This document shows, piece after piece, positions 1-64,000 of a DNA stretch of 64,000 nucleotides (positions within the stretch are counted from its first letter, which is position 1; every line of letters starts with the position of its first letter). Below the pieces are notes generated by a model that saw only the letters and a program-made list of their open reading frames with translations, searched no databases and was not told the origin of the DNA. Where the stretch lies: positions 372,001 to 436,000 of the forward strand of contig NZ_SRLB01000001.1 of NCBI RefSeq assembly GCF_004745635.1. The letters are read 5' to 3'. The translations under genes were made by a program, and so were the position numbers. The DNA is from Methylobacterium nonmethylotrophicum (lineage in GTDB: Bacteria > Pseudomonadota > Alphaproteobacteria > Rhizobiales > Beijerinckiaceae).

Positions 1-419
1 ATCCGGTTCTCGCGAAAGTCGGCGGCCCGGCGGGCGGCCTCCTGCCACTGCTCCTCGTAATAGAGGCCGGAGGCGATCGGGTGGTGGCTGTCATGGGCCT
101 CCGCCACGGCATCGGCGAGGGTGAGCTGGATCTGGTGGGTCCAGATCCGGTCGGCCTCGCTCTCGCCGACGAGGCCGAGGCGCGGCCCGAGATAGAGCAG
201 GATCGCGGCGGTCTGGCCGACGACCAGGTCGCCGTCGCGCAGGTAGGGCGGCGCGAAGGGCGGGCGCCCCGGCCCTTCCGCCGCAAGGCCCGCCATCAGG
301 GCGTCGATGCCCTCGTCCCGGGCGACGTCGACGTAAGTGGCGCCGGCCTCCTCGAGGGCGAGGCGGACGAACTCGCCCCGGCCCTGGATGCCCGGCCAGT
401 AGTAGAGTTCGTAGGCCAT
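1..419 (-). CDS. Glutathione S-transferase family protein (3' end outside window)
   Basis: Only the N-terminal ~139 residues are present; the gene runs off the left edge. It begins MAYELYYWPGIQGRGEFVRL, which matches the thioredoxin-fold N-terminal domain of sigma/alpha-like glutathione transferases: a Tyr near the start for activating glutathione, then GRGEFVRLALEEAG. The glutathione-binding 'VVGQTAAILLYLG' (the usual Q-S/T-x-A-I stretch) follows near residue 70, and the start of the all-helical C-terminal domain after that. It probably conjugates or reduces electrophiles with glutathione in the cytoplasm. The ATG at 419 gives the family-like N terminus. It may share a transcript with the next minus-strand gene, 59 bp upstream. 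Confidence 0.85.
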   Translation of the reverse strand, partial: MAYELYYWPGIQGRGEFVRLALEEAGATYVDVARDEGIDALMAGLAAEGPGRPPFAPPYLRDGDLVVGQTAAILLYLGPRLGLVGESEADRIWTHQIQLTLADAVAEAHDSHHPIASGLYYEEQWQEAARRAADFRENR

Positions 420-478
420 CGCGGCGACCTCCTTCTTCTCACGGGCGTCCGGAAACGTACCCGGACGCCCCGCAGGGG

Positions 479-1210
479 TCACCAGCCCCGCATCTCGTCG
501 TGGCTCGGGCGCCGGCCCTGGGGCGTCAGGCCGTCGATCACCCCCGGCAGCACCTGGGCGAGCTGTGCCAGCAGGTCGTCGCGGCCGAGCCCGGTCTGGC
601 GGCTCAGGGTGTCGACCGTGTCGGGCCCGAGGGCCTGGGCGAGCTGATGCGGCTGGATCGGCCGGTTGTGGCCCGGGCCGATCCACGACTCGATCAGCTC
701 GCCGAGGCCGCCCTGGCGGAAGCGGTCGATGAGCTGGTCGAGGCCGCCGCCGCCCGGCGCGTCGTCCGGCTGCTCCCGGTCGAGGCGGGAATAGGGGCCG
801 GCGCCCTGGTCGAACGGGTTCTGCATCCCGCCGCCGGCAGGGGAGGGTCCAGAACCTGGCGACGGGCCGCCCGGGCCGTCGAGCATCCCGGCGAGGTCGG
901 AATAGGGATTGTTCGGATCCTCGCCGCGCCGCCCGCGGGGCGCCTCGTCCCGCGGATCGGGCGCGCCGTAGCCGCGGGGATCGGGCGCGTAGCCGTCCTC
1001 GGGCCCGCCCTGCGGGGCCGGCCGGCGTCCGCCGCCAAAGATGTCGCCGAAGCCGCCCTGCATCGCCTTGGCGGCGAGCAGCATCAGCAGCGCCTTGACG
1101 AGGGGCGACATCGCCCCGGAGCCGCCCCCGTGCTGGCCCCCCTCGTGTCGGCCCCCGCCCCCGAGGACGTTGCCGAGCACGGAACCGATGACCTGATCGA
1201 GCAGACCCAT
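479..1210 (-). CDS. YidB family (DUF937) protein
   Basis: A 243-residue protein starting MGLLDQVIGSVLGNVLGGGG. That Gly-rich helical start is typical of YidB/DUF937 proteins. The middle is low-complexity Gly/Pro/Asp, and the C terminus carries the conserved part of the family (GGLGELIESWIGPGHNRPI, then ALGPDTVDTLSRQTGL). The function of the family is not established. An ATG eight codons upstream (1234) also exists, but the methionine at 1210 gives the standard family start. There is no signal peptide. The long disordered middle makes it longer than the E. coli protein (about 130 residues). Confidence 0.8.
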   Translation of the reverse strand: MGLLDQVIGSVLGNVLGGGGRHEGGQHGGGSGAMSPLVKALLMLLAAKAMQGGFGDIFGGGRRPAPQGGPEDGYAPDPRGYGAPDPRDEAPRGRRGEDPNNPYSDLAGMLDGPGGPSPGSGPSPAGGGMQNPFDQGAGPYSRLDREQPDDAPGGGGLDQLIDRFRQGGLGELIESWIGPGHNRPIQPHQLAQALGPDTVDTLSRQTGLGRDDLLAQLAQVLPGVIDGLTPQGRRPSHDEMRGW

Positions 1211-1275
1211 CGCGCCTCTCCCCTCGCGCGCCACATTGCGCGCTGGTTAACCGCGATCGACCGCCGCGGTTGCCT

Positions 1276-1572
1276 TCAGCGGCGGTCCCCGGCGCCGTCG
1301 CCGCCGCCGGTGGCGCGCCGGTCCCGGGGATCGAGGCGGTCGAGGGGGTCGGTCCGCTCGCCGGTGTTGCCGGTCAGGCCGGTCCCGCCGGGCATCACCT
1401 TGGTGTCGGGCTTGAGCGCCTGCGGCGGTGCCACGCCGGGATCGCCGCGGCCGCCCTCCGGGACATCGGCCCGGGTCGGCTGGTCGCGGCGGTCCGAGAT
1501 CGCCAGGGCGGGGCCGGCCGCGAGGCTGCCCGCAAGGAGGAGGGCGGGAACGAGGCGGACGAGCAGGGGCAT
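1276..1572 (-). CDS. Small secreted protein, unknown function
   Basis: A 98-residue protein with a clear signal peptide: Leu/Ala-rich core LVPALLLAGSLAAGPALA with an ALA-type cleavage site near residue 24. The mature part is short, hydrophilic and rich in Gly, Asp, Arg and Pro, without cysteines or a recognisable domain, and looks disordered. It lies between the YidB-like gene and two other small exported or membrane proteins on the same strand. I do not recognise a family; the signal sequence is the main evidence that it is real. Confidence 0.6.
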   Translation of the reverse strand: MPLLVRLVPALLLAGSLAAGPALAISDRRDQPTRADVPEGGRGDPGVAPPQALKPDTKVMPGGTGLTGNTGERTDPLDRLDPRDRRATGGGDGAGDRR

Positions 1573-1692
1573 GGCGATCTCCGGGGGTTCCGCTGGGCAA
1601 AGCGCCCGGCAGCCCGCGGTTCCGTCCCGGACGGCCCGTGGCCGGTCCCGCCCGACCGCAAAGAACCGCCCGGAGGCGGTTCTTCGTCGAGG

Positions 1693-1803
1693 TTACAGGT
1701 TCAACAGGGCGTTGGCGGTGCCGATGACCGTCATGGCGAGGCCGCCGACCAGAACCCCGATCATGCCGTAGGACACGGCGCGCAGAAAGCGCATCTCGCT
1801 CAT
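1693..1803 (-). CDS. 36-residue single-pass membrane protein
   Basis: A short reading frame, MSEMRFLRAV then a hydrophobic stretch SYGMIGVLVGGLAMTVIGTA, ending NALLNL. It has one predicted transmembrane helix and starts only 11 bp downstream of the stop of the secreted-protein gene on the same strand, so it is probably the second gene of that transcript. Its very small size means the call rests on the clean helix, the codon bias (mostly G/C in third positions) and the position. No function can be assigned. Confidence 0.45.
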   Translation of the reverse strand: MSEMRFLRAVSYGMIGVLVGGLAMTVIGTANALLNL

Positions 1804-1814
1804 CGCTGGCCCCC

Positions 1815-2093
1815 TCAGCAGCGATACCCGCCGGCGGTCTGGCCGTACTGCTTGACCGGGAAGTTCTGCTGGTTGGCGTTGCCCTCGGCGGCCGAGCTCA
1901 TCGGGCAGGCGCCGTAGAACGGCACGCTGGTATTGGCCGAGCCGAGCGAGCCGGTGGTCTCGACGTCCCGGCCCTCGACGGTCTGGCTCCAGAATGGGCG
2001 GGCGGGGGAGTTGGCGCTGAATGCCATGGCGGACGAGATCGGAGCGACGCCAAGGACGAGCGCGGTGGCGACGGCGGCGATGCGGGTCTTCAT
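1815..2093 (-). CDS. Small secreted protein, unknown function
   Basis: A 92-residue protein beginning MKTRIAAVATALVLGVAPIS with SAMAFS as the likely signal-peptidase site near residue 24. The mature part has two cysteines (GACPMSS and the C-terminal YRC), which could form a disulphide in the periplasm, and ends QTAGGYRC. The upstream part of the frame is not used, because the signal peptide fixes the start at 2093, and a purine-rich stretch (AGGAGACTGA) lies just before it. A 36-residue membrane protein follows 11 bp downstream. The family is not recognised. Confidence 0.7.
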   Translation of the reverse strand: MKTRIAAVATALVLGVAPISSAMAFSANSPARPFWSQTVEGRDVETTGSLGSANTSVPFYGACPMSSAAEGNANQQNFPVKQYGQTAGGYRC

Positions 2094-2471
2094 ATGGTAT
2101 TCAGTCTCCTGTTGCCGATGCAGGTCGGTGTTCATGGCCTGCATCCGTTGCGGTGATCGGGATATAGGTGGGCCAGCACCGCCGCGATGTGTCCTCGCGC
2201 ACGCGACAAGATGGAATGAAATCTGATCGGAAACGGCGGCAGGCCGCGTAAGCCGGGAAATTTCTCTGGGGGAGATAGCCGGTGCGACGCGCCGTCGGGC
2301 AGCTCGTCTGGCGCGGCGCGTTCCGCCGATGGCGCGGGAGCCGCCCCGCGGGCGGGGCGCGTCACATCCCGCTACCACCCCGGCGCCTTCCCTGGAGCTA
2401 GTCTAAGGCCCGACGACACCCGGGCGGCCGCGGTCGCGCGGCCCGCAAGCGCAACGAGGTCCCTGCCGCCG

Positions 2472-2867
2472 ATGGCCAAGCCCGTCCACTCGATGATCCG
2501 CGTCCTCGACGAGGAGCGCTCCCGCGCCTACTACGCCCGCGCCTTCGGCCTCGAGCTCGCCGAGCGCATCGGCTTCGACGATTTCGCCCTCGTCTACCTG
2601 CGCCACCCGTCCTCGCCGTTCGAGCTGGAGCTGACGGTCAATTTCGGCCGCTCGGAGCCCTACGAGATCGGCAACGGCTACGGCCACCTCGCGGTGGTGG
2701 TGGACGACGTCGACGCCGAGCACGCCCGCTTCACCCGGGAGGGCCTGCCGGCGACCCCGGTGAAGGACTTCCAGCACCAGGGCAAGACGCTCGCCCGCTT
2801 CTTCTTCGCCACCGATCCGGACGGCTACAAGATCGAGGTGATCCAGAAGGGCGGCCGCTTCGGCTGA
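2472..2867 (+). CDS. VOC-superfamily protein, glyoxalase I-like
   Basis: A 131-residue single-module vicinal-oxygen-chelate protein, the usual length for bacterial glyoxalase I. Metal-ligand positions are recognisable: His in 'KPVHSMIRV', Glu in 'FELELTVN', His in 'YGHLAVVVDD' and Glu in 'YKIEVIQKGG'. The DPDGYKIE C-terminal motif is typical of lactoylglutathione lyases, which convert the methylglyoxal-glutathione hemithioacetal to S-lactoylglutathione. It stands alone, 95 bp before the dehydrogenase genes. Assignment to glyoxalase I proper rather than another VOC enzyme is likely but unproven. Confidence 0.8.
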   Translation: MAKPVHSMIRVLDEERSRAYYARAFGLELAERIGFDDFALVYLRHPSSPFELELTVNFGRSEPYEIGNGYGHLAVVVDDVDAEHARFTREGLPATPVKDFQHQGKTLARFFFATDPDGYKIEVIQKGGRFG

Positions 2868-2961
2868 CGCATCCCGACACCGCCGGCCGGGAAGCGCGCC
2901 AAGACGCGCCCCGGGCCGGACGGCACCGACACCAGAAAAATATCCAGAGAGGAGACACCCG

Positions 2962-3510
2962 ATGAGAGAAGTCGATCCGCGCGCCCGGTTCAGCCGCCGC
3001 GGCTTCCTGCAGACCGCCGCCGTGGCGGCGCCCGCCGCGGCCATCGCCACCGGCGCCGGGCTCCAGGTCTCGGAGGCCTGGGCCGAGAACGGCGCGGCGC
3101 TGGCGCCGGCCGAGCTGAAGACCCTGGTGAAGATGGCGCGGGACATCTACCCGCACGACTTCCTCGCCGACGTCTACTACATCACGGCGATCAAGCCCTG
3201 GGACGGCAAGGCCGCCGCCGATCCGGCCGTGAAGGCGCTGCTGACGCAGGGGGTGCGCCGCCTCGACGAGGATGCGCAGGCCCGCCACAAGCTCAACTAC
3301 GTGCAGATCGGCTGGGAGGCCGACCGCGTCGCCGTGCTCGAGGGCGTCAGCCACACCGACTTCTTCAAGAAGATCCGCTCCGACCTGGTCGTGTCGCTCT
3401 ACAACCAGCCCGAGCTGTGGCCGAAATTCGGCTACGAGGGCCCGTCCGCCGACAAGGGCGGCTACATCAACCGCGGCTTCAACGACATCGACTGGCTGCC
3501 GAAGGTCTGA
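2962..3510 (+). CDS. Tat-exported small (gamma-type) subunit of a GMC dehydrogenase
   Basis: A 182-residue protein with a twin-arginine signal (FSRRGFLQTAAVAAPAAA) at residues 12-30 and a hydrophilic mature part containing 'LVKMARDIYPHDFLADVYY'. This fits the gluconate 2-dehydrogenase subunit 3 / FAD-glucose dehydrogenase gamma-subunit family, which escorts the catalytic flavoprotein through the Tat pathway folded. The catalytic GMC gene follows 100 bp downstream, as in known gamma-alpha pairs. A good Shine-Dalgarno (GAGAGGAG) precedes the ATG. The substrate cannot be told from the sequence. Confidence 0.8.
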   Translation: MREVDPRARFSRRGFLQTAAVAAPAAAIATGAGLQVSEAWAENGAALAPAELKTLVKMARDIYPHDFLADVYYITAIKPWDGKAAADPAVKALLTQGVRRLDEDAQARHKLNYVQIGWEADRVAVLEGVSHTDFFKKIRSDLVVSLYNQPELWPKFGYEGPSADKGGYINRGFNDIDWLPKV

Positions 3511-3610
3511 CCGGCCGCGCCCGCCGCTGAGATCCATCGTCAACCGAAGAACAATCAACGAATAACCGCGCCGGCCCGGCCGCGACCGGCCGCGCGGACC
3601 GGAGGAAACC

Positions 3611-5179
3611 ATGGCCACATTCGACCTGAACGACGACGGCCTCGTCGTCATCGTCGGCTCGGGCGCCGGCGGCGGCACGCTCGGCACCGAGCTGGCGCTC
3701 AAGGGGATCCGCACCGTCATCCTCGAGGCGGGCGCCCGCCACAACATGGAGGATTTCGTCAACGACGAGTGGGCGAGCTTCGCGCAGCTCGCCTGGACCG
3801 ACATGCGCACCACCTCCGGCTCCTGGCGGGTGGCGCGGGACTTCCCCAACCTGCCGGCCTGGATCGTCAAGGCGGTGGGCGGCTCGACGGTGCACTGGGC
3901 CGGCGCGTCCTTGCGCTTCGAGGAGCACGAGTTCCGCATCCGCGACCATTACGGCGCGATGCCGGGCGCCAACCTCCTCGACTGGCCGATCACCCGGGCC
4001 GAGCTCGACCCCTGGTACGAGAAGGCCGAGGACCGGATGGGCGTGACCCGCACCAACGGCATCCAGGGCCTGCCGGGCAACAACAACTTCAAGGTGCTGG
4101 AGGCCGGGGCGCGCCGGGTCGGCTACAAGGAGGTCCATACCGGCCGCATGGCGATCAACAGCCAGGAGCGCCACGACCGCGGCGCGTGCCAGCAGATCGG
4201 CTTCTGCTTCCAGGGCTGCAAGTCGGGCGCCAAGTGGTCGACGCTCATCGCCGAGATCCCCCGCGGCGAGGAGACCGGCAACCTGGAGGTCCGCCCGAAC
4301 TGCATGGTCATCCGCATCGAGCACGACGCGTCCGGCAAGGTGACGGGCGTGGTCTACGCCGACGAGAAGGGCAATCTGCAGCGCCAGAAGGCCCGCATCG
4401 TCGCGGTGGCCGGCAACTCGATCGAGAGCCCGCGGCTCCTGCTCAACAGCGCCTCGAACCTGTTTCCGGACGGGCTGGCCAATTCCTCGGGCCAGGTCGG
4501 CCGCAACTACATGCGCCACATGACCGGCAGCGTCTACGGCGTGTTCGAGAAGTCGGTGCACATGTACCGCGGCACCACCATGGCGGGCATCGTCCGCGAC
4601 GAGGCCCGGCACGACCCGAAGCGCGGCTTCGCCGGCGGCTACGAGATGGAGACCCTCTCCCTCGGCGTGCCGTTCATGGCGGCGTTCCTCAATCCCGGCG
4701 CCTGGGGCCGCTCCTTCACCAGCGCCATGGAGCAGTACCCGCGCATGGCCGGGATGTGGCTCGTCGGCGAGGACATGCCGCAGGAGACGAACCGCATCAC
4801 CCTCGACCCCGCGGTGAAGGACAAGCACGGCATGCCGGTGGCGAGCGTGCACTTCGACGACCATCCCAACGACGTCGCGATGCGCAACCACGCCTACAGG
4901 CAGGGCGCGGCGATCTACGAGGCGGTCGGCGCCACCGTCACCTACCCGGTCACGCCCTATCCGAGCACCCACAACATGGGCACCAACCGGATGAGCGCGA
5001 AGGCCCGGGACGGCGTGGTCAACAAGTTCGGCCAGACCCACGACGTGAAGAACCTGTTCGTCTCCGACGGCAGCCAGTTCACCTCGGGGGCCGCCTGCAA
5101 CCCGACCCTCACCATCGTGGCGCTCGCCCTGCGCCAGGCCGACCACATCGCCGGCGCGATGCAGCGGCGGGAGATCTGA
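3611..5179 (+). CDS. GMC-family FAD-dependent dehydrogenase, catalytic subunit
   Basis: A 522-residue flavoprotein. Residues ~11-40 hold the FAD-binding Rossmann motif (VIVGSGAGGGTLG...VILEAG), followed by the GMC signature GGSTVHWAGA near residue 95. The C-terminal STHNMGT and AACNPTLT segments supply the expected catalytic His and Asn. Cys193, Cys199 and Cys203 form C-x5-C-x3-C, the spacing reported for the 3Fe-4S cluster of gamma-alpha FAD-glucose dehydrogenases. It lacks its own signal peptide, so it probably travels with the Tat-tagged partner upstream and oxidises a sugar or alcohol in the periplasm. No cytochrome c subunit (no CxxCH protein) is encoded beside it. The ATG follows a strong GGAGGAA. 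Confidence 0.88.
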   Translation: MATFDLNDDGLVVIVGSGAGGGTLGTELALKGIRTVILEAGARHNMEDFVNDEWASFAQLAWTDMRTTSGSWRVARDFPNLPAWIVKAVGGSTVHWAGASLRFEEHEFRIRDHYGAMPGANLLDWPITRAELDPWYEKAEDRMGVTRTNGIQGLPGNNNFKVLEAGARRVGYKEVHTGRMAINSQERHDRGACQQIGFCFQGCKSGAKWSTLIAEIPRGEETGNLEVRPNCMVIRIEHDASGKVTGVVYADEKGNLQRQKARIVAVAGNSIESPRLLLNSASNLFPDGLANSSGQVGRNYMRHMTGSVYGVFEKSVHMYRGTTMAGIVRDEARHDPKRGFAGGYEMETLSLGVPFMAAFLNPGAWGRSFTSAMEQYPRMAGMWLVGEDMPQETNRITLDPAVKDKHGMPVASVHFDDHPNDVAMRNHAYRQGAAIYEAVGATVTYPVTPYPSTHNMGTNRMSAKARDGVVNKFGQTHDVKNLFVSDGSQFTSGAACNPTLTIVALALRQADHIAGAMQRREI

Positions 5180-5538
5180 TGCGCCCGCTCGTGCTCGCCC
5201 TGCTCGCGGCTTTTGCCCCGGGCCCGGCCCTCGCCCAGGGCTCGGCCACCCCCGCCGCCCCGGCGCCGCAGCCCGGCGGGGCCGCGGCCTATCCGGGCAG
5301 CCCCGGCGGCCAGCCGGCCGCCGGGCGGGACGGCCGCCCGGTCGCCACCGACCACGCGGCCTGCCCGTCGGGCGCGCCCTGCCCGGCCGCGCCCGGGCCC
5401 TCGGGCGCGGCGGATGCGAGCCGCACCACGGCTCCGAGCAATTCGGTCGGCCAGACCGGCTCGGTGCCGAGCACCGCCTACCCGGCCGCCCCGGGCGGGA
5501 TGCCGTCGAACCGGCCGGACGGCACGGCGCCGCGCTGA
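5179..5538 (+). CDS. Secreted Pro/Ala-rich small protein coupled to the dehydrogenase
   Basis: A 119-residue protein whose ATG overlaps the TGA of the GMC gene by one base, so it is very probably translationally coupled. It starts MRPLVLALLAAFAPGPALAQ, a signal peptide cleaved after ALA, and continues as a low-complexity Pro/Ala/Gly/Ser chain with two close cysteines (AACPSGAPCPA). It does not resemble a cytochrome (no haem motif). The family is not recognised. It could be a structural or assembly partner of the dehydrogenase, but only its position supports that. Confidence 0.65.
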   Translation: MRPLVLALLAAFAPGPALAQGSATPAAPAPQPGGAAAYPGSPGGQPAAGRDGRPVATDHAACPSGAPCPAAPGPSGAADASRTTAPSNSVGQTGSVPSTAYPAAPGGMPSNRPDGTAPR

Positions 5539-5545
5539 CCCTCCG

Positions 5546-5572
5546 GCGCCGGAGCGGTCGCCGCTCCGGCGC
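5546..5572 (+). terminator. Hairpin terminator of the dehydrogenase operon
   Basis: A perfect 11-bp stem (GCGCCGGAGCG / CGCTCCGGCGC) with a five-base loop begins eight bases after the stop of the proline-rich gene. There is no T run, so factor-independent termination may be weak. Confidence 0.55.
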
Positions 5573-5638
5573 GGGACTCGACGCCGAGGCCATCGGGCGA
5601 CCCGGCTCGCAGCCCGCGACCCCGGCCGGAAGCCCGCC

Positions 5639-5965
5639 TCAGGCCCGCCCCGCCACCGGCAGGTCGGCGAGCGCCGGCCGCGGCCGCTCGATCAGGGCCG
5701 CGGCGAGCATCGCCTCGAGGCGGATCAGGTCCTCGTCCGGCTCGGGCTGCCAGCCGCAGCCGCAGCGGGGCGCCGGGCCGTGCAGGGAGGCGATCTGGCG
5801 GTAGAGCGTCCCCACCGTGCGGGCGGCGGCCTCGAGCGCCGCCATCGGCGGCAGGGGCCCCCGCTCCAGCGCCTCCCAGAACGCCGCCGTCAGGGCGTGC
5901 TCGAGGGCGGACTGACCCCGCGCCTCGGCCTCGGCCCGCAGGCGCTCCCGCTGATGCATCATCAT
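5639..5965 (-). CDS. Hypothetical helical protein
   Basis: A 108-residue, Ala/Glu/Arg/Leu-rich protein, probably mostly alpha-helical, with a short RCGCGW cysteine pair near residue 70. It overlaps the upstream small gene by four bases (ATGA), which supports translation as a pair. No family is recognised. Codon third positions are strongly G/C as in its neighbours. It is convergent with the dehydrogenase operon, from which the hairpin at 5546-5572 separates it. Confidence 0.5.
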   Translation of the reverse strand: MMMHQRERLRAEAEARGQSALEHALTAAFWEALERGPLPPMAALEAAARTVGTLYRQIASLHGPAPRCGCGWQPEPDEDLIRLEAMLAAALIERPRPALADLPVAGRA

Positions 5966-6105
5966 CGCGTGCTCCTCGTCTCGCTGAGCAGGCCGACCAG
6001 CCGCTCCCAGGGCAGGCCGACCGGCGGCCAGCCCTCCCGGACCGGCAGCAGCGCGTCCGCCATCCAGCCCGCGCAGCCGTGAATCAGGATCAACGCTCGC
6101 GCCAT
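5962..6105 (-). CDS. Very small hypothetical protein
   Basis: A 47-residue product starting MARALILIHGCAGWMADALL. The ATG at 6105 is preferred over one 15 codons upstream because the extra residues are unlike a usual N terminus and run into the A/T-rich promoter-like stretch (~6160-6260). Its TGA overlaps the ATG of the next gene by four bases, an arrangement that favours a real, co-translated pair. No domain is recognisable. Confidence 0.4.
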   Translation of the reverse strand: MARALILIHGCAGWMADALLPVREGWPPVGLPWERLVGLLSETRSTR

Positions 6106-6336
6106 CGCGGCCTCAATGTCGGATCGTGCCGGGGGTCGGCACGCCTTCAATGCCGCAAGCCGCGCTCATTCTCAAGATCAGATCGAAATATTGGAAGATT
6201 TCTATCTCGACTCGGTCATCTATATTATGCTCCGAATTATGTAAGTTCCAAAGTGCAGCGGCGGCGGCAGGCGGATTGGCAGCGCCGCCCGGAGCGGCTA
6301 CCTGGGGCGCCCGGAAATCCCGAAAGGTCCCCTGTG

Positions 6337-6600
6337 ATGACCGACACCCCGCCCGACCGCCTCAGCACCGACCCGCGCAGCCCCTTCCACGACGCCGCCC
6401 TGCTCGAGCGCGGCGTCGGCGTGCGCTTCAAGGGCGTCGAGAAGACCAACGTCGAGGAATATTGCGTGAGCGAGGGCTGGGTCCGTCTCGCCGCCGGCAA
6501 TGCCAAGGACCGCTTCGGCAACCCGATGACCGTGAAGCTGAAGGGCCCGGTCGAGCCGTATTTCCGCAATCCCGAGGCCGGAACCGCTAGCGCCGGGTAG
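6337..6600 (+). CDS. DUF3297 family protein
   Basis: An 87-residue cytoplasmic protein starting MTDTPPDRLSTDPRSPFHDA with the family core 'RGVGVRFKG...TNVEEYCVSEGWVRL' and 'DRFGNPMTVKLKGPVEPY'. This is the usual size and order for DUF3297, a conserved proteobacterial family without an assigned function. The ATG at 6337 is supported by AAAGG a few bases upstream and by the family N terminus. The last 14 bases overlap the 3' end of the convergent VOC gene. A relatively A/T-rich region (6160-6260) before it is the likely promoter. Confidence 0.85.
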   Translation: MTDTPPDRLSTDPRSPFHDAALLERGVGVRFKGVEKTNVEEYCVSEGWVRLAAGNAKDRFGNPMTVKLKGPVEPYFRNPEAGTASAG

Positions 6601-7078
6601 CCTCCGCCCGCAAGGACGCGAGGTCGAGGCGGCGGGTCACCATCTGCAGGCCGCCGGCGGCGTCCCGCGGCCATGCGTCCTCGGGCCGGTCCCAGTACAG
6701 CTCCACCCCGTTGCGGTCCGGATCGTCGAGGTAGAGCGCCTCGCTGACGCCGTGGTCGCTCGCGCCGGTGAGCGGGATGCCGGCGGCGTCGAGACGGGCC
6801 AGCGCGTCGGCGAGCGCCGCCCGGGTCGGGTAGAGGATCGCCACGTGGTAGAGCCCGGTGCTGCCGGGCGGCGGCGGAGAGCCGCCGGCGCTGTCCCAGG
6901 TGTTGAGCCCGATATGGTGGTGGTAGCCGCCCGCCGACACGAAGGCGGCCTGGGGGCCGTAGCGCTGCGTCAGCGCGAAGCCGAGCACCCCGCAATAGAA
7001 CCCCAGCGCCCGGTCGAGGTCGGCCACCCGCAGGTGGACGTGCCCGATGCGGGTGCGCGGGTCGATCGGTTGGGTCAT
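6587..7078 (-). CDS. VOC family protein (extradiol dioxygenase/CatE-like)
   Basis: A 163-residue protein with His in 'IGHVHLRVADLDRALGFY', 'YHHHIGLNTW' near residue 53, and 'DDPDRNGVELYWDRP' near residue 125 carrying the metal-binding Glu. This is the catechol-2,3-dioxygenase-like or glyoxalase-like VOC pattern. It seems to be a single beta-alpha-beta pair module, so it may act as a dimer. It is divergent from the LysR regulator at 7205, with 126 bp between the starts, which suggests that LysR protein controls it. The substrate is unknown. Confidence 0.8.
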   Translation of the reverse strand: MTQPIDPRTRIGHVHLRVADLDRALGFYCGVLGFALTQRYGPQAAFVSAGGYHHHIGLNTWDSAGGSPPPPGSTGLYHVAILYPTRAALADALARLDAAGIPLTGASDHGVSEALYLDDPDRNGVELYWDRPEDAWPRDAAGGLQMVTRRLDLASLRAEATRR

Positions 7079-7204
7079 GGTCCTGCCTCCGGCATGGGCG
7101 CCCGCGGCCTCGCCCGGCGTCCTGCGCAGACTGCACCCTTTCGAAACGTCGGGAAATCCGGCATCCCTGACCAGCACCTCACACCCAGAGAGTGAGATCG
7201 CGTC

Positions 7205-8200
7205 ATGCCCGATCGGCTGACCGGTATGCACATCTTCGTCCGCGTCGCCGCGACCGGCAGTCTCTCGGCCGCCGCGCGGGCCCTCGGGATGTCGCAGAGC
7301 GGCGTCACCAAGCACGTCGCGGCCCTCGAGGACCGGCTCGGGGCGCGGCTCTTCCACCGCAGCACCCGCCGCATGACCCTGACCGAGGCCGGACGGCGCT
7401 ACCTCGAGGCCTGCGAGCGCATCCTGGCCGAGATCGACGAGGCCGAGGCGGCGGCCGGCGCCGAGGCGGCGGAGCCCCGCGGCACCCTGCGGCTCAACGT
7501 GCCGGTCTCGTTCGGGGTGCTGCAGGTCGCCCCCGCCCTGGCGGAGTTCGGCCGGGCCTATCCGGCGCTGACCGTGGAGCTCGGCCTCAACGACCGGCCG
7601 GTCGACCTGATCGAGGAGGGCTGGGACCTGGCGCTCCGGATCGGCGACCTGCGGGATTCGAGCCTGGTCGCGCGGGCGCTGGCGCGGTGCCGGATGTGCG
7701 TCTGCGCCGCGCCGTCCTATCTGGCGGCGCAGGGCCGTCCGCGCCGCCCGGCGGACCTCGCCGCGCATAACTGCCTCGGCTACACCCTGGCGAGCAGCGA
7801 CGGCTGGCGCTTCGAGGGCGGCACCGCGACGGTCGCGGGCTCGCTGCGCGCCTCGAACGGCGCGGCCCTGGTGGCGGCCGCCGCCGCCGGGCTCGGGGTG
7901 ATCTACCAGCCGACCTTCCTGGTCGCCGAGGCCCTGCGCCGGGGCAGCCTGGTGGCGCTCGATCTCGGGCCGATCCCGACGCTGCCGATCCACGCGGTGA
8001 TGCCTTCCCGCCGCCGCCCGCCCGCCAAGGTCCGGGTGATGGTCGAGTTCGCGGCGCGCCGCTTCGCCGACCCGCCCTGGGACCGGGACCTGCCCGCCCC
8101 GCTCGGGATCGACGATCCGCTGCCCGAGGCGCCGACCATCGGAGAGCCCGCCATCCCGGATCTCGCCGCCGCGGCGCCGGCCGCCGCGAGGCTGTCGTGA
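7205..8200 (+). CDS. LysR family transcriptional regulator
   Basis: A 331-residue LysR protein: winged HTH at residues ~1-65 (MHIFVRVAATGSLSAAARAL, then SGVTKHVAALEDRLGARLFH) and a substrate-binding domain from ~90 (GTLRLNVPVSFGVLQVAP) to ~300. The long C-terminal tail (~305-331) is rich in Ala and Pro and is not part of the usual domain. It is divergent from the VOC enzyme gene and overlaps the following PAS-HTH gene by four bases (GTGA), so both regulators are probably made from one transcript. Confidence 0.9.
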   Translation: MPDRLTGMHIFVRVAATGSLSAAARALGMSQSGVTKHVAALEDRLGARLFHRSTRRMTLTEAGRRYLEACERILAEIDEAEAAAGAEAAEPRGTLRLNVPVSFGVLQVAPALAEFGRAYPALTVELGLNDRPVDLIEEGWDLALRIGDLRDSSLVARALARCRMCVCAAPSYLAAQGRPRRPADLAAHNCLGYTLASSDGWRFEGGTATVAGSLRASNGAALVAAAAAGLGVIYQPTFLVAEALRRGSLVALDLGPIPTLPIHAVMPSRRRPPAKVRVMVEFAARRFADPPWDRDLPAPLGIDDPLPEAPTIGEPAIPDLAAAAPAAARLS

Positions 8201-9279
8201 CCCGGCGCGTGCCGCCCTCCGGTCCCCCGGCGGACGCGATCCGGCAGCCCGATGCCGGCGCGGACATCCTCGACTTCCCGGACCGGGAGTTCCTCCGCCT
8301 GATCGAGGCCCAGGGTCTGACCGGCAGCTGGACCTGGACCTTCGCCACCGACGAGCAGGCCTGGTCCCCGGGGCTGTTCCGGCTGCTCGGCTTCGAGCCG
8401 GGTGCGGTGCGGGCGGATTACGGCCTCTTTCTCGGCCTGGTCCATCCCGAGGACCGGCCGATCATCGAGAGCAACCTCCAGGTGATGCGGGCCGGGATCT
8501 TCAACGACCACACCGTGCGGGTGATCCGGCCGGACGGGTCGCTGCGGGTGATGGCGAACCGGGGCGCCGCCTATTTCACGCCGGACGGCAGGCCGCGGGC
8601 GGTCGCCGGCGTCATGATGGACGTGACCGATGCCGAGCGCCTCGCGGGCCTCCGCCGGGAGGACCAGCGGCGCCGGCGGGCCCTGTTCGAACAGGCGCAG
8701 GCCTGGACCCACGCCTCGCCCTACTCATCCTCGCTGCGCATCGCGTCGCGGGAGCTCCTGAGCCTCACCGGCCTGAAACAGCAGGACTTTCACGACGACT
8801 GGACCCGGGTCATCGTCCCGGAGGAGCGCGAGCGCGCCCGCGACCACATCGCGGCCCTGCTCGCCGCCGAGAAGCCCTTCGTGGCCGAGCAGCACCTGGC
8901 CCTCGTCGGCGGCGAGTCCGGCCGGTTCCGGGGCGTCTTCGTGCCGGTGCGCGACGGGGAGGGCCGGATCGAGAGCTGGGTCAGCCTGAATTCCCGGGTC
9001 GACGGGGTCCGGCCGACACCGTCGGGCGAGGTCCGGCGCGGCCTGGAGCAGGCGGTCCAGGGCGCGCATCTGCGCGCCGCCCGCGGCCTGCTCGACTGGT
9101 CGATGGCGGACCTCGCCGGCGCCAGCGGCCTCTCCCTTTCGACCGTCCGGCGCCTGGAGGAGGGGGGCGACGGGACGGCGGCCCGCAGCCGCCACGCCGC
9201 CATCGGGGCCCTGCGTCAAGCCGGCATCGGCTTCGTGCTCCTGGAGGGCAGCGTCCTGGCGGTCGCCAAGGTGCGCTGA
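8197..9279 (+). CDS. PAS-PAS-HTH sensor-regulator
   Basis: A 360-residue cytoplasmic protein starting at a GTG that overlaps the LysR stop. Residues ~35-150 form a PAS fold ([20 protein letters not shown], '[13 protein letters not shown]', '[14 protein letters not shown]'). Residues ~165-265 form a second, weaker PAS-like unit. Residues ~280-345 look like an XRE-type HTH ([20 protein letters not shown], then STVRRLEEG). No kinase or cyclase domain is present, so it likely binds a ligand and then DNA directly. A perfect 14-bp tandem duplication covers the stop codon (see the repeat at 9266). Confidence 0.75.
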
Positions 9280-9293
9280 CCAAGGTGCGCTGA
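9266..9293. repeat. 14-bp tandem duplication over a stop codon
   Basis: CCAAGGTGCGCTGA occurs twice in direct succession (9266-9279 and 9280-9293). The first copy encodes the last residues and the TGA of the PAS-HTH gene. The second copy lies just outside the gene and has no effect on the protein. Confidence 0.95.
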
Positions 9294-9337
9294 CAAAGGC
9301 TCTTTCCGGCCCCGGCCGGGATTGCCATATCGGAATC

Positions 9338-12124
<2,787 letters not shown>

Positions 12125-12137
12125 GGCGTAGGCCTTG

Positions 12138-12168
12138 AGCCGGCGCGGCGGAAGACTCCGCGCCGGCT
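12138..12168 (+). terminator. Hairpin terminator after uvrB
   Basis: A perfect 11-bp inverted repeat (AGCCGGCGCGG / CCGCGCCGGCT) with a nine-base loop, 13 bp after the uvrB stop. There is no T tract. Confidence 0.55.
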
Positions 12169-12239
12169 GCGCCCCGCGAAATCCCGGCCCATCACACCCG
12201 TTGCTGCGGTCTCGCGCCGCCGTTGCAGACCCGCTTGCG

Positions 12240-12254
12240 GAACACTTGCGGAAC
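12240..12254. promoter_or_regulatory. LexA (SOS) box, perfect
   Basis: GAACACTTGCGGAAC is GAAC-N7-GAAC, the exact reverse complement of the alphaproteobacterial LexA site GTTC-N7-GTTC. It lies 58 bp upstream of the lexA start codon, as expected for autorepression. Confidence 0.85.
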
Positions 12255-12263
12255 GCTTACCAT

Positions 12264-12278
12264 GTTCGCGATTTGTTT
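12264..12278. promoter_or_regulatory. Second, imperfect LexA-type box
   Basis: GTTCGCGATTTGTTT is GTTC-N7-GTTT, one mismatch from consensus and on the opposite strand to the perfect site ten bases upstream. It may be a second LexA contact site or chance. Confidence 0.45.
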
Positions 12279-12312
12279 CCGGAGCGCGGCAGCGCGGGGA
12301 TGAGAGTGTCAC

Positions 12313-13050
12313 ATGCTCACGCGTAAGCAGTTGGACCTGCTCCGCTTCATTCAGCAGAGAATGCGCGAGACGGGCGTACCCCCGTCCTTCGACGAGATGA
12401 AGGACGCCCTCGACCTCAAGTCGAAATCGGGCATCCACCGCCTGATCACGGCGCTGGAGGAGCGGGGCTTCCTGCGCCGCCTGCCGAACCGGGCGCGGGC
12501 GATCGAGGTGATCCGCCTGCCCGACGCGGCGGCGGGACCGGCGACCCCGGGGACCGGCGCCGAGGTGGTGCGCTTCAACCCCAGCGTCGTCGAGGGCGGG
12601 CGTGCCCACGAGCCGAAGCGGCCGGCCGGCATCCCCGCGATGGCGACGGCGCCGGACGAGAACGGCCACGCGGTCAGCGTGCCGGTCATGGGCCGGATCG
12701 CCGCCGGCACGCCGATCTCGGCGATCCAGAGCCAGAGCCGCTCCGTGGCGATGTCGCCGGACTTCCTCGCCAGCGGCGAACATTACGCCCTGGAGGTGCG
12801 CGGCGACTCGATGATCGAGGCCGGCATCCTCGACGGCGACCTCGTGGTGATCCGCCGGCAGGAGACCGCCAATACCGGCGACATCGTGGTGGCGCTGATC
12901 GACGACGAGGAAGCGACCCTCAAGCGCCTGCGCCGCCGCGGCTCGTCGATCGCGCTGGAGGCCGCCAACCCGGCCTACGAGACCCGGGTGCTCGGGCCGG
13001 ACCGGGTGCGGATCCAGGGCCGGCTGGTGAGCCTGGTGCGGAAGTACTGA
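12313..13050 (+). CDS. lexA: LexA repressor
   Basis: A 245-residue SOS repressor. Residues 1-70 are the winged HTH ([20 protein letters not shown], '[20 protein letters not shown]', '[20 protein letters not shown]'). A Pro/Ala-rich linker follows, with the self-cleavage Ala131-Gly132 bond in GRIAAGTPI. The catalytic S24 protease dyad is Ser166 (RGDSMIEAG) and Lys204 (EATLKRL). All catalytic features are intact, so RecA-stimulated self-cleavage is expected. One perfect and one near-perfect LexA box lie upstream. The linker is long, as in other alphaproteobacteria. Confidence 0.97.
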
Positions 13051-13077
13051 GAGCGCCCGTTTCAGGACGGCCGCGAG

Positions 13078-13248
13078 AACCCTCCCCCCCTCTGCGGGGG
13101 AGGGTGGCGAACGCAGTGAGCCGGGAGAGGGGCAGCGCGACGATGAAGGCCGTGGCGCCCTTCATCGAGGTCACGACCTCTCCGGAAGCGGCGTCCCCTC
13201 TCCCGCCCCGCTCCGCGGGGCACCCTCCCCCGCAGAGGGGGGAGGGTT
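13078..13248. repeat. Long imperfect inverted repeat between convergent genes
   Basis: The outer arm AACCCTCCCC...GGGGGAGGGTG (13078-13106) pairs with 13221-13248. CCGGGAGAGGGG (13121-13132) pairs with CCCCTCTCCCG (~13195-13205). A third stem (CGATGAAGG / CCTTCATCG, 13141-13167) sits inside. It fills the gap between lexA and the convergent permease gene, looks like a MITE/REP-type element, and may terminate both transcripts. Confidence 0.75.
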
Positions 13249-13262
13249 TCCGGCGGCGCCCG

Positions 13263-14618
13263 TCAATGCGCGCTGCCGGACGCCACGAACTTGAACAGGA
13301 ACACGCCCGCGATCACCCACACCACCGGCTTCACCTCGCGGACGCGGCCGGTGAGCAGCTTGATCACCGCGTAGGTGATGAAGCCGAAGGCGACGCCGTT
13401 GGCGATCGAGTAGGTGAAGGGCATCAGCAGCGCCGTCACGCAGGCCGGCAGCACTTCGGTCAGGTCGTCCCAGTCGAGGTCGACCAGCTCGTGCAGCATC
13501 AGGCAGGCGACGTAGAACAGGGCCGGGGCCGTGGCGTAGGCCGGGACCGAGCCGGCCAGCGGCGCGAAGAACAGGCAGGCCAGGAACAGCAGGGCCACGG
13601 TGGCGGCGGTGAGCCCGGTGCGGCCGCCCTCCTCGACGCCGGACGCACTCTCCAGATAGGCCGTGGCGCTCGAGGTGCCCAGCAGCGAGCCGACGAAGAT
13701 CGAGGATGAATCCGCCATCAGGGCCTTGTCGAGGCGCTCCATCTTGCCCTCGGTGAGCAAGCCCGCCCGGTTGGCGACGCCCATGAGCGTGCCGGTGGCA
13801 TCGAACAGCTCGACCAGGAAGAACACCAGGATCACGTTGAGCAGGCCCGCCGACAGCGCCCCCGAGATGTCGAGGGCGAACAAGGTCGGGGCGATCGAGG
13901 GCGGCAGCGAGGCCACCCCCTGGAAGGTGTTGTCGGCGACGATGAAGCTCAGCGCCGTGACGGTCAGGATGCCGGCCAGCAGCGCGCCACGCACCTTGCG
14001 CACGGACAGGACCGCGACGATCAGGAAGCCGAGGACCGCCAGCACCGTGCTCGGCTTGTGCAGGTCGCCGAGCGTCACGAAGGTCGCCGGGCTCGCCGCC
14101 ACCACGCCGGCGCTCTTCAGCGCGATGATCGCCAGGAACAGCCCGATGCCGACCGTGATGGCGATGCGCATCGAGCGCGGGATGCCCTCGACGATGATCC
14201 GGCGCAGGCCCGTCAGCGTGACGATCATGAAGCACAGGCCGGAGATGAACACCGCCCCGAGCGCCGCCTGCCAGGTGTAGCCCATCTGGAGCACCACCAC
14301 GTAGGCGAAGTAGGCGTTGAGCCCCATGCCGGGGGCGAGGGCGATCGGGTAGTTGGCGTAGAACGCCATCACCAGCGAGCCGATCGCCGCGACGAGGCAG
14401 GTCGCGACGAACACCGCCCCTTTCGGCATCCCGGCATCGCCCAGGATGTTGGGGTTGACGAAGATGATGTAGGCCATCGTCAGGAAGGTGGTCAGCCCGG
14501 CGAGCAGCTCCGTGCGCACGGTGGTGCCGTGGGCCGAGAGCGCGAAGGTGCGCTCCAGAAATCCGCCTCGCGAGGCGTCACCTTGCCGGGTTAGGCCGTC
14601 GTCGCGCTTCAGGTCCAT
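13263..14618 (-). CDS. NCS2-family purine permease (AzgA/GhxP type)
   Basis: A 451-residue inner-membrane transporter with about 12-14 helices. Family landmarks are '[19 protein letters not shown]', '[17 protein letters not shown]', '[20 protein letters not shown]' and '[20 protein letters not shown]', which place it in the adenine/guanine/hypoxanthine:H+ symporter branch. The start at 14618 overlaps the end of the upstream molybdenum hydroxylase gene by ten bases, so the permease is the third gene of that operon. It probably imports the purine-like substrate that the hydroxylase oxidises. Confidence 0.9.
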
Positions 14619-17377
14619 CGCTCCTCCTCGCCGCCCCCTGCGGCACTCACCTGCTGGTAGATCCGGTCGGGCGTGAACGGCGTCGCGGTCAGCCGCGCGC
14701 CGGTCGCGTCCCGGATGGCATTGCCCAGGGCCGCCGCCACCGGGTTGAACGGGCTCTCGCTCATCGACTTGGCGCCGAGCGGCCCGATTGCGTCGTGGGT
14801 GTCGGCGAAGATCACCTCGGTGCGGGGCAGGTCGGCGATGGCCGGGATGTGGTAGGTGCGGAAGCTCGGGGTCGCGACCCGGCCCTCCGCGTCGATCCGC
14901 AGATCCTCGTAGAGCGCCGCGCCGAGCGCCTGGGCGACGCCGCCCTCGATCTGGCCGCGGCACTGCACCGGGTTCATCACCCGGCCCGCATCGGCGGCGT
15001 GGACGCTCCGGAGGATGCGCACCTCGCCGGTCTCCGGCCGCACGGCGACCTGGAAGCCCTGGACGTTGAAGGCGACCGAGCGGGGACTGCCGTCGGCGTG
15101 GCCGACCGCCTCCGCGGGGCCGAGAGCGGCGAGCGGGATCCGGGCGTCCCCGGCCGCGACGGCGTCGCCGTCGAGCCGGCAGGTGTCCGGATCGACGCCG
15201 AGGCGGGCGGCGGCGCGGGCGCGCAGAGTCTCGGCCAAGTTCTGCGCGGCCCGCAGGGTCGCCTGGCCCGCCACCACGATGCCGGTGCTGCCATAGGCGC
15301 CGGTGTCGTGCGCGACCGCATCGGTCTCGCCCTGGTGCAGGACGATCCGGTCCGGCGTGGTGCTCAAGGCTTCCGCCGCGATCTGGCCATGCACCGTCGA
15401 GGTGCCGTTGCCGAACTCGACCGTACCGACGCGCAGGGCGTAGCGGCCGTCTCGGTCGAGCGCGATCCGGGCCTCGGCGTGGTGGCCCCGGGGCGGGATG
15501 GTGTCGATCATGGCGAGCGCCATGCCGGTTCCGGTGCGCCAGCCCGGCGGCGACGGCGGAGGGGGGGAGGCGAGCGCCGCCGCCACCCGGTCGAGGCACT
15601 GGTCGAGGCCGTAGCTGCCGTACTGCACGTCGTGCGGCTCGAGGCTGGTCGAGACCAGCGGGTCGCCGGGCCGCACCACGTTGCGGCGGCGCAGCTCGAA
15701 CGGATCGAGGTTCAGCGCCCGGGCGAGCTCGTCCATGGCGGATTCCACCGCGAAGATGGTCTGGCTCAGGCCGTAGCCGCGAAACGCGCCGGCCGGCAGG
15801 GTGTGGGTGTGGACGGAGAAGCCGTCGACCCGCTTGTTCGCGCAGCGATAGACCGCGATCACCTCGTTGCAGCCGTGATGCAGCACGCCGCCGGTGTGGT
15901 TGCCGTAGGCGCCGGTATTCGCCAGCACGTCGAGGGCGATCGCCGTCAGGGTGCCGTCGGCCCGTGCGCCCAGGCGCACCCGCACCCGCATCGGGTGGCG
16001 GGTCGTGGTGGCGGTGAACTGCTCGGTGCGGGTCAGCTCCCAGCGCACCGGCCGGCCGGTGGCCAGCACCGCGAGCGCCACCAGGTCCTCGGTCAGCATC
16101 TCCTGCTTGCCGCCGAAGCCGCCGCCGACCCGGCCGCACTCGACCCGGACCCTGTCGCGCGGGAGATCGAACAGGGCGCAGAGGGCGTCGCGGGTGAGGA
16201 ACGGCACCTGGGTGCTGGAGCGGATGACGAGGCGCCCGTCCGCGTCCCGCCAGCCGAGAGCCGCGTGGGTCTCGAGATGGGCGTGCTGGATCCGCTGCGC
16301 GGTGTAGGTGCCCTCGTGCACCACGTCTGCCGCGGCGAACCCGGCCTCCACGTCGCCGATCGCGCCATGCGCCTCGGCGGCGAGGTTGGGGTGGGGGTGC
16401 AGCGGGGGAGCGTCCTCCCCGGTCGGCCGCGCGCCGTGGACGAGGGGGGCGTCGGGATCGAGGGCGCGCTTGGGATCGAGGCAGGCCGGCAGCACCTCGT
16501 ACTCGACGGTGAGCGCCCGGCAGCCGGCCTCCGCCGCCGCCTCGGTCTCGCCGAGCACCGCCGCGACGCGCTGGCCGACGAAGCGCAGGACCGGGTCGAG
16601 CACGCGGGTGTCGCTGGCGTCGTCGGCGGGGTTCTGGTGCCGGGCGGTCGAGAAGAGCCGGTCCGGCGCGTCCGCGTGGGTGAGAACCCGCACCACGCCG
16701 GGCAAAGCCAGGGCGGCGGCGGGGTCGATGCGCCGCACCCGGGCATGCGGGTGGGGCGAGCGCAGCACCTTCAGGTGCAGGGCGCCGGGGAGGTCGAGGT
16801 CGAGGGTGTAGCGCGCCCGGCCGCTCACCACGGCGGCGCTGGCCGGGGCCGGCGGGCTGCGGTCGCAGGACGGTCTCACCGACCCGGCGCTCCCCGCGAT
16901 CCCGCCCTGGATCGCCGCGATCACGCCAGGGATCGCCGCGATCGCGTCGGCGATCGCCCGGTAGCCGGTGCAGCGGCAGAGATTGCCCTTGAGCGAGGCC
17001 GGCAGGTCGCGGGCCTGGCCCTGGTCGAGGGCGCAGGCCGTCATCACCATCCCGGGGGTGCAGAAGCCGCACTGGAACCCTTGCGCGGCGACGAAGGCGG
17101 CCTGCGCCGGGTGGAGATGCTCCGGCACGCCGTCGCCCGGCGCGCAGGGGCCGGAGAGGCCCTCGATCGTGGTCACTCTCCGGTCGGCCGCCCGGAAGGC
17201 CGGCACCAGGCAGGAATGCAGCGGCTCGCCGTCGAGGTGCACCGTGCAGGCGCCGCAATCACCCGCGTCGCAGCCCTTCTTGACGCCGAACCAGCCGAGC
17301 TCGCGCAACAGGGTGCGCAGGCACTGCCCCGGCCGGGGCGAAACCTCGTGGGCGTGGCCGTTGACGGTGAGCCTCAT
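14609..17377 (-). CDS. Molybdenum hydroxylase, 2Fe-2S domain fused to molybdopterin-binding domain (xanthine dehydrogenase family)
   Basis: A 922-residue fusion. Residues 1-150 are a two-cluster ferredoxin unit: plant-type cluster ligands Cys36, Cys41, Cys44 and Cys56, and second-cluster ligands Cys103, Cys106, Cys134 and Cys136 ([19 protein letters not shown]). From ~185 it continues as the large Moco subunit (GRARYTLDL, '[12 protein letters not shown]', '[11 protein letters not shown]', '[12 protein letters not shown]'), ending with the active-site region [12 protein letters not shown] near 890, where Glu is kept. The same order of fused domains is known from E. coli XdhD. With the FAD subunit overlapping upstream and the NCS2 permease downstream, it is likely a purine hydroxylase of the cytoplasm. 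The exact substrate is unproven. Confidence 0.9.
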
Positions 17378-18198
17378 GCGCCGCCTCCCGCGAGCTCGGC
17401 CCGGGCCTCCTCGGCGAGGAGGCCGGTGACGTGACGGCGCCAGTCCGGTGCGCCGTGGACGTCGTCGTACCAGAGCCCGTCCGGGACCGCGCCGGCGAGG
17501 GCCGCCCGGAGCGCGTCGGCGTCCGGCAGGCCGGGCGTATCGATCCGCACCGGGCGCCGGGTCGAGGCCGTCACCGTGAGCGCGAAGGCGCCGGAGGCGT
17601 CGAGCGTCCCGATCACCAGCGCGCCCGAGCGGCCGTTGGGGCTCAAGGAGAGGCGCCGGAAGGCGGTGCGGCGGGTGAGCGCCGCCTTCGGCAGATGGAT
17701 GCTCCGCAGGATCTCGCCGGGCGCGAGGGCCGTGTCCTGCGGCCCGCGCACGAGGTCGCGGACGGCAAGGCGCCGCTCGCCGCCGTCCGGCGTCCAGATC
17801 AGGCCGGTGCCGTCGAGGGCGACCGCGAGCGCGATCATCGGCCCGGCCGGCAGGGCGAGGCAGAGGTTGCCGCCCACCGTCGCGGCGTTCCAGACCTTGA
17901 ACGAGCCGAGGAGCGCCCGGCAGCACTGGCCGATGAGCGGCGCGGCCGTGAACGGCGCCGGCAGCTCGACCCGGTCGAGGGCCGCGATGGTGCAGGTCGC
18001 GGCGATCTCCAGCCCCTCCGCCGTCACCCGGATGGGGTCCCAGCCGAGGGAGGGCAGGTCGACCAGCCGGCCGATCCCGTCCTGCGGCTCGGAGAAGAGC
18101 CAGGTCCCGCCGGCGAGCCAGGCATCGCCCGGCCGCCAGGCCGGCAGGGCGTCCCGCGCGCGGGGCGCCACCACGTCCGTGATGCTGTTGAGGTCCAT
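17374..18198 (-). CDS. FAD-binding subunit of the molybdenum hydroxylase
   Basis: A 274-residue protein of the CoxM/XdhB type. '[11 protein letters not shown]' is the first FAD loop and '[18 protein letters not shown]' the second, followed by '[10 protein letters not shown]' and the C-terminal CO-dehydrogenase flavoprotein fold. It passes electrons from the 2Fe-2S clusters of its partner to NAD+ or another acceptor. Its stop overlaps the start of the fused subunit by four bases (ATGA), and it is the first gene of the operon. The start at 18198 is preferred over upstream ATGs in the low-G+C promoter region. Confidence 0.88.
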
Positions 18199-18578
18199 GA
18201 GCCTCCCCGTCAGCCTCCCTCGTCGCGCCTTGCGAAGGCGCCGCCCCATCACGGTGCGACCGTGACCGTAAGGCAAGATCGCGTCCAGCGCGGCCATGCT
18301 CGTAGCGGTTGGACGCGCGCGTTCCGGCAAGGCCAAGGTCCCTAGCCGGCGAAGATGCATCTCTGCGATCACGTTAACTATTTGGTAGCAATTCGATTGA
18401 CTTTAGCAAGTCGTTAACCCACTTATCGCGCATCCGGGACGACGAGCAGGCGCCAAACATGTGCACTCTGGACAAGTCTATTGCTGGTTTTACGGTGACG
18501 GGCGAGCAGGGGGCGAAAGAGATGCGGCAGGGGTATCGTAGGGGAACCGGTCTTGTACAATCGGTTGCCTGGCCCGAG
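18199..18578. other. Divergent promoter region, locally lower G+C
   Basis: Between the hydroxylase operon (minus) and the unknown gene at 18579 (plus). The stretch 18360-18600 is clearly richer in A/T than its surroundings and has two CGTTAAC copies about 40 bp apart (near 18371 and 18412). Promoters for both directions are expected here. No convincing gene was seen. An in-frame ATG at 18459 would extend the plus-strand gene into this region but is less likely. Confidence 0.5.
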
Positions 18579-19364
18579 ATGACGGAATCTGGACGAAAGA
18601 AATCCCGGAACGGCGCGATTCCGACCGCAAAATTCAATCCTGAGTTGATCATCAAGTCGTTCAACACCTGGGCGTTCAAGCGCGAGCAGCCCGGCAACGC
18701 CGAGCGGCTGGTGCCGGTGGTCGAGGCGGCGGCCCGGGCCGGGCGCCCGCTCGAATTCGTGCTGTACTGGGGCAAGGGCCCGCGCGCCGGGATCGCCGCG
18801 CCCGACCTCGCCTGCCTCGACTATCTCGGCCAGCTCGCTGAGCGGGTGCGCCAGGCCTACGCGCCAGGGGCGGTGTTCCGTCTGATCTTCACCGACACCC
18901 ACGCCTCCCTCAACGGCCACCCGGCCGAGGCGGCGGATGCCTATTTCGGCGCCATCGATGCCGCAGCGCAAGCCCGCGGATTCGCCAGCACCCGGCTCAG
19001 CGACGTCGTCGCGTTCGCCCGAGAGATCGGTGCGGACATGCCCGGGGAGGAGCCTTCCGGCGAGATCCTGGCGAGCCTGATCGCCTGCGCGGCCAAGTGG
19101 TACCGCGGCGAGGGCTCCACCGAGCAGGGCGCACTCGACTACCACCGCATGAACATGGTCGAGAAGCGTGCCGTCGCGGCCGCCTTCCCGGAGGCGGTCT
19201 TCGTCACCTTCAACGGCAGCGAGTTCCGCGACCTTTTCCCGGCCACGATGCCGATCTTCTACATGTACTCCCTGCGCCGGGGCGTCGGGGTCAAGCCCTG
19301 GTTCATGGACGCCCAATCCGCCGCCAAGTCGGAATCCAGGCCGGTCGCCCAGCCCGCCGCCTGA
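18579..19364 (+). CDS. Unrecognised enzyme-like protein, possibly isonitrile-synthase (PvcA/DIT1)-like
   Basis: A 261-residue cytoplasmic protein with no signal peptide. Notable conserved-looking stretches are 'KSFNTWAFKREQP' near the start, 'LEFVLYWGKGPR', 'APDLACLDYLGQLAER', 'YAPGAVFRLIFTDTHA', 'FVTFNGSEFRDLFP' and 'FYMYSLRRG' near the end. The layout (an early loop with WGKGP, an 'R..YAPGA' strand, an acidic TDTH segment, a late 'FP.AVF' segment) reminds me of the pyoverdine/dityrosine isocyanide-synthase family, but this is weak pattern matching, not an assignment. Longer starts at 18459 and 18522 exist. A drug/metabolite exporter follows 59 bp downstream, suggesting a made-and-exported product. 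Confidence 0.75.
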   Translation: MTESGRKKSRNGAIPTAKFNPELIIKSFNTWAFKREQPGNAERLVPVVEAAARAGRPLEFVLYWGKGPRAGIAAPDLACLDYLGQLAERVRQAYAPGAVFRLIFTDTHASLNGHPAEAADAYFGAIDAAAQARGFASTRLSDVVAFAREIGADMPGEEPSGEILASLIACAAKWYRGEGSTEQGALDYHRMNMVEKRAVAAAFPEAVFVTFNGSEFRDLFPATMPIFYMYSLRRGVGVKPWFMDAQSAAKSESRPVAQPAA

Positions 19365-19423
19365 TCGGGATGGAGCCCCGCGGGGGCCGCCGCACGCCGT
19401 TTCGCCTTGCGTCGGAGATCGCC

Positions 19424-20425
19424 ATGAAGAACGCCGCCTGCCCGCCGGCCGACGGGCCGAAGACCGTCCGTTCCGCCGCCGACAACGTCCCCCTCGGCAT
19501 CGCGCTGATGATCGGCGCCACGCTGCTGCTGACCCTGTCGAATGCGTTCTCGAAGCACCTCGTCGCGCATTACCCGGTCGGCGAGGTGATGTTCCTGCGC
19601 TCCTCGATCGCCTTCGGGCTGGTCAGCGCCTTCATGCTGCCGGCGACGGGCCTCGCGGTGTTCCGTACGGCCAAGCCCGGGGCGCACGTCGCCCGCGGGC
19701 TGTCGCAGGCGATCTCGCAGACGCTCACGGTGCTGGCGCTCGGGCTGATGCCGCTCGCAGGGGTGACGGCGATCGGGTTCTCGGCCCCGCTCTTCGCCGC
19801 CGTCGTGGCGATCCTCTGGCACAAGGAGGCTTCCGACCCGGTGCGCTGGGGCGTGCTCCTGGTCGGCTTCCTCGGGGTGCTGGTGGTGACGCATCCCGGC
19901 GCCGATTCGCTCCAGGTCGGGGCGCTGTTCGCGCTCGGCAACGCCGTGATGTACGGCACCGTCACGGTGGCGGTGCGGGGCATGGCCAAAACCGAGAAGG
20001 CCGGCACGCTGCTGATCTGGCAGATGGCCGTCATGGCGGCGGCGCATGCGGCCCTGCTGGTCTTCGGCTTCCGCTGGCCGAGCCTGCCCGACGCCGCCCT
20101 GTTCGGGCTCCTGGGCGCCTCGAATGTCGGCGCGCAGTATCTCTGGACCCGGGCGCTGGCCTCGGCGCCCGCCACCGCGGTCTCGCCGTTCTACTACCTG
20201 ATGCTGGTCTGGGGCATGGGCCTCGGCTTCCTGGTCTTCGGCGAGGTGCCGAATCTGCACCTCGTCGCCGGCGGGGCGATCGTGGTGGCGGCGGGCGGGC
20301 TGCTCCTCTGGCACGAGACCTGGACCAGGCGGGGCGGCCACGCGCGCCTGCGGCTCCCCGGCGGGGCGATCGGGCGGGGGCTGCGCAAATGGGCGTCGGT
20401 CAGACAGAAGCCGGTGACGCGGTAG
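19424..20425 (+). CDS. EamA/DMT-family transporter
   Basis: A 333-residue inner-membrane protein with ten predicted helices in two EamA repeats. The first holds 'LGIALMIGATLLLTLSNAFS', 'GEVMFLRSSIAFGLVSAFML' and 'LMPLAGVTAIGFSAPLFAA'. The second holds 'LFGLLGASNVGAQYLWTRAL' and 'VSPFYYLMLVWGMGLGFLVF'. The family exports small metabolites, often amino-acid derivatives. An upstream ATG at 19370 is possible, but 19424 matches the usual short N terminus and has GGAG nearby. It probably shares a transcript with the unknown gene before it. The C-terminal ~30 residues are basic and cytoplasmic. Confidence 0.85.
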   Translation: MKNAACPPADGPKTVRSAADNVPLGIALMIGATLLLTLSNAFSKHLVAHYPVGEVMFLRSSIAFGLVSAFMLPATGLAVFRTAKPGAHVARGLSQAISQTLTVLALGLMPLAGVTAIGFSAPLFAAVVAILWHKEASDPVRWGVLLVGFLGVLVVTHPGADSLQVGALFALGNAVMYGTVTVAVRGMAKTEKAGTLLIWQMAVMAAAHAALLVFGFRWPSLPDAALFGLLGASNVGAQYLWTRALASAPATAVSPFYYLMLVWGMGLGFLVFGEVPNLHLVAGGAIVVAAGGLLLWHETWTRRGGHARLRLPGGAIGRGLRKWASVRQKPVTR

Positions 20426-20469
20426 GACCTCCGCCACGCCCGCGACCGGCGATGGAGATCCACAGGGTC

Positions 20470-20508
20470 ATTCCGGGGCCGCGCAGCGGAGTCCGGAATG
20501 ATGCTGTG
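20470..20508. repeat. Short CATTCCGG-type palindromic repeat
   Basis: TCATTCCGGGGCCGCGCAG...TCCGGAATGATG forms an inverted repeat (CATTCCGG / CCGGAATG). Similar intergenic palindromes are widespread in Rhizobiales genomes. It follows the EamA gene and may act as its terminator. Confidence 0.55.
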
Positions 20509-20565
20509 AAACGTGGCCGTGTGAGAGCCTGTTTGACGTGCCTGGCAAATTTATCCCACCCTCAA

Positions 20566-20685
20566 CCTCATCCTGAGGAGTCAGTCGATTGAAGATCGAC
20601 TGACCTCGAAGGAGGCTTCCAGCAACCACTGTGATGTCTGGAGCCCTCCTTCGAGGCTCCTTTCAGTCGCACCTCAGGATGAGGT
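20566..20685. repeat. Nested palindromic (MITE/REP-like) element
   Basis: Three inverted repeats are nested or adjacent. CCTCATCCTGAGG at 20566-20578 is answered by CCTCAGGATGAGG at ~20672-20684. TCAGTCGAT / ATCGACTGA (20581-20603) forms a hairpin. CCTCGAAGGAGG (from 20604) pairs with CCTCCTTCGAGG (to 20656). The layout suggests a non-autonomous mobile or REP-type repeat in the 360-bp gap. Confidence 0.75.
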
Positions 20686-20783
20686 CGTGAACGGGATAGA
20701 TCTGGCCCATGTGATACCGTTCTCGGCAGTCAAACAGGCTCTGAGACCAAGCGCTCGACGATCGGCAGGGCGAACGAGACCGC

Positions 20784-23075
20784 TCACGCCGCCAGGGTCT
20801 TGGCCTTGCGGTTCTCGGCGCACCAGCGGGCGATCAGCGCCCGCGCCTCCTCGGCCGGGACGGGCCGGCTGAACAGGTAGCCCTGCACCTCGTCGCAGCC
20901 GAGGAGCGCCAGCACCTGGTGCTGCTCGGCGGTCTCGATCCCCTCGGCGGTGGTGCGCATGCCGAGCACCCGGGCGATGTCGATGACGGCCCGGACGATC
21001 GCGGTGTTCGGGGCGCCGGTGCCGAGGCCCGTGACGAAGCTGCGGTCGACCTTGATGCGGTCGAACGGGAAGCTCCTCAGGTAGTTGAGCGACGAGTAGC
21101 CGGTGCCGAAATCGTCCATCGCGACGTGCAGGCCGAGCGCCTTGAGGTCGCGCAGGGTCGCGAGCGTCGCCTCGCCGCTGTCGAGCAGCATCTGCTCGGT
21201 GATCTCGAGCTCGAGGCGATGAGCCGGCAGGCCGGTCCGGGCCAGCACGCCGCGTACCATCCCGACGAGGTCGGGACCGGCGAACTGCACCGGGGACAGG
21301 TTCACGGCGATCTTCAGCCGCTCGGGCCAGGTCGCGGCCTGGCGGCAGGCCTCAGTGAGCGACCACTCGCCGATCGCGTGGATCAGGCCGCATTCCTCGG
21401 CGATCGAGATGAACAGCGAGGGCGGCACGTTGCCCCGGACCGGGTGGCGCCAGCGGGCGAGCGCCTCGAACCCGGCGATCTCGCCGGTCTTGAGGACGAC
21501 CGAGGGCTGGTAGTGCAGTTCCAGCTCCTCCCGCTCGATCGCCCGGCGAAGGTCGGCCTCGAGCTGGCGCCGCTCCTCCAGGCCCGCGCTCATCTGCCGG
21601 TCGTAGAACTGGAACGTGCCGCGCTTGCCCGCCTTGACGGCGTAGAGCGCGAGGTCGGCGGCGATCAGGATGTCGTCGGCTGATCCGCCGTCCTCGGGCC
21701 CCACCGCGATGCCGATGCTGACGCTCGAGCGGATCTGGTGGCTCCCGATCTCGAAGGGTGGCGCGACCGCGTCGGCCATGCGTTGCGCAATCGCCTCCAG
21801 GGCGGCCCTGTCGCCGGCCCGGGGCACCAGCAGGGCGAACTCGTCGCCGCCGAGGCGCGCCAGCACCTGGCCGGGCTCGATGGCGGCCGCGAGCCGGTCG
21901 CCCACCGCCTGCAGCAGGCTGTCGCCGACCTTGTGGCCCAGCGTGTCGTTGACGAGCTTGAAGCGGTCGAGGTCGAGGAACATCACCGCATAGGAGGCGG
22001 CGTCGGGTGCCGTCCGCGCCGCCTCGGCCCGCGCCTCGAGGGAAGCGCGGAAGACGCGGCGGTTCGGCAGGTCGGTCAGCGGGTCGAGGGAGGCCAGGCG
22101 CGCGACCCGGGCCTCGGCCTCGGAGCGCTTGGCCTCGATGCGCAGGAGCTTCTCGACCGCGACCCCGACGAGGAGCGTCAGCAGGGCCGCCACCACGGCG
22201 TCGATCCGCAGGGTGGCGCGGGCGTCCCGGTAGATCTCGGATTCCAGCACGCTGACGCTGACCCAGAGGGGATGCTCGCGCACCTTGCGGATCGTCACCA
22301 GCCGGGATTCGGCCCCGTCCGGCCGCTCGACGGTGATGGTGCCGGAGCGGCCGGAGCGGATCTTGGCGTAGGTCTCCGTACGGGTGAGGTCGGCGCCGAC
22401 CCCGAAGCCGCCGCCGACGCCGCCGCTCGAGCGCACCACCCCGTCGCTGCCGATGAGCGAGATCGAGGCCGGAGTGCCGAGGTCAATCTTGTCGTAGAAC
22501 TTGGTCAGGTGGCTCGGGTTGAGCGAGGCCACCACGACGCCGCCGAAGCGGCCGTCCGGCCCGCGGAAGCGCCGGCTGAACTGCACCGAGACCCGCCCGC
22601 TCGCCCGGCCGATCACCGGACGGCTGATGTACAGGATGTCGTCCGGGCTCTCGACATGGACGCGGAAATGGTCGCGGTCGCTGAGGTCGGTCGGCGGGGG
22701 CGGCTGCGGCCCGGCATTGGTCGCCCGCATCACCCCGTCGGGTCCGATGATCGCCACCTGCACGATGATCTCGCTCAGGAGATCGGTCGTGTTGGCGATC
22801 GTGCCGTAATCCTCCCGGCCGGCGCGGTTCTCGATGCTGCGCCGCATATAGAGCAGCGACTTGTCGATCTCGCCGATCGAGCGCAGGACGTTCTCCTCGA
22901 ACACCATCGCGAAGTTGTGCGTGGTGCGCTCGGAATCCTGCAGCGCGCTCCTGACGTCGCTCCCGTGCTTGACCGCCACGCCCAGCCACAGGAGCGCGAC
23001 CACGAGCAGGCCGAGGATCACCGGTCCGCGGCGCTCGGCCAGGAATCGAGGAAATTGCTTCAGGTACAGGGCCAT
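20784..23075 (-). CDS. Membrane diguanylate cyclase/phosphodiesterase (dCACHE-GGDEF-EAL)
   Basis: A 763-residue protein. An N-terminal helix (residues ~17-36), a periplasmic PDC/dCACHE-like sensor (~37-280) and a second helix (DAVVAALLTLLVGVAVEKLL) are followed by a GGDEF domain (LTDLPNRRVF, then ARLGGDEFALL, canonical) and an EAL domain (GFEALARW, 'DDFGTGYSSLNYLRSF', 'KVDRSFV', all catalytic). The RxxD inhibitory site before GGDEF is absent. It should make and/or break c-di-GMP in response to an extracellular ligand. The start at 23075 (MALYLKQFP) is chosen over 23147 because it places the first helix correctly. Confidence 0.92.
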   Translation of the reverse strand: MALYLKQFPRFLAERRGPVILGLLVVALLWLGVAVKHGSDVRSALQDSERTTHNFAMVFEENVLRSIGEIDKSLLYMRRSIENRAGREDYGTIANTTDLLSEIIVQVAIIGPDGVMRATNAGPQPPPPTDLSDRDHFRVHVESPDDILYISRPVIGRASGRVSVQFSRRFRGPDGRFGGVVVASLNPSHLTKFYDKIDLGTPASISLIGSDGVVRSSGGVGGGFGVGADLTRTETYAKIRSGRSGTITVERPDGAESRLVTIRKVREHPLWVSVSVLESEIYRDARATLRIDAVVAALLTLLVGVAVEKLLRIEAKRSEAEARVARLASLDPLTDLPNRRVFRASLEARAEAARTAPDAASYAVMFLDLDRFKLVNDTLGHKVGDSLLQAVGDRLAAAIEPGQVLARLGGDEFALLVPRAGDRAALEAIAQRMADAVAPPFEIGSHQIRSSVSIGIAVGPEDGGSADDILIAADLALYAVKAGKRGTFQFYDRQMSAGLEERRQLEADLRRAIEREELELHYQPSVVLKTGEIAGFEALARWRHPVRGNVPPSLFISIAEECGLIHAIGEWSLTEACRQAATWPERLKIAVNLSPVQFAGPDLVGMVRGVLARTGLPAHRLELEITEQMLLDSGEATLATLRDLKALGLHVAMDDFGTGYSSLNYLRSFPFDRIKVDRSFVTGLGTGAPNTAIVRAVIDIARVLGMRTTAEGIETAEQHQVLALLGCDEVQGYLFSRPVPAEEARALIARWCAENRKAKTLAA

Positions 23076-23715
23076 CCCGGCTCGTCCAGCGGCTTCGGTG
23101 GCGCAAGTATGCAGTGCGAAAGTTATCGGTGTCTGAATCCGATGCACCCATTCCGAGATTTTCGCGTGTCGTCACAGTGGCATAGCTTGCCGGGTCATAG
23201 CCTCGACTGGCGTGTTGCTTCACCACTAGATTTGTTTCTTGGTTGTATAGCATGGTTCAGCGCGCGCTCTGGTCGAACGCCGGCAACCGTCGGCACGTCG
23301 AGCCGTCCAGAGACCGAAGCCAACCACAGTCGAATCGGGACAATGCAACCGATGGTGGCGTGAGCCGCGACAGCCTCATCATCGCGCCGGGTCGAACCCG
23401 GCCTGCCTTGCGCGCCGGCGTCTATGAGTGTTGTCCTCAGCCCAGACGATCGTGCTCAATTCGATCAATCGATCTGCACCGAGGCCCATCCCATCCTGTG
23501 ATCCGATCGCGTTCCCACCTGTCACCGTCTTTTCGATCGATACGGTCGGGACCGGCAGCGTATTCGATCGAACAGGGCGTGGACCGGTGATGCATTCGGG
23601 AGGTCGGACCCTCGTGGGTTCGGCCGAATTGGCTGCGGGCTCGGCGTCCTTGTGATCGCGATTTGCTCGCGCATTGTCGTCCGTCGCGCCAGATCGGTGG
23701 GGATTGTTCGCGCGG
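23076..23715. other. 640-bp gap of lower G+C without a convincing gene
   Basis: Short reading frames on both strands have poor codon bias and no recognisable motif. A tRNA T-arm-like hairpin (GCCGGGTCGAACCCGGC) at 23386-23402 has no matching acceptor, D or anticodon arms. The right part should hold the promoter of the GGDEF-EAL gene. Confidence 0.5.
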
Positions 23716-25140
23716 TCAGGCGTGGCGGCGGCGTAGCCGGCGCCAGCCGAGAACGACGCCGCTCGTCGCGATGACCAGGCCGAGGGCGCTCGCCGCGCCG
23801 ACCACGGCCTGCCGTACCACCGGATGCCGCGCCAGCGGACCGGCATCGAGCGTGTGGAGCGCGTCGAACAGCCAGCGGCTCGCCCGCCCGCTGCGGTCGA
23901 TCCGCCCCAGGATCGCGCCGGTGACGGGGTCGAGGTGGATCCAGGTCGCGGCCGGATCGTCGAAGCCGAGGCGCAGGACCGGCAGGGGAGGTGTCCCGCT
24001 CCGGTCGTACCAGTAATCGTCCGGCGCCTCGAGGCGGGTCGCCGACCGGAGCGCCGCCCCCGGCAGCATCGCCCGGCCGGCTGCGACGACTTCCTCCTCC
24101 GTCAGGGCGGTGCCGCAGCACGGGCCGGCGCCCTCGCGTCCAAGCGCGGTGACGAGCGGCCGGCCGCCGATCCAGGCGAGATCGAGTGCCAGGGTGCCGG
24201 CCGGCGCCCGCGCGAGGGCGTCGAGGCCGAGGGGAAAGACCGGTGCCGCCTGGCCCGCATAGGCCGCCCGCATGGCGGCGTCGGGCGCGCGCGGGCCGAA
24301 CCAGCCGCGCGGGTTCATCGACAGCCAGCCGCTCAGCAGGAAGGTGACGAGGACGAGCCCGCCCGCCACCCCCGCGAGGTGGTGCCAGGCGGCCCAGCCG
24401 CGATAGGGGGTCAGCCGGCCGCGCATCAGCCGGAGGAAGCCCAGGAGCGTGCCGCTCGCCCCCGCCGCAAGGGCGAGGCCGGAGAGCCAGAGCACCGCGT
24501 CGCGCCACAGCCCCTCCCGGGCCCGCAGGGGCGTGAGGTAGATCCAGTGGGTCACGGCGCCGATCCAGTTCCACGCCCGCTCGGCCCGGGTGGTGTCGAG
24601 GACGAGCTCGCCGGTCGGCACCGACAGGTAGAGCTCGGTCCCGGCCGGGTCGCCGAGGGCCACGCGCCGGAACGGGCGCAGCGGGTCGTAGCGCGCGGTC
24701 ACGGTCCATTGGTCGCGGGTCACCGGGCCGAGATCCCTGACCTGCCTGGCCGCCGGGTGGGTGGCGGCGAGGGCCACGGCGCCCTCCGGGGTCAGCGGCG
24801 GGACGGGATCACCGGTCACGGCCGAGAGCGCGCGGCGGCGCCCCTCGGGACCGGTGATCCAATAGACGGGCTCGGATCCCCGCATCGCCAGGGTGAAGCG
24901 GGCCGGAAAGCCCGCGAGGCCTGCCCGCTCCAGGACCTCCTGCGGCGTCAGCCGCACGGCCGCGAGGGCGAGCGGCGGCAGGGCCGCCCGCCGCTCGCCC
25001 TCGGTGAGGGCCGGGAAGCCGACGAACAGCATCACCAGCCCCGAGACGAGCCAGGCGACGACGAGGAGCCCGGTGACGATGCCGAGCCAGCGGTGGCCGA
25101 GATGCAGCCACCGTTTCAGGCGCTTGACCGCGGTCCGCAT
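23716..25140 (-). CDS. PepSY-associated membrane protein
   Basis: A 474-residue inner-membrane protein with about four helices. The first is in 'HRWLGIVTGLLVVAWLVSG' and the others lie around residues 185-215, 245-275 and 435-460, with large periplasmic PepSY-type segments between. The HxGxRWLG-type N terminus and 'VTGDPVPPLTPEGA' / 'DPVTGAILGRID' PepSY motifs are typical of proteins encoded beside TonB-dependent siderophore receptors. They are proposed to handle reduction or release of imported metal complexes. The ATG overlaps the stop of the TonB receptor by one base, so it is translationally coupled. Confidence 0.88.
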   Translation of the reverse strand: MRTAVKRLKRWLHLGHRWLGIVTGLLVVAWLVSGLVMLFVGFPALTEGERRAALPPLALAAVRLTPQEVLERAGLAGFPARFTLAMRGSEPVYWITGPEGRRRALSAVTGDPVPPLTPEGAVALAATHPAARQVRDLGPVTRDQWTVTARYDPLRPFRRVALGDPAGTELYLSVPTGELVLDTTRAERAWNWIGAVTHWIYLTPLRAREGLWRDAVLWLSGLALAAGASGTLLGFLRLMRGRLTPYRGWAAWHHLAGVAGGLVLVTFLLSGWLSMNPRGWFGPRAPDAAMRAAYAGQAAPVFPLGLDALARAPAGTLALDLAWIGGRPLVTALGREGAGPCCGTALTEEEVVAAGRAMLPGAALRSATRLEAPDDYWYDRSGTPPLPVLRLGFDDPAATWIHLDPVTGAILGRIDRSGRASRWLFDALHTLDAGPLARHPVVRQAVVGAASALGLVIATSGVVLGWRRLRRRHA

Positions 25141-27275
25141 CAGAACGTGACGTGGTAGGCGAGCTCGACCGAGCGCGGGCGGCCGAGCAGCCAGGAATTG
25201 CTGTTGCCCGACACCGCGTAGAGCTGGTCGGTGAGGTTAGTGCCGCGCAGGGACAGGCGCGAGGTCGGGGTCACCTGCCAGTCCAGGGTGGCGTTGAGCA
25301 GCGTGTAGCCCGGCCGGCGCACCGCGTTGGCGAAGTCGCTGAAGACCGGCCCGACGTCGTTGACGCCGAGCCGTGCCACCCAGCCCGGCGCGAAGGCAAA
25401 GCTGAGCCAGACATTGGTGACCCGCTGGGGCACGTCGACCGGCACCCTGCCGGCGAACGACACCAGCGCGCCGTCGATCGTTTGCGAGAAATTGTCGTAG
25501 CGGGCCCGCAAGAGGGCGGTATTGGCCTCGATGCGCCAGGCCTCCGACAGCCGGTAGGCGAAGGCGACCTCGACGCCGCGCGACGACTGGCTGCCGACCG
25601 CGGCGACCTCCGTCGGCCGGTCGGGGATCGGGGTCAGCAGGTTGTCCTTGCGGATGTGGTAGGCGGCGAAGGTCCACTCGCCGCGACCATTGTCGAACAG
25701 GCCCTTTGCGCCGGCCTCGACCTGCTCGCCCGTGGCGAGCCCGAACTGGGATTGCGCCACGCTGGTGGTGACCAGGCTGCCGAGCGGGTCGGCGGCGGTG
25801 GCGACTTGCGCGTAGAGCGCGAAGTCGGGCACCGGCGTGTAGACGGCGCCGACCCGGTAGCTGACCGAGTCGAAGGTCTTCTCGAAGCGGGATGCCGCGA
25901 GCGGCCGGCTCACCGACACGGTGGGCGCGTCGTAGCGGACACCCGTCACGAGGGCGAGCTGGGGCGTCAGCTCGAGCCGGTTCTCGGCGAAGACCGAGGC
26001 CTGGCGGGTGCGCGAGACGATGTCGGTGCGGGTGCCCGCGAGGTTGATGAAGCGGCCCTGCGCGACGATGAACGGATCGACGAAGCTCTCGCCGCCGAAG
26101 GGCGCATTGCTGTCGCGCCGGAAGTCGATGTGATTGACGTCGAAGCCGACGAGCGAGGTGGTCTTGAGGCCGAACAGGCTGCCCCGGAAGGTCGCATCGA
26201 GGCGGTTGCCGATCTGCTCCTCGCGGTGAACGATCTCGATGTAGTCGTCGCGCCGGATCAGGCCGGTCGCGGGCTGGTAGGTGTATTGCTCCACGTCGCG
26301 CCAGTGCCGCTCGGTGGACAGGCGGTAGGCGGTGTTGCGCACCGTGATGTCCGGGCTCGGGTTCCACTCGGTGCGCAGTTGAGTCCAGTTGTCGAACCAG
26401 GCGATCTGCGAGTCCTGGACATTGTAGTTGGTGAAGCGCAGCCGGTCGGGCACCCGGGTGCCGACGAGCGGCGAGCCCCAGTAGCGCGTCGGCTCGTTGT
26501 GGCCGAGGTCGTGCGAGAGCGTGACGCTCAGGTCGGGCGTCGCCCGCCAGGTCAATGCGGCCGAGAGGGCGAGATTGCGAAAATCCCCGTCCGGCCGCAC
26601 CCAGCCGCCGGCCCGGTTGCCGCTGAGGTTGAACCGGTAGGCCATGGCCTCGCTGACCGGCCCGCCGCTGTCGAGGGCGAGGCGCGCGACGCCGTCCTGG
26701 CCGATCGCCGCCCGTGCCTCGCCGACAGGGGAGAAGACCGGCTTCTTCGGCACCACGTTGATGATGCCGCCGATGGCGCCCTCGCCGTAGAGCACCGAGG
26801 CCGGGCCGCGCAGCACCTCGATCCGCTCCGCCGACCAGGTGTCGAACGGGAAGGTGACGGTGCCGGCCCCGACATAGAGCCGCGTGCCGTCATAGAGCTG
26901 CTGCACCGAGCTCGGGCCGGCGAATCCCCGGGCCGTGAAGGCGAGGTTGCCGTTGCCGGGCGCCGCGACGCTGGTGATGCCGACGGCGTTCTGGGTCACC
27001 GCCTCCTCGATCGTGGTCTGGCCCCGCGCCCGGATGGTCTCGCCCGCGATGATGTCGAGGCTCGCCGGGGTTTCGAGCGGGGTCAGGCCGAGGCGGCTGC
27101 CGGAGCGCGAGGTCGTCGCAAGGTTGAGGCCCAGGGCGGCCTCGCGGTTGCGGCCGCCCGCGACCTCGATGACGTCGAGGGCGATGTCGTCCGCGGCGCC
27201 GGGCGCGGCGGCGAAGAGCGGAGCGGCGAGGCTGGCGGCGAAGGTGGTCGAGCGGCGGGCGCGGCGCGCGGGCAT
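25140..27275 (-). CDS. TonB-dependent outer-membrane receptor
   Basis: A 711-residue receptor. Signal peptide to ~residue 28, then a short 'ALDVIEVAGGRNR' TonB-box-like region, a plug domain (~50-180: 'LTPLETPASLDIIAGETI', 'ERIEVLRGPASVLYGEGAIG', 'GIINVVPKKP'), then a 22-strand barrel ending in the aromatic outer-membrane signal YHVTF. The plug sequence resembles siderophore/ferrichrome-type receptors (FhuA/FoxA group). However, upstream lie a cobalamin riboswitch and a separate palindromic operator, so the cargo could be a metal complex other than Fe(III)-siderophore. It is the first gene of the pair with the PepSY protein. Confidence 0.9.
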   Translation of the reverse strand: MPARRARRSTTFAASLAAPLFAAAPGAADDIALDVIEVAGGRNREAALGLNLATTSRSGSRLGLTPLETPASLDIIAGETIRARGQTTIEEAVTQNAVGITSVAAPGNGNLAFTARGFAGPSSVQQLYDGTRLYVGAGTVTFPFDTWSAERIEVLRGPASVLYGEGAIGGIINVVPKKPVFSPVGEARAAIGQDGVARLALDSGGPVSEAMAYRFNLSGNRAGGWVRPDGDFRNLALSAALTWRATPDLSVTLSHDLGHNEPTRYWGSPLVGTRVPDRLRFTNYNVQDSQIAWFDNWTQLRTEWNPSPDITVRNTAYRLSTERHWRDVEQYTYQPATGLIRRDDYIEIVHREEQIGNRLDATFRGSLFGLKTTSLVGFDVNHIDFRRDSNAPFGGESFVDPFIVAQGRFINLAGTRTDIVSRTRQASVFAENRLELTPQLALVTGVRYDAPTVSVSRPLAASRFEKTFDSVSYRVGAVYTPVPDFALYAQVATAADPLGSLVTTSVAQSQFGLATGEQVEAGAKGLFDNGRGEWTFAAYHIRKDNLLTPIPDRPTEVAAVGSQSSRGVEVAFAYRLSEAWRIEANTALLRARYDNFSQTIDGALVSFAGRVPVDVPQRVTNVWLSFAFAPGWVARLGVNDVGPVFSDFANAVRRPGYTLLNATLDWQVTPTSRLSLRGTNLTDQLYAVSGNSNSWLLGRPRSVELAYHVTF

Positions 27276-27322
27276 GAGAGAGTCCGAAGCAGGCAGTCGC
27301 CCCATCCCTACCCGCTCTCGCC

Positions 27323-27352
27323 AGATATGTAACGTTATAAAGTTACATATCT
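27323..27352. promoter_or_regulatory. Palindromic operator before the TonB receptor
   Basis: A perfect inverted repeat, AGATATGTAAC (27323-27333) and GTTACATATCT (27342-27352), separated by GTTATAAA, 47 bp upstream of the receptor start. It is A/T-rich in a very G/C-rich genome. The size and symmetry suit a dimeric repressor. The GTTATA core resembles Zur-type zinc-uptake operators, but the exact regulator is a guess. Confidence 0.75.
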
Positions 27353-27550
27353 GCATTCCAGGCCGACGCGGCGGGCGAGCCGGGCGCGGGACGCGCGCCG
27401 GACCGGCGGGTCGGGGGAGGGCGGCGGCAGGCATGGCGGGACGGCACGAGGCTGTGGCACGTCACCGCGAACGACGGCGCGACGACGGCCTGCGCCGACG
27501 CCTCGACACCCATCAGGACACCCCGCCCGACGTGCTCGCGTGTGACCACG

Positions 27551-27722
27551 GCTGACGGCAGGTCTCCTGGCTCACGGGTCAGCGCCCGCCATCGTCTTCC
27601 CAGGGAGGGTTCAGGTCCCCAGTGACTCAGGTGATGGAAGGCTCGCCGCTCACAGTTGCGGGGGCAGCCGCGGCCTCGGGCAAGCCCTCACCGCGTTCCC
27701 TTTTGATCCCCGAAGGGAACCG
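27551..27722 (-). ncRNA. Cobalamin riboswitch
   Basis: On the minus strand the order is AAAAGGGAACGCGGTGA, then GCTGCCCCCGCAACTGTGA (the B12-box region, 27650-27668), a CACTGG...CTGGGAAG segment, and finally GAGCCAGGAGACCTGCC (27557-27573). These are the universally conserved elements of the AdoCbl riboswitch in the right order and spacing. The first plausible gene downstream on this strand is the TonB receptor, about 275 bp from the 3' end of the element. The palindromic operator lies between them. Confidence 0.92.
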
Positions 27723-27881
27723 TCGGACGGAAGCTTAGCGGTTCGATCACGAAGGAGCAATGGTGGCAGCGGACGAGATCGTCCCCATCGGCTGACCGCC
27801 CCCAACCCTCCGCCACAGAGGGGCTTGCAGATTCACCCATCGCTTCTGAAGCCCAGCCCATTGTGAGGACGCGCACTTTTC

Positions 27882-27925
27882 CCTCCCCAGGCGATCTCGG
27901 GCGTGCCCGAGATCGCCTGGGGAGG
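27882..27925. repeat. 21-bp perfect hairpin
   Basis: The two arms (27882-27902 and 27905-27925) are exact reverse complements with a two-base loop; the arm centre reads CAGGCGATCTCGGGC. It lies between the minus-strand riboswitch and the plus-strand ABC gene. It may be a REP-like element or a terminator; there is no T tract on either side. Confidence 0.8.
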
Positions 27926-28279
27926 AGAGGCGCGCTACTTTCAAAGGCGAGACCTGTCAGACCGACATGTGTGAAACCGATGCGCAGAGGGGGTGAGGGT
28001 CACGTGTGGGAGCCGGTCGCCATTCTTGCCTGAGCCTCGTGAAAGCAACGGCCGCGACCAGAAGCCGGGGATCCGCGCCGCGTCCGGTCAGACGTGCCGG
28101 CGCATGCTCGAATCAGGGATGGCACCGACTGGTCCACCCACCTCCAAGCGACAACAGGATTCTCGACCACGCCGCCCGATCCGCATCGACGCCGCCCCGG
28201 GCGCCTGACATACAGGGCCCCGATGCGGCCGGGATACGCCGCGAACACGCCCCGACAAGAAACTCTGGAGGTCTCCCCG

Positions 28280-29506
28280 ATGTCGTTCCGCTCAACGGCC
28301 GCCAGCGCCGCCGGCCTCGCCCTGTCGCTCGCCGCCGCCCTCGCCTGCGGAACGTCCGCCCTCGCGCAGGATGCCAAGGCGCCGATCAAGATCGGCGTGC
28401 TCAGCGACATGAGCGGGCCCTTCGCCGACCAGGCCGGCACCGGCTCGGTGACCGCGGCGCAGCTCGCCGTCGAGGACTTCGCCAAGGAGGCCGGCGAGCT
28501 CAAGGTGGAGGTCGTCTCCGCCGACCACCAGAACAAGCCCGATATCGGGCTGGCCACCGCCCGGCGCTGGCTCGACCAGGACGGCGTCTCGACCATCGTC
28601 GACCTGCCGAACTCGGCGGTGGCGCTGGCGGTCTCCAACCTGATGCGCGAGCGCCACCGGGTGGCGCTCGCCTCGAGCGCGCTCACCTCCGACCTCACCG
28701 GCAAGGCCTGCGCGCCGACGACGGTGCAGTGGGTCTCCGACACCTGGGCTCAAGGGTCGGCCACCGCCCGGGCGATCGCCGGGCGCGGGCTCGCATCGTG
28801 GTACTTCGTCACCGTCGACTACGCGCTCGGCCACGCGCTGGAGCGCGACGCCACGGTCGCGCTGAAGGCGGCCGGCGGCACCGTCAAGGGCTCGAGCAAG
28901 CACCCGCTCAATGCCGGCGACTTCGCCTCGCCGCTGCTCTCGGCGCAAGGCTCGGGGGCGCAGGTGCTGGCGCTCGCCGACACGGGCGCCGACATGATCA
29001 ACGCCGTCAAGCAGGCGGCGGAGTTCGGGGTGATGCCGGAGATGCGGCTCGCCGCCCTGTTCGTGCAGCTCTCCGACACCCACGCGCTCGGCCTCAAGGC
29101 GGCGCAGGGGCTGCAGCTCGCCAGCGCCTTCTACTGGGACCGCACCGACGGCACCCGCGCCTTCGCCAAGCGCTTCGGCGAGCGCATGAACGGCCGGATG
29201 CCGACCGAGAACCACGCCGGCGTCTACTCCTCCACCCTGGCCTACCTGCGGGCGGTGCGCGACACCGGCACGATCGAGGGCGAGAAGGTCGTGGCGGCGA
29301 TGCGCGAGAAGCCGATCAACGATCCCCTGTTCGGCACCGTGACGGTGCGCCAGGACGGCCGCGCGGTGCACGACCTGTTCCTGTTCGAGGTGAAGGCCCC
29401 GGCCGAGAGCAAGGGCCCGTACGACTACTACAAGCTGCTCGCCACCGTGCCGGGCGACCAGGCCTTCCGGCCGATGGGCGAGGGCGGCTGCCCGCTGGTG
29501 AAGTAG
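28280..29506 (+). CDS. ABC transporter substrate-binding protein, branched-chain amino acid (LivK-like) family
   Basis: A 408-residue periplasmic protein: signal peptide MSFRSTAASAAGLALSLAAA... cleaved near SALAQ, then 'IKIGVLSDMSGPFADQAGTG' (the type-I binding-protein first lobe) and 'VEVVSADHQNKPDIGLATAR'. The last part has 'VAAMREKPINDPLFGTVTVR'. Family members bind amino acids, amides, urea or aromatic acids. No permease or ATPase genes accompany it, so it must either use a system encoded elsewhere or act as a sensor. The start at 28280 is set by the signal peptide and GGAGGT upstream. Confidence 0.9.
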   Translation: MSFRSTAASAAGLALSLAAALACGTSALAQDAKAPIKIGVLSDMSGPFADQAGTGSVTAAQLAVEDFAKEAGELKVEVVSADHQNKPDIGLATARRWLDQDGVSTIVDLPNSAVALAVSNLMRERHRVALASSALTSDLTGKACAPTTVQWVSDTWAQGSATARAIAGRGLASWYFVTVDYALGHALERDATVALKAAGGTVKGSSKHPLNAGDFASPLLSAQGSGAQVLALADTGADMINAVKQAAEFGVMPEMRLAALFVQLSDTHALGLKAAQGLQLASAFYWDRTDGTRAFAKRFGERMNGRMPTENHAGVYSSTLAYLRAVRDTGTIEGEKVVAAMREKPINDPLFGTVTVRQDGRAVHDLFLFEVKAPAESKGPYDYYKLLATVPGDQAFRPMGEGGCPLVK

Positions 29507-29571
29507 GGCCGGGCTCGACATCCGGGGCGTCGGCTCCAGATCGGACCTCGTCCCTGCGCGAGGTCCCGATC

Positions 29572-30399
29572 ATGTCCGACGCCGTCCTGACCCTCAACGA
29601 CGGAAAGCGCATCCCGCAGCTCGGCTTCGGCGTGTGGCGGCTCGCCGACGAGGAGGCCCCGGCGGTCGTCGGGGCGGCGTTGGAGGCCGGCTACCGCCTC
29701 ATCGACACCGCGGCGATGTACGGCAACGAGGCCGGCGTCGGCCGGGCCATCGCCGCCTCGGGCCTGCCGCGCGAGGAGGTCTTCGTCACCACCAAGGTCT
29801 GGAACGACCGCCACGGCTACGACGAGACCCTGCGGGCCTGCGAGGAATCGCTCGCCCGCCTCGGCCTCGACCATGTCGACCTCTACCTCGTCCACTGGCC
29901 GGTGCCGCAGCGCGGGGCGACTGTCGACACCTGGCGCGCCCTGATGCGCCTGCGCGAGGACGGCCGCGCCCGCTCGATCGGCGTCTGCAACTTCACGGTC
30001 GAGCACCTGAAGCGCGTCATCGACGCCACCGGCTCGACGCCCTCGATCAACCAGGTCGAATTGCATCCGCGCTTCCAGCAGACCGCGCTCCGCGCCTTCC
30101 ACCGGGAGGCCGGCATCGTCACCGAGGCCTGGGCGCCGCTCGGCCGCGGCGGGGTGCTGGACGATCCCGTCATCCAGGCGATCGCCGGGAAGCACGGCCG
30201 CACCCCGGCCCAGGTGGTCCTGCGCTGGCACCTCGACGCCGGCACCGTGGCGATCCCGAAATCGGCGACGCCCGCCCGCATCCGCGAGAACCGCGAGGTG
30301 TCGGGCTTCAGCCTCGACGCCGACGACCTCGCCCGGATCGCCGGCCTCGACGATCCGGCCGGGCGGATGGGGCCGGACCCTGAGACGTTCGGGGCGTAA
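29572..30399 (+). CDS. Aldo/keto reductase
   Basis: A 275-residue NADPH-dependent oxidoreductase of the AKR5-like group (2,5-diketo-D-gluconate/methylglyoxal reductase type). The catalytic tetrad is in place: Asp and Tyr in 'LIDTAAMYGNEAGVG', Lys in 'VTTKVWNDRHGY', His in 'LYLVHWPVP'. The cofactor-binding tail 'TVAIPKSATPARIRENREV' is also intact. The substrate is unknown. It follows the binding-protein gene by 65 bp on the same strand, which may or may not reflect co-transcription. Confidence 0.92.
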   Translation: MSDAVLTLNDGKRIPQLGFGVWRLADEEAPAVVGAALEAGYRLIDTAAMYGNEAGVGRAIAASGLPREEVFVTTKVWNDRHGYDETLRACEESLARLGLDHVDLYLVHWPVPQRGATVDTWRALMRLREDGRARSIGVCNFTVEHLKRVIDATGSTPSINQVELHPRFQQTALRAFHREAGIVTEAWAPLGRGGVLDDPVIQAIAGKHGRTPAQVVLRWHLDAGTVAIPKSATPARIRENREVSGFSLDADDLARIAGLDDPAGRMGPDPETFGA

Positions 30400-30469
30400 G
30401 GGTCGCTTGATCGGCGGCACCGGGCCGGCCTAGGTTCCGGCACTCCCCGAACCTCCACGAGGCAATCCG

Positions 30470-30919
30470 TTGAGCGGCCGCACGCCCCCCGAGACCCGCG
30501 CCGCCTACCGGCGTTTCGTGCCGATCACCACCCGCTGGGCCGACAACGACGTCTACGGCCACGTCAACAACGTGGTCTACTACGCCTTCTTCGACACGGC
30601 GGTGAACAGCGTGCTGATCGCCGACGGCGCCCTCGAGATTGCGAGAAGCCCGGTGATCGGCCTCGTGGTCGAGACGGGATGCCGCTATTTCCGCTCGATG
30701 GCCTTCCCGGACCGGGTCACGGCCGGGATCCGGGTGGCGCATCGCGGCACGTCGAGCGTGCGCTACGAGGTCGGGCTGTTTCGCAACGACGACGAGGAGG
30801 CCGCCGCGCAGGGCCACTTCGTCCACGTCTATGTCGACCGGGTCACGCAGCGCCCGGTGCCGCTGCCGGAAACCCTGCGGCGGGTGCTGGAGCCCCTGGC
30901 CGTCGGCTCGCCGGCGTGA
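30470..30919 (+). CDS. Acyl-CoA thioesterase (4HBT hot-dog family)
   Basis: A 149-residue hot-dog protein with the 4-hydroxybenzoyl-CoA thioesterase signature '[20 protein letters not shown]' at ~22-41; the Asp acts as nucleophile or base. The start is a TTG; GAGGCAA lies just before it, and no ATG/GTG precedes the conserved motif in frame. The thioester substrate cannot be told. The stop overlaps the GTG of the ACT gene (GTGA). Confidence 0.85.
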
Positions 30920-31320
30920 GCGGAGAGACCGACCTGCGGCGTCTCCTGTCCGGGATGCGGCCGGAGCTGCGGCCCGGGACCTACGTCTTCGTCCTCGTGG
31001 CGGACGGGAGGGTGCCGGCGGGCCTCGCCCCCGTGCTAACCTTTCGCGAGGCGGAGGGGCTGACCCTGATCCTTACCGAGGACGAGGCCGCGCGGGCCGG
31101 CCTGCCGGGCGCCTTCCCGTGCCGCTGGATCACCCTCGCGGTCCATTCCTCCCTGGCGGCCGTCGGTTTCCTCGCCGCGGTCACGCAGCGCCTCGCCGAG
31201 GCCGGCATCGCCGTCAACGCCGTCTCGGCCGTCCACCACGATCACCTGTTCGTGCCGGTCGCGCGGGCGGAGGAGGCGATGCGCCTGCTGCGGGATCTCG
31301 CCGGCGGCACGGCCTGCTGA
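30916..31320 (+). CDS. ACT domain-containing protein
   Basis: A 134-residue protein starting with GTG in a four-base overlap with the thioesterase stop. It carries two ACT-like halves: '[20 protein letters not shown]' with '[16 protein letters not shown]', and '[20 protein letters not shown]', '[20 protein letters not shown]', '[10 protein letters not shown]'. This resembles the small stand-alone ACT family often annotated as amino-acid-binding or uncharacterised (CASTOR/LysC-like). A regulatory, ligand-binding role is likely. No enzymatic domain is attached. Confidence 0.8.
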
Positions 31321-31430
31321 TCCCGGGCGCGGGCCTCTGGCCCGCACGAAGGCAAGGTTCGCCCCTTACGGCTTGTCGCACCCTGCGCCACTGCTCAAGC
31401 TGGCGGCATCCCAACCGGAGGACCAGCCCC

Positions 31431-31634
31431 GTGCCGCCGCGCATTCCGCTCAAGACCGGGGGGCCGGGCCCGGTCGGCCTCGTCGCCCTCGCCCTTGCGA
31501 TCCTGGCCGCCGGCCTCCTCCTCGAGGGGCGTCCGGTCGACGCATCGGTCTCGCCGCGGGACGCGGCCGAGACCGTCGCCCGCCCGCTGCCGAGCCCGGA
31601 GACGATGCTCCGGGACATGATCGGCCGCGACTGA
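31431..31634 (+). CDS. Small membrane-anchored protein
   Basis: A 67-residue product from a GTG start: basic N terminus, one hydrophobic helix (VGLVALALAILAAGLLLEG), then a hydrophilic periplasmic tail. GGAGGACCAG precedes the start. Similar single-helix proteins are common and uncharacterised in this bacterial group. It is ten bases from the TauE/SafE gene, so probably in one transcript. Confidence 0.5.
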   Translation: MPPRIPLKTGGPGPVGLVALALAILAAGLLLEGRPVDASVSPRDAAETVARPLPSPETMLRDMIGRD

Positions 31635-31643
31635 CGCGATCCC

Positions 31644-32408
31644 GTGACCGATCTCCTCTCGGGGGGCGCCGGCCCCCTCGGCTGGGCGGCGATCCTCGCC
31701 ACCTTCCTGCTCGCCGGCTTCGTCAAGGGCGTGATCGGCCTCGGCCTGCCGACCGTGGCGGTCGGGCTCCTCGCCACCGTGATGAGCCCGGCCGAAGCCG
31801 CGGCCCTGCTGATCGTGCCCTCCTTCGTCACCAATGTCTGGCAGCTCCTCGCCGGTCCGCGGTTCGGCGGCCTGCTGCGGCGGCTGTGGCCGATGATGGC
31901 GGCGGTCGCCCTCGGCACCCTGGCGAGCGCCGGGCTGATCGCCGGGACCAGGGGGCCCGGCCCGGCGGGCGCGCTCGGCGCCGCGCTCGTCGCCTACGCC
32001 CTCGTCGGGCTCGCAGGCCTGACGGTACGGGTGCCGGCGCGCGCCGAGCCGTGGCTGTCGCCGGTGGTCGGCCTCCTCACCGGCCTCGTCACCGGGGCGA
32101 CCGGGGTCTTCGTGATCCCGGCGGTGCCCTACCTCCAGGCCCTCGGCCTCGACCGGGACGGGCTGATCCAGGCGCTCGGGCTGTCCTTCACGGTCTCGAC
32201 CGTGGCGCTCGCCGCCGGCCTCGCCCGGGAGGGCGCGCTGCCGCTGGCGGCCGGGGCCGCCTCCCTCGCCACCCTGGCGCCGGCGCTCATCGGCATGGCC
32301 GCCGGGCAGTGGCTGCGGGGCCGGGTCTCCGCCCCGACCTTCCGGCGCGCCTTCCTGGTCGGCCTGCTGCTGCTGGGCGGCCACCTGGCGCTGCGGCCGT
32401 GGCTGTGA
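31644..32408 (+). CDS. TauE/SafE-family sulfite/organic anion exporter
   Basis: A 254-residue inner-membrane protein with about eight helices. The N-terminal 'LLAGFVKGVIGLGLPTVAVG' and the repeat 'GLLTGLVTGATGVFVIPAVP' are the diagnostic TauE/SafE motifs. The family moves sulfite, sulfoacetate or related anions. It has no sulfur-metabolism neighbours here, so the substrate is open. GTG start, ten bases after the small membrane protein. It ends eight bases before the convergent gene at 32416. Confidence 0.9.
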   Translation: MTDLLSGGAGPLGWAAILATFLLAGFVKGVIGLGLPTVAVGLLATVMSPAEAAALLIVPSFVTNVWQLLAGPRFGGLLRRLWPMMAAVALGTLASAGLIAGTRGPGPAGALGAALVAYALVGLAGLTVRVPARAEPWLSPVVGLLTGLVTGATGVFVIPAVPYLQALGLDRDGLIQALGLSFTVSTVALAAGLAREGALPLAAGAASLATLAPALIGMAAGQWLRGRVSAPTFRRAFLVGLLLLGGHLALRPWL

Positions 32409-32415
32409 GCGCGCG

Positions 32416-32976
32416 CTACTCGTCCTCGTCGTCGAAGGGGCGCAGGATCTGCATCCGGCGGCCCATCGGGTCCTCGATGGTGGTGCGGCGCATCACCAGG
32501 AAGCCGCCGTCCCGGGCCCGGCGGATCCGGTCGGCGCGGGCATCGACCCAGAGGTCGATGTCGCGGTCGCCGTGCAGGTCCGGCGGCGGCAGGGGCCGGG
32601 CGAACCGTACCGGCCGCGGCTCCGCGGGCCGGAAGGCGGCCCGGGGCGGCGCCGCGACGACCGATCTCCGGACCGGCCGCGACGCCACCCGCTCCCGGCG
32701 GAAGGCGGCGGCCCGTCTCACGGGCGCGGACCGTTCCGCGCTTCGCTGCCGCGGCGCGGTCCGGGCGGGCGTGGCAGCGATGCGCGCCGGCTTCGCGGCG
32801 GGGACGGGCGGCGCCGGCGTCTTCACCTCCGCCGCCGGGGCCTCGGCGGGCTTGGCCGGCGGGTCGCTCCACGGACGCCCGCCCGGGGCGGCCTGGTCCT
32901 GCGCCCGCGCCGCCGGCGCGCACAGGAGGCCGATGACGAGGGCGAGGCCGACTGACCGGTGCATCCCGACACGCAT
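32416..32976 (-). CDS. Secreted basic Pro/Ala/Arg-rich protein, unknown function
   Basis: A 186-residue protein with a signal peptide (HRSVGLALVIGLLCAPAARAQ), then a long, highly basic low-complexity region rich in Ala, Pro and Arg (~25-125), and a more ordered C-terminal ~55 residues ('DRDIDLWVDARADRIRRARD', 'IEDPMGRRMQIL'). The last part is the only segment with domain-like composition. The family is not recognised. The signal peptide sets the start to 32976 (or four codons later). Confidence 0.65.
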   Translation of the reverse strand: MRVGMHRSVGLALVIGLLCAPAARAQDQAAPGGRPWSDPPAKPAEAPAAEVKTPAPPVPAAKPARIAATPARTAPRQRSAERSAPVRRAAAFRRERVASRPVRRSVVAAPPRAAFRPAEPRPVRFARPLPPPDLHGDRDIDLWVDARADRIRRARDGGFLVMRRTTIEDPMGRRMQILRPFDDEDE

Positions 32977-33352
32977 GATCGCACCTCCGGATCGGCAGGC
33001 AGGGCCTGCCCGGCGTCGCGGCCGCGGAACGGTGCCGGGCCGCAGCCGAGCGGGGCCGTCGCAACCTGACCGTGTTGACGGAAGGTAGCGGGGCGGATCG
33101 GCGGCGTCCACGGGCCGGAGCGGGATTCAGGAGCCGGGACGCTGCGCGGCTGTCTCACGCCGGTCCATCCCGGGACCGATGCGGCCCGGCCCGGCACTCT
33201 GCGTCACCTTGACATACCTTCGCAGGGGAACCGGATCCGTCCTCCCTCGTTCCCGGGCCGGCACGACGCCCCGATCCGCGTTTGCTTCGTTCCCTCATCT
33301 TGGGCCCGCCGCTTGCCACCGTGGTGCCATGACGTCTCCGGGACCAGCAGCG

Positions 33353-33541
33353 ATGACTCAATTCGACACGAAGGCCTCCGCAGTGGGACAGGCCGCAAGC
33401 ATCCTCGCATCGTACGAGACCAGGTTGCGTCAGGTCGCCGTGATGCTCGCCCTGGCGGTCGGCGTCCCGCTGGTCCTGGCGTGGTTCGGCCTGCTCGGCT
33501 GGGGCGTGCTCTGGCTGGCCAAGAGCGCCCTGGCGCTCTGA
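33353..33541 (+). CDS. Small membrane protein
   Basis: A 62-residue protein, MTQFDTKASAVGQAASILAS followed by a single helix (VAVMLALAVGVPLVLAWFGL) and a short tail. Another ATG at 33329 would add eight residues. The stop codon lies inside a 29-bp tandem repeat that copies the final codons twice downstream. No function can be given. Confidence 0.5.
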   Translation: MTQFDTKASAVGQAASILASYETRLRQVAVMLALAVGVPLVLAWFGLLGWGVLWLAKSALAL

Positions 33542-33600
33542 CTTCGGAAACGGGCGCCCTGGCGCTCTGACTTCGGAAACGGGCGCCCTGGCGTTGTGAG
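33525..33600. repeat. 29-bp tandem repeat, about 2.6 copies
   Basis: The unit runs from GCGCCCTGGCGCTCTGACTT to CGGAAACGG: copies at 33525-33553 and 33554-33582, with a partial third copy to 33600. Each full unit includes a stop codon in the reading frame of the small membrane protein, whose own end is the first copy. Confidence 0.9.
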
Positions 33601-33776
33601 CGCGCTGTGAACCGGCAAGCATGCACGGGAGCGGCCTGAACGTCGGCGAAAGCGTCAGGCGCTCCGGCCGGAACGGGACGCATGGGGAACAAACCGGGCC
33701 GGCGCGGCCCGCGGGTTGCAGGGGCGGCGGGGCGGTGCCAGGAAACGGGCGTCCGTCGAATTCCCGGAGTGCCCGC

Positions 33777-34538
33777 ATGCTGTCCATCGACCTCAATTCG
33801 GACCTCGGCGAGGGTTTTGGCGATTACCGCTGCGGCGACGACGCGGCGATGCTCGAGGTGGTGACCTCCGCCAACGTCGCCTGCGGCCTGCATGCGGGCG
33901 ACCCCGAGATCATGGCCCGCGCCTTCGCGATCGCGCGGGAGCGCGGCGTCGCGGTGGGGGCCCATCCGGGTTATCCTGACCTCTGGGGCTTCGGCCGCCG
34001 GGTGCTGCCCTTCACCCCCGGCGAGATCGAGCGCCTGGTCGCCTACCAGGTCGGGGCGGCGGCGGGGCTCGCGGCCTATGCGGGCCACCGCCTCACCTAC
34101 GTCAAGGCGCACGGGGCGCTCGCCAACCTGGCGGCGGTGGAGCGGGACGTGGCGGATGCCATCGCCAGGGCCGTCAAGGCGGTCGACCCGTCGCTGGCGC
34201 TGCTCGCCATCGCGCTCACCGCGCAAGGAGCGGCCGGCGAGGCGCAGGGCCTCGACGTGCACCAGGAGATCTTCGCCGATCGCGGTTACACCGAGGCCGG
34301 GCTCCTGATCCCCCGGGGCCAGCCCGGCGCGATGATCACCGACGAGGCCGAGGCCGCCGACCGGGTGCTCGCCATGGTGCAGGAGGGGGCGATCATCGCG
34401 GCGAGCGGCCGGCGCCTGCCGACGCCGATCCGCTCGGTCTGCGTCCACGGCGATTCCGCCCATGCGGTCGCGACGGCGCGGGCCGTCCGCGCCCGGCTCG
34501 AGAGCGCCGGCGTGCGCCTCGCGCCGTTCCGGGCCTGA
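33777..34538 (+). CDS. pxpA: 5-oxoprolinase subunit A (LamB/YcsF)
   Basis: A 253-residue protein with the LamB/YcsF signatures IDLNSDLGEGFG at the start, 'SANVACGLHAGDPEIMARAF' (~29) and 'GAHPGYPDLWGFGRR' (~60). It is the subunit thought to activate and cleave 5-oxoproline (pyroglutamate) to glutamate with ATP, working with PxpB and PxpC. pxpB starts five bases after its stop. The start ATG is chosen by the family N terminus. 5-Oxoproline forms spontaneously from glutamine and glutathione and has to be removed. Confidence 0.93.
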   Translation: MLSIDLNSDLGEGFGDYRCGDDAAMLEVVTSANVACGLHAGDPEIMARAFAIARERGVAVGAHPGYPDLWGFGRRVLPFTPGEIERLVAYQVGAAAGLAAYAGHRLTYVKAHGALANLAAVERDVADAIARAVKAVDPSLALLAIALTAQGAAGEAQGLDVHQEIFADRGYTEAGLLIPRGQPGAMITDEAEAADRVLAMVQEGAIIAASGRRLPTPIRSVCVHGDSAHAVATARAVRARLESAGVRLAPFRA

Positions 34539-34542
34539 CCCG

Positions 34543-35265
34543 ATGGAGACGCCCCGCCTTCTGGACGCCGGCGAGGCCGCCCTGGTGGCGGAGTTCGGCA
34601 CCACCGTCGATCCGGCCATCCACGACCGGGTGCTCGCCCTCGACGACGCGCTCCGGGCCGAGCCGCCGGCGGGCCTGCGCGAGACGGTCCCGACCTACCG
34701 CTCGCTGATGATCCACTACGATCCCCTGGTGCTCGACCGGGACGCGCTGGCGGAGCGGATCCTGTCCCTCGCCGCCCGGCCGGGCGCGGCGCGGGCCGGC
34801 GCCGCGATCTGGACGCTGCCCTGCTGCTACGACCCGGCTTTCGCCGAGGACATCGCCGCGGTGGCGGAGGCGACGGGGCTGACAGTCGAGCGGGTCGCCG
34901 CCCTGCATGCCGGGGCCGAGTACCGGGTCTACATGTACGGCTTCGCCCCGGGCTTCGCCTATCTGGGCGGGCTGCCTTCGGCACTGGCGGTGTCGCGCCG
35001 CGCCACGCCGCGCCCGCCGCACCCGGAGAACGCCCTCCTGATCGGCGGCGGCCTCGCGGCGGTCGGCACCTTCCCGATGCCGACCGGCTGGTACGTCGTC
35101 GGGCGCACGCCGGAGCGGCTCTACGCGCCGCACCGGCCAGACCCCTTTCCGGTCGCCGTCGGCGACACCCTGCGCTTCGACCCCATCGACGCCGCCACCT
35201 TCGCGGCCCTCGAGCGCCGCGCCGCGTCCGGCGAGGTCGTCGCCCATCGCCAGGAGGCCGCATGA
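34543..35265 (+). CDS. pxpB: 5-oxoprolinase subunit B (KipI family)
   Basis: A 240-residue KipI/AHS1 protein. 'YRVYMYGFAPGFAYLGGLP' with the nearby 'GTFPMPTGWYVVGRTP' is the family signature; residues ~60-90 carry 'VPTYRSLMIHYDP'. Together with PxpC it forms the second part of the ATP-dependent 5-oxoprolinase. The stop overlaps the pxpC start by four bases (ATGA). Confidence 0.93.
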   Translation: METPRLLDAGEAALVAEFGTTVDPAIHDRVLALDDALRAEPPAGLRETVPTYRSLMIHYDPLVLDRDALAERILSLAARPGAARAGAAIWTLPCCYDPAFAEDIAAVAEATGLTVERVAALHAGAEYRVYMYGFAPGFAYLGGLPSALAVSRRATPRPPHPENALLIGGGLAAVGTFPMPTGWYVVGRTPERLYAPHRPDPFPVAVGDTLRFDPIDAATFAALERRAASGEVVAHRQEAA

Positions 35266-36290
35266 CCCCGCGTCTCAGCATCCTGTCGGCCGGCCCCGGC
35301 GTGACCCTGCAGGATGGCGGCCGCCACGGCTACCTGCGCTACGGCATCACCGCCGCCGGGCCGATGGACCCGCTCGCCCATGCCACCGCCAACCGGGCGC
35401 TCGGCAATCCCCTCGGCGCCACCGCGCTCGAGGTGTCGCTGGGCGGCGTCGAGGTGACGGCCGAGGGCGGGCCCCTCGGGGTCGCCGTCGCGGGCGGCGC
35501 GTTCCGGATCGGCCTCGACGGCGCATCCCTGCCGCCGGCCTGCGCGCTGACGCTCCAGCCGGGCAGCAGCCTCACCCTGCGGGCGGGCCGCGCCGGGGCC
35601 TGGGCCTATCTCGCGGTAGCCGGCCGTCTCGACCTCGCGCCGACCCTCGGCTCGACCGCGACCCATACCCGCTCGGGCTTCGGCGGCCTCGACGGCCGGG
35701 CGCTGCGGGCCGGCGACCGGCTGGCGGTGGCGGAGAGCCGCCCCGGCCCGGCCGATCCCCACGCCCTCCTGGCGCCCTGGCTCGTCCGGCCGCCGGAGGA
35801 GATCCGGGTGCTGCTGGGCCCGCAGGACGATTTCTTCGCCGAGGATCAGATCGCCGCCTTCCTGGCCGGGCCCTGGACGGTGACCACCAAGGGCGACCGC
35901 ATGGCCTGCTTCCTCGACGGCACGCCGCTCACCCACGCCAAGGGCTACAACATCGTCTCGGACGGCATCGCCATGGGGGCGATCCAGGTGCCCGGCGAGG
36001 GCTGGCCGATCGTCCTGATGGCCGACCGGCAATCCACCGGCGGCTACCCGAAGATCGCCACCGTGATCGGCCCCGATCTCGGACGGCTCGCCCAGGCGCA
36101 GGGCGGCACGCGCATCCGCTTCCGCGCCGTCGACCGCACCGCCGCGTTGGCAGCGCGCCGCGCCGAGGCCGAGGTCCTGGCCAGGCCGGTGGCGATGGAG
36201 CCGCTGATCCGCACCGATTTCAGCGCCGAGTTCCTGCTCGGGCGCAACCTGATCGGCGGCGTCGTCGACGGGGCTCAGGCCTCGCCGTAG
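35262..36290 (+). CDS. pxpC: 5-oxoprolinase subunit C (KipA family)
   Basis: A 342-residue AHS2/biotin-dependent carboxyltransferase-like protein: 'GPGVTLQDGGRHGYLRYGIT' at the start, 'GPMDPLAHATANRALGNP', 'LGPQDDFF', 'SDGIAMGAIQVPGEGWPIVL' and 'STGGYPKIATV' near 260. It completes the PxpABC set. Its end overlaps the 3' end of the convergent SHMT-family gene by 16 bases. No pyroglutamate transporter or regulator is adjacent. Confidence 0.93.
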   Translation: MTPRLSILSAGPGVTLQDGGRHGYLRYGITAAGPMDPLAHATANRALGNPLGATALEVSLGGVEVTAEGGPLGVAVAGGAFRIGLDGASLPPACALTLQPGSSLTLRAGRAGAWAYLAVAGRLDLAPTLGSTATHTRSGFGGLDGRALRAGDRLAVAESRPGPADPHALLAPWLVRPPEEIRVLLGPQDDFFAEDQIAAFLAGPWTVTTKGDRMACFLDGTPLTHAKGYNIVSDGIAMGAIQVPGEGWPIVLMADRQSTGGYPKIATVIGPDLGRLAQAQGGTRIRFRAVDRTAALAARRAEAEVLARPVAMEPLIRTDFSAEFLLGRNLIGGVVDGAQASP

Positions 36291-37585
36291 ATCGGGAAAA
36301 GCCGGCACAGGGCCAGGACCTCGCCCCGCACCGCCGCCAGCCCGGCCCGCTCGTGGGGCGCGGCGACCACCCGGGCGATCCAGCGGCCCACCTGCCGGAA
36401 TTCCTCGGTGCCGAAGCCCCGGGCGGTGCCGGCATTCGAGGACAGGCGCAGGCCCGAGGGGGCCTCGGGCGGGCGGGTGTCGAACGGGATCTGGTTCTTG
36501 TTGACCGCGAGCCCCGCCGCCTCGAGGGCCTTGGCCGCCACGTCGCCGGTGAGGCCGAGCGGCGTGAGATCGACCAGCATCAGCCCGCAATCCGTGCCGC
36601 CGGCGACGAGGCGCATCCCGCCCTCGGCCACGCTCCCGGCCAGCGCCCGGGCGTTGTCGAGGACCGCCTGGTTGTAGGCCCTGAACTCGGGCCGCAAAGC
36701 CTCGCCGAAGCAGGCCGCCTTGGCGGCCACTTCATGCATCATCACCGAGCCCTGCACCCCCGGGAAGAGGCCGTGATTGATCCGGTCCGACAGGGCGGGG
36801 TCGTCCCACAGGATCAGGCCGCCGCGGGCGCCGCGCAGCGACTTGTAGGTGGTCGAGGTCACCACGTGGGCATGCGGGAAGGGATGCGGGTAGAGTCCGG
36901 TGGCGACGAGGCCGGCGACATGCGCCATGTCGACCATCAGGAAGGCCCCGACCTCGTCCGCGATGGCGCGCAACCCCGCGAAGTCGAGGGCGCGGGCATA
37001 GGCCGAGCCGCCGGCGACGATCATCCGGGGGCGGTGCTCGCGGGCGAGACGGGCCACCGCCTCGAGGTCCACCCGCTCGCTGTCGCGGTCGACGCCGTAG
37101 CGCACGATCCGGTAGTCGCGCCCCGTCAGGGTCGCCGGGTGGCCGTGGCTGATATGGCCGCCGGCCTCGGTCCCCATCGACAGGATCGTGTCGCCGAGCG
37201 CGAGCAGGCCCAGGAAGACGCCCGCATTGGCGTTCGAGCCGGAATGGGCCTGCACGTTGGCGAAGCGGCAGCCGAACAGCCGCGTCGCCCGCGCGATCGC
37301 CAGGGCCTCGATCGCGTCGGCATGCTCGGCGCCGCCGTAGTAGCGCGCGTAGGGAAGGCCCTCGACGGTCTTGTTGGTGAGGACCGAGCCCTGCGCCTCC
37401 AGCACCAGGCGCGAGACGATGTTCTCCGAGGCGATCAGCTCGATCCCGTCCCGCTGCCGGACGAGCTCGCCCCGGATCGAGGCGGCGAGCTCCGGGTCGG
37501 CGTCGAGGCCCTGGTCGAAGTAGCCGTCGTGGAGGAGGCGCATGATCGGGTCCTGTGGCGGTCGCAGGGCCCGAGTGTCGGTCAT
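36275..37585 (-). CDS. glyA: Serine hydroxymethyltransferase family protein with Tyr before the PLP lysine
   Basis: A 436-residue fold-type I PLP enzyme with 'GIELIASENIVSRLVLEAQG' (~48), 'YARYYGGAEHADAIE', 'QAHSGSNANAGVFLGLL', 'VDMAHVAGLVATGLYP' and the PLP-lysine segment TSTTYKSLRGARGG (Lys248). In canonical GlyA this reads T-T-T-H-K: the His is Tyr247 here. The rest looks intact. It may therefore be a SHMT paralogue acting on another substrate, for example 2-methylserine, rather than the housekeeping enzyme. It sits tail to tail with pxpABC. The symbol refers to the family only. Confidence 0.8.
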   Translation of the reverse strand: MTDTRALRPPQDPIMRLLHDGYFDQGLDADPELAASIRGELVRQRDGIELIASENIVSRLVLEAQGSVLTNKTVEGLPYARYYGGAEHADAIEALAIARATRLFGCRFANVQAHSGSNANAGVFLGLLALGDTILSMGTEAGGHISHGHPATLTGRDYRIVRYGVDRDSERVDLEAVARLAREHRPRMIVAGGSAYARALDFAGLRAIADEVGAFLMVDMAHVAGLVATGLYPHPFPHAHVVTSTTYKSLRGARGGLILWDDPALSDRINHGLFPGVQGSVMMHEVAAKAACFGEALRPEFRAYNQAVLDNARALAGSVAEGGMRLVAGGTDCGLMLVDLTPLGLTGDVAAKALEAAGLAVNKNQIPFDTRPPEAPSGLRLSSNAGTARGFGTEEFRQVGRWIARVVAAPHERAGLAAVRGEVLALCRLFPIYGEA

Positions 37586-37686
37586 GACGCGGGCGCCGGC
37601 AAACGGCGAGGCTCGGGGGCGCCCCGCGCGATCCTCGGCTCTCCCCCAGAAAGCCGGGGATCCCGCGAGGGCGCCGTCCCGCGGGC

Positions 37687-38268
37687 TCAGACCCGGAAGT
37701 CGAACACCGCCGCCTGGCTGGTCGTCGCCGCGACGCCGCTGCCGGTCGCGCCGTAGCCGCTCGCCTGGGTTAGCGACTGCGCGTCCTGCAGCTGCTTGAG
37801 GAAGCTCGAGAGCAGGTCGCTCGCGCTCGCGGCGGTAGCGGAGGAGGTGTCCGCCGTCGCGGCTGTGCCCTCCGCCGCGTCGGCGGGCGGAGGACCGCCC
37901 GCACCCTCCGGGTCACCCGGGCCACTGGGCTTGTGCGAGGACAGCAGGCTCTTGAGCGTCGTGGCCTGGCCGCTCGTCAGGGTGCCCTTGTCGACCTCGG
38001 CGCCGATCAGGTCGTCCATCCGGCTCCTGGCCTGCGACGGATCGAGGCGGTTGCCGCCGCCGGAGCCGGAGGCGCCCTGCATCGCCTGGTCGATGTCCTG
38101 GACGGCGCTCGCGAGGGCGCCGGCATCGGTGTCGCTGAGGGCGCCGGATTGCTGCTGCGCCGAGATCCGGTCGAGGAGGCGCTGCTTGTGCGCCCCCGAC
38201 TTGGGCGCGTTGACGGGAGGCGAACCGAGCGGCTGCGTGGCGGTGCCGGAGGCGGAGAGGGTCGTCAT
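37687..38268 (-). CDS. Hypothetical disordered/helical protein
   Basis: A 193-residue, Ser/Ala/Gly/Asp-rich protein starting MTTLSASGTATQPLGSPPVN. No signal peptide or cysteines. Two helical stretches resemble each other: 'LLDRISAQQQSGALSDTDAG' (~32) and 'MDDLIGAEVDKGTLTSGQAT' (~83). 'GALSDTDA' and 'GTLTSGQA' at similar places may be a degenerate repeat of an EF-hand-like or adaptor module, but calcium ligands are not convincing. The family is not recognised. A 22-bp perfect palindrome lies 33 bp upstream of its start. Confidence 0.65.
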   Translation of the reverse strand: MTTLSASGTATQPLGSPPVNAPKSGAHKQRLLDRISAQQQSGALSDTDAGALASAVQDIDQAMQGASGSGGGNRLDPSQARSRMDDLIGAEVDKGTLTSGQATTLKSLLSSHKPSGPGDPEGAGGPPPADAAEGTAATADTSSATAASASDLLSSFLKQLQDAQSLTQASGYGATGSGVAATTSQAAVFDFRV

Positions 38269-38300
38269 CGGGGGATCTCGGGTAGGGGGATCGCGCATGG

Positions 38301-38322
38301 CGGGGACGGTCGACCGTCCCCG
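38301..38322. promoter_or_regulatory. 22-bp perfect palindrome
   Basis: Each half reads CGGGGACGGTC and its exact complement. It lies between the end of the sensor kinase gene (38456) and the start of the gene at 38268, so it may be an operator of the latter or a terminator hairpin of the former; there is no T tract. Confidence 0.5.
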
Positions 38323-38455
38323 ACGCGCGCCAGCCTGCCGCCCCCGAAGCTTAAGAGTTCTTGCGCCGCCGGAGGCCGAGCGTTTCCGGCCGTTGCGCCG
38401 CAGCATGGCGCAATGGCGGGTTACATCTTGGCCGGATGTTTCGGGCCGCGGCTCG

Positions 38456-39832
38456 TCAGGCGGCCCGGGTCGCCGGCTGGCGCGGCACCGCGCCGGCGGC
38501 CCGCGGCAGTTCGAGGCGGACGCAGAGGCCCTGCGGCACCCGGTTCTCGAGGGTGAACACGCCGCCATGCGATTGCGCGATGGCGCTCGCGATCGACAGG
38601 CCGAGGCCGAAGCCGCCGGCCTCGTTGAGGGTGCGGGCGCGGTCGCCGCGCACGAAGGGCTGGAGCATCAGGGCGCGCTCCTCCTCCGGGATGCCCGGCC
38701 CCTCGTCCAGGATCTCGACCGCGACGCGCTGCGCGCCCGTCTCGACGAGGCGCACGGTAGCGCCGCCGGCATATTTCACGGCGTTGTCGATCAGGTTGGT
38801 CAACGCCCGCTGCAGCTCGCCGGACGAGCCGCGGACCAGGGCCGGCCGCAGGTCCTCGTCCCGTACTTCCTCGGCCCGCACCGCCTCGCCGATATCGGCG
38901 AAGCCGTCGCAGACGGTCTGCACCACCGAGGCGAGGTCGACGAGGCCGAGGCCCTCGCGGGACTGGCCGTCGCGCACGAAGGACAGGGCCGCCTCGACCA
39001 GCGCGTTCATCTGGTCGAGGTCGCGCAGGAACTGCCGGCGCAGGGCCTCGTCGTCCAGGAACTCCGCCCGCAGGCGCAGGCGGGTGATCGGGGTGCGCAG
39101 GTCGTGGCTGATCGCCGCCAGCATGTGGGTGCGGTCGTCGATCAGCCGCAGCACCCGGTCGCGCATCCGGCCGAGGGCCCGGGACACCGCCAGCACCTCC
39201 TCGGGGCCGCGCTCGGGCAGGGGCCGCGGCTCGGTGGCGGTGCCGAAGGCTTCCGCCGCCTCGGCCAGCCGCGCGAGCGGCGCCGTCAGCGCCCGCGTCG
39301 CCCAGATCGACAGCAGGGTGAGCGAGAGGGCGAGGAAGACCAGTGTGATGAGCACCGCGCTGGTGAGCGGCGGGTGGGGCAGGGGCAGGGGCGGCAGGTC
39401 GGCGGCGAGCTGCAGGCCGTCGGGGCCGGCGATGCGCAGATGCAGCGCGCCCGCCGGCATGTGCTCCGCCGCGACCCCGTAGCCCGCGCCCAGGGCGGCC
39501 CGCAGGCCGGTGATCTCCGGCACGTCGGCGCTCGACGGGGACGGCGCGTTCGGCGTGTCGGAGGGCAGCAGGGTGAGGTGGAGGGCCGAGGCGCTGTGGC
39601 GGGCCGCCGCCACCACGTCGGCCCGGTCGTCCGCGGGGGCCGCCGCCACCATGTGGACGACGGTGACGAGGCGGTTGGCGAGCGCGCTCGGCCGCTCGTC
39701 GGAGCGGCGCAGCTCCGGCCGCAGCAGCACGAAGGCCACGGTCACCACGAGGTTGGTCACCACGATCGCCGCCACCACCAGCAGCGCGAGCTGCCCGGCG
39801 ATGCGCTTGGGCAGGGGCCCCCGCCCGGTCAC
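38456..39832 (-). CDS. Sensor histidine kinase (EnvZ-like)
   Basis: A 458-residue HK: helix 1 at ~12-38, a periplasmic part to ~155, helix 2 at ~157-178, HAMP to ~232, a HisKA domain with phospho-acceptor His243 (AAISHDLRTPITRL), and an HATPase_c domain ('LIDNAVKYAGGATVRL', 'DEGPGIPEEERALMLQPF', 'GGFGLGLSIASAIAQSHGG'). Its GTG start overlaps the regulator stop by four bases. The output is phosphorylation of the response regulator upstream. No target gene is evident nearby. The signal is unknown. Confidence 0.92.
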   Translation of the reverse strand: MTGRGPLPKRIAGQLALLVVAAIVVTNLVVTVAFVLLRPELRRSDERPSALANRLVTVVHMVAAAPADDRADVVAAARHSASALHLTLLPSDTPNAPSPSSADVPEITGLRAALGAGYGVAAEHMPAGALHLRIAGPDGLQLAADLPPLPLPHPPLTSAVLITLVFLALSLTLLSIWATRALTAPLARLAEAAEAFGTATEPRPLPERGPEEVLAVSRALGRMRDRVLRLIDDRTHMLAAISHDLRTPITRLRLRAEFLDDEALRRQFLRDLDQMNALVEAALSFVRDGQSREGLGLVDLASVVQTVCDGFADIGEAVRAEEVRDEDLRPALVRGSSGELQRALTNLIDNAVKYAGGATVRLVETGAQRVAVEILDEGPGIPEEERALMLQPFVRGDRARTLNEAGGFGLGLSIASAIAQSHGGVFTLENRVPQGLCVRLELPRAAGAVPRQPATRAA

Positions 39833-40545
39833 GTCGACACCACCTCGGGGGTGAACAGGTAGCCGCCCGAGCGGATGGTCTTGATCATCTCGGGGTTGCG
39901 GGGGTCGCGCTCGATCTTCTGGCGGATGCGGCTCACCAGCACGTCGATGCTGCGCTCGAACGGACCGGGCGCGCGTCCCTGGGTCAGGTCGAGGAGCTGG
40001 TCGCGGGAGAGCACCCGGCCCGGCCGCAGGCACATGGCGTGCAGGAGGTCGAACTCCGCCCCGGTGAGCGCCACCTGCGCGCCCTCCGGGTTGAGGAGCT
40101 GGCGCAGGCCCGCATCGAGCACGAAGCCCGCGAAGGCGTGGCGGCGCACCCCTTCGTCGTCCCGGCCCTGGGCCGCCGCGCCGCGGCGCAGGATCGCCCG
40201 GATGCGGGCGAGCAGCTCGCGCGGGTTGAAGGGCTTGGCCAGGTAGTCGTCGGCCCCGATCTCGAGCCCGACGATCCGGTCGATCTCCTCGCTCTTGGCC
40301 GTGAGCATCAGGATCGGCATGCCGGAGGCGGCGCGCAGGCGCCGGCAGATCGACAGCCCGTCCTCCCCCGGCAGCATCAGGTCGAGCACGATCAGGTCGA
40401 CGCGGGAATCGGCCAGCAGCCGATCCATCTCGCGGCCGTCCCCGGCGATGGAGACGCGGCAATCGTTGCCGCGGAGATAGCGGGCGACCAGCGTGCTGAT
40501 CTCGCGATCGTCCTCGACGATCAGGATGTGCGGTGTCGTGCTCAC
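39829..40545 (-). CDS. OmpR-family response regulator
   Basis: A 238-residue regulator: receiver domain to ~125 (acidic pocket IVEDD, phospho-acceptor Asp55 in LIVLDLMLPGEDGL, conserved Lys in 'LAKPFNPRELLARIRAI') and an OmpR-type winged helix from ~150 ('LTGAEFDLLHAMCLRPGRVL', 'RSIDVLVSRIRQKIERDP'). It starts at a GTG, since no in-frame ATG precedes the conserved core. It is co-translated with the downstream kinase. A 248-bp gap separates it from the divergent UbiK-like gene. Confidence 0.93.
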   Translation of the reverse strand: MSTTPHILIVEDDREISTLVARYLRGNDCRVSIAGDGREMDRLLADSRVDLIVLDLMLPGEDGLSICRRLRAASGMPILMLTAKSEEIDRIVGLEIGADDYLAKPFNPRELLARIRAILRRGAAAQGRDDEGVRRHAFAGFVLDAGLRQLLNPEGAQVALTGAEFDLLHAMCLRPGRVLSRDQLLDLTQGRAPGPFERSIDVLVSRIRQKIERDPRNPEMIKTIRSGGYLFTPEVVST

Positions 40546-40793
40546 GGTCCCGCCTTATGCCCGAGACAGGGTTTTGCTTGAAGCCATCAATATGCATCCG
40601 TGTGTTGCTGGACCCGGCACGCGACATCGTCGCGCAACCGGCGGACACCTGCGGCATCGCCGTCCGTGCCGCGCGGGCCAGCCGGCCTTCGTGATGGTGC
40701 CGCATTTCCGCGCGAAGGGGAGCCCGGACCGGGGCCCATTCGGCCGCGAAATGCACTAAACCTGTGCGCCGGGACCAGCCCCGGAGGATCCTC

Positions 40794-41123
40794 ATGCAGC
40801 AGAACCGCCTGTTCGACGACTTCGCCCGCCTGATGACCGACGCGGCCGGCGCGGCCCAGGGCGTGCGCCGCGAGGCCGAGACCATGGTCAAGGCGCAGAT
40901 CGAGCGCATGCTGCGGGACATGGACGTCGCCACTCGCGAGGAGGTGGAGGTGCTGCGCGACCTCGTCGCGTCCTTGCGCGCCCAGAACGACGCGCTCGCG
41001 GCCCGCGTCGCGGCGCTCGAGGCCAAACCGTCCGAAGCCAAGCCGTCCGAAGCCAAGCCGTCCGAGAAGCCGGCCTCCGCCAAGGCCAGGGGCGCGGCCT
41101 CCGGCGGCACCGCGACGGCCTGA
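40794..41123 (+). CDS. UbiK/BMFP-domain accessory protein
   Basis: A 109-residue coiled-coil protein. 'FDDFARLMTDAAGAAQGVRR' and 'MLRDMDVATREEVEVLRDLV' match the BMFP (UbiK) family, which helps assembly of the ubiquinone-biosynthesis enzymes in the membrane. Residues ~1-80 are the family core. The tail has a tandem KPSEA repeat, about 2.7 copies of a 15-bp unit, followed by a basic Ala-rich end. The start at 40794 follows GGAGG and gives the canonical MQQNRLFDDFARLM. Confidence 0.8.
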   Translation: MQQNRLFDDFARLMTDAAGAAQGVRREAETMVKAQIERMLRDMDVATREEVEVLRDLVASLRAQNDALAARVAALEAKPSEAKPSEAKPSEKPASAKARGAASGGTATA

Positions 41124-41174
41124 CCGCCCGGCCGGCTGCCGTGCGCCCTTGTGCACAGGAAGCTTCGGTGGATA

Positions 41175-41194
41175 GCCGGCGGCGTGCCGCCGGC
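41175..41194 (+). terminator. Hairpin after the UbiK-like gene
   Basis: GCCGGCGGC / GCCGCCGGC with a two-base loop, about 50 bp after the stop. There is no T run, so this is a weak call. Confidence 0.35.
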
Positions 41195-41407
41195 GCCTCG
41201 GCTTTCCGCTTTGAGTCCGCGGACTCGCCCGGGCTATAGTGGGTGACGCACTGATTCGCAGCCGCTCTGGGGGAAGACAAGTCGGAAACTGAGCTTATCG
41301 CCTGCACGTCCTGACCGTGCTCGGGTCGCGATCTGCCTTGAAGACGACACGCCGCGGCGTCCGCTGACGCAGCTTTTCCCGCTCGGACGAGCCAAACTTG
41401 GATCGCC

Positions 41408-41911
41408 ATGACCCAGCTCAACATCGACGACCTGACCCGCGCCGAGCACCCGCTCGATGTCGTCGAGCGCCTCGCCTCCCTGCGCGACTGGATCTTCGAT
41501 CGGGCCGAGACCGACGAGATGTCGGTGGCGGTGGCCGGCCAGTGGGCCGAGTACCACGTCGCCTTCACGTGGATCGAGGACGTGGAGGCGCTGCACGTCG
41601 CCTCCGCCTTCGACCTGAAGGTGCCGGAGCGACGGCGCAACGAGGTGCTGCGGCTCGTCTCCCTGGTCAACGAGCAGCTCTGGGTCGGCCATTTCGACCT
41701 CTGGAACAGCGAGCACGTGGTGATGTTCCGCCACGCTCTCCTGCTCACCGGCGGCGCCGAGCCGACGCACGGCCAGTGCGAGACGATGCTCAAGACCGCG
41801 GTCGAGGCCTGCGAGCGCTACTTCCAGGCGTTCCAGTTCGTGATCTGGGCCGGCAAGACCGCCCGCGAGGCCCTCGACGCCGTGCTGTTCGAGACCGAGG
41901 GCGAGGCGTGA
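41408..41911 (+). CDS. YbjN domain-containing protein
   Basis: A 167-residue protein with the YbjN core: 'HPLDVVERLASLRDWIFDRA', 'WAEYHVAFTWIEDVEALHVA' and 'NEQLWVGHFDLWNSEHVVMF'. The family has a tetratricopeptide-like or chaperone-like fold of uncertain function, tied in E. coli to stress and motility. In many alphaproteobacteria it precedes proC, as here: its stop overlaps the proC GTG by four bases. No signal peptide. Confidence 0.88.
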   Translation: MTQLNIDDLTRAEHPLDVVERLASLRDWIFDRAETDEMSVAVAGQWAEYHVAFTWIEDVEALHVASAFDLKVPERRRNEVLRLVSLVNEQLWVGHFDLWNSEHVVMFRHALLLTGGAEPTHGQCETMLKTAVEACERYFQAFQFVIWAGKTAREALDAVLFETEGEA

Positions 41912-42741
41912 GCGGGCCGGCGCCCGGCAAGGCTTCCCTCCCGGCCTCGCTGGTCCTGGTCGGCGCCGGCAAGATGGGCGGCGCCCTGCTGGAGGGCTGG
42001 CTCGCCGACGGGCTGCCGGGCGCGCGTGTCGCCGTGATCGACCCCAGCCCGGCGCCCGCCATGGCGGAGCTCTGCGCCGCCCACGGCGTCGCCCTCAATC
42101 CGGCCTCGCCCGCCGAGCCCGAGGCCCTGGTTCTGGCGATCAAGCCGCAGGGCCTGGAGGCCGCCGCCGCGGCGCTCGCCCCGCTCGTCGGACCCGAAAC
42201 CCTCGTGGTCTCGGTGCTCGCCGGCAAGACCATCGCGGACCTGAAGACCCGCCTGCCCCGCGCGCGCGCCGTGGTGCGGGCGATGCCGAATCTGCCGGCG
42301 AGCATCCGCCGCGGGGCCACCGGTGCCGCCGCCTCGCCGGAGACCCGCGAGGAGCAGCGCCGCACCGCCCACGCGCTGCTCGCAGGCGTCGGCCTCGTCG
42401 AATGGCTCGAGGGCGAGGAATTGATCGACGCCGTGACGGCGGTCTCGGGCTCCGGGCCCGCCTACGTCTTCCTCCTCGCCGAGGCCCTGGCGGCGGCGGG
42501 CGTCGCCGCCGGGCTGCCGGCCGAGGTCGCCGGGCGCCTCGCCCGGCAGACCGTGGCGGGGGCGGGCGAACTCCTCGGCCAGAGCCCCGAGGAGGCGGCG
42601 ACCCTGCGCCGGAACGTGACCTCGCCCGGGGGCACCACGGCGGCGGCCCTCGGCGTGCTGATGGCGGCGGACGGCCTGGAGCCCCTGATGCGTGACGCCG
42701 TGGCGGCGGCCAAGCGGCGGGCCGAGGAGCTGGCGGGCTGA
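41908..42741 (+). CDS. proC: Pyrroline-5-carboxylate reductase
   Basis: The last enzyme of proline synthesis, reducing 1-pyrroline-5-carboxylate with NADPH. It is 277 residues long, with 'LVLVGAGKMGGALLEGWLAD' (cofactor Rossmann loop, ~14), 'VVRAMPNLPASIRRG' (~115), and the C-terminal signature 'AVSGSGPAYVFLLAEALAAA', 'LARQTVAGAGELL', 'LRRNVTSPGGTTAAALGVL'. GTG start in the GTGA overlap with the YbjN gene, so both are co-translated. Confidence 0.95.
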   Translation: MSGPAPGKASLPASLVLVGAGKMGGALLEGWLADGLPGARVAVIDPSPAPAMAELCAAHGVALNPASPAEPEALVLAIKPQGLEAAAAALAPLVGPETLVVSVLAGKTIADLKTRLPRARAVVRAMPNLPASIRRGATGAAASPETREEQRRTAHALLAGVGLVEWLEGEELIDAVTAVSGSGPAYVFLLAEALAAAGVAAGLPAEVAGRLARQTVAGAGELLGQSPEEAATLRRNVTSPGGTTAAALGVLMAADGLEPLMRDAVAAAKRRAEELAG

Positions 42742-42762
42742 CGCGCCCGGGGCGGGCGCGTC
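42740..42762 (+). terminator. Hairpin terminator after proC
   Basis: GACGCGCCC / GGGCGCGTC with a five-base loop, beginning inside the proC stop codon. There is no T tract. Confidence 0.5.
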
Positions 42763-42883
42763 GCCGCGGCCCCTGCCCGGAGATGCGGACGATACCTAGA
42801 TAGCGGAAAAGGGCGGACGATCCGCCCCGGGACGGCCTGTCTCGCCCTCCCGTCCGCCTCAACCGGTATCGGAGCGTCCATCC

Positions 42884-43654
42884 ATGGCCCGCACCCCCAA
42901 GGTGTCCGACGGCAAGACGTCTGACGATGCGACGTCCGGCGCGCAGCCGGAAGCCGCCCGCCTGCCGCCGCGGGAGGCGATCGTCGAGGCGCTGATGCGG
43001 CTCGCCGCCGAGCAGCCCTGGAGCGACATCGAGATTGCCGACATCGCCCGCGAGGCCGGCGTGAGCCTCGCCGAGTTCCGCGACTGCTACCCGTCGAAGG
43101 GCGCGGTGCTCGGCGGCTTCTCGCGGATGATCGACAAGCAGGTGCTGGAGGGCGCGAGCGACGACCTCGCGGACGAGCCGACCCGCGAGCGGCTGTTCGA
43201 CGTGCTGATGCGCCGCCTCGACGCGATGGATCCCTACAAGCCGGCCCTGCGCCGCATCGCCTTCGCGCTGCGCGGCGATCCCCTGTCGCTCGCGGCCCTC
43301 AACCAGGTGGCGCTCAACTCGCAGCGCTTCATGCTGGCTTCGGCCGGCATCAGCACCGAGGGGCCGCTGGGCCGCCTGAAGCTCCAGGGCGTGGTGATCG
43401 CCTTCGCGCGCACCATGGAGACGTGGCTCGACGACGACGACCCGGCGCTCGCCCGCACCATGGCGGCCCTCGACCGCGAGATCCGCAACGGCGAGCGCTT
43501 CATGGAGCGGGCCGAGGACGTGCGCCGCCTGACCGCGCCGTTCCGGGCGCTGGCCCAGTCGCTCGCCGGGGGCGGGCGCCGCCGGCGCCGGCGCGACACC
43601 CGCAACGAGGACGAGGGCAACCCCCTCGGCGGCGACCCGGCGGCGGCGATCTGA
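42884..43654 (+). CDS. TetR family transcriptional regulator
   Basis: A 256-residue protein with an N-terminal HTH at ~28-75 (EAIVEALMRLAAEQPW, then 'IEIADIAREAGVSLAEFRDC', 'YPSKGAVLGGFSRMID') and a helical ligand domain. The first ~25 residues are a Ser/Asp-rich extension, and the end is highly basic (GGGRRRRRRDTRNEDEG). A cytochrome b561 gene follows about 130 bp downstream. The regulated genes and ligand are unknown. Confidence 0.85.
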   Translation: MARTPKVSDGKTSDDATSGAQPEAARLPPREAIVEALMRLAAEQPWSDIEIADIAREAGVSLAEFRDCYPSKGAVLGGFSRMIDKQVLEGASDDLADEPTRERLFDVLMRRLDAMDPYKPALRRIAFALRGDPLSLAALNQVALNSQRFMLASAGISTEGPLGRLKLQGVVIAFARTMETWLDDDDPALARTMAALDREIRNGERFMERAEDVRRLTAPFRALAQSLAGGGRRRRRRDTRNEDEGNPLGGDPAAAI

Positions 43655-43668
43655 CGCCACCCGGCGTC
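43653..43668 (+). terminator. Hairpin terminator after the TetR gene
   Basis: GACGCC / GGCGTC with a four-base loop, starting at the stop codon. The short stem makes it a weak terminator. Confidence 0.4.
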
Positions 43669-43781
43669 TATCCCCGACTTTTCGGGATATTCCAGGGTGA
43701 CCGCGCCCAGCCGACAGTCTAGCCTGTCGGCGCGATCGTCCCCGGGCCGTGGCGACGACGCGACCCTGGGGAACGTCTCGG

Positions 43782-44363
43782 ATGCTCGACTTGTCCACCC
43801 GCGCGCCGGTGAAGATCGCCCGCGTCGAGCAGCCGCGATACACCGCAATCGCTCAAGCCCTGCACTGGCTCACCGCCGCCCTGGTCCTGGCGGTGCTGCC
43901 GCTCGCCTGGATCGCCGTGAGCCTGCCGCGGGATTCCGCGTCCAAGGGCTTCTTCTTCCAGATGCACAAGTCGGTCGGCCTGACGATTCTCGTCATCGTG
44001 GCCGTCCGCATCCTGTGGCGCGCCTGGCACCCGGCACCGCCCGAGGTCTACGTGCCCCGGGCCCTGACGATCCTCGGGCGGATCAACCACTGGCTGCTGT
44101 ACCTCGTGTTCCTGCTGATGCCGCTGAGCGGGCTCCTGCTCTCGGCCGCCTTCGGCAGCACGATCCAGTATTTCTACCTCTTCCCGATCCCGCCCTTCAT
44201 CGAGAAGAACAAGGACCTGGCCGACCTCGCCGACCAGGTCCACCTCGCCGGCCAGTATGCGGTCTACACGCTCGTCGTGCTGCACGTGCTGGCGACGGCC
44301 TGGCATCTGGTCGTGCGCCGCGACGGCCTCCTCGACCGGATGCTGCCGCGCCAGGACGTGTGA
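43782..44363 (+). CDS. Cytochrome b561 family protein
   Basis: A 193-residue four-helix integral membrane protein with haem-ligand candidates in 'IAQALHWLTAALVLAVLPLA', 'FFQMHKSVGLTILVIV', 'NHWLLYLVFLLMPLSGLLLS' and 'YAVYTLVVLHVLATAWHLVV'. These fit the two-haem-b pattern of the bacterial CybB group, which shuttles electrons between quinol and a partner such as superoxide. The start MLDLSTRAPV is preferred over an ATG eleven codons upstream. It is ten bases from the DUF3088 gene. Confidence 0.9.
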   Translation: MLDLSTRAPVKIARVEQPRYTAIAQALHWLTAALVLAVLPLAWIAVSLPRDSASKGFFFQMHKSVGLTILVIVAVRILWRAWHPAPPEVYVPRALTILGRINHWLLYLVFLLMPLSGLLLSAAFGSTIQYFYLFPIPPFIEKNKDLADLADQVHLAGQYAVYTLVVLHVLATAWHLVVRRDGLLDRMLPRQDV

Positions 44364-44372
44364 GCCGGGACG

Positions 44373-44729
44373 GTGAGCGACACGGGCCGCGACCATCTCT
44401 TCCTGCTGGAGCCCGGCTTCGCCGACCCGGCCTATCCGGGCCGCCGGTTCTACTGCTGGCACTGCGCCCTGCTGGACGGGGTCCTCGGGAGCTTCCCGGA
44501 CCTCGCGCGGCGCCTCGACGTGACGCGCCTGCCCTGGCCGCGGCCGCGGCGGGCGCTCGTCGCCCTCGTGGGGGAGGCGCACCAGTCGCTGCCCCTCCTC
44601 GTCCTCGCTCCGGACGCGCCGGACATCCTGGCGACCGGCCGCCACGGCAGCCTGCGCTTCGTGGATGACAAGGACGCGATCCTGCAGGCGCTGCACCGGC
44701 GCCACGGCTTCCCGGAGCCGCATCCCTGA
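44373..44729 (+). CDS. DUF3088 domain-containing protein
   Basis: A 118-residue cytoplasmic protein starting from GTG. 'RDHLFLLEPGFADPAYPGRR' followed by 'FYCWHCALLDGVLGSFPDLA' and 'VVGEAHQS'-like 'LVGEAHQSLPLLVL' are the typical segments of DUF3088, whose thioredoxin-like fold keeps a CxxC-type pair (here CWHC). The function is not established. It is convergent with ruvA, with only 18 bp between the stops. Confidence 0.85.
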   Translation: MSDTGRDHLFLLEPGFADPAYPGRRFYCWHCALLDGVLGSFPDLARRLDVTRLPWPRPRRALVALVGEAHQSLPLLVLAPDAPDILATGRHGSLRFVDDKDAILQALHRRHGFPEPHP

Positions 44730-44747
44730 GCGAGAGCCTGCGGGCCC

Positions 44748-45374
44748 TCAGCGCGCCAGCTCGCGCAGGCCGAGCCGGATCAGGGTCTTGGCCTCGAGGG
44801 CCGACGCGCCCTCGCCGGCGCTCTTGAGCGCTGCCGCGATCGCCGCCGAGGCCTGGACCTGCGGGTAGCCGAGATTGACGAGGGCCGAGATCGCGTCGGC
44901 CACCGGCTGGGGCGCGGTGTTGGCCTCCACCGCCCCGGTCAGCTGGATCAGGGCCGGGTCGACCGGGGCGAAAGCCGGGGCCTTGTCCTTCAGCTCCGCC
45001 ACCAGCCGGGCGGCGAGGCGCGGGCCGACGCCGGGCGCCCGGGCGATCGCGCCCTTGTCGCCCGTGGCGATGGCGGTGGCGAGGTCGCCGGGCTCCAGAA
45101 CCGAGAGCACCCCGAGGGCGACCCGGGTGCCGACGCCCTGCACGGTCTGGAGCAGGCGGAACCACTCGCGCTCCGCGTCGGACCGGAAGCCGTAGAGGCG
45201 GATCATGTCCTCGCGCACGTGGGTCTCGATGGCGAGGTCGGCCGCCTCCCCGGGGCTGGGCAGGCGCTGGAGCGTGCGGGCCGAGCAATGCACCACGTAG
45301 CCGACGCCGTGCACGTCGAGGATGACGAAATCCTCGCCGTAGGAATCGACCACCCCCTTCAGCTTGCCGATCAT
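44748..45374 (-). CDS. ruvA: Holliday junction DNA helicase subunit RuvA
   Basis: A 208-residue junction-binding protein. Domain I is an OB fold ([20 protein letters not shown]). Domain II carries two helix-hairpin-helix motifs ('[20 protein letters not shown]', '[19 protein letters not shown]'), and domain III (~145-208, '[20 protein letters not shown]') binds RuvB. It forms the tetramer that directs RuvB-driven branch migration. Neither ruvB nor ruvC is next to it, although ruvA usually sits with at least one of them. The start at 45374 gives the standard MIGKL N terminus. Confidence 0.95.
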
Positions 45375-45548
45375 CGCCTCTGACGTCTCCGGCGGGCCGC
45401 CAGGACGGGCCCCACGGCCGGCCCTAACCCCCGGGGCCCGCGCCCACAAGGCGCGCCGATGCGGCGCTTTCGCGCCCGGCCGCAGCCGCGGCACTCGTCT
45501 TGCGCCTCGAGGGGATTTTCACTACGAACCGGGAGCACGTGAACGCGT

Positions 45549-45625
<77 letters not shown>

Positions 45626-45650
45626 TCCACTCCACGGATCAGAGCCCGCG

Positions 45651-45959
45651 ATGTCGACCGCCCGCATCTTCCGCCCTGCCAAGGATCCGAGCCAGTCCGG
45701 CCTCGCCCGGACCAAGCAGTGGACGCTGGAGTTCGAGCAGGCGAGCCCGCGGGAGACCGAGCCGCTGATGGGGTGGACCTCGTCCTCCGACATGCTGCAG
45801 CAGGTGCGGCTCGAGTTCGACACCAAGGAGGAGGCGATCGCCTACGCCACCCGCGAGGGGATCGCCTACCGGGTCGAGGAGCCGCACCAGCCCCTGCGCA
45901 AGGGCCTCTCCTACTCGGACAACTTCAAGTACAACCGCACCGCGCCCTGGACGCACTGA
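45651..45959 (+). CDS. NDUFS4-like ETC complex I accessory subunit
   Basis: A 102-residue protein starting MSTARIFRPAKDPSQSGLAR. 'GLARTKQWTLEFEQASPRET', 'LMGWTSSSDMLQQVRLEFDT', 'KEEAIAYATREGIAYRVEEP' and 'KGLSYSDNFKYNRTAPWTH' are the conserved region of the mitochondrial 18-kDa/NDUFS4 subunit, found in alphaproteobacteria as a supernumerary NADH dehydrogenase subunit. It stands alone here, outside a nuo operon, as usual in this class. Confidence 0.93.
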   Translation: MSTARIFRPAKDPSQSGLARTKQWTLEFEQASPRETEPLMGWTSSSDMLQQVRLEFDTKEEAIAYATREGIAYRVEEPHQPLRKGLSYSDNFKYNRTAPWTH

Positions 45960-45996
45960 CCGGGCCCACCGCAGTGACGCGGAGCCAGGGCTGCCG

Positions 45997-47067
45997 TCAG
46001 AACGCGTAGCGCACGCCGCAATAGGGCAGCTCCTCGGCCAGCAGCGCCTTGAACCGGCTGAGCCAGCGGCCCTTCCAGCCGGTGCGGTAGCGCAGGTTCT
46101 CCATCCCGCCCTCGGACCGCTTGGTCTCCTGGATGTCGGGGCGCCAGAGAAGCGCCTCGGCCTTCGGGTGCCAGCGCAGGTTCACCGCGTGCAGGGCGGC
46201 GTTGTGGGTGAGGAAGATGATCTCGGCCTTGAGCTGCGCCTTCGCGGCCGCGCCGATCCCGGCGTCGAGGGCGCGAAACAGCGCCCGCCAGTCCTCCTCC
46301 CACCCCTCGTAGAGGATCACCGGCGAGAAGTTGGCGTGGACCTCGTAGCCCGCCGCCACGAACGCGTCGATCGCGGCGATCCGCTCCGGCATCGGTGAGG
46401 TGCGCACGTCCACCACCCGGGCGATCCGCTCGGGCATCAGCGAGAACCGGATCCGGGTCTTGCCCGCCGGGGCGTAGGCGAGGAGGTCCGGGTTGACGAA
46501 CTTCGTGGCGAAGGAGGCCTTGGCGTTCGGGACGTCGCGAAACAAGGCCACGAGGTCCCGCACGCTGTCGCAGGCCAGCGCGTCGACCGAGAGGTCGCCG
46601 TTCTCGCCGATGTCGTAGACCCAGAGCCGGTCGTCGATCTGGTCGGGGGCTGGGAGCGGGCCTTGCGCGGCGGCGTGGCGGCGGATCGCCCGGCCGATGG
46701 CCGGGGTGTTGACGAACAGGGTGATCGGGTTGGCGTAGCCCTTGCGGCGCGGCACGTAGCAATAGGCACAGGCCATGGCGCAGCCGTTGGAGCTCGACGG
46801 CGCGATGAAATGGGCGCTGCGCCCGTTCGGCCGCGACGTCAGTCCCTTCTTGACCCCGAGCACCAGGGTCGAGCGCTTGATCCGCACCCAGTCCTCGACC
46901 GAGCCGGCATTGCCGTGCAGCTCCGGGATGTTCCAGTGCGAGGCGACCTCGATCCGCCGGGCGTCCGGGAACCGGTCGAGGATCTCGCGGCCGCGGGCGT
47001 GCTCCGTCGCGGCGGGCTCGAGGTAGATCGTGTCGATGGCGAGCAGGCGGGCGGCGGCGCTGGACAG
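45997..47067 (-). CDS. SPL-family radical SAM protein
   Basis: Belongs to the spore-photoproduct-lyase-like branch of radical SAM enzymes. The 4Fe-4S motif is CAMACAYC, preceded by 'GRSAHFIAPSSSNG'. Later segments include 'VYDIGENGDLSVDAL', 'SFATKFVNPDLLAYAPAG', 'FSLMPERIARVVDVRTSPMP' and 'ENLRYRTGWKGRWLSRFKAL'. The first GTG/ATG/TTG in frame (46887) would start at VRIKRSTLVL, but the family's N-terminal segment 'LLAIDTIYLEPAATEHARGR' ... 'SHWNIPELHGN' is encoded upstream in the same frame. The only start-like codon there is a CTG at 47067, with GAGGAG upstream. I give that start with reserve. No sporulation is expected; the role is unknown. Confidence 0.8.
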   Translation of the reverse strand: MSSAAARLLAIDTIYLEPAATEHARGREILDRFPDARRIEVASHWNIPELHGNAGSVEDWVRIKRSTLVLGVKKGLTSRPNGRSAHFIAPSSSNGCAMACAYCYVPRRKGYANPITLFVNTPAIGRAIRRHAAAQGPLPAPDQIDDRLWVYDIGENGDLSVDALACDSVRDLVALFRDVPNAKASFATKFVNPDLLAYAPAGKTRIRFSLMPERIARVVDVRTSPMPERIAAIDAFVAAGYEVHANFSPVILYEGWEEDWRALFRALDAGIGAAAKAQLKAEIIFLTHNAALHAVNLRWHPKAEALLWRPDIQETKRSEGGMENLRYRTGWKGRWLSRFKALLAEELPYCGVRYAF

Positions 47068-47092
47068 GGGCGGGCTCGGTCTGGAGGGCTCC

Positions 47093-48259
47093 TCAGGACC
47101 TAGGGCGCGGGCGGCGCTCCAGCAGGGGCACCAGCAGGCTCGCCGCCGCGAAGGCGCCGCCGACCGCGCAGAGCGCCGGCCAGCCGCCCGCCGCGAAGGC
47201 CCGCGTCCCGGCCGAGGCGCCGATCGCTCCGCCGGTGAAGATGGCGGTGAACAAGACGGTGTTGATCCGCCCCCGCGCCCCGGGTGCCAGGGCGTAGACC
47301 CGGGTCTGGTTGGCGATCAGCGCGGCGTTGACGCCGATGTCGATGAGCAGGACCCCGACCGCCAGGGCGGCGAGCGAGCGGCCGCCGAGGAGCCCGAACA
47401 CCGCGAAGGCGGCGAGCGTCAGCGCCGCGCCGCCGATCAGCACCGGCCGCGGGCTGCGCGTGTCGGCGAAGCGCCCGGCGATCGGCGCGCATAGCGCGCC
47501 CGCCGCCCCGATCACCCCGAACAGGCCCGCTCCCGCGGGGTCGAGCCCGAAGGGCGGCGCCTCGACGAGGAGCGCGAGCGTGGTCCAGAACGCGTTGAAG
47601 GCGGCGAACAGCAGCGCCTGCGACAGGGCGGCCCGGCGCAAGACCGGCTCGCGCCGCACCAGGTCGAGGATCGACCCCATCAGCGCGCGGTAGCCGAGGC
47701 GCGCGGCGGGCCGCACCTTTGGCAGGCCGAACCAGGCGAGGCCGGCGAACGCCGTCGCGAGGCCGGCCGCGCCGGCGAACACCGCCCGCCAGCCGGCGAA
47801 GGCGCCGACGAAGCCGCTCGCGGTGCGGGCGAGCAGGATGCCCAGCAGCAGCCCGGTCATCACCTGGCCGACGACCCGGCCCCGCACCGCGTCCGGCGCC
47901 AGCTCGGCCGCGAACGGCACCGCCTGCTGCGCCGCCGTCGACAGCACCCCGATCAGGAAGCCCGCCAGCACCAGGACCGGCAGGCTCGTGCTCGCCGCCG
48001 CCAGGACCAGCACGGCGGCGAGCAGCAGGAGCTGGCCGACGATCAGGCTGCGCCGCGGCAGGGCGTCGCCCAGCGGGACGAGGGCGAGGATCCCGAGGCC
48101 GTAGCCGGCGAGCGTCGCGGTCGGCACCAGCACCGAGGCGTCGTGGCCGAAGGCCTGGACCAGGAGGCCGAGCAGGGGCTGGTTGTAGTAGATGTTGGCC
48201 ACCGCCCCGCCGGCGATCAGGCCGAGGCTCAGGCGGGTCGCGGCGGGAAACGGAGGCAT
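47093..48259 (-). CDS. MFS transporter
   Basis: A 388-residue, twelve-helix major facilitator. 'NIYYNQPLLGLLVQAFG' at the start is typical of the YgaY/sugar-efflux or drug-efflux branch; motif A-like 'GYGLGILALVPLGDALPRRS' follows, with 'FLIGVLSTAAQQAVPFAAEL' and a 'GRFADTRSPRPVLIGG' loop in the second half. It likely exports small molecules. The SPL-type gene follows 25 bp downstream on the same strand. Confidence 0.9.
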   Translation of the reverse strand: MPPFPAATRLSLGLIAGGAVANIYYNQPLLGLLVQAFGHDASVLVPTATLAGYGLGILALVPLGDALPRRSLIVGQLLLLAAVLVLAAASTSLPVLVLAGFLIGVLSTAAQQAVPFAAELAPDAVRGRVVGQVMTGLLLGILLARTASGFVGAFAGWRAVFAGAAGLATAFAGLAWFGLPKVRPAARLGYRALMGSILDLVRREPVLRRAALSQALLFAAFNAFWTTLALLVEAPPFGLDPAGAGLFGVIGAAGALCAPIAGRFADTRSPRPVLIGGAALTLAAFAVFGLLGGRSLAALAVGVLLIDIGVNAALIANQTRVYALAPGARGRINTVLFTAIFTGGAIGASAGTRAFAAGGWPALCAVGGAFAAASLLVPLLERRPRPRS

Positions 48260-48683
48260 GACGCGTCCTGCGTGAGCGCGGTCGGGCGGTTCGTGCGGCA
48301 CGAGATAGCGGGTTTTTGCGGTGCCGCACGGGGCAGCCCCGCACGGCGGCCCCGCCCTGCGGACATGACGGAGGCGCATGGGCAGCCGGGGTGAGACGCC
48401 AGGAGACCGCGCCGCGATCACACGCCCGTGAGGCGCCTTCCGCTAGCGGAGATCATCGCCACATGGAGAGGAGGGCAGTCTGAAATACGGGCTTGCTCCG
48501 GCGCGACAGGCGCCGATACTTTTCCTCCGATCGCGATCGATCGGTTCCCTCGTGGGCAGGGCGCATCCCGTTGGGGCGCCCCGCACCCGGCCCGGCCGAT
48601 CGGCTGCGGCGAGGTCGCCTCGGGAACCTTGAGCGGGTACCCATTCCGTCGTCGACGCGGTCCATCGCCTAGGGAGACGGACG
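48260..48683. other. 424-bp gap, nothing convincing
   Basis: It should hold the promoter of the MFS gene (minus) and of the small gene at 48684 (plus). Short frames here have no bias or motif. A GGGAGACGGACG ribosome-binding sequence precedes the plus-strand gene. CGATCGCGATCGATCG near 48530 is a short palindrome-rich stretch of unknown meaning. Confidence 0.4.
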
Positions 48684-48887
48684 ATGTCGCAGTACCGCGT
48701 GCTGTTCGCCAAGCAGATCCTCGGGGTCCCGTTCACCGTCGGGACCGTGGAGATCACCCGCGCCCGGGATCCGGAGCGGGCGGTCCGTGCCGCCGCCCTG
48801 CGCTTCGCCCGCCAGCACGGCGTCGAGGACTGGCGCGAGCGGGCCGACGTGGCCGCCCTCGACGCGGCCACCGCGCCGGCGTCGTGA
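48684..48887 (+). CDS. Small hypothetical protein
   Basis: A 67-residue cytoplasmic protein: 'MSQYRVLFAKQILGVPFTVG' and 'TVEITRARDPERAVRAAALR' with 'FARQHGVEDWRERAD'. It has strong codon bias, an upstream AGGGAGACGG ribosome-binding site and a clear hairpin terminator 34 bp after the stop, so it is probably real. No family is recognised; the beta-beta-alpha-like layout hints at a small DNA-, RNA- or protein-binding fold. Confidence 0.6.
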   Translation: MSQYRVLFAKQILGVPFTVGTVEITRARDPERAVRAAALRFARQHGVEDWRERADVAALDAATAPAS

Positions 48888-48920
48888 CGCCGGCCGGCAC
48901 CCGATAGCGATCGCCCGATG

Positions 48921-48951
48921 CAGCGCCCGATTGCCCCGCGATCGGGCGCTG
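48921..48951 (+). terminator. Hairpin terminator
   Basis: CAGCGCCCGAT / ATCGGGCGCTG, eleven base pairs with a nine-base loop, between the small gene and the DUF1491 gene. There is no T tract. Confidence 0.55.
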
Positions 48952-49001
48952 TCCTATGAGGCACCCGGATACCCGACGCCCTCTCGAGGATCTCCTGCCC
49001 G

Positions 49002-49343
49002 ATGGCCCGCCTGCGCTCCGATTTCTGGGTCGCCGCCCACCTGCGGCGCTGCGCGGTCGAGGGGGTGAGCGCGGTGCAGCGCCGGCGCGGCGCGCCGGAG
49101 GCGGGAGCGATCTTCGTCAAGGTCGACCGCCTCGACGGGCGGGCCGACCTCTACGGCCCGGCGCCCCAGTCCCTGTTCGAGGGCGGCGAGCAGGGCGGAC
49201 GCCGCTTCGAGACCCTGATGCGCGAGGCCCTGCCGCCCGACGTCGAAACCCGGCTCGCCCGCGAGATCCGGTTCGACTCCGATCTGTGGATCATCGAGAT
49301 CGACGACCGCGAAGGCCGGCACTTCCTCGATCTCACCCAGTAG
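49002..49343 (+). CDS. DUF1491 family protein
   Basis: A 113-residue protein. 'LRSDFWVAAHLRRCAVEGVS' at the start, 'GAIFVKVDRLDGRADLYGPA' and 'REIRFDSDLWIIEIDDREGR' (with 'HFLD' at the end) are the conserved parts of DUF1491, a family confined mainly to alphaproteobacteria and of unknown function. Length and start agree with the family. Confidence 0.9.
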   Translation: MARLRSDFWVAAHLRRCAVEGVSAVQRRRGAPEAGAIFVKVDRLDGRADLYGPAPQSLFEGGEQGGRRFETLMREALPPDVETRLAREIRFDSDLWIIEIDDREGRHFLDLTQ

Positions 49344-49505
49344 GCGGGGCATCCCCGTACCGGACGCGCGTCGCGCCCGCTGTCCGCGCTCTCCGGAACG
49401 CGGCATAAGGAAGAGGCGCGACGGCCGTCGCGCGGTGGCATCGGCCGTGCACGCGCCGCGCTTCGTCCCGATCCCGCCTCCCTCCGCCAGGTCGCCACGC
49501 CCGTC

Positions 49506-50708
49506 ATGACGCCGTCCCCCCGTCCCGATCCCAAGGTTCTCCTCGATCCCAAGGACCACCTCGCCACCGAGCTTCTCGCGACGCTCGTGGGCTTCGAGAC
49601 GGTCAGCTCCGCCACGAACCTGCCCCTCGTCGACTTCGTCGAGGCGTATTGCCGCCGCCACGGCGCCGCGGTGGAGCGGGTCGTCGACGGGACGGGCGAG
49701 AAGGCGGCCCTGTGGATCACCGTCGGGCCGGCCGACCGGCCGGGCTACGTCCTCTCCGGCCACAGCGACGTGGTGCAGGTGGAGGGCCAGGACTGGACCC
49801 ACGATCCGTTCCGGCTGACCGAGGTCGACGGGCGCCTCTACGGCCGCGGCACCTCGGACATGAAGGGGTTCCTGGCCGTCTGCCTGGCGCTCCTGCCCGA
49901 GATGGCGGCGGCCCCCCTCGCGCGCCCGCTGCACCTCGCGGTGTCCTACGACGAGGAGGTCGGCTGCCTCGGCGTCCGGCCGCTCATCGCCCATCTCCGC
50001 GCGCGCGGGATCGCGCCGCTCGGCTGCTTCGTCGGCGAGCCGACCGGCATGGCGGTGGTGACCGGCCACAAGGGCAAGTACGGCGCCAAGGTCACCTTCC
50101 GGGGGCGGGCCTGCCACTCGGCGCTGGCGCCGGCCGGCGTCAACGCCGTCGAGTACGCGGCCCGCTTCATCGATCGGGTGCGGCTGACCGCCGAGGGGCT
50201 CGCCCGCGACGGCGCCCGGGACGACCTCTACGACGTGCCGCACACGACGGGGCTCACCGCCCTGGTGCAGGGCGGCACCGCGCTCAACATCGTGCCGGAC
50301 CGCTGCACCGTCGGGTTCGAGTTCCGGGCGATCGCCGCGGACGACCCGCGCGGCCTCGCCGATGCGGTGCTGGCCTACGCGAACGACGTGCTGGTGCCGG
50401 AGATGCAGGCGCGCGACCCCGCCTGCGGCATCGCGGTCGAGCCGGTGATCGACTATCCGGGCCTCGACATCGCCCCGGACGCGCCCCTTGTCACCCTGGC
50501 CAAGCGGCTCGCCGGCCGCAACGGCCACGCCAAGGTGTCGTACGGCACCGAGGCCGGCCTGTTCCAGAGCCTCGGCGGCATCCCCTCGGTGGTCATCGGC
50601 CCCGGCGACATCGCCCGCGCCCACAAGGCCGACGAGTACGTCGAGACGGCGGAGCTGGCCGAGTGCGCGGGCTTCGTGCGCCGGCTGATCGCGGAGAGCT
50701 GCGCGTGA
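49506..50708 (+). CDS. argE: Acetylornithine deacetylase
   Basis: A 400-residue M20 metallohydrolase. Metal and catalytic residues are seen in 'SGHSDVVQVEGQDWTHDPF' (His, Asp), 'RGTSDMKGFLAVCLALL' (Asp), 'YDEEVGCLGVRPLI' (Glu-Glu), 'GEPTGM' and 'GDIARAHKADEYVE' (His). 'HTTGLTALVQGGTALNIVPD' is the dimerisation-domain segment. It removes the acetyl group from N-acetylornithine in arginine synthesis; many alphaproteobacteria also have ArgJ, so this may be an alternative or a related deacylase. It stands alone, with no other arg genes. Confidence 0.88.
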   Translation: MTPSPRPDPKVLLDPKDHLATELLATLVGFETVSSATNLPLVDFVEAYCRRHGAAVERVVDGTGEKAALWITVGPADRPGYVLSGHSDVVQVEGQDWTHDPFRLTEVDGRLYGRGTSDMKGFLAVCLALLPEMAAAPLARPLHLAVSYDEEVGCLGVRPLIAHLRARGIAPLGCFVGEPTGMAVVTGHKGKYGAKVTFRGRACHSALAPAGVNAVEYAARFIDRVRLTAEGLARDGARDDLYDVPHTTGLTALVQGGTALNIVPDRCTVGFEFRAIAADDPRGLADAVLAYANDVLVPEMQARDPACGIAVEPVIDYPGLDIAPDAPLVTLAKRLAGRNGHAKVSYGTEAGLFQSLGGIPSVVIGPGDIARAHKADEYVETAELAECAGFVRRLIAESCA

Positions 50709-50836
50709 GCAGCCCGGCGCGGCGCGATGCGGCTCAGGCTCCCGTTCTCGCACCATGATCGCCGCCGGAGCGGTCCCCGCTTCGGCACCGGTCGCGCGAG
50801 ACCGGCGGATCATGATTGGAACGGCGCGGGGCGTTC

Positions 50837-51094
50837 TCAGCGCCGCGAGGCGAGCTCGCCCATCCGGGCGGCGCGGCCCTGCTCGACGTGCCAGCGCGCC
50901 TCGGCGACCTGCCGGCGCAGGCTGTTGCGGCGCCAGAGATGGTACAGGCGGAAGGGGTGGGGCGCGGCGCCGGCCCGCACCTCGTGGTGGCGCAGCCGGC
51001 GCAGCAGGCCCGGCAGGCAGGCGCCCGCCGCCTCGCCGGTGGCGATGTCGCCGAGGCGGACCTGGCGCAGCAATTCGGCCCGGTAATCCTCCAC
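50837..51094 (-). CDS. Small hypothetical protein
   Basis: An 85-residue, Arg-rich, helical protein from a GTG start: 'VEDYRAELLRQVRLGDIATG' ... 'LRRNSLRRQVAEARWHVEQG'. The start is chosen because the frame upstream is poor. It has no cysteine motif or signal. It may be a small regulator or a structural protein; no family is recognised. It is convergent with argE. Confidence 0.5.
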   Translation of the reverse strand: MEDYRAELLRQVRLGDIATGEAAGACLPGLLRRLRHHEVRAGAAPHPFRLYHLWRRNSLRRQVAEARWHVEQGRAARMGELASRR

Positions 51095-51533
51095 GCCCGA
51101 TCCCCCCCTCACCGTCCGGCCGAGGCCATCTCCGCCGAGGACGCCTGAACGAGATGCCGCCGTCCCGCCCGCGACGGACCCCGCGCGGCGTCGAGGACGT
51201 ATGGGCAGGATGGGAAGGATCCGGGCCGGTGGCAACGCGGCATCGTCGCCCGTCGGGTGCCTCTCACGGCGGCCTCGTCGCCCTCCGGGCGTGCGGGCGG
51301 CCGCGGGGCCTTGCGCGCAAAAAGAGGCCCTGCCGGCGGGAGCGAGCAGGGCGGTGAAGTCGACTTGGGGGCCTCAGCAACATCCCCGCTGGTCGTCCAC
51401 CCGGTCGAGACCGGGCCAACAGGGACGGTCGGGCAAGAATTGCCGCAACACTTGCAAGGTTGCTTCGCTTTCGCGCGCCGATCCATCACTTATGTGAAGA
51501 TCCACGGCGCGCAGCGATCGTCGTGGAGGGCAG
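51095..51533. other. 440-bp gap with a minus-strand terminator
   Basis: Besides the terminator at 51319-51352, no good gene was found. A minus-strand frame (51109-51489) starting with a Cys-rich stretch (QPCKCCGNSCPTV) runs through the terminator hairpin and has no family features, so it is not annotated. Confidence 0.4.
51319..51352 (-). terminator. Rho-independent terminator of the Crp-like gene
   Basis: On the minus strand GCCCTGC ... GCAGGGC (seven-base-pair stem, 12-base loop) is followed directly by CTCTTTTT. This is the only hairpin with a proper T tract found in the window. It lies about 180 bp after the Crp-like gene. Confidence 0.6.
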
Positions 51534-52283
51534 TCAGGCGCCTTGGCCGCCGCCGTAATCGGCGACCGAGCGGAGGGCCGGCACGTCGCGCAGGGTGATC
51601 GCGGTCGCGCGCTGCTCGATCAGGCCGTCCCGGCGCAGCTGCTGCATCGTGCGGTTCATGTGCACCACGCTCAAGCCGAGGGCATCGGCCAGGACCTCCT
51701 GGGTGATCGGGAAGGTGAAGCGGTTGTCCTGCACCCGGTCCACCGCCGCGAGGCGCTCGCGCAGCTCGAGCAGGAAGTGGGCGACGCGCTCGTAGGCGGT
51801 CTGGCGGCCGAGGCGAACCACCTGGTTGACGAGCCACAGCTCCTCCATCTCCCGCGCCTGCCGCAGCGCCGCCGCGAGGCCCGTCTCGCCCTCCGGCGAG
51901 GTCCCGGACGACGCGGCGCGCTCGCGCAGGCAGCCGGCCTCGCTCACCTGGGCGGGCGTCAGGGTGGTCACGGAGCCGTAGGGCAGCGGGCGCCGGCGCT
52001 CGCCGATGCCGATCAGGTCGCCGGGCAGCAGCACCACGATGATCTGGCGCCGTCCATCGGCCAGGAAGCGCTGGCGGCAGGCCCAGCCCTCCACCAGCAC
52101 CTGCGGGCGCGGCGCCGCCTCGCCGTCGCGGGCGAGTTCGGTGCGGGCCGGCACCAGCGCCGGACGGGCGGTGATCTGCCGCAGCAGCGCCTCGTCGTCG
52201 GGGTTCAGGGGCGCGTAGCCGGACAGCCGGCGCGCCACGGCGTCCGGCCCGGCGGGCACGTGGGCGAGGGGTTCAACCGGCAT
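51534..52283 (-). CDS. Crp/Fnr family transcriptional regulator
   Basis: A 249-residue regulator: a cNMP-binding-like beta-roll (~20-130; 'RPQVLVEGWACRQRFLADGR', 'IIVVLLPGDLIGIG') and a C-terminal Crp-type HTH ('FTFPITQEVLADALGLSVVH', 'MNRTMQQLRRDGLI'). There is no Fnr-type cysteine cluster, and the phosphate-binding Arg-Ser of CRP is missing, so the ligand is unclear. It overlaps the HWE-kinase stop by 11 bases, suggesting joint expression. In related bacteria such pairs act in stress or light signalling. Confidence 0.88.
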   Translation of the reverse strand: MPVEPLAHVPAGPDAVARRLSGYAPLNPDDEALLRQITARPALVPARTELARDGEAAPRPQVLVEGWACRQRFLADGRRQIIVVLLPGDLIGIGERRRPLPYGSVTTLTPAQVSEAGCLRERAASSGTSPEGETGLAAALRQAREMEELWLVNQVVRLGRQTAYERVAHFLLELRERLAAVDRVQDNRFTFPITQEVLADALGLSVVHMNRTMQQLRRDGLIEQRATAITLRDVPALRSVADYGGGQGA

Positions 52284-55200
52284 CGTCGGCCTCCGCGGGC
52301 GGATCGCCGGGCGGGCGCGAGGCGCCGAGCGGCAGCTCGATGACGCAGCGCACGCCGCCCGGGCGGTATTCCAGGGCGGTCGTGGCGCCGAACTCGTAGA
52401 CCAGGCCCTGCTCGATCAGCTCGCGCCCGAAGCCGCGGCGGGTCGGTGCGGCCGCGAGCAGCGTGACACCGCTCTCCTGCCATTCGAGCCGCAGGCGCCG
52501 CTCGGCGCCCACGCCGTAGAGGCGCCACCCGATGGCGATCCGCCCCTCGGGCCGGGCGAGCGCGCCGTACTTGATCGCGTTGGTGACGAGCTCGTGCAGC
52601 ACGAGGCCCAGGGTCTCGGCGGTCTTCTGCGGCAGCCGCACCTCGGGACCGTCGAGGGTCACCTGGCCCCCGTCGCGCACCGCGTGGGACAGCACCTCCT
52701 CGCCGATCAGCTCGGCGAGGTCGGTGGCGGCGTCCGGGCTGCGGGTCAGGATGTTCTGGGTGCGGGCCAGCGCCCCGAGCCGGCCGTCGAAATGCATCAC
52801 GAAATCGGCGAGCGAGCCCGTGCCCTCGGCGGTACGGTTGGCGACCGACCGCACCACCGCCAGGATGTTCTTCACCCGATGCTGCAGCTCGGTGAGCAGC
52901 AGGCGCTGGCGGTCCTCGGCCATCCGCCGCTCGTGGCTGTCGGTGCAGGAGCCGAACCAGGTGACCGCGCCGCCATCCGGGTCGGCCGTCGGCTCGGCCC
53001 GGGCGGTGAACCAGCGATAGGTGCCGGAAGCCGCCCGGATGCGGAACTCGTGCTCGAACGCCTCGCTGCTGGCGACCGCCCGCTGCCAGCGGCGCTGGTT
53101 CTCCTCCACGTCGTCCGGGTGCACCACCGACATCCAGCCGAGGCCCAGCGCCCGTCCGTCCTCGAGACCGGTATGCTCGTAGAAGCGCGAATTGACGTAG
53201 AGCCAGTTGAGCTCCGCGTCGGCGGTGAACAGGAAGGCCGGGACGATGCGCTCCATCCGGCGGAAGCGCTCCTGGCTCTCGCGCAGGGCCCGCTCGGCCC
53301 GGGCCGTGGCGGTGATGTCCAGGAAGGTGATGACGACGCCGGCGATGAAGTTGTCGATCGACCGGTAGGGCAGCACCCGGGCGAGGTAGCGCGAGCCGGT
53401 CTCCGGGTTGCCGACCTCGCGCTCGATGGTGCCGAGCGTGCGCAGCACCTTGCGCACGTCGCCGGGCAGCTCGGGATAGAGGATGCGCGCCGCGATGTGG
53501 GTGATCGGCCGGCCGAGGTCGGACTCGATCAGGTGGAAGATGTCGGTCACCGCCGGGGTGAAGTTCTTCACCCGGAACTCGTTGTCGAGGAACACCGTGG
53601 CGATCTGGGTGCTCTCGAGCAGGTTCTTGAGGTCGCTGTTGGCGCGGCCCAGGTCGTTGACCCGGTGGCCGAGCTCGCCGTTGACGGTCTGCAGCTCCTC
53701 GTTGACGGATTGCAGCTCCTCCTTCGAGGTCTCGAGCTCCTCGTTGGCGGATTGCAGCTCCTCGTTGATCGACTGGTACTCCTCGTTGGAGGATTTCAGC
53801 TCCTCGTTGGTGCTCTCCAGCTCCTCGATCGTGGCCTGCAGGCGCTCGCGGGTCAGGCGCAGCTCGCTCTCGAGGCGCTGCACGTGCTCGTCGCGCAGGA
53901 AGGTCGGGGTCGGCTCCTCGGTACCGTCGCCGTCGAGGGTCTCGCCCTCCTGGAACAGGACGACGAAGCTCGGCGGGCCGTCGGTCCCGGGCACCGGCTC
54001 GACCACCAGGGTGACGAGGCGCCGCTCGCCGTTGGTGCCCATGGCGGTGCGCTCGGCCTTCACGGTCCGGTGCTCGGCGCCCGCCTTCAGCAGGGCGGCG
54101 CGCAGGTCGAGACGCAGGTCGCGGTGGACGAGGTTGAGCAGGTTGAGGCTCGCCGCTCCCGTCGCCGGGTCGATGTAGCGCCCGGTGCGGCCGGAGAAGT
54201 GCAGGACGTCGTAGGCCTCGTCGACCACCACGTAGGCCGGGGCGTAGCGCTCCGCCACCCGCTCGGCCCGGCGGGCGAGGCTGCTCTCGATCGCCCGCGG
54301 CCGCAAGGCGCCGCCGCCTTCCGCCTGGCGCCGGTCGGCCACCACCGTGAGGGGGAACTCGGGCAGGACCCGGGTGGCGCTCTCGAGGCGCCGGAAGATG
54401 CGGTAGCGCCGGTCGACCGGGGAAAACAGCTTGGCGTGCCGGGTGACGTTCTCGGAATTGCCCAGGAACAGGAACCCGCCCGCCCGCAGGGCGAAGTGGA
54501 ACAGCGGGATGACCCGGTTCTGCAGGTCGCCGTTGAGGTAGATGAGGAGGTTGCGGCAGGAGACGAGGTCGAGGCGCGAGAACGGAGCGTCCTTGATCAC
54601 GTTGTGCTGCGAGAAGATGCACATCTCCCGCAGCTCCTTGACGACGCAGTAGGTCGCGCCCTCCTTGACGAACCAGCGGCCGAGGCGGTCGGGACGGACC
54701 TGGCGGGCCACCGCCTCGGTGTAGCGCCCGACCCGGGCGGAGGCCAGCGCCCGCCCGTCGATGTCGGTGGCGAAGATCTGGACCTGCGGCACCACGTCGA
54801 GCTTGGCCATGTGCTCGCGCATCAGGATGCCGATCGAGTAGGCCTCCTCCCCGGTGGCGCAGCCGAGCACCCAGACCCGGACCTGGTCGCCCGAGCCCTT
54901 GCCGGAGAAGAGCCGCGGGATCACCTCGGTCTCGAGCAGCTCGAACTCCCGGTGGTCGCGGAAGAACTGCGTCACCCCGATCAACAGGTCGTTGAACAGG
55001 TTCTGCACCTCGTCCGGATCGGTGCGCAGGAACTCGACATAGGCCTCGACGGACTCGATCTGCACGACCTGCATCCGCCGGTGGACGCGGCGCAGGAAGG
55101 TGTTCTGCTTGTAGCCGTGGAAGTCGTGCCCGGTCTTGTTGCGCAGGATGGTGGCGATGCGGATCAGCGCCTCGCCGGCGATCTCGGCTTCCGCGTTCCG

Positions 55201-55905
55201 CTCGGCGTCGGTTCCGCGGCCGAGATGGCGGGCATAGGCCAGGATCCGGTCCGCCATCTGCTCGGGGGACACGACGTGGTCGGCGAGCGCCGCGGCGCTG
55301 CTGGCGGAGGGACCCTCGTCGCCGTGGGGCTCGGCGAGCGTCAGGCCGCCCGCCTCCTTGACGGCGGTGACCCCGAGGGTGCCGTCGCTGCCGGTTCCGG
55401 CGAGCACCACCGCCACGGCCCCGGCGCCCCGATCCTCGCCCAGGGCCACCAGGAAGGTGTCGAGGCTGCCCCGTCCGTTGGCATCGCCCGGCCCCCCGAG
55501 GCGGAACCGCCCCTGGGCCAGGGTCACGATGCCCTCCTCGGGCAGGAGGTAGATCCGGCCGGGCTCGACCGCGGCGCCCTCCTCGACCGGGGCCGGCGCG
55601 AGGGTCGAGGCCCGCGACAGGACCGTGCGCCAGCGTGCCGCGTCGAAGGTCTCGCGCTGCTGGAGCGCCACCACGACGGCGACGTCCGGCATCTCCGGGA
55701 GATGGGCGAGGAAGCGTTCGAGGGACTCGACCGCCATCCCCGACGCGCCGACGCCGACCACCACCAGCCGCTCCGGCGACCGTCCCCTCTCCCTGCCCCC
55801 CTCCCGGGGGGCTCCCGATTCCGCGCGGGTCTTCCTGGCCAAGAGGGATCGTCTCCGGTGTCTGGCGGCGGACGGTGAGCGTTTACCGTTCACGATGATA
55901 CGCAT
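52273..55905 (-). CDS. CheB-CheR-PAS-HWE histidine kinase fusion
   Basis: A 1210-residue signalling protein. CheB-like methylesterase domain (~47-230; Ser in 'VGVGASGMAV', Asp in 'VLAGTGSDGTLGV'), CheR methyltransferase (~245-505; 'VWVLGCATGEEAYSIGIL'), a PAS-like region (~540-660), a coiled coil of heptads (STNEELKSSNEEYQSINEEL, ~680-750), two PAS domains (~755-870, ~880-1000), and an HWE/HisKA_2 kinase (LQHRVKNILAVVRSV, ~1000). In the CheB part the catalytic His of the usual VVQHL is replaced (VVVALQQ), so esterase activity is doubtful. No response regulator is beside it. Start at 55905. Confidence 0.92.
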   Translation of the reverse strand: MRIIVNGKRSPSAARHRRRSLLARKTRAESGAPREGGRERGRSPERLVVVGVGASGMAVESLERFLAHLPEMPDVAVVVALQQRETFDAARWRTVLSRASTLAPAPVEEGAAVEPGRIYLLPEEGIVTLAQGRFRLGGPGDANGRGSLDTFLVALGEDRGAGAVAVVLAGTGSDGTLGVTAVKEAGGLTLAEPHGDEGPSASSAAALADHVVSPEQMADRILAYARHLGRGTDAERNAEAEIAGEALIRIATILRNKTGHDFHGYKQNTFLRRVHRRMQVVQIESVEAYVEFLRTDPDEVQNLFNDLLIGVTQFFRDHREFELLETEVIPRLFSGKGSGDQVRVWVLGCATGEEAYSIGILMREHMAKLDVVPQVQIFATDIDGRALASARVGRYTEAVARQVRPDRLGRWFVKEGATYCVVKELREMCIFSQHNVIKDAPFSRLDLVSCRNLLIYLNGDLQNRVIPLFHFALRAGGFLFLGNSENVTRHAKLFSPVDRRYRIFRRLESATRVLPEFPLTVVADRRQAEGGGALRPRAIESSLARRAERVAERYAPAYVVVDEAYDVLHFSGRTGRYIDPATGAASLNLLNLVHRDLRLDLRAALLKAGAEHRTVKAERTAMGTNGERRLVTLVVEPVPGTDGPPSFVVLFQEGETLDGDGTEEPTPTFLRDEHVQRLESELRLTRERLQATIEELESTNEELKSSNEEYQSINEELQSANEELETSKEELQSVNEELQTVNGELGHRVNDLGRANSDLKNLLESTQIATVFLDNEFRVKNFTPAVTDIFHLIESDLGRPITHIAARILYPELPGDVRKVLRTLGTIEREVGNPETGSRYLARVLPYRSIDNFIAGVVITFLDITATARAERALRESQERFRRMERIVPAFLFTADAELNWLYVNSRFYEHTGLEDGRALGLGWMSVVHPDDVEENQRRWQRAVASSEAFEHEFRIRAASGTYRWFTARAEPTADPDGGAVTWFGSCTDSHERRMAEDRQRLLLTELQHRVKNILAVVRSVANRTAEGTGSLADFVMHFDGRLGALARTQNILTRSPDAATDLAELIGEEVLSHAVRDGGQVTLDGPEVRLPQKTAETLGLVLHELVTNAIKYGALARPEGRIAIGWRLYGVGAERRLRLEWQESGVTLLAAAPTRRGFGRELIEQGLVYEFGATTALEYRPGGVRCVIELPLGASRPPGDPPAEADDAG

Positions 55906-55967
55906 CCAGGACAGTGCTGTCAGGCCGAGGCGCGACGATCCCCGACTTTCGTCCGGGGGCCCTTGCG

Positions 55968-57044
55968 TCAGGCCGGGCCGCCGGCCGGCCCGGTCTCCGG
56001 CTCCGCCCCGGCCTCTCGATCGTCGGACTCCACCGTCAGGGCCCGCCGGATCGTGCGCACGTGGCCGTCGTATTCGCGGGCCCGCTCCTCGTACATGCCG
56101 GCCACCAGGGTGTTGCCGCGCCGACGGGCGTCGCCGGCCATGCGGCCGACCAGCTCCGCCCGCTCCTTGACGATGCGCAGGGCCAGCCGCAGCGCGTCCC
56201 CGAGCGTGTCCTCCTGCGTGTCCGCCAGGGCCTCGGCCGTATAGGCATGGCCGACCTGGCAGCGGAAGCGCAGCACGCGCCCGGCCCGCACCTGAGAGAG
56301 CACCCCGCCGCAATCCGGGCAGGTGATCGGGGCCGGGTCGGCCGCCCGCCCCATCGCCTCGCCCGAGGTCGTGCGGCCCGCCGCGATCGCGACTTCGAGG
56401 GCGAGGTCCTCCGGCCCCGCGCCGCGCGGGCCGGCCGGCCGGGCCATCAGATCGCTCAGCGCCGCGCTGAGGCCCGCGCTCGGCGCGCAGGCATCGGCCG
56501 GCACCGTGGCGAGCGCGCTGCGTGGCATGCCGGGCTCTTCGGCCTCGTCCGGATCCTGCACCAGGGCGAGGCCGCCGCAGGCCTTGATGGCGTCGAGGCC
56601 CGCCGCGCCGTCGTGCAGCAGGCCGCTCAGCAGCACGCCGACGACCCGCGGCCCGTAGGCGAGGGCGGCGGAGCGGAACAGCGCGTCGACCGCCGGCCGG
56701 CTGGTATTCTCCCGCGGGCCGCGTCCGAGGCGGATCGTGCCGGGCTCGACGAGGAGGTGCCGGTCCGCCGCCGCGAGATAGACGCGGCCCGGCCGGATCG
56801 CCATGCCGTCCTCGGCCGGCACCAGGGGGAGCGGCCCCGGCGCCGGGCCGATGCGCGCCGCGAGGTTCCCGCCGCTCGCCGTGTGCAGGACCACGAAATA
56901 GGCCGCTTCGCTCCCCGGCCTCAGGCCCGCCAGGATCGCCCGCAGCGGCGCGACCGCCCCGGCCGAGCCGCCGATCACCACGATGTCGTGCGTTGGCCCG
57001 GCCCCGCCTGGCGCCTTTTGGGCTCGTGTCTGCGCCGGGGGCAT
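55968..57044 (-). CDS. CheB-type methylesterase with C-terminal zinc-ribbon-like region
   Basis: A 358-residue protein without a receiver domain. The CheB triad is intact: Ser in IGGSAGAVAPL (~26), His in VVLHTASG (~54), Asp in LLSGLLHDGAAGL (~147). The last ~130 residues have a CPDCGG...CQVGH zinc-ribbon-like motif and a helical end. Proteins like this are usual next to CheBR-HWE kinases. It may set the methylation of the kinase's CheR target, or act as a sensor. The stop of this gene lies 62 bp before the kinase start. The start at 57044 is set by the CheB N terminus. Confidence 0.85.
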   Translation of the reverse strand: MPPAQTRAQKAPGGAGPTHDIVVIGGSAGAVAPLRAILAGLRPGSEAAYFVVLHTASGGNLAARIGPAPGPLPLVPAEDGMAIRPGRVYLAAADRHLLVEPGTIRLGRGPRENTSRPAVDALFRSAALAYGPRVVGVLLSGLLHDGAAGLDAIKACGGLALVQDPDEAEEPGMPRSALATVPADACAPSAGLSAALSDLMARPAGPRGAGPEDLALEVAIAAGRTTSGEAMGRAADPAPITCPDCGGVLSQVRAGRVLRFRCQVGHAYTAEALADTQEDTLGDALRLALRIVKERAELVGRMAGDARRRGNTLVAGMYEERAREYDGHVRTIRRALTVESDDREAGAEPETGPAGGPA

Positions 57045-57157
57045 GCCTGTCGCCGGAGGGGCGGCAGCCGGCGCGTCGCGCGATCTGCCGTCGGAAGGGC
57101 CGCCAGCCTCGCACCGCACCCCCGGCCCCGCCCCAACACAGGTTAACCGAACGACAG

Positions 57158-57964
57158 TCAGCGCCCTCCGCGTCGACCCGGAGGCCGGGGATTGCCGGCG
57201 CCGATCCGGCGCTCGTAATGCTTGGCCACCCGCAGGTGGCGCGAGATCGCGTAGTTCATCGCCGTCAGGAAGCCGTAGGCGCCGCGCACGCAGTGGCGAC
57301 GGCCGAAATAGGCCTTGAGGAAGTTGCCCGGCAGCTCGACGAACAGGCGCCAGGTCGGGATCTCGACGCCGCGGGCCGCGAGGTCGTCGGCCTGCTGGTC
57401 GGAATAGCGGTTGAGCTTGTCGAGCTGGTCGCCGAGCGAGCGGACCGAGAAGTGGTGGATCACCGCCCTGAGGCGCCCGACCGTCGCGCCCGCGTCGAGA
57501 TCGACCCGGTCGTGCACCGGCGAGGGCGAGTAGCGGCCGCGGTCGCGGCGGTAGAGCCGCACCGGCCACAGGGTGTAGGCGAGGCGGTGCGGCCGGGTCT
57601 CGCCCGGGAACACCTCGGCGATGCCGATGGCGTAGGCCGGGTGCGGCGGCTCGCCGGCCTCGAACAGCCGGCGGATCTCGGCCGCGAGCTCCGGCGGCAC
57701 CACCTCGTCGGCGTCGAGGTTCAGCATCCAGACGTGCCGGCACTGCTCCTCGGCGAAGCGCTTCTGCGGCCCGTATCCGGGCCAGTCGCGCCGGATCACC
57801 CGGGCGCCGAAGGAGGCGGCGAGCTCCCGCGTCCCGTCGGTCGAGCCGGAATCGACCACGATCAGGTCGTCGGTCAGGTCGCGCAGAGCCGCGAGGGTGG
57901 CGCCGATGCGGTCGGCCTCGTTGTGGGCGATGAGGAAGATCGAGAGGGGGAGGGGGGCGACCAT
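57158..57964 (-). CDS. Glycosyltransferase family 2 (LPS core type)
   Basis: A 268-residue GT-A enzyme: 'LSIFLIAHNEADRIGATLAA', 'DDLIVVDSGSTDGTRELA', 'WMLNLDADEVVPPELAAEI' (DxD metal site near 87), 'VRLYRRDRGRYSPSPVHDRV' and a C-terminal amphipathic part. It resembles WaaE/KdtX-type transferases that add a sugar to the inner core of lipopolysaccharide at the cytoplasmic face of the inner membrane. No other LPS genes are adjacent. Confidence 0.9.
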   Translation of the reverse strand: MVAPLPLSIFLIAHNEADRIGATLAALRDLTDDLIVVDSGSTDGTRELAASFGARVIRRDWPGYGPQKRFAEEQCRHVWMLNLDADEVVPPELAAEIRRLFEAGEPPHPAYAIGIAEVFPGETRPHRLAYTLWPVRLYRRDRGRYSPSPVHDRVDLDAGATVGRLRAVIHHFSVRSLGDQLDKLNRYSDQQADDLAARGVEIPTWRLFVELPGNFLKAYFGRRHCVRGAYGFLTAMNYAISRHLRVAKHYERRIGAGNPRPPGRRGGR

Positions 57965-58254
57965 GGACCGACGCGGCGGGATATCCCGGTCCGCCAGGGG
58001 AGCGCCGGGGGAGTGCGACGGCAGCCTCTAGAGCATTTCCGGCCGTCCTGGAAACCGGCCGGGGGCCGGGTTCGGCGGAAGCGTGCCCCGGCGGCCACAA
58101 GCGGCGCGGGATCGCCGCCACGGCCCCGCCGCCCCATTGGCGCCGCATCGGTTTGGCTCATCGTTAAGACGTATCCTCGAGAATCGGATGCAAGGACTCG
58201 CCGGGTGCCGCAGGGTTCCCCGCCGGGGAGCGCTAAGGTGAGGAGCAGCTTTTG

Positions 58255-59538
58255 GTGAGGGGACGTTCGGTGCGGGGCCGGGTGCCGGCGGTGATCGCTC
58301 TGGCGGCCGGGCTCGGCGCCTGCGCGGGCACGCCGCGGGGCGTGCTGGCGCCGGTGGCCGCCACGGTGCCGGGGGCGTCCCGGGTCGAGATGCTGGTCGC
58401 GACCACGCGCAAGACCGCCGCCAACCCGGGCGAGATGTATTCGGGCGACCGCGGGCCGGCCCTGTCCTATGCCGACATCACGGTCTCGATCCCGCCGGAT
58501 TCGGTGCGCCGGCCCGGCACGGTTCAGTGGCCCAAGGAGCTGCCCGGCAACCCCGCCACCGACTTCGTGACCCTCAAGGCCGAGGCCCTCGACCAGCCGG
58601 AGGCCACCGACCGCCTGCGCCGCAGCGCCGCGCGCACGGGGAAGCGTCACGTGCTCGTCTTCGTCCACGGCTTCAACAACCGCTTCGAGGACGCGGTCTA
58701 CCGCTTCGCCCAGATCGTGCACGACACCCGGGCCGAGGTGGTGCCGGTGCTGTTCACCTGGCCGTCCCGCGGCAGCGTGCTCGCCTACGGCTACGACCGC
58801 GAGAGCACCAACTACTCGCGCAACGCCCTCGAGGCCGTGCTGCGGCGCCTGTCCCGGAGCCCGGAGGTGAGCGAGGTCACGGTGCTGGCCCACTCGATGG
58901 GCAACTGGCTGGTGCTCGAATCCCTGCGCCAGATGGCGATCCGCGACGGGCGCGTCGCCCAGAAGATCCGCGACGTGGTGCTGGCCGCCCCCGACGTCGA
59001 CGTCGACCTCGCCCGCGAGGCCTTTCGCGACATGGGCCCGTCCCGGCCGCGGCTCAGCCTGTTCGTATCCCAGGACGACAACGCGCTCGCGGTCTCGCGC
59101 CTGGTCTGGGGCAGTTCCGGCGCGCGCCTCGGCGCCATCGACCCGACGAGCGAGCCCTACCGCAGCGAGCTCGCCCGCGAGAACATCGCGGTCCTCAACC
59201 TGACCGCCATGAAGGGCGACGACGCCCTCAACCACGGCAAGTTCGCCGGCAGCCCGCAGCTCGTGGCGCTGTTGGGCAACCGCCTGGCGCAGGGCCAGAC
59301 CATCACCGATTCCCGCGTCGGCCTCGGCGACCGCATCGTCCAGATGACGGCGGGCGCCGCCGCCACGGTCGGCACCGCCGCCGGCCTCGCGGTCTCGGCC
59401 CCCGTCGCGGTGGTCGATCCCCAGAGCCGCGAGACCTACGGCGAGCACCTGCGCAGCCTCGGCGAGAGCATCGGCACCACCGCCGAGGGCGCGGTGGACC
59501 TCGCCACCGCGCCGGCCCGGGCGCTCGGGGGGCGGTGA
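58255..59538 (+). CDS. Lipoprotein alpha/beta hydrolase (DUF900)
   Basis: A 427-residue protein. A lipobox (LAAGLGAC) near residue 22 indicates a lipid-anchored envelope protein. DUF900 motifs follow: 'HVLVFVHGFNNRFEDAVYRF' (oxyanion-type HGFNN, ~135), 'VTVLAHSMGNWLVLESLRQM' (nucleophile Ser in the S-x-G type AHSMGN, ~210), 'VVLAAPDVDVDLAREAFRDM' (acid) and a late His in 'DDALNHGKFAGSPQLVALLG'. It probably cleaves esters or peptides. The GTG at 58255 is chosen because AGGAG lies nine bases upstream; a TTG one codon earlier is the alternative. Confidence 0.82.
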   Translation: MRGRSVRGRVPAVIALAAGLGACAGTPRGVLAPVAATVPGASRVEMLVATTRKTAANPGEMYSGDRGPALSYADITVSIPPDSVRRPGTVQWPKELPGNPATDFVTLKAEALDQPEATDRLRRSAARTGKRHVLVFVHGFNNRFEDAVYRFAQIVHDTRAEVVPVLFTWPSRGSVLAYGYDRESTNYSRNALEAVLRRLSRSPEVSEVTVLAHSMGNWLVLESLRQMAIRDGRVAQKIRDVVLAAPDVDVDLAREAFRDMGPSRPRLSLFVSQDDNALAVSRLVWGSSGARLGAIDPTSEPYRSELARENIAVLNLTAMKGDDALNHGKFAGSPQLVALLGNRLAQGQTITDSRVGLGDRIVQMTAGAAATVGTAAGLAVSAPVAVVDPQSRETYGEHLRSLGESIGTTAEGAVDLATAPARALGGR

Positions 59539-59542
59539 CCGG

Positions 59543-60238
59543 TCAGCTTGCCGCGCCCGCCGGGGCCGTGCGCCGGAGGTCTTTCCGCCAGGAGCCCGGC
59601 GCGACCTCGCGGTCGCGCTCGGCCGCCGCGAGGGCCCGGCGCAGGCCGTCGCGGTCGAGGGGGACGCAATAGGCGGGCTTCGCCCGCTCGAAGCGCCAGC
59701 TCTCCGCCAGGCTGCCGGCATCGACCGGATCGAAGCCGAACTGATCGACCAGCTCCGCCGCCGCCGCCTTGGCCGCCGCGTCGTCGCCGGCGAGCGGCAG
59801 GGCCCGCCGGTCCGGCGCACCCGCCGGCCGGCCGTCCGCCTCCAGGTCCTGCGCCGTGATGGCGTTGAACGCCTTGACGATCCGGGACGCGGGCAGGTGC
59901 CCGGCCACGAGCCCGCTCGTCGTCGCCCGCCGCGCGTCGAGGGCCGCGATCGGGCCGTCCCGCTCGGGGTAGTAGTTCATCGCGTCGAGCACGACCTTGC
60001 CGGCGAGCTCCGCGCCGGGAAGCGTCTCGTAGGCGTGGAGCGGGATCGCCGCCACCACGACCTCGCCGAACGCCGCCGCCTCCGCCGCAGTCCCGATCCG
60101 ACAGCCCAGGGCGACGCCGAGGCTGAACAGGCTCCGCGGCCCGCGGGAATTGGCCACCATGACCGCGTGCCCGTGCGCGACGGCGTGCTGGGCGACGGCC
60201 CGGCCGACATAGCCGGCCCCGATGATCCCGATCCGCAT
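59543..60238 (-). CDS. NADP-dependent reductase (F420-NADP oxidoreductase-like)
   Basis: A 231-residue Rossmann protein of the COG2085 group: MRIGIIGAGYVGRAVAQHAV, 'VMVANSRGPRSLFSLGVALG', 'EVVVAAIPLHAYETLPGAEL', 'VVLDAMNYYPERDGPI', 'IVKAFNAITAQDLEADGRPA' and 'LPLAGDDAAAKAAAAELVDQ'. These match the NADPH-binding and catalytic regions of this family, which also includes ferric-reductase-like enzymes. It is divergent from the LysR gene at 60343, which likely regulates it. The substrate is unknown; F420 itself is not expected in this group of bacteria. Confidence 0.8.
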   Translation of the reverse strand: MRIGIIGAGYVGRAVAQHAVAHGHAVMVANSRGPRSLFSLGVALGCRIGTAAEAAAFGEVVVAAIPLHAYETLPGAELAGKVVLDAMNYYPERDGPIAALDARRATTSGLVAGHLPASRIVKAFNAITAQDLEADGRPAGAPDRRALPLAGDDAAAKAAAAELVDQFGFDPVDAGSLAESWRFERAKPAYCVPLDRDGLRRALAAAERDREVAPGSWRKDLRRTAPAGAAS

Positions 60239-60270
60239 GGCGTCTCTCCTCGTGCGGTTGACGATGCGCC

Positions 60271-60300
60271 TTGCGTAACTCAGCGTTGTTTCGCGATAAA
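60271..60300 (+). promoter_or_regulatory. Possible sigma70-type promoter of the LysR gene
   Basis: TTGCGT (60271-60276) and GATAAA (60295-60300) with an 18-base spacer, 43 bp before the likely LysR start, in the region between divergent genes. Confidence 0.35.
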
Positions 60301-60342
60301 TCGCCGGTATGCGGTGACATTCCCAACCAGGAGGTGGCAATC

Positions 60343-61251
60343 TTGGACCGGCTCACCAGCATGGCGGTGTTCGTGGCCGCGGCGGATCTCGGCTCCTTCG
60401 CGGCGGCGGCGGCCTCCCTCGGGATGTCGCCCCAGATGGTGGCCAAGCACGTGGTCTTCCTCGAGAGCCGGCTCGGGGCGCGGCTCCTCAACCGCACCAC
60501 CCGCCGCCAGAGCCTGACCGAGCTCGGCCGCGCCTATCACGAGCGCTGCCGGGTGGTCCTGGCCGAGGCGGAAGCCGCGGACGCCCTGGCCGAGGCGGCG
60601 CGGGCCCATCCGCGCGGCACCCTGCGGATCAACGCCCCGGTGACCTTCGGCAGCCACAGCCTGGTGCCGCTCCTCACCCGCTACCTGCGGGACTGGCCGG
60701 AGACGGAGGTCGATCTCAGCCTCACCGACCGTATGGTCGATCTCGTCGAGGAGGGGTTCGAGGCGGTGATCCGGCTGGGCCCGCTCGGTGACTCGGCCCT
60801 CGTCGCCCGGCCGCTCGCGCCCTACCGGCTGGTGGCCTGCGCGGCGCCGTCCTACCTCGCGGCGCATGGCGCGCCGGACTCGCCCGAGGCCCTGGCCGGG
60901 CATCAATGCCTCGACTTCGCCCACTGGCCGCGCGGCCGCGACTCGCTCTGGCGCTTCACCCGGGCCGGCGACACCGTCGAGGCGCCCGCCGCCGGGCGGC
61001 TGCGGATCAACGACTTCCGGGCGCTGCTCCGCGCCGCCCTCGACGGCTTCGGGATCGTGCTCGGCGTCGAGACGGCCCTGCGCGACGACCTCGCTTCGGG
61101 CCGCCTCGTGCGCGTCCTGCCGGGCTGGGAGGCGCCGTCGCGGCCGATGCATCTCCTGACCCTGCGCGACCGCCGCCCGACCGCGAAGCTGCGCCGCTTC
61201 GTCGACCTGGTGCTGAGCGAGTTCGGCCCGGGCGGTGGCGCAGGCCGGTGA
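60343..61251 (+). CDS. LysR family transcriptional regulator
   Basis: A 302-residue LysR protein: HTH in residues 1-60 ('LDRLTSMAVFVAAADLGSFA', 'AAAASLGMSPQMVAKHVVFL', 'ESRLGARLLNRTTRRQSLTE') and a binding domain from ~88 ('GTLRINAPVTFGSHSLVPLL'). I place the start at the TTG at 60343, since AGGAGGTGG lies right before it. The longer frame from 60271 would read through a likely promoter. It is divergent from the NADP-reductase gene. Confidence 0.88.
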   Translation: MDRLTSMAVFVAAADLGSFAAAAASLGMSPQMVAKHVVFLESRLGARLLNRTTRRQSLTELGRAYHERCRVVLAEAEAADALAEAARAHPRGTLRINAPVTFGSHSLVPLLTRYLRDWPETEVDLSLTDRMVDLVEEGFEAVIRLGPLGDSALVARPLAPYRLVACAAPSYLAAHGAPDSPEALAGHQCLDFAHWPRGRDSLWRFTRAGDTVEAPAAGRLRINDFRALLRAALDGFGIVLGVETALRDDLASGRLVRVLPGWEAPSRPMHLLTLRDRRPTAKLRRFVDLVLSEFGPGGGAGR

Positions 61252-61346
61252 ACCTGCCTAGGGTTCTCATCGAATCAGAACGCTCCGCGGTGCATCGGCG
61301 CGGGAGCGCAGCCGCGGACGCGCGGGACATCCGGGAGGCCGACACC

Positions 61347-62354
61347 ATGCACCACCTCACGCGCCGCACCCTGCTCGCCGGCGCCGCCGCGGCGATCCTC
61401 CCGGCCCCGTGGGTCCGGGCACAGGGCGGAGGCCTGCGGCTCAAATGCGGCGTGGTCACCCCCGACACCCACCCGGCGACGATCCGCCTGCGCGAGGCGG
61501 CGGAGCGGGTGGCGAAGGAGACGAACGGCGCCGTCGAGGTCGCGATCTTCCCCAACGGCCAGCTCGGCTCGGATACCGACATGCTGAGCCAGCTGCGCTC
61601 GGGCGCCCTCGAGATGTTCGCGCAATCCTCCTCGAACCTCGCGACGCTGGTGCCGCGGGCCTCGCTGATCAACATCGCCTTCGCGTGGAGCGGCTACGAC
61701 AAGGTCTGGCCGGCGGTCGACGGCGAGCTCGGTGCCTATATCCGGGGCGAGATCGCCAAGGCCGGCCTCGTGCCGTTCGAGCGGATGTGGGACAACGGCT
61801 TTCGCCAGACCACGACCAGCGTACGGCCGATCCGGGGGCCGGCCGATTTCGAGGGCCTGAAGCTCCGGGTGCCGAACAGCGCGCTGTTCACCTCCGCCTT
61901 CCGGGCGCTCGGCGCCGCGCCCGTCGCCCTCAACTTCTCGGAGGCCTATTCGGCCCTGCAGACGAAGGTGGTGGACGGCCAGGAGAACCCGCTCGCCATC
62001 ATCACGAGCTTCAAGCTGGCGGAGGTGCAGAAGTACCTGTCCTTCACCAACCACATCTGGGACGGGTTCTGGCTGATGTCCGGCAACCGGACCTGGTCGC
62101 GCCTGCCGGAGGACGCGAAGGCGGTGCTCGCCCGCCACTTCAACGCCGCCGCCCTCGACCAGCGCCGGGACATCGCGAGCCAGGGCCTGGCGATGCGCGA
62201 GGCCTTGGGCAAGGCCGGATTCGCGATCAACGACGCGCCGGCCGCGCCGTTCCAGGATCGCTTGCGCGCCGCCGGCTTCTACACCGAGTGGAAGGGCAAG
62301 TACGGGCCGGAGGCGTGGGGCCAGCTGGAGAAGTTCGCCGGGGCGGTGTCCTAG
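61347..62354 (+). CDS. dctP: TRAP transporter substrate-binding protein (DctP family)
   Basis: A 335-residue periplasmic binding protein with a signal peptide (MHHLTRRTLLAGAAAAILPA, with Tat-like RR) cleaved near WVRAQ. 'VEVAIFPNGQLGSDTDMLSQ', 'GALEMFAQSSSNLATLVPRA', 'PNSALFTSAFRALGAAPVAL' and 'YSALQTKVVDGQENPLAIIT' are the usual DctP motifs, with the carboxylate-binding Arg in 'GLKLRVPNS'. The small and large membrane subunits (DctQ, DctM) are absent here. D-tartrate dehydratase lies close by, so a C4 dicarboxylate such as tartrate is a possible ligand. Confidence 0.9.
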   Translation: MHHLTRRTLLAGAAAAILPAPWVRAQGGGLRLKCGVVTPDTHPATIRLREAAERVAKETNGAVEVAIFPNGQLGSDTDMLSQLRSGALEMFAQSSSNLATLVPRASLINIAFAWSGYDKVWPAVDGELGAYIRGEIAKAGLVPFERMWDNGFRQTTTSVRPIRGPADFEGLKLRVPNSALFTSAFRALGAAPVALNFSEAYSALQTKVVDGQENPLAIITSFKLAEVQKYLSFTNHIWDGFWLMSGNRTWSRLPEDAKAVLARHFNAAALDQRRDIASQGLAMREALGKAGFAINDAPAAPFQDRLRAAGFYTEWKGKYGPEAWGQLEKFAGAVS

Positions 62355-62378
62355 GCGCCCGTCGAGACCTGCCGGCGA

Positions 62379-62834
62379 TCAGCCGGCCGGGCCTGCGGGC
62401 CGCGGCGCGACATAGGCGGTCCGTCGGCCCGGCACGAAGCCCAGGCTCTCGTAGAAGGCGTGCACCCGCGGATCGGCCCGCCCGCTCTGCATCAGGACGT
62501 GATGGCAGCCGCTCGCCCAGGCCTGCGCGAGGGCCGCCCGCACGACGGCGCGGCCATGCCCGCGGCCCCGGTGAGCGGGATGGGTGACGACGTTCTCCAG
62601 GAAGCCGTGGGACCGGCCGCCGCGCAGGAGGTTCGGGGCGGTGACGAGCATGCAGGTCGCAAGCATGCACCCGCCCTCCTCGGACACGAACACGGTGACG
62701 CCCGGATGGGCCAGCGTCTCCCGCCACAGGCGCTCGGCCCGCGCCGGCGGCTCGGCCACCGCGCTGACCTCGGAGGCGGCGAAGAGCGCCAGGAGAGACG
62801 GCAGGTCGGAGAGGAGGGCGGGCCGGGCGCTCAC
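62379..62834 (-). CDS. GNAT family N-acetyltransferase
   Basis: A 151-residue acetyltransferase: 'GCMLATCMLVTAPNLLRGGR' and motif A (HRGRGHGRAVVRAALAQAWA) for acetyl-CoA binding, then 'HHVLMQSGRADPRVHAFYES' and 'LGFVPGRRTAYV'. GTG start. It overlaps the stop of the tartrate dehydratase by four bases, so it is the second gene of that operon. The amine substrate is unknown. Confidence 0.88.
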   Translation of the reverse strand: MSARPALLSDLPSLLALFAASEVSAVAEPPARAERLWRETLAHPGVTVFVSEEGGCMLATCMLVTAPNLLRGGRSHGFLENVVTHPAHRGRGHGRAVVRAALAQAWASGCHHVLMQSGRADPRVHAFYESLGFVPGRRTAYVAPRPAGPAG

Positions 62835-64000
62835 GCCCGCTCCAGCGGACGCATCACCGCGTAGAGCGCGCTCTTCGCCTCGAAGCCGATGCCGGGCACG
62901 TCCGGCATCGCCACCCGGCTGTCGTTGACCGGCACCGAATCGGCGAAGCCGCCGAAGGGGGCGAAGACGTCCGGGTAGCTCTCGTTGCCGCCGAGGCCCA
63001 GGCCCACCGCGATGTTGAGGGCGAATTGATGCCCGCCATGGGGGACGCAGCGGCGCGGCGACCAGCCATGCGCGCGAAGAACCTCGAGGGTGCGCAGGTA
63101 CTCGACGAGCCCGTAGGACAAGGCGGGGTCGAACTGCAGGATGTCCCGGTCCGGCCGCAGGCCCCCGTGGCGGATCAGGTTGCGGGCGTCCTGGTGCGAG
63201 AACAGGTTCTCGCCGGTGGCGAGCGGGCCGTCATAGGTCGTGGCGAGGGCGGCATGGGCCAGATAGTCGAGGGGATCGACCGGCTCCTCGTACCAGCGCA
63301 GGCCGTAGGGCGCGACCACGCGGCCGAAGCGGATCGCCTCCTCGAGGGTGAAGCGGCCGTTGACGTCGACGCAGAGCCGGGAGCCGTCGCCGCCGAGAAC
63401 GCCGAGCACCGCCTCGATCCGGGCGACATCCTCCGCGAGGGGCACCAGCCCGACCTTCATCTTCACGGTGCTGTAGCCGCGGTCGAGATAGGAGCGCATC
63501 TCGTCCTTGAGGGCGTCGAGGCCCTTGCCCGGATAGTAGTAGCCGCCGGCGGCGTAGACCCAGGCGGTCGGGTCGGCCTCGCCCCCGCGGTAGCGGTCGG
63601 CGAGCAGGCGCCAGAGCGGCACGCCCTTCGCCTTGGCGAGCGCGTCCCACAGGGCCATGTCGAGGACGCCGACCGCCACCGAGCGCTCGCCGTGGCCGCC
63701 GGGCTTCTCGTTCTTCATCATCGCGGCCCAGGCCCGGTGCGGGTCGATCAGCCCGTCCTCGTCCTGGAGATCCTCGGGCGCCGCCGCGAGCAGGCGCGGG
63801 ATGAAGCGCTCACGCAGGAGCCCCTGCGGCGCGTAGCGCCCGTTCGAGTTGAAGCCGAAGCCGACGACCGGGCGGCCATCGACCACGACGTCGGTCACGA
63901 CCGCGACCACGCTCGCCGTCATGGTCGAGAAGTCGATCCAGGCGTTGGCGATCTCCGACTTGATCGGCGCCACGCTGTCGCGGATGGCGGTGATGCGCAT
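62831..64000 (-). CDS. tarD: D(-)-tartrate dehydratase
   Basis: A 389-residue enolase-superfamily enzyme whose ATG is the last codon of the window. The whole sequence closely resembles the Bradyrhizobium D-tartrate dehydratase as I remember it. Landmarks are 'VVGFGFNSNGRYAPQGLLRE', 'MMKNEKPGGHGERSVAVGVL', 'AAGGYYYPGKGLDALKDEMR', Lys180/Lys182 in VKMKVG, metal ligands Asp212 (CVDVNGRF), Glu238 (WYEEPVD) and Glu264 (ATGENLFSHQD), and the catalytic His321 (CVPHGGHQ). It dehydrates D-tartrate to oxaloacetate. The GNAT gene is co-translated, and a TRAP binding protein is nearby. Confidence 0.9.
   Translation of the reverse strand: MRITAIRDSVAPIKSEIANAWIDFSTMTASVVAVVTDVVVDGRPVVGFGFNSNGRYAPQGLLRERFIPRLLAAAPEDLQDEDGLIDPHRAWAAMMKNEKPGGHGERSVAVGVLDMALWDALAKAKGVPLWRLLADRYRGGEADPTAWVYAAGGYYYPGKGLDALKDEMRSYLDRGYSTVKMKVGLVPLAEDVARIEAVLGVLGGDGSRLCVDVNGRFTLEEAIRFGRVVAPYGLRWYEEPVDPLDYLAHAALATTYDGPLATGENLFSHQDARNLIRHGGLRPDRDILQFDPALSYGLVEYLRTLEVLRAHGWSPRRCVPHGGHQFALNIAVGLGLGGNESYPDVFAPFGGFADSVPVNDSRVAMPDVPGIGFEAKSALYAVMRPLERA

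Follow-up and report, generated by a model that had tools for sequence, protein, structure and literature searches.

We found a metal-receptor operon, made up of a TonB-dependent receptor gene and a PepSY_TM gene, behind two stacked control elements, a cobalamin riboswitch and a palindrome that is very probably a Zur (zinc) box. The operon is probably under two independent shortage signals that act on two transcripts. The layered control is real and conserved, and its parts are of known kinds; what is unusual is their stacking and a start codon that has been displaced from the receptor yet kept. The aptamer, the conserved platform behind it, the match to a zinc-transporter motif, the layout, the upstream start codon and the spread of the arrangement in the genus can all be read directly from the DNA.

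The window (the whole stretch of 64,000 nt that was analysed) comes from a 7.8 Mb genome whose closest named relatives at the receptor locus are Methylobacterium species. On the minus strand the riboswitch (27739-27540) is followed by the palindrome (27353-27322), the receptor (from 27275) and the PepSY_TM gene (Table 1). The two open reading frames share one base, 25140, and a PepSY_TM relative is present at 35 of 41 loci. The first-pass annotation, made from the letters alone, had placed the palindrome 47 bp from the receptor ATG (27275) and the end of its riboswitch about 275 bp upstream, and both distances are correct. Its reading of two controls, a Zur-like operator and a siderophore-type receptor stands, while the riboswitch serving a lost gene, which it had offered as an alternative, is not supported.

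Table 1. Coordinates of the leader elements and genes at the receptor locus
Feature	Position	Strand	Remark
Candidate promoter P1 of the riboswitch transcript	27732..27760	-	TTGCTC (27760-27755), 17 nt, TAAGCT (27737-27732)
Cobalamin riboswitch aptamer	27540..27739	-	RF00174, 130.3 bits, full length
GTGGTCACACGCGA, 5' arm of long-range pairing, candidate anti-sequestor	27536..27549	-	Pairing partner at 27454-27471 (consensus fold, 39 sequences)
Platform element TTCGCGGTGACGTGCCAC, 3' arm of long-range pairing	27454..27471	-	Element or near copy in 39/42 sequences
Upstream start codon ATG	27432..27434	-	+37 from the element; position of the receptor start in Bradyrhizobium
Predicted Zur box, 12+8+12 perfect palindrome	27322..27353	.	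Best match in the window to the zinc-transporter promoter motif, 18.6 bits
Candidate promoter P2 overlapping the Zur box	27305..27333	-	GTTACA (27333-27328), 17 nt, TAGGGA (27310-27305)
TonB-dependent receptor, CrtA-related	25140..27275	-	PF07715, PF00593, TIGR01783; nearest solved chain 9rvq, 360 bits
PepSY_TM inner-membrane protein	23716..25140	-	PF03929 48.3 bits, cut-off 28.8

A cobalamin aptamer is followed by a conserved platform of TonB receptor genes

A covariance-model search matched RF00174 over model positions 1-189 (gathering score 31.5, E 1.8e-32), and the AdoCbl riboswitch called earlier at 27551-27722 falls within this full-length match. By the curated covariance cut-off the aptamer belongs to RF00174; cobalamin binding and a change in expression are predicted. 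The RF00174 aptamer recurred in all seven close relatives (124-134 bits) and in 8 of the 11 other loci scanned. For the 23 loci outside the Rfam scan (L012-L027, L030, L034, L037, L039, L042-L044), the presence of the riboswitch was judged from conserved motifs and the platform. No intrinsic terminator was found in the window leader, and free-energy folds of the full leader were uninformative.

Behind the aptamer end, 39 of 42 sequences (the window plus 41 loci) share one order of elements or near copies of them: GTGGTCACACGCGA, an inner hairpin, a variable hairpin and TTCGCGGTGACGTGCCAC. The last element is absent from L029, which lacks upstream sequence, and from L036 and L038. Platform bases are near-invariant. 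In the consensus fold 15 base pairs join the outer elements, and the two outer helices have 99.5% and 100% of their cells paired. The inner hairpins covary, with 46 cells changed on both sides against a shuffle mean of 10.7 and none of 500 shuffles as high; the outer long pairing is almost invariant, and covariation there speaks neither for nor against it. Alternatively, TTCGCGGTGACGTGCCAC may form a hairpin (27468-27436) with the bases immediately ahead of the upstream start codon. Measured against shuffles, this hairpin is weak in the window (z -1.4) and not clearly more stable across Methylobacterium (z -2.2 to +0.5), and it is distinct only in three Bradyrhizobium sequences (z -4.9, -5.4 and -2.6), where it ends shortly before the start codon.

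A model of the platform, R1, matched 57 of 297 genomes of the order, in 21 of 122 genera. At 28 of the 30 loci returned, an open reading frame of at least 300 codons starts no more than 30 nt from the end of the model, and all 27 frames scanned were TonB receptors (the own locus, L140, was left out, as were L138 and L150 with their short frames). Since the frames behind it are TonB receptors, the platform is a predicted start-codon switch of TonB receptors that is wider than this gene. The platform is not exclusive to the receptor studied here, as other TonB receptors share it. What appears to be new here is this conserved RNA platform behind the aptamer, which ends at the TonB receptor start codon in Bradyrhizobium and other Rhizobiales.

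Such a direct layout, with 36-45 nt from the start of the element to that of the receptor, occurs in Bradyrhizobium, Tardiphaga, a Hyphomicrobiales MAG and the Methylobacterium loci L028 and L040, and none of these leaders contains a match to the Zur motif described below. Because Bradyrhizobium, Tardiphaga and other relatives of the receptor have the same riboswitch and platform right before the receptor start, the B12 link of the receptor is old, and the idea that the riboswitch once belonged to a gene now lost finds no support. Our locus resembles RF00174-controlled TonB receptors in its aptamer, in the placement before an outer-membrane receptor and in a platform that ends at a start codon. 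It differs from them in that this start codon is not the receptor's own, a candidate Zur-box promoter lies between the two, and the receptor is not of the BtuB kind.

A search of the own genome reported two cobalamin riboswitches, neither of them at the ZnuD-type gene described below. The second (L002:1501-1700, contig C15) stands before CobW- and CobN-type genes. The TonB-type platform was not found there: the single match of R1 in the own genome is the one in the window, and the element is absent from L002.

The palindrome is very probably a Zur box

The palindrome reported earlier as 11+8+11, AGATATGTAAC-N8-GTTACATATCT at 27323-27352, is exact, and one further pair on each side extends it to 27322-27353. 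A search of the 7.8 Mb genome that allowed up to 3 mismatches over the 18 fixed bases found no second copy. To build a motif, we took the sequence upstream of the PF01297 gene, which encodes a zinc-type binding protein (AztC/ZnuA type), from 51 Methylobacterium genomes (58 have a PF01297 match, 7 of which were not fetched); the motif included no receptor site and was trained on 33 distinct 21-mers with 27 distinct 17-mer cores. In agreement with the earlier call of a Zur-like operator, this motif ranked the palindrome first in the 64 kb, the next separate site scoring 7.8 bits. The score of the window box was reached by none of 2000 dinucleotide shuffles of the 280-nt leader and by none of 50 shuffles of the whole window (highest 16.2). 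The half-site template used to pick the motif sites was written after the receptor sites had been seen; a template-free dyad search of the same 51 regions returned the same dyad, TGTAA-N5-TTACA, in 50 of them, with G+C-rich dyads in at most 29 and shuffles giving 18-22.

A match to the motif of at least 12 bits lies within 260 nt of the receptor at 30 of 33 Methylobacterium loci (the window, L005-L028, L030, L034, L037, L039, L040 and L042-L044; L029, with its upstream sequence missing, was left out). L039 has a weaker site of 9.5 bits, and no motif site was found in the receptor leaders of L028 and L040. At 25 of the 30 loci the site is unmatched by any other site of its locus, and none was found within 260 nt of the receptor in 8 loci of other genera. 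On the receptor tree the Zur label needs two changes, which could be two gains or else a gain and a loss. Zur sites of Paracoccus, one of them before aztA, were bound in gel shifts according to PMC5387054, and the window box agrees with five gel-shift-tested sites in Table 7 of that paper at 10-12 of 15 positions. Taken from these motif matches, the palindrome is very probably a Zur box, to which Zur is predicted to bind in a zinc-dependent manner.

It is highly improbable that the palindrome is instead the operator of a non-Zur regulator, for example a TetR- or LysR-type protein or the product of the second Fur-family gene (contig C53). With its 8-nt spacer the window box differs in form from the sites of the zinc-transporter gene, and its score is lower than that of every one of the 27 training cores (lowest 24.3 bits). 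The presence of two Fur-family genes, with a Zur family score under its cut-off, would suit such a regulator; yet the zinc-transporter motif still ranks this box first, a genus-wide pattern matches the zinc-transporter gene, ZnuD-type genes and the receptor alike, and the sites tested in Paracoccus resemble it as stated above.

Of the two Fur-family genes in the own genome, the one on contig C15 has Zur as its best family (NF008646, 91.5 bits, below the cut-off of 167) and adjoins a zinc-transporter ATPase gene (AztA, 220.4 bits against a cut-off of 220). We call its product a putative Zur because NF008646 is its best match and the AztA-type gene stands beside it; a homologue occurs in 59 of 59 genus genomes. 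The names znuA and znuC, considered for the zinc-transporter genes, were replaced by AztC/ZnuA type and AztA, as the ZnuA model gave 64.1 against a cut-off of 268; the product of the PF01297 gene is AztC-like at 310.2 bits, under the cut-off of 350. The intergenic region between zur and aztA (L055:4879-5177) contains GTTACAGTGTAAC, in which Zur half-sites are oppositely arranged. This motif is also found in five relatives and could not be fitted to the Zur-box model.

With a looser pattern, the own genome yielded the window box and two sites at and just before the start of a ZnuD-type TonB gene (2+2 strand hits; reversed control 1). That gene (L052:4259-6436, contig C48) has ZnuD as its best match (4rdr, E 4e-47), and NF038289 is its best family (252 bits, under the cut-off of 950). 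When 21 genus genomes were searched with a 16-base pattern, allowing no more than one mismatch, 17 of them gave a total of 28 hits, against none in the reversed control: 12 between platform and receptor, 9 before the AztC/ZnuA-type gene, 2 near ZnuD-type genes, 1 near another TonB gene and 4 unassigned. As the pattern was written after both kinds of site had been seen, the split between receptor and transporter is not independent, whereas the genome-wide rarity is. The own genome has no hit to this pattern, its box being a variant. The locus shares its motif with the ZnuD, Azt and Znu systems, as seen upstream of the AztC/ZnuA-type gene and at and just before the start of the own ZnuD-type gene. 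It is unlike ZnuD in that the window receptor is of another family and has a riboswitch in addition.

Separately, at least two Zur-like sites lie some kilobases downstream of the receptor in L012 (12020-12114), L013, L016, L018, L020, L021, L022, L026 and L044; those of L012 just precede a ZnuD-type gene (9862-12006, minus strand). In L036 (region 4073-4258), a single Rhodospirillaceae MAG in which the riboswitch was not found, a Zur-like site (20.8 bits, 0 of 1000 shuffles as high) lies 185 nt before the start of the receptor frame, and an upstream frame resembles an ABC permease by eye.

An upstream start codon is kept between platform and box

All 31 leaders with a Zur-type box, L039 included, have a start codon at +34 to +46 from the platform element (ATG in 26, GTG in 4, TTG in 1), an interval that was picked from the data. 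For comparison, the next four 13-nt windows contain an ATG in 1, 4, 2 and 2 of the 31 leaders, or an ATG or GTG in 2, 11, 6 and 2, and windows further downstream, where receptor starts begin, contain an ATG in 5 to 20. The receptor's own start lies past the Zur box in the Methylobacterium leaders with a box. Since the start codon is kept in every one of these leaders, with the Zur box, a candidate promoter and the receptor start all beyond it, the riboswitch probably governs an upstream frame, which in the window is in frame with the receptor and would add 53 codons to it.

In 7 of 8 close-clade leaders (the window and 6 of its 7 relatives) this frame runs on into the receptor, and the frame-keeping indels there may reflect chance or descent. 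The same fusion is seen in only 4 of 23 second-clade leaders; elsewhere the frame meets an early stop or overlaps the receptor out of frame (the TTG frame of L026 was not read in this comparison). We considered the 53-codon extension as protein-coding and found no support: the three codon positions vary alike, at 16/24, 18/23 and 14/23 before the box and at 11/16, 11/16 and 9/17 after it (L006 left out of the count). As the frame is mostly unfused in the second clade and carries no codon-position signal, the B12 branch may now be weak.

Taken further, this would mean that only the Zur promoter matters now and that the riboswitch is a leftover, with a meaningless upstream frame and a transcript that seldom reaches the receptor or leads to its translation. 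The variable length and phase of the second-clade frames and the extension without coding signal agree with such a decay, as does the N-terminus of the receptor at its own ATG, which by eye looks like a signal peptide that an N-terminal extension would bury. Even so, we consider this outcome unlikely, given that the aptamers of the seven relatives keep their high scores, the platform is near-invariant and the start codon is universal among the boxed leaders; together these suggest that selection still acts on the switch.

Candidate promoters point to two transcripts

Candidate promoters P1 and P2 were both read by eye and then counted. P1 was spotted in an alignment of 17 leaders, and 24 of 33 Methylobacterium leaders have its pattern, TTGNYS-N17-YAAGCT, at a near-fixed distance of 284-310 nt upstream of the platform element; the other 9 lack it. 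P2 takes the form [GA]TTACA-N17-TA[CG]GGA in 8 of 8 close-clade leaders; a second-clade form, TTG[TC]A[AG]-N17-TA, is found in 14 of 23 leaders and missing in 9, and the position of the promoter on the box differs between the two clades. A strict sigma-70 consensus scan of the leader reported no promoter. If P2 is real, its transcript would lack the riboswitch.

Two points go beyond the first-pass annotation. Because P2 overlaps the palindrome, the two controls probably act on two transcripts rather than in series, and the start codon at the riboswitch platform is an upstream one instead of that of the receptor. Control in series would make box-bound Zur a roadblock, such that the receptor needs low B12 as well as low zinc or that zinc overrides B12. 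Any transcript that is to reach the receptor from P1 does have to pass the box, but promoter-like sequence overlaps it in 22 of 31 leaders and would allow low-zinc expression without P1, and we regard AND-like control of this kind as improbable.

The receptor is siderophore-type and probably imports a chelated metal

The receptor passes the siderophore-receptor model TIGR01783 (232.6 bits, cut-off 223.5) and falls far short of the B12-receptor model TIGR01779 (58.4 bits, cut-off 599.7), as expected from its initial description as siderophore-type and not BtuB-like. Among solved chains, 9RVQ ranked first, followed by CntO and FoxA at about 115 bits and BtuB at 28. CntO is a Zur-linked broad-metal receptor in Pseudomonas; both it, a metal-pseudopaline receptor, and FoxA are much more distant from our receptor than the first chain.

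According to PMC12914433, 9RVQ is the chelated-copper receptor CrtA (CrtA/BfrG) of Bordetella pertussis, which has a PepSY_TM partner, and PepSY partners are known in copper and ferrioxamine systems. Besides being the closest solved match, CrtA has in common with our receptor the adjacent PepSY_TM gene and two site residues: the equivalents of His358, which is essential in CrtA, and of Glu337 are invariant in 11 of 11 relatives aligned. The full set of six ligand-site residues of CrtA (Y130, W265, E337, Q356, H358 and R395) is not kept in these relatives, where the Trp265 equivalent is W or F, all 11 have Ile at the place of Gln356, there is no conservation at Arg395 and the alignment at Tyr130 is ambiguous. 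The receptor further differs from CrtA in its B12 and zinc motifs, as against the copper-linked control reported for CrtA. It may work like a CrtA-type chelate importer, and we do not place it in the CrtA family.

In other genera the neighbouring genes point to cobalamin and cobalt, as judged from family models. L045 (Bradyrhizobium macuxiense) has CobA/CobO-, CobQ-, CobU- and BluB-type genes before the receptor, all over their cut-offs, and L033 has a CobW-like GTPase neighbour, under its cut-off. Behind the receptor of L031 (Methyloligella) lie an ABC ATPase and a binding protein with corrinoid and siderophore models among their matches, none over its cut-off. These neighbours, along with the old riboswitch, would also fit a receptor that imports a corrinoid or a precursor rather than a metal chelate, the Zur box then reflecting some other need at low zinc. 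We think such a substrate doubtful: the scores against BtuB models and chains are far lower than those against CrtA and CntO, the partner is a PepSY protein as in the copper and ferrioxamine systems, and the histidine essential in CrtA is invariant. The receptor and its PepSY partner probably import a chelated divalent metal, either cobalt, zinc or both. As the old riboswitch suggests a substrate for the cobalt or B12 economy and the added Zur box suggests zinc as well, an importer of chelates of both metals would be the simplest common cause.

A model for two shortage signals

In the mechanism that we favour, P1 would give rise to a long transcript beginning at the edge of the AdoCbl riboswitch. 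In the absence of B12, GTGGTCACACGCGA would pair with TTCGCGGTGAC and leave the start codon at 27434 open, while on binding of AdoCbl the TTCGCGGTGAC element would be freed, pair with the bases before the 27434 codon and close it. This riboswitch-platform switch would be the ancestral switch of the receptor, behind which, in Methylobacterium, a segment of about 150 bp would supply the Zur box, P2 and the receptor's own start codon. When zinc is present, Zur on the box would block P2; when zinc is absent, a short riboswitch-free mRNA from P2 would yield the normal receptor. The long transcript would feed the receptor either as an N-extended product, in the window, or as translated, unterminated mRNA (an escape from Rho-type polarity), and the net logic would be a receptor that is on when B12 (cobalt) or zinc is low.

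More tentatively, the locus could record a gene takeover from a riboswitch, in which a zinc-repressed promoter and a new start arose between the AdoCbl riboswitch and the receptor, perhaps twice in the genus. The old start codon would have been kept as a regulated upstream frame that decides, by readthrough or by an N-extended product, whether the B12-sensing transcript feeds the receptor, and the receptor would be an importer of cobalt and zinc. If this is true, the receptor would be a shared gateway of two metal economies.

With a riboswitch and a Zur-type box stacked on one receptor in 31 leaders of the genus, the locus offers a testable case of the joining of a vitamin signal and a zinc signal. 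It bears on how a protein-controlled promoter comes between a riboswitch and its gene, and on what keeps a riboswitch once its start codon no longer starts that gene. For unassigned pairs of receptor and PepSY protein it raises the hypothesis that cobalt or zinc chelates are the substrate, and it adds a riboswitch platform that is conserved ahead of TonB receptors in several genera of Rhizobiales. In a full-text literature search, with most subscription papers outside its scope, no paper describing the pairing of a riboswitch with Zur was among the matches listed, and the combination of 'cobalamin riboswitch' and 'Zur box' was not found.

A further repeat lies upstream of the riboswitch, at 27885-27922, as a perfect inverted repeat with arms of CCCCAGGCGATCTCGGGC and beyond. 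With up to 2 mismatches allowed, its half-site was matched 27 times in the genome (reversed control 0), and at four places it forms inverted pairs at a distance of 20 bp, which suggests a dispersed palindromic repeat or a terminator family.
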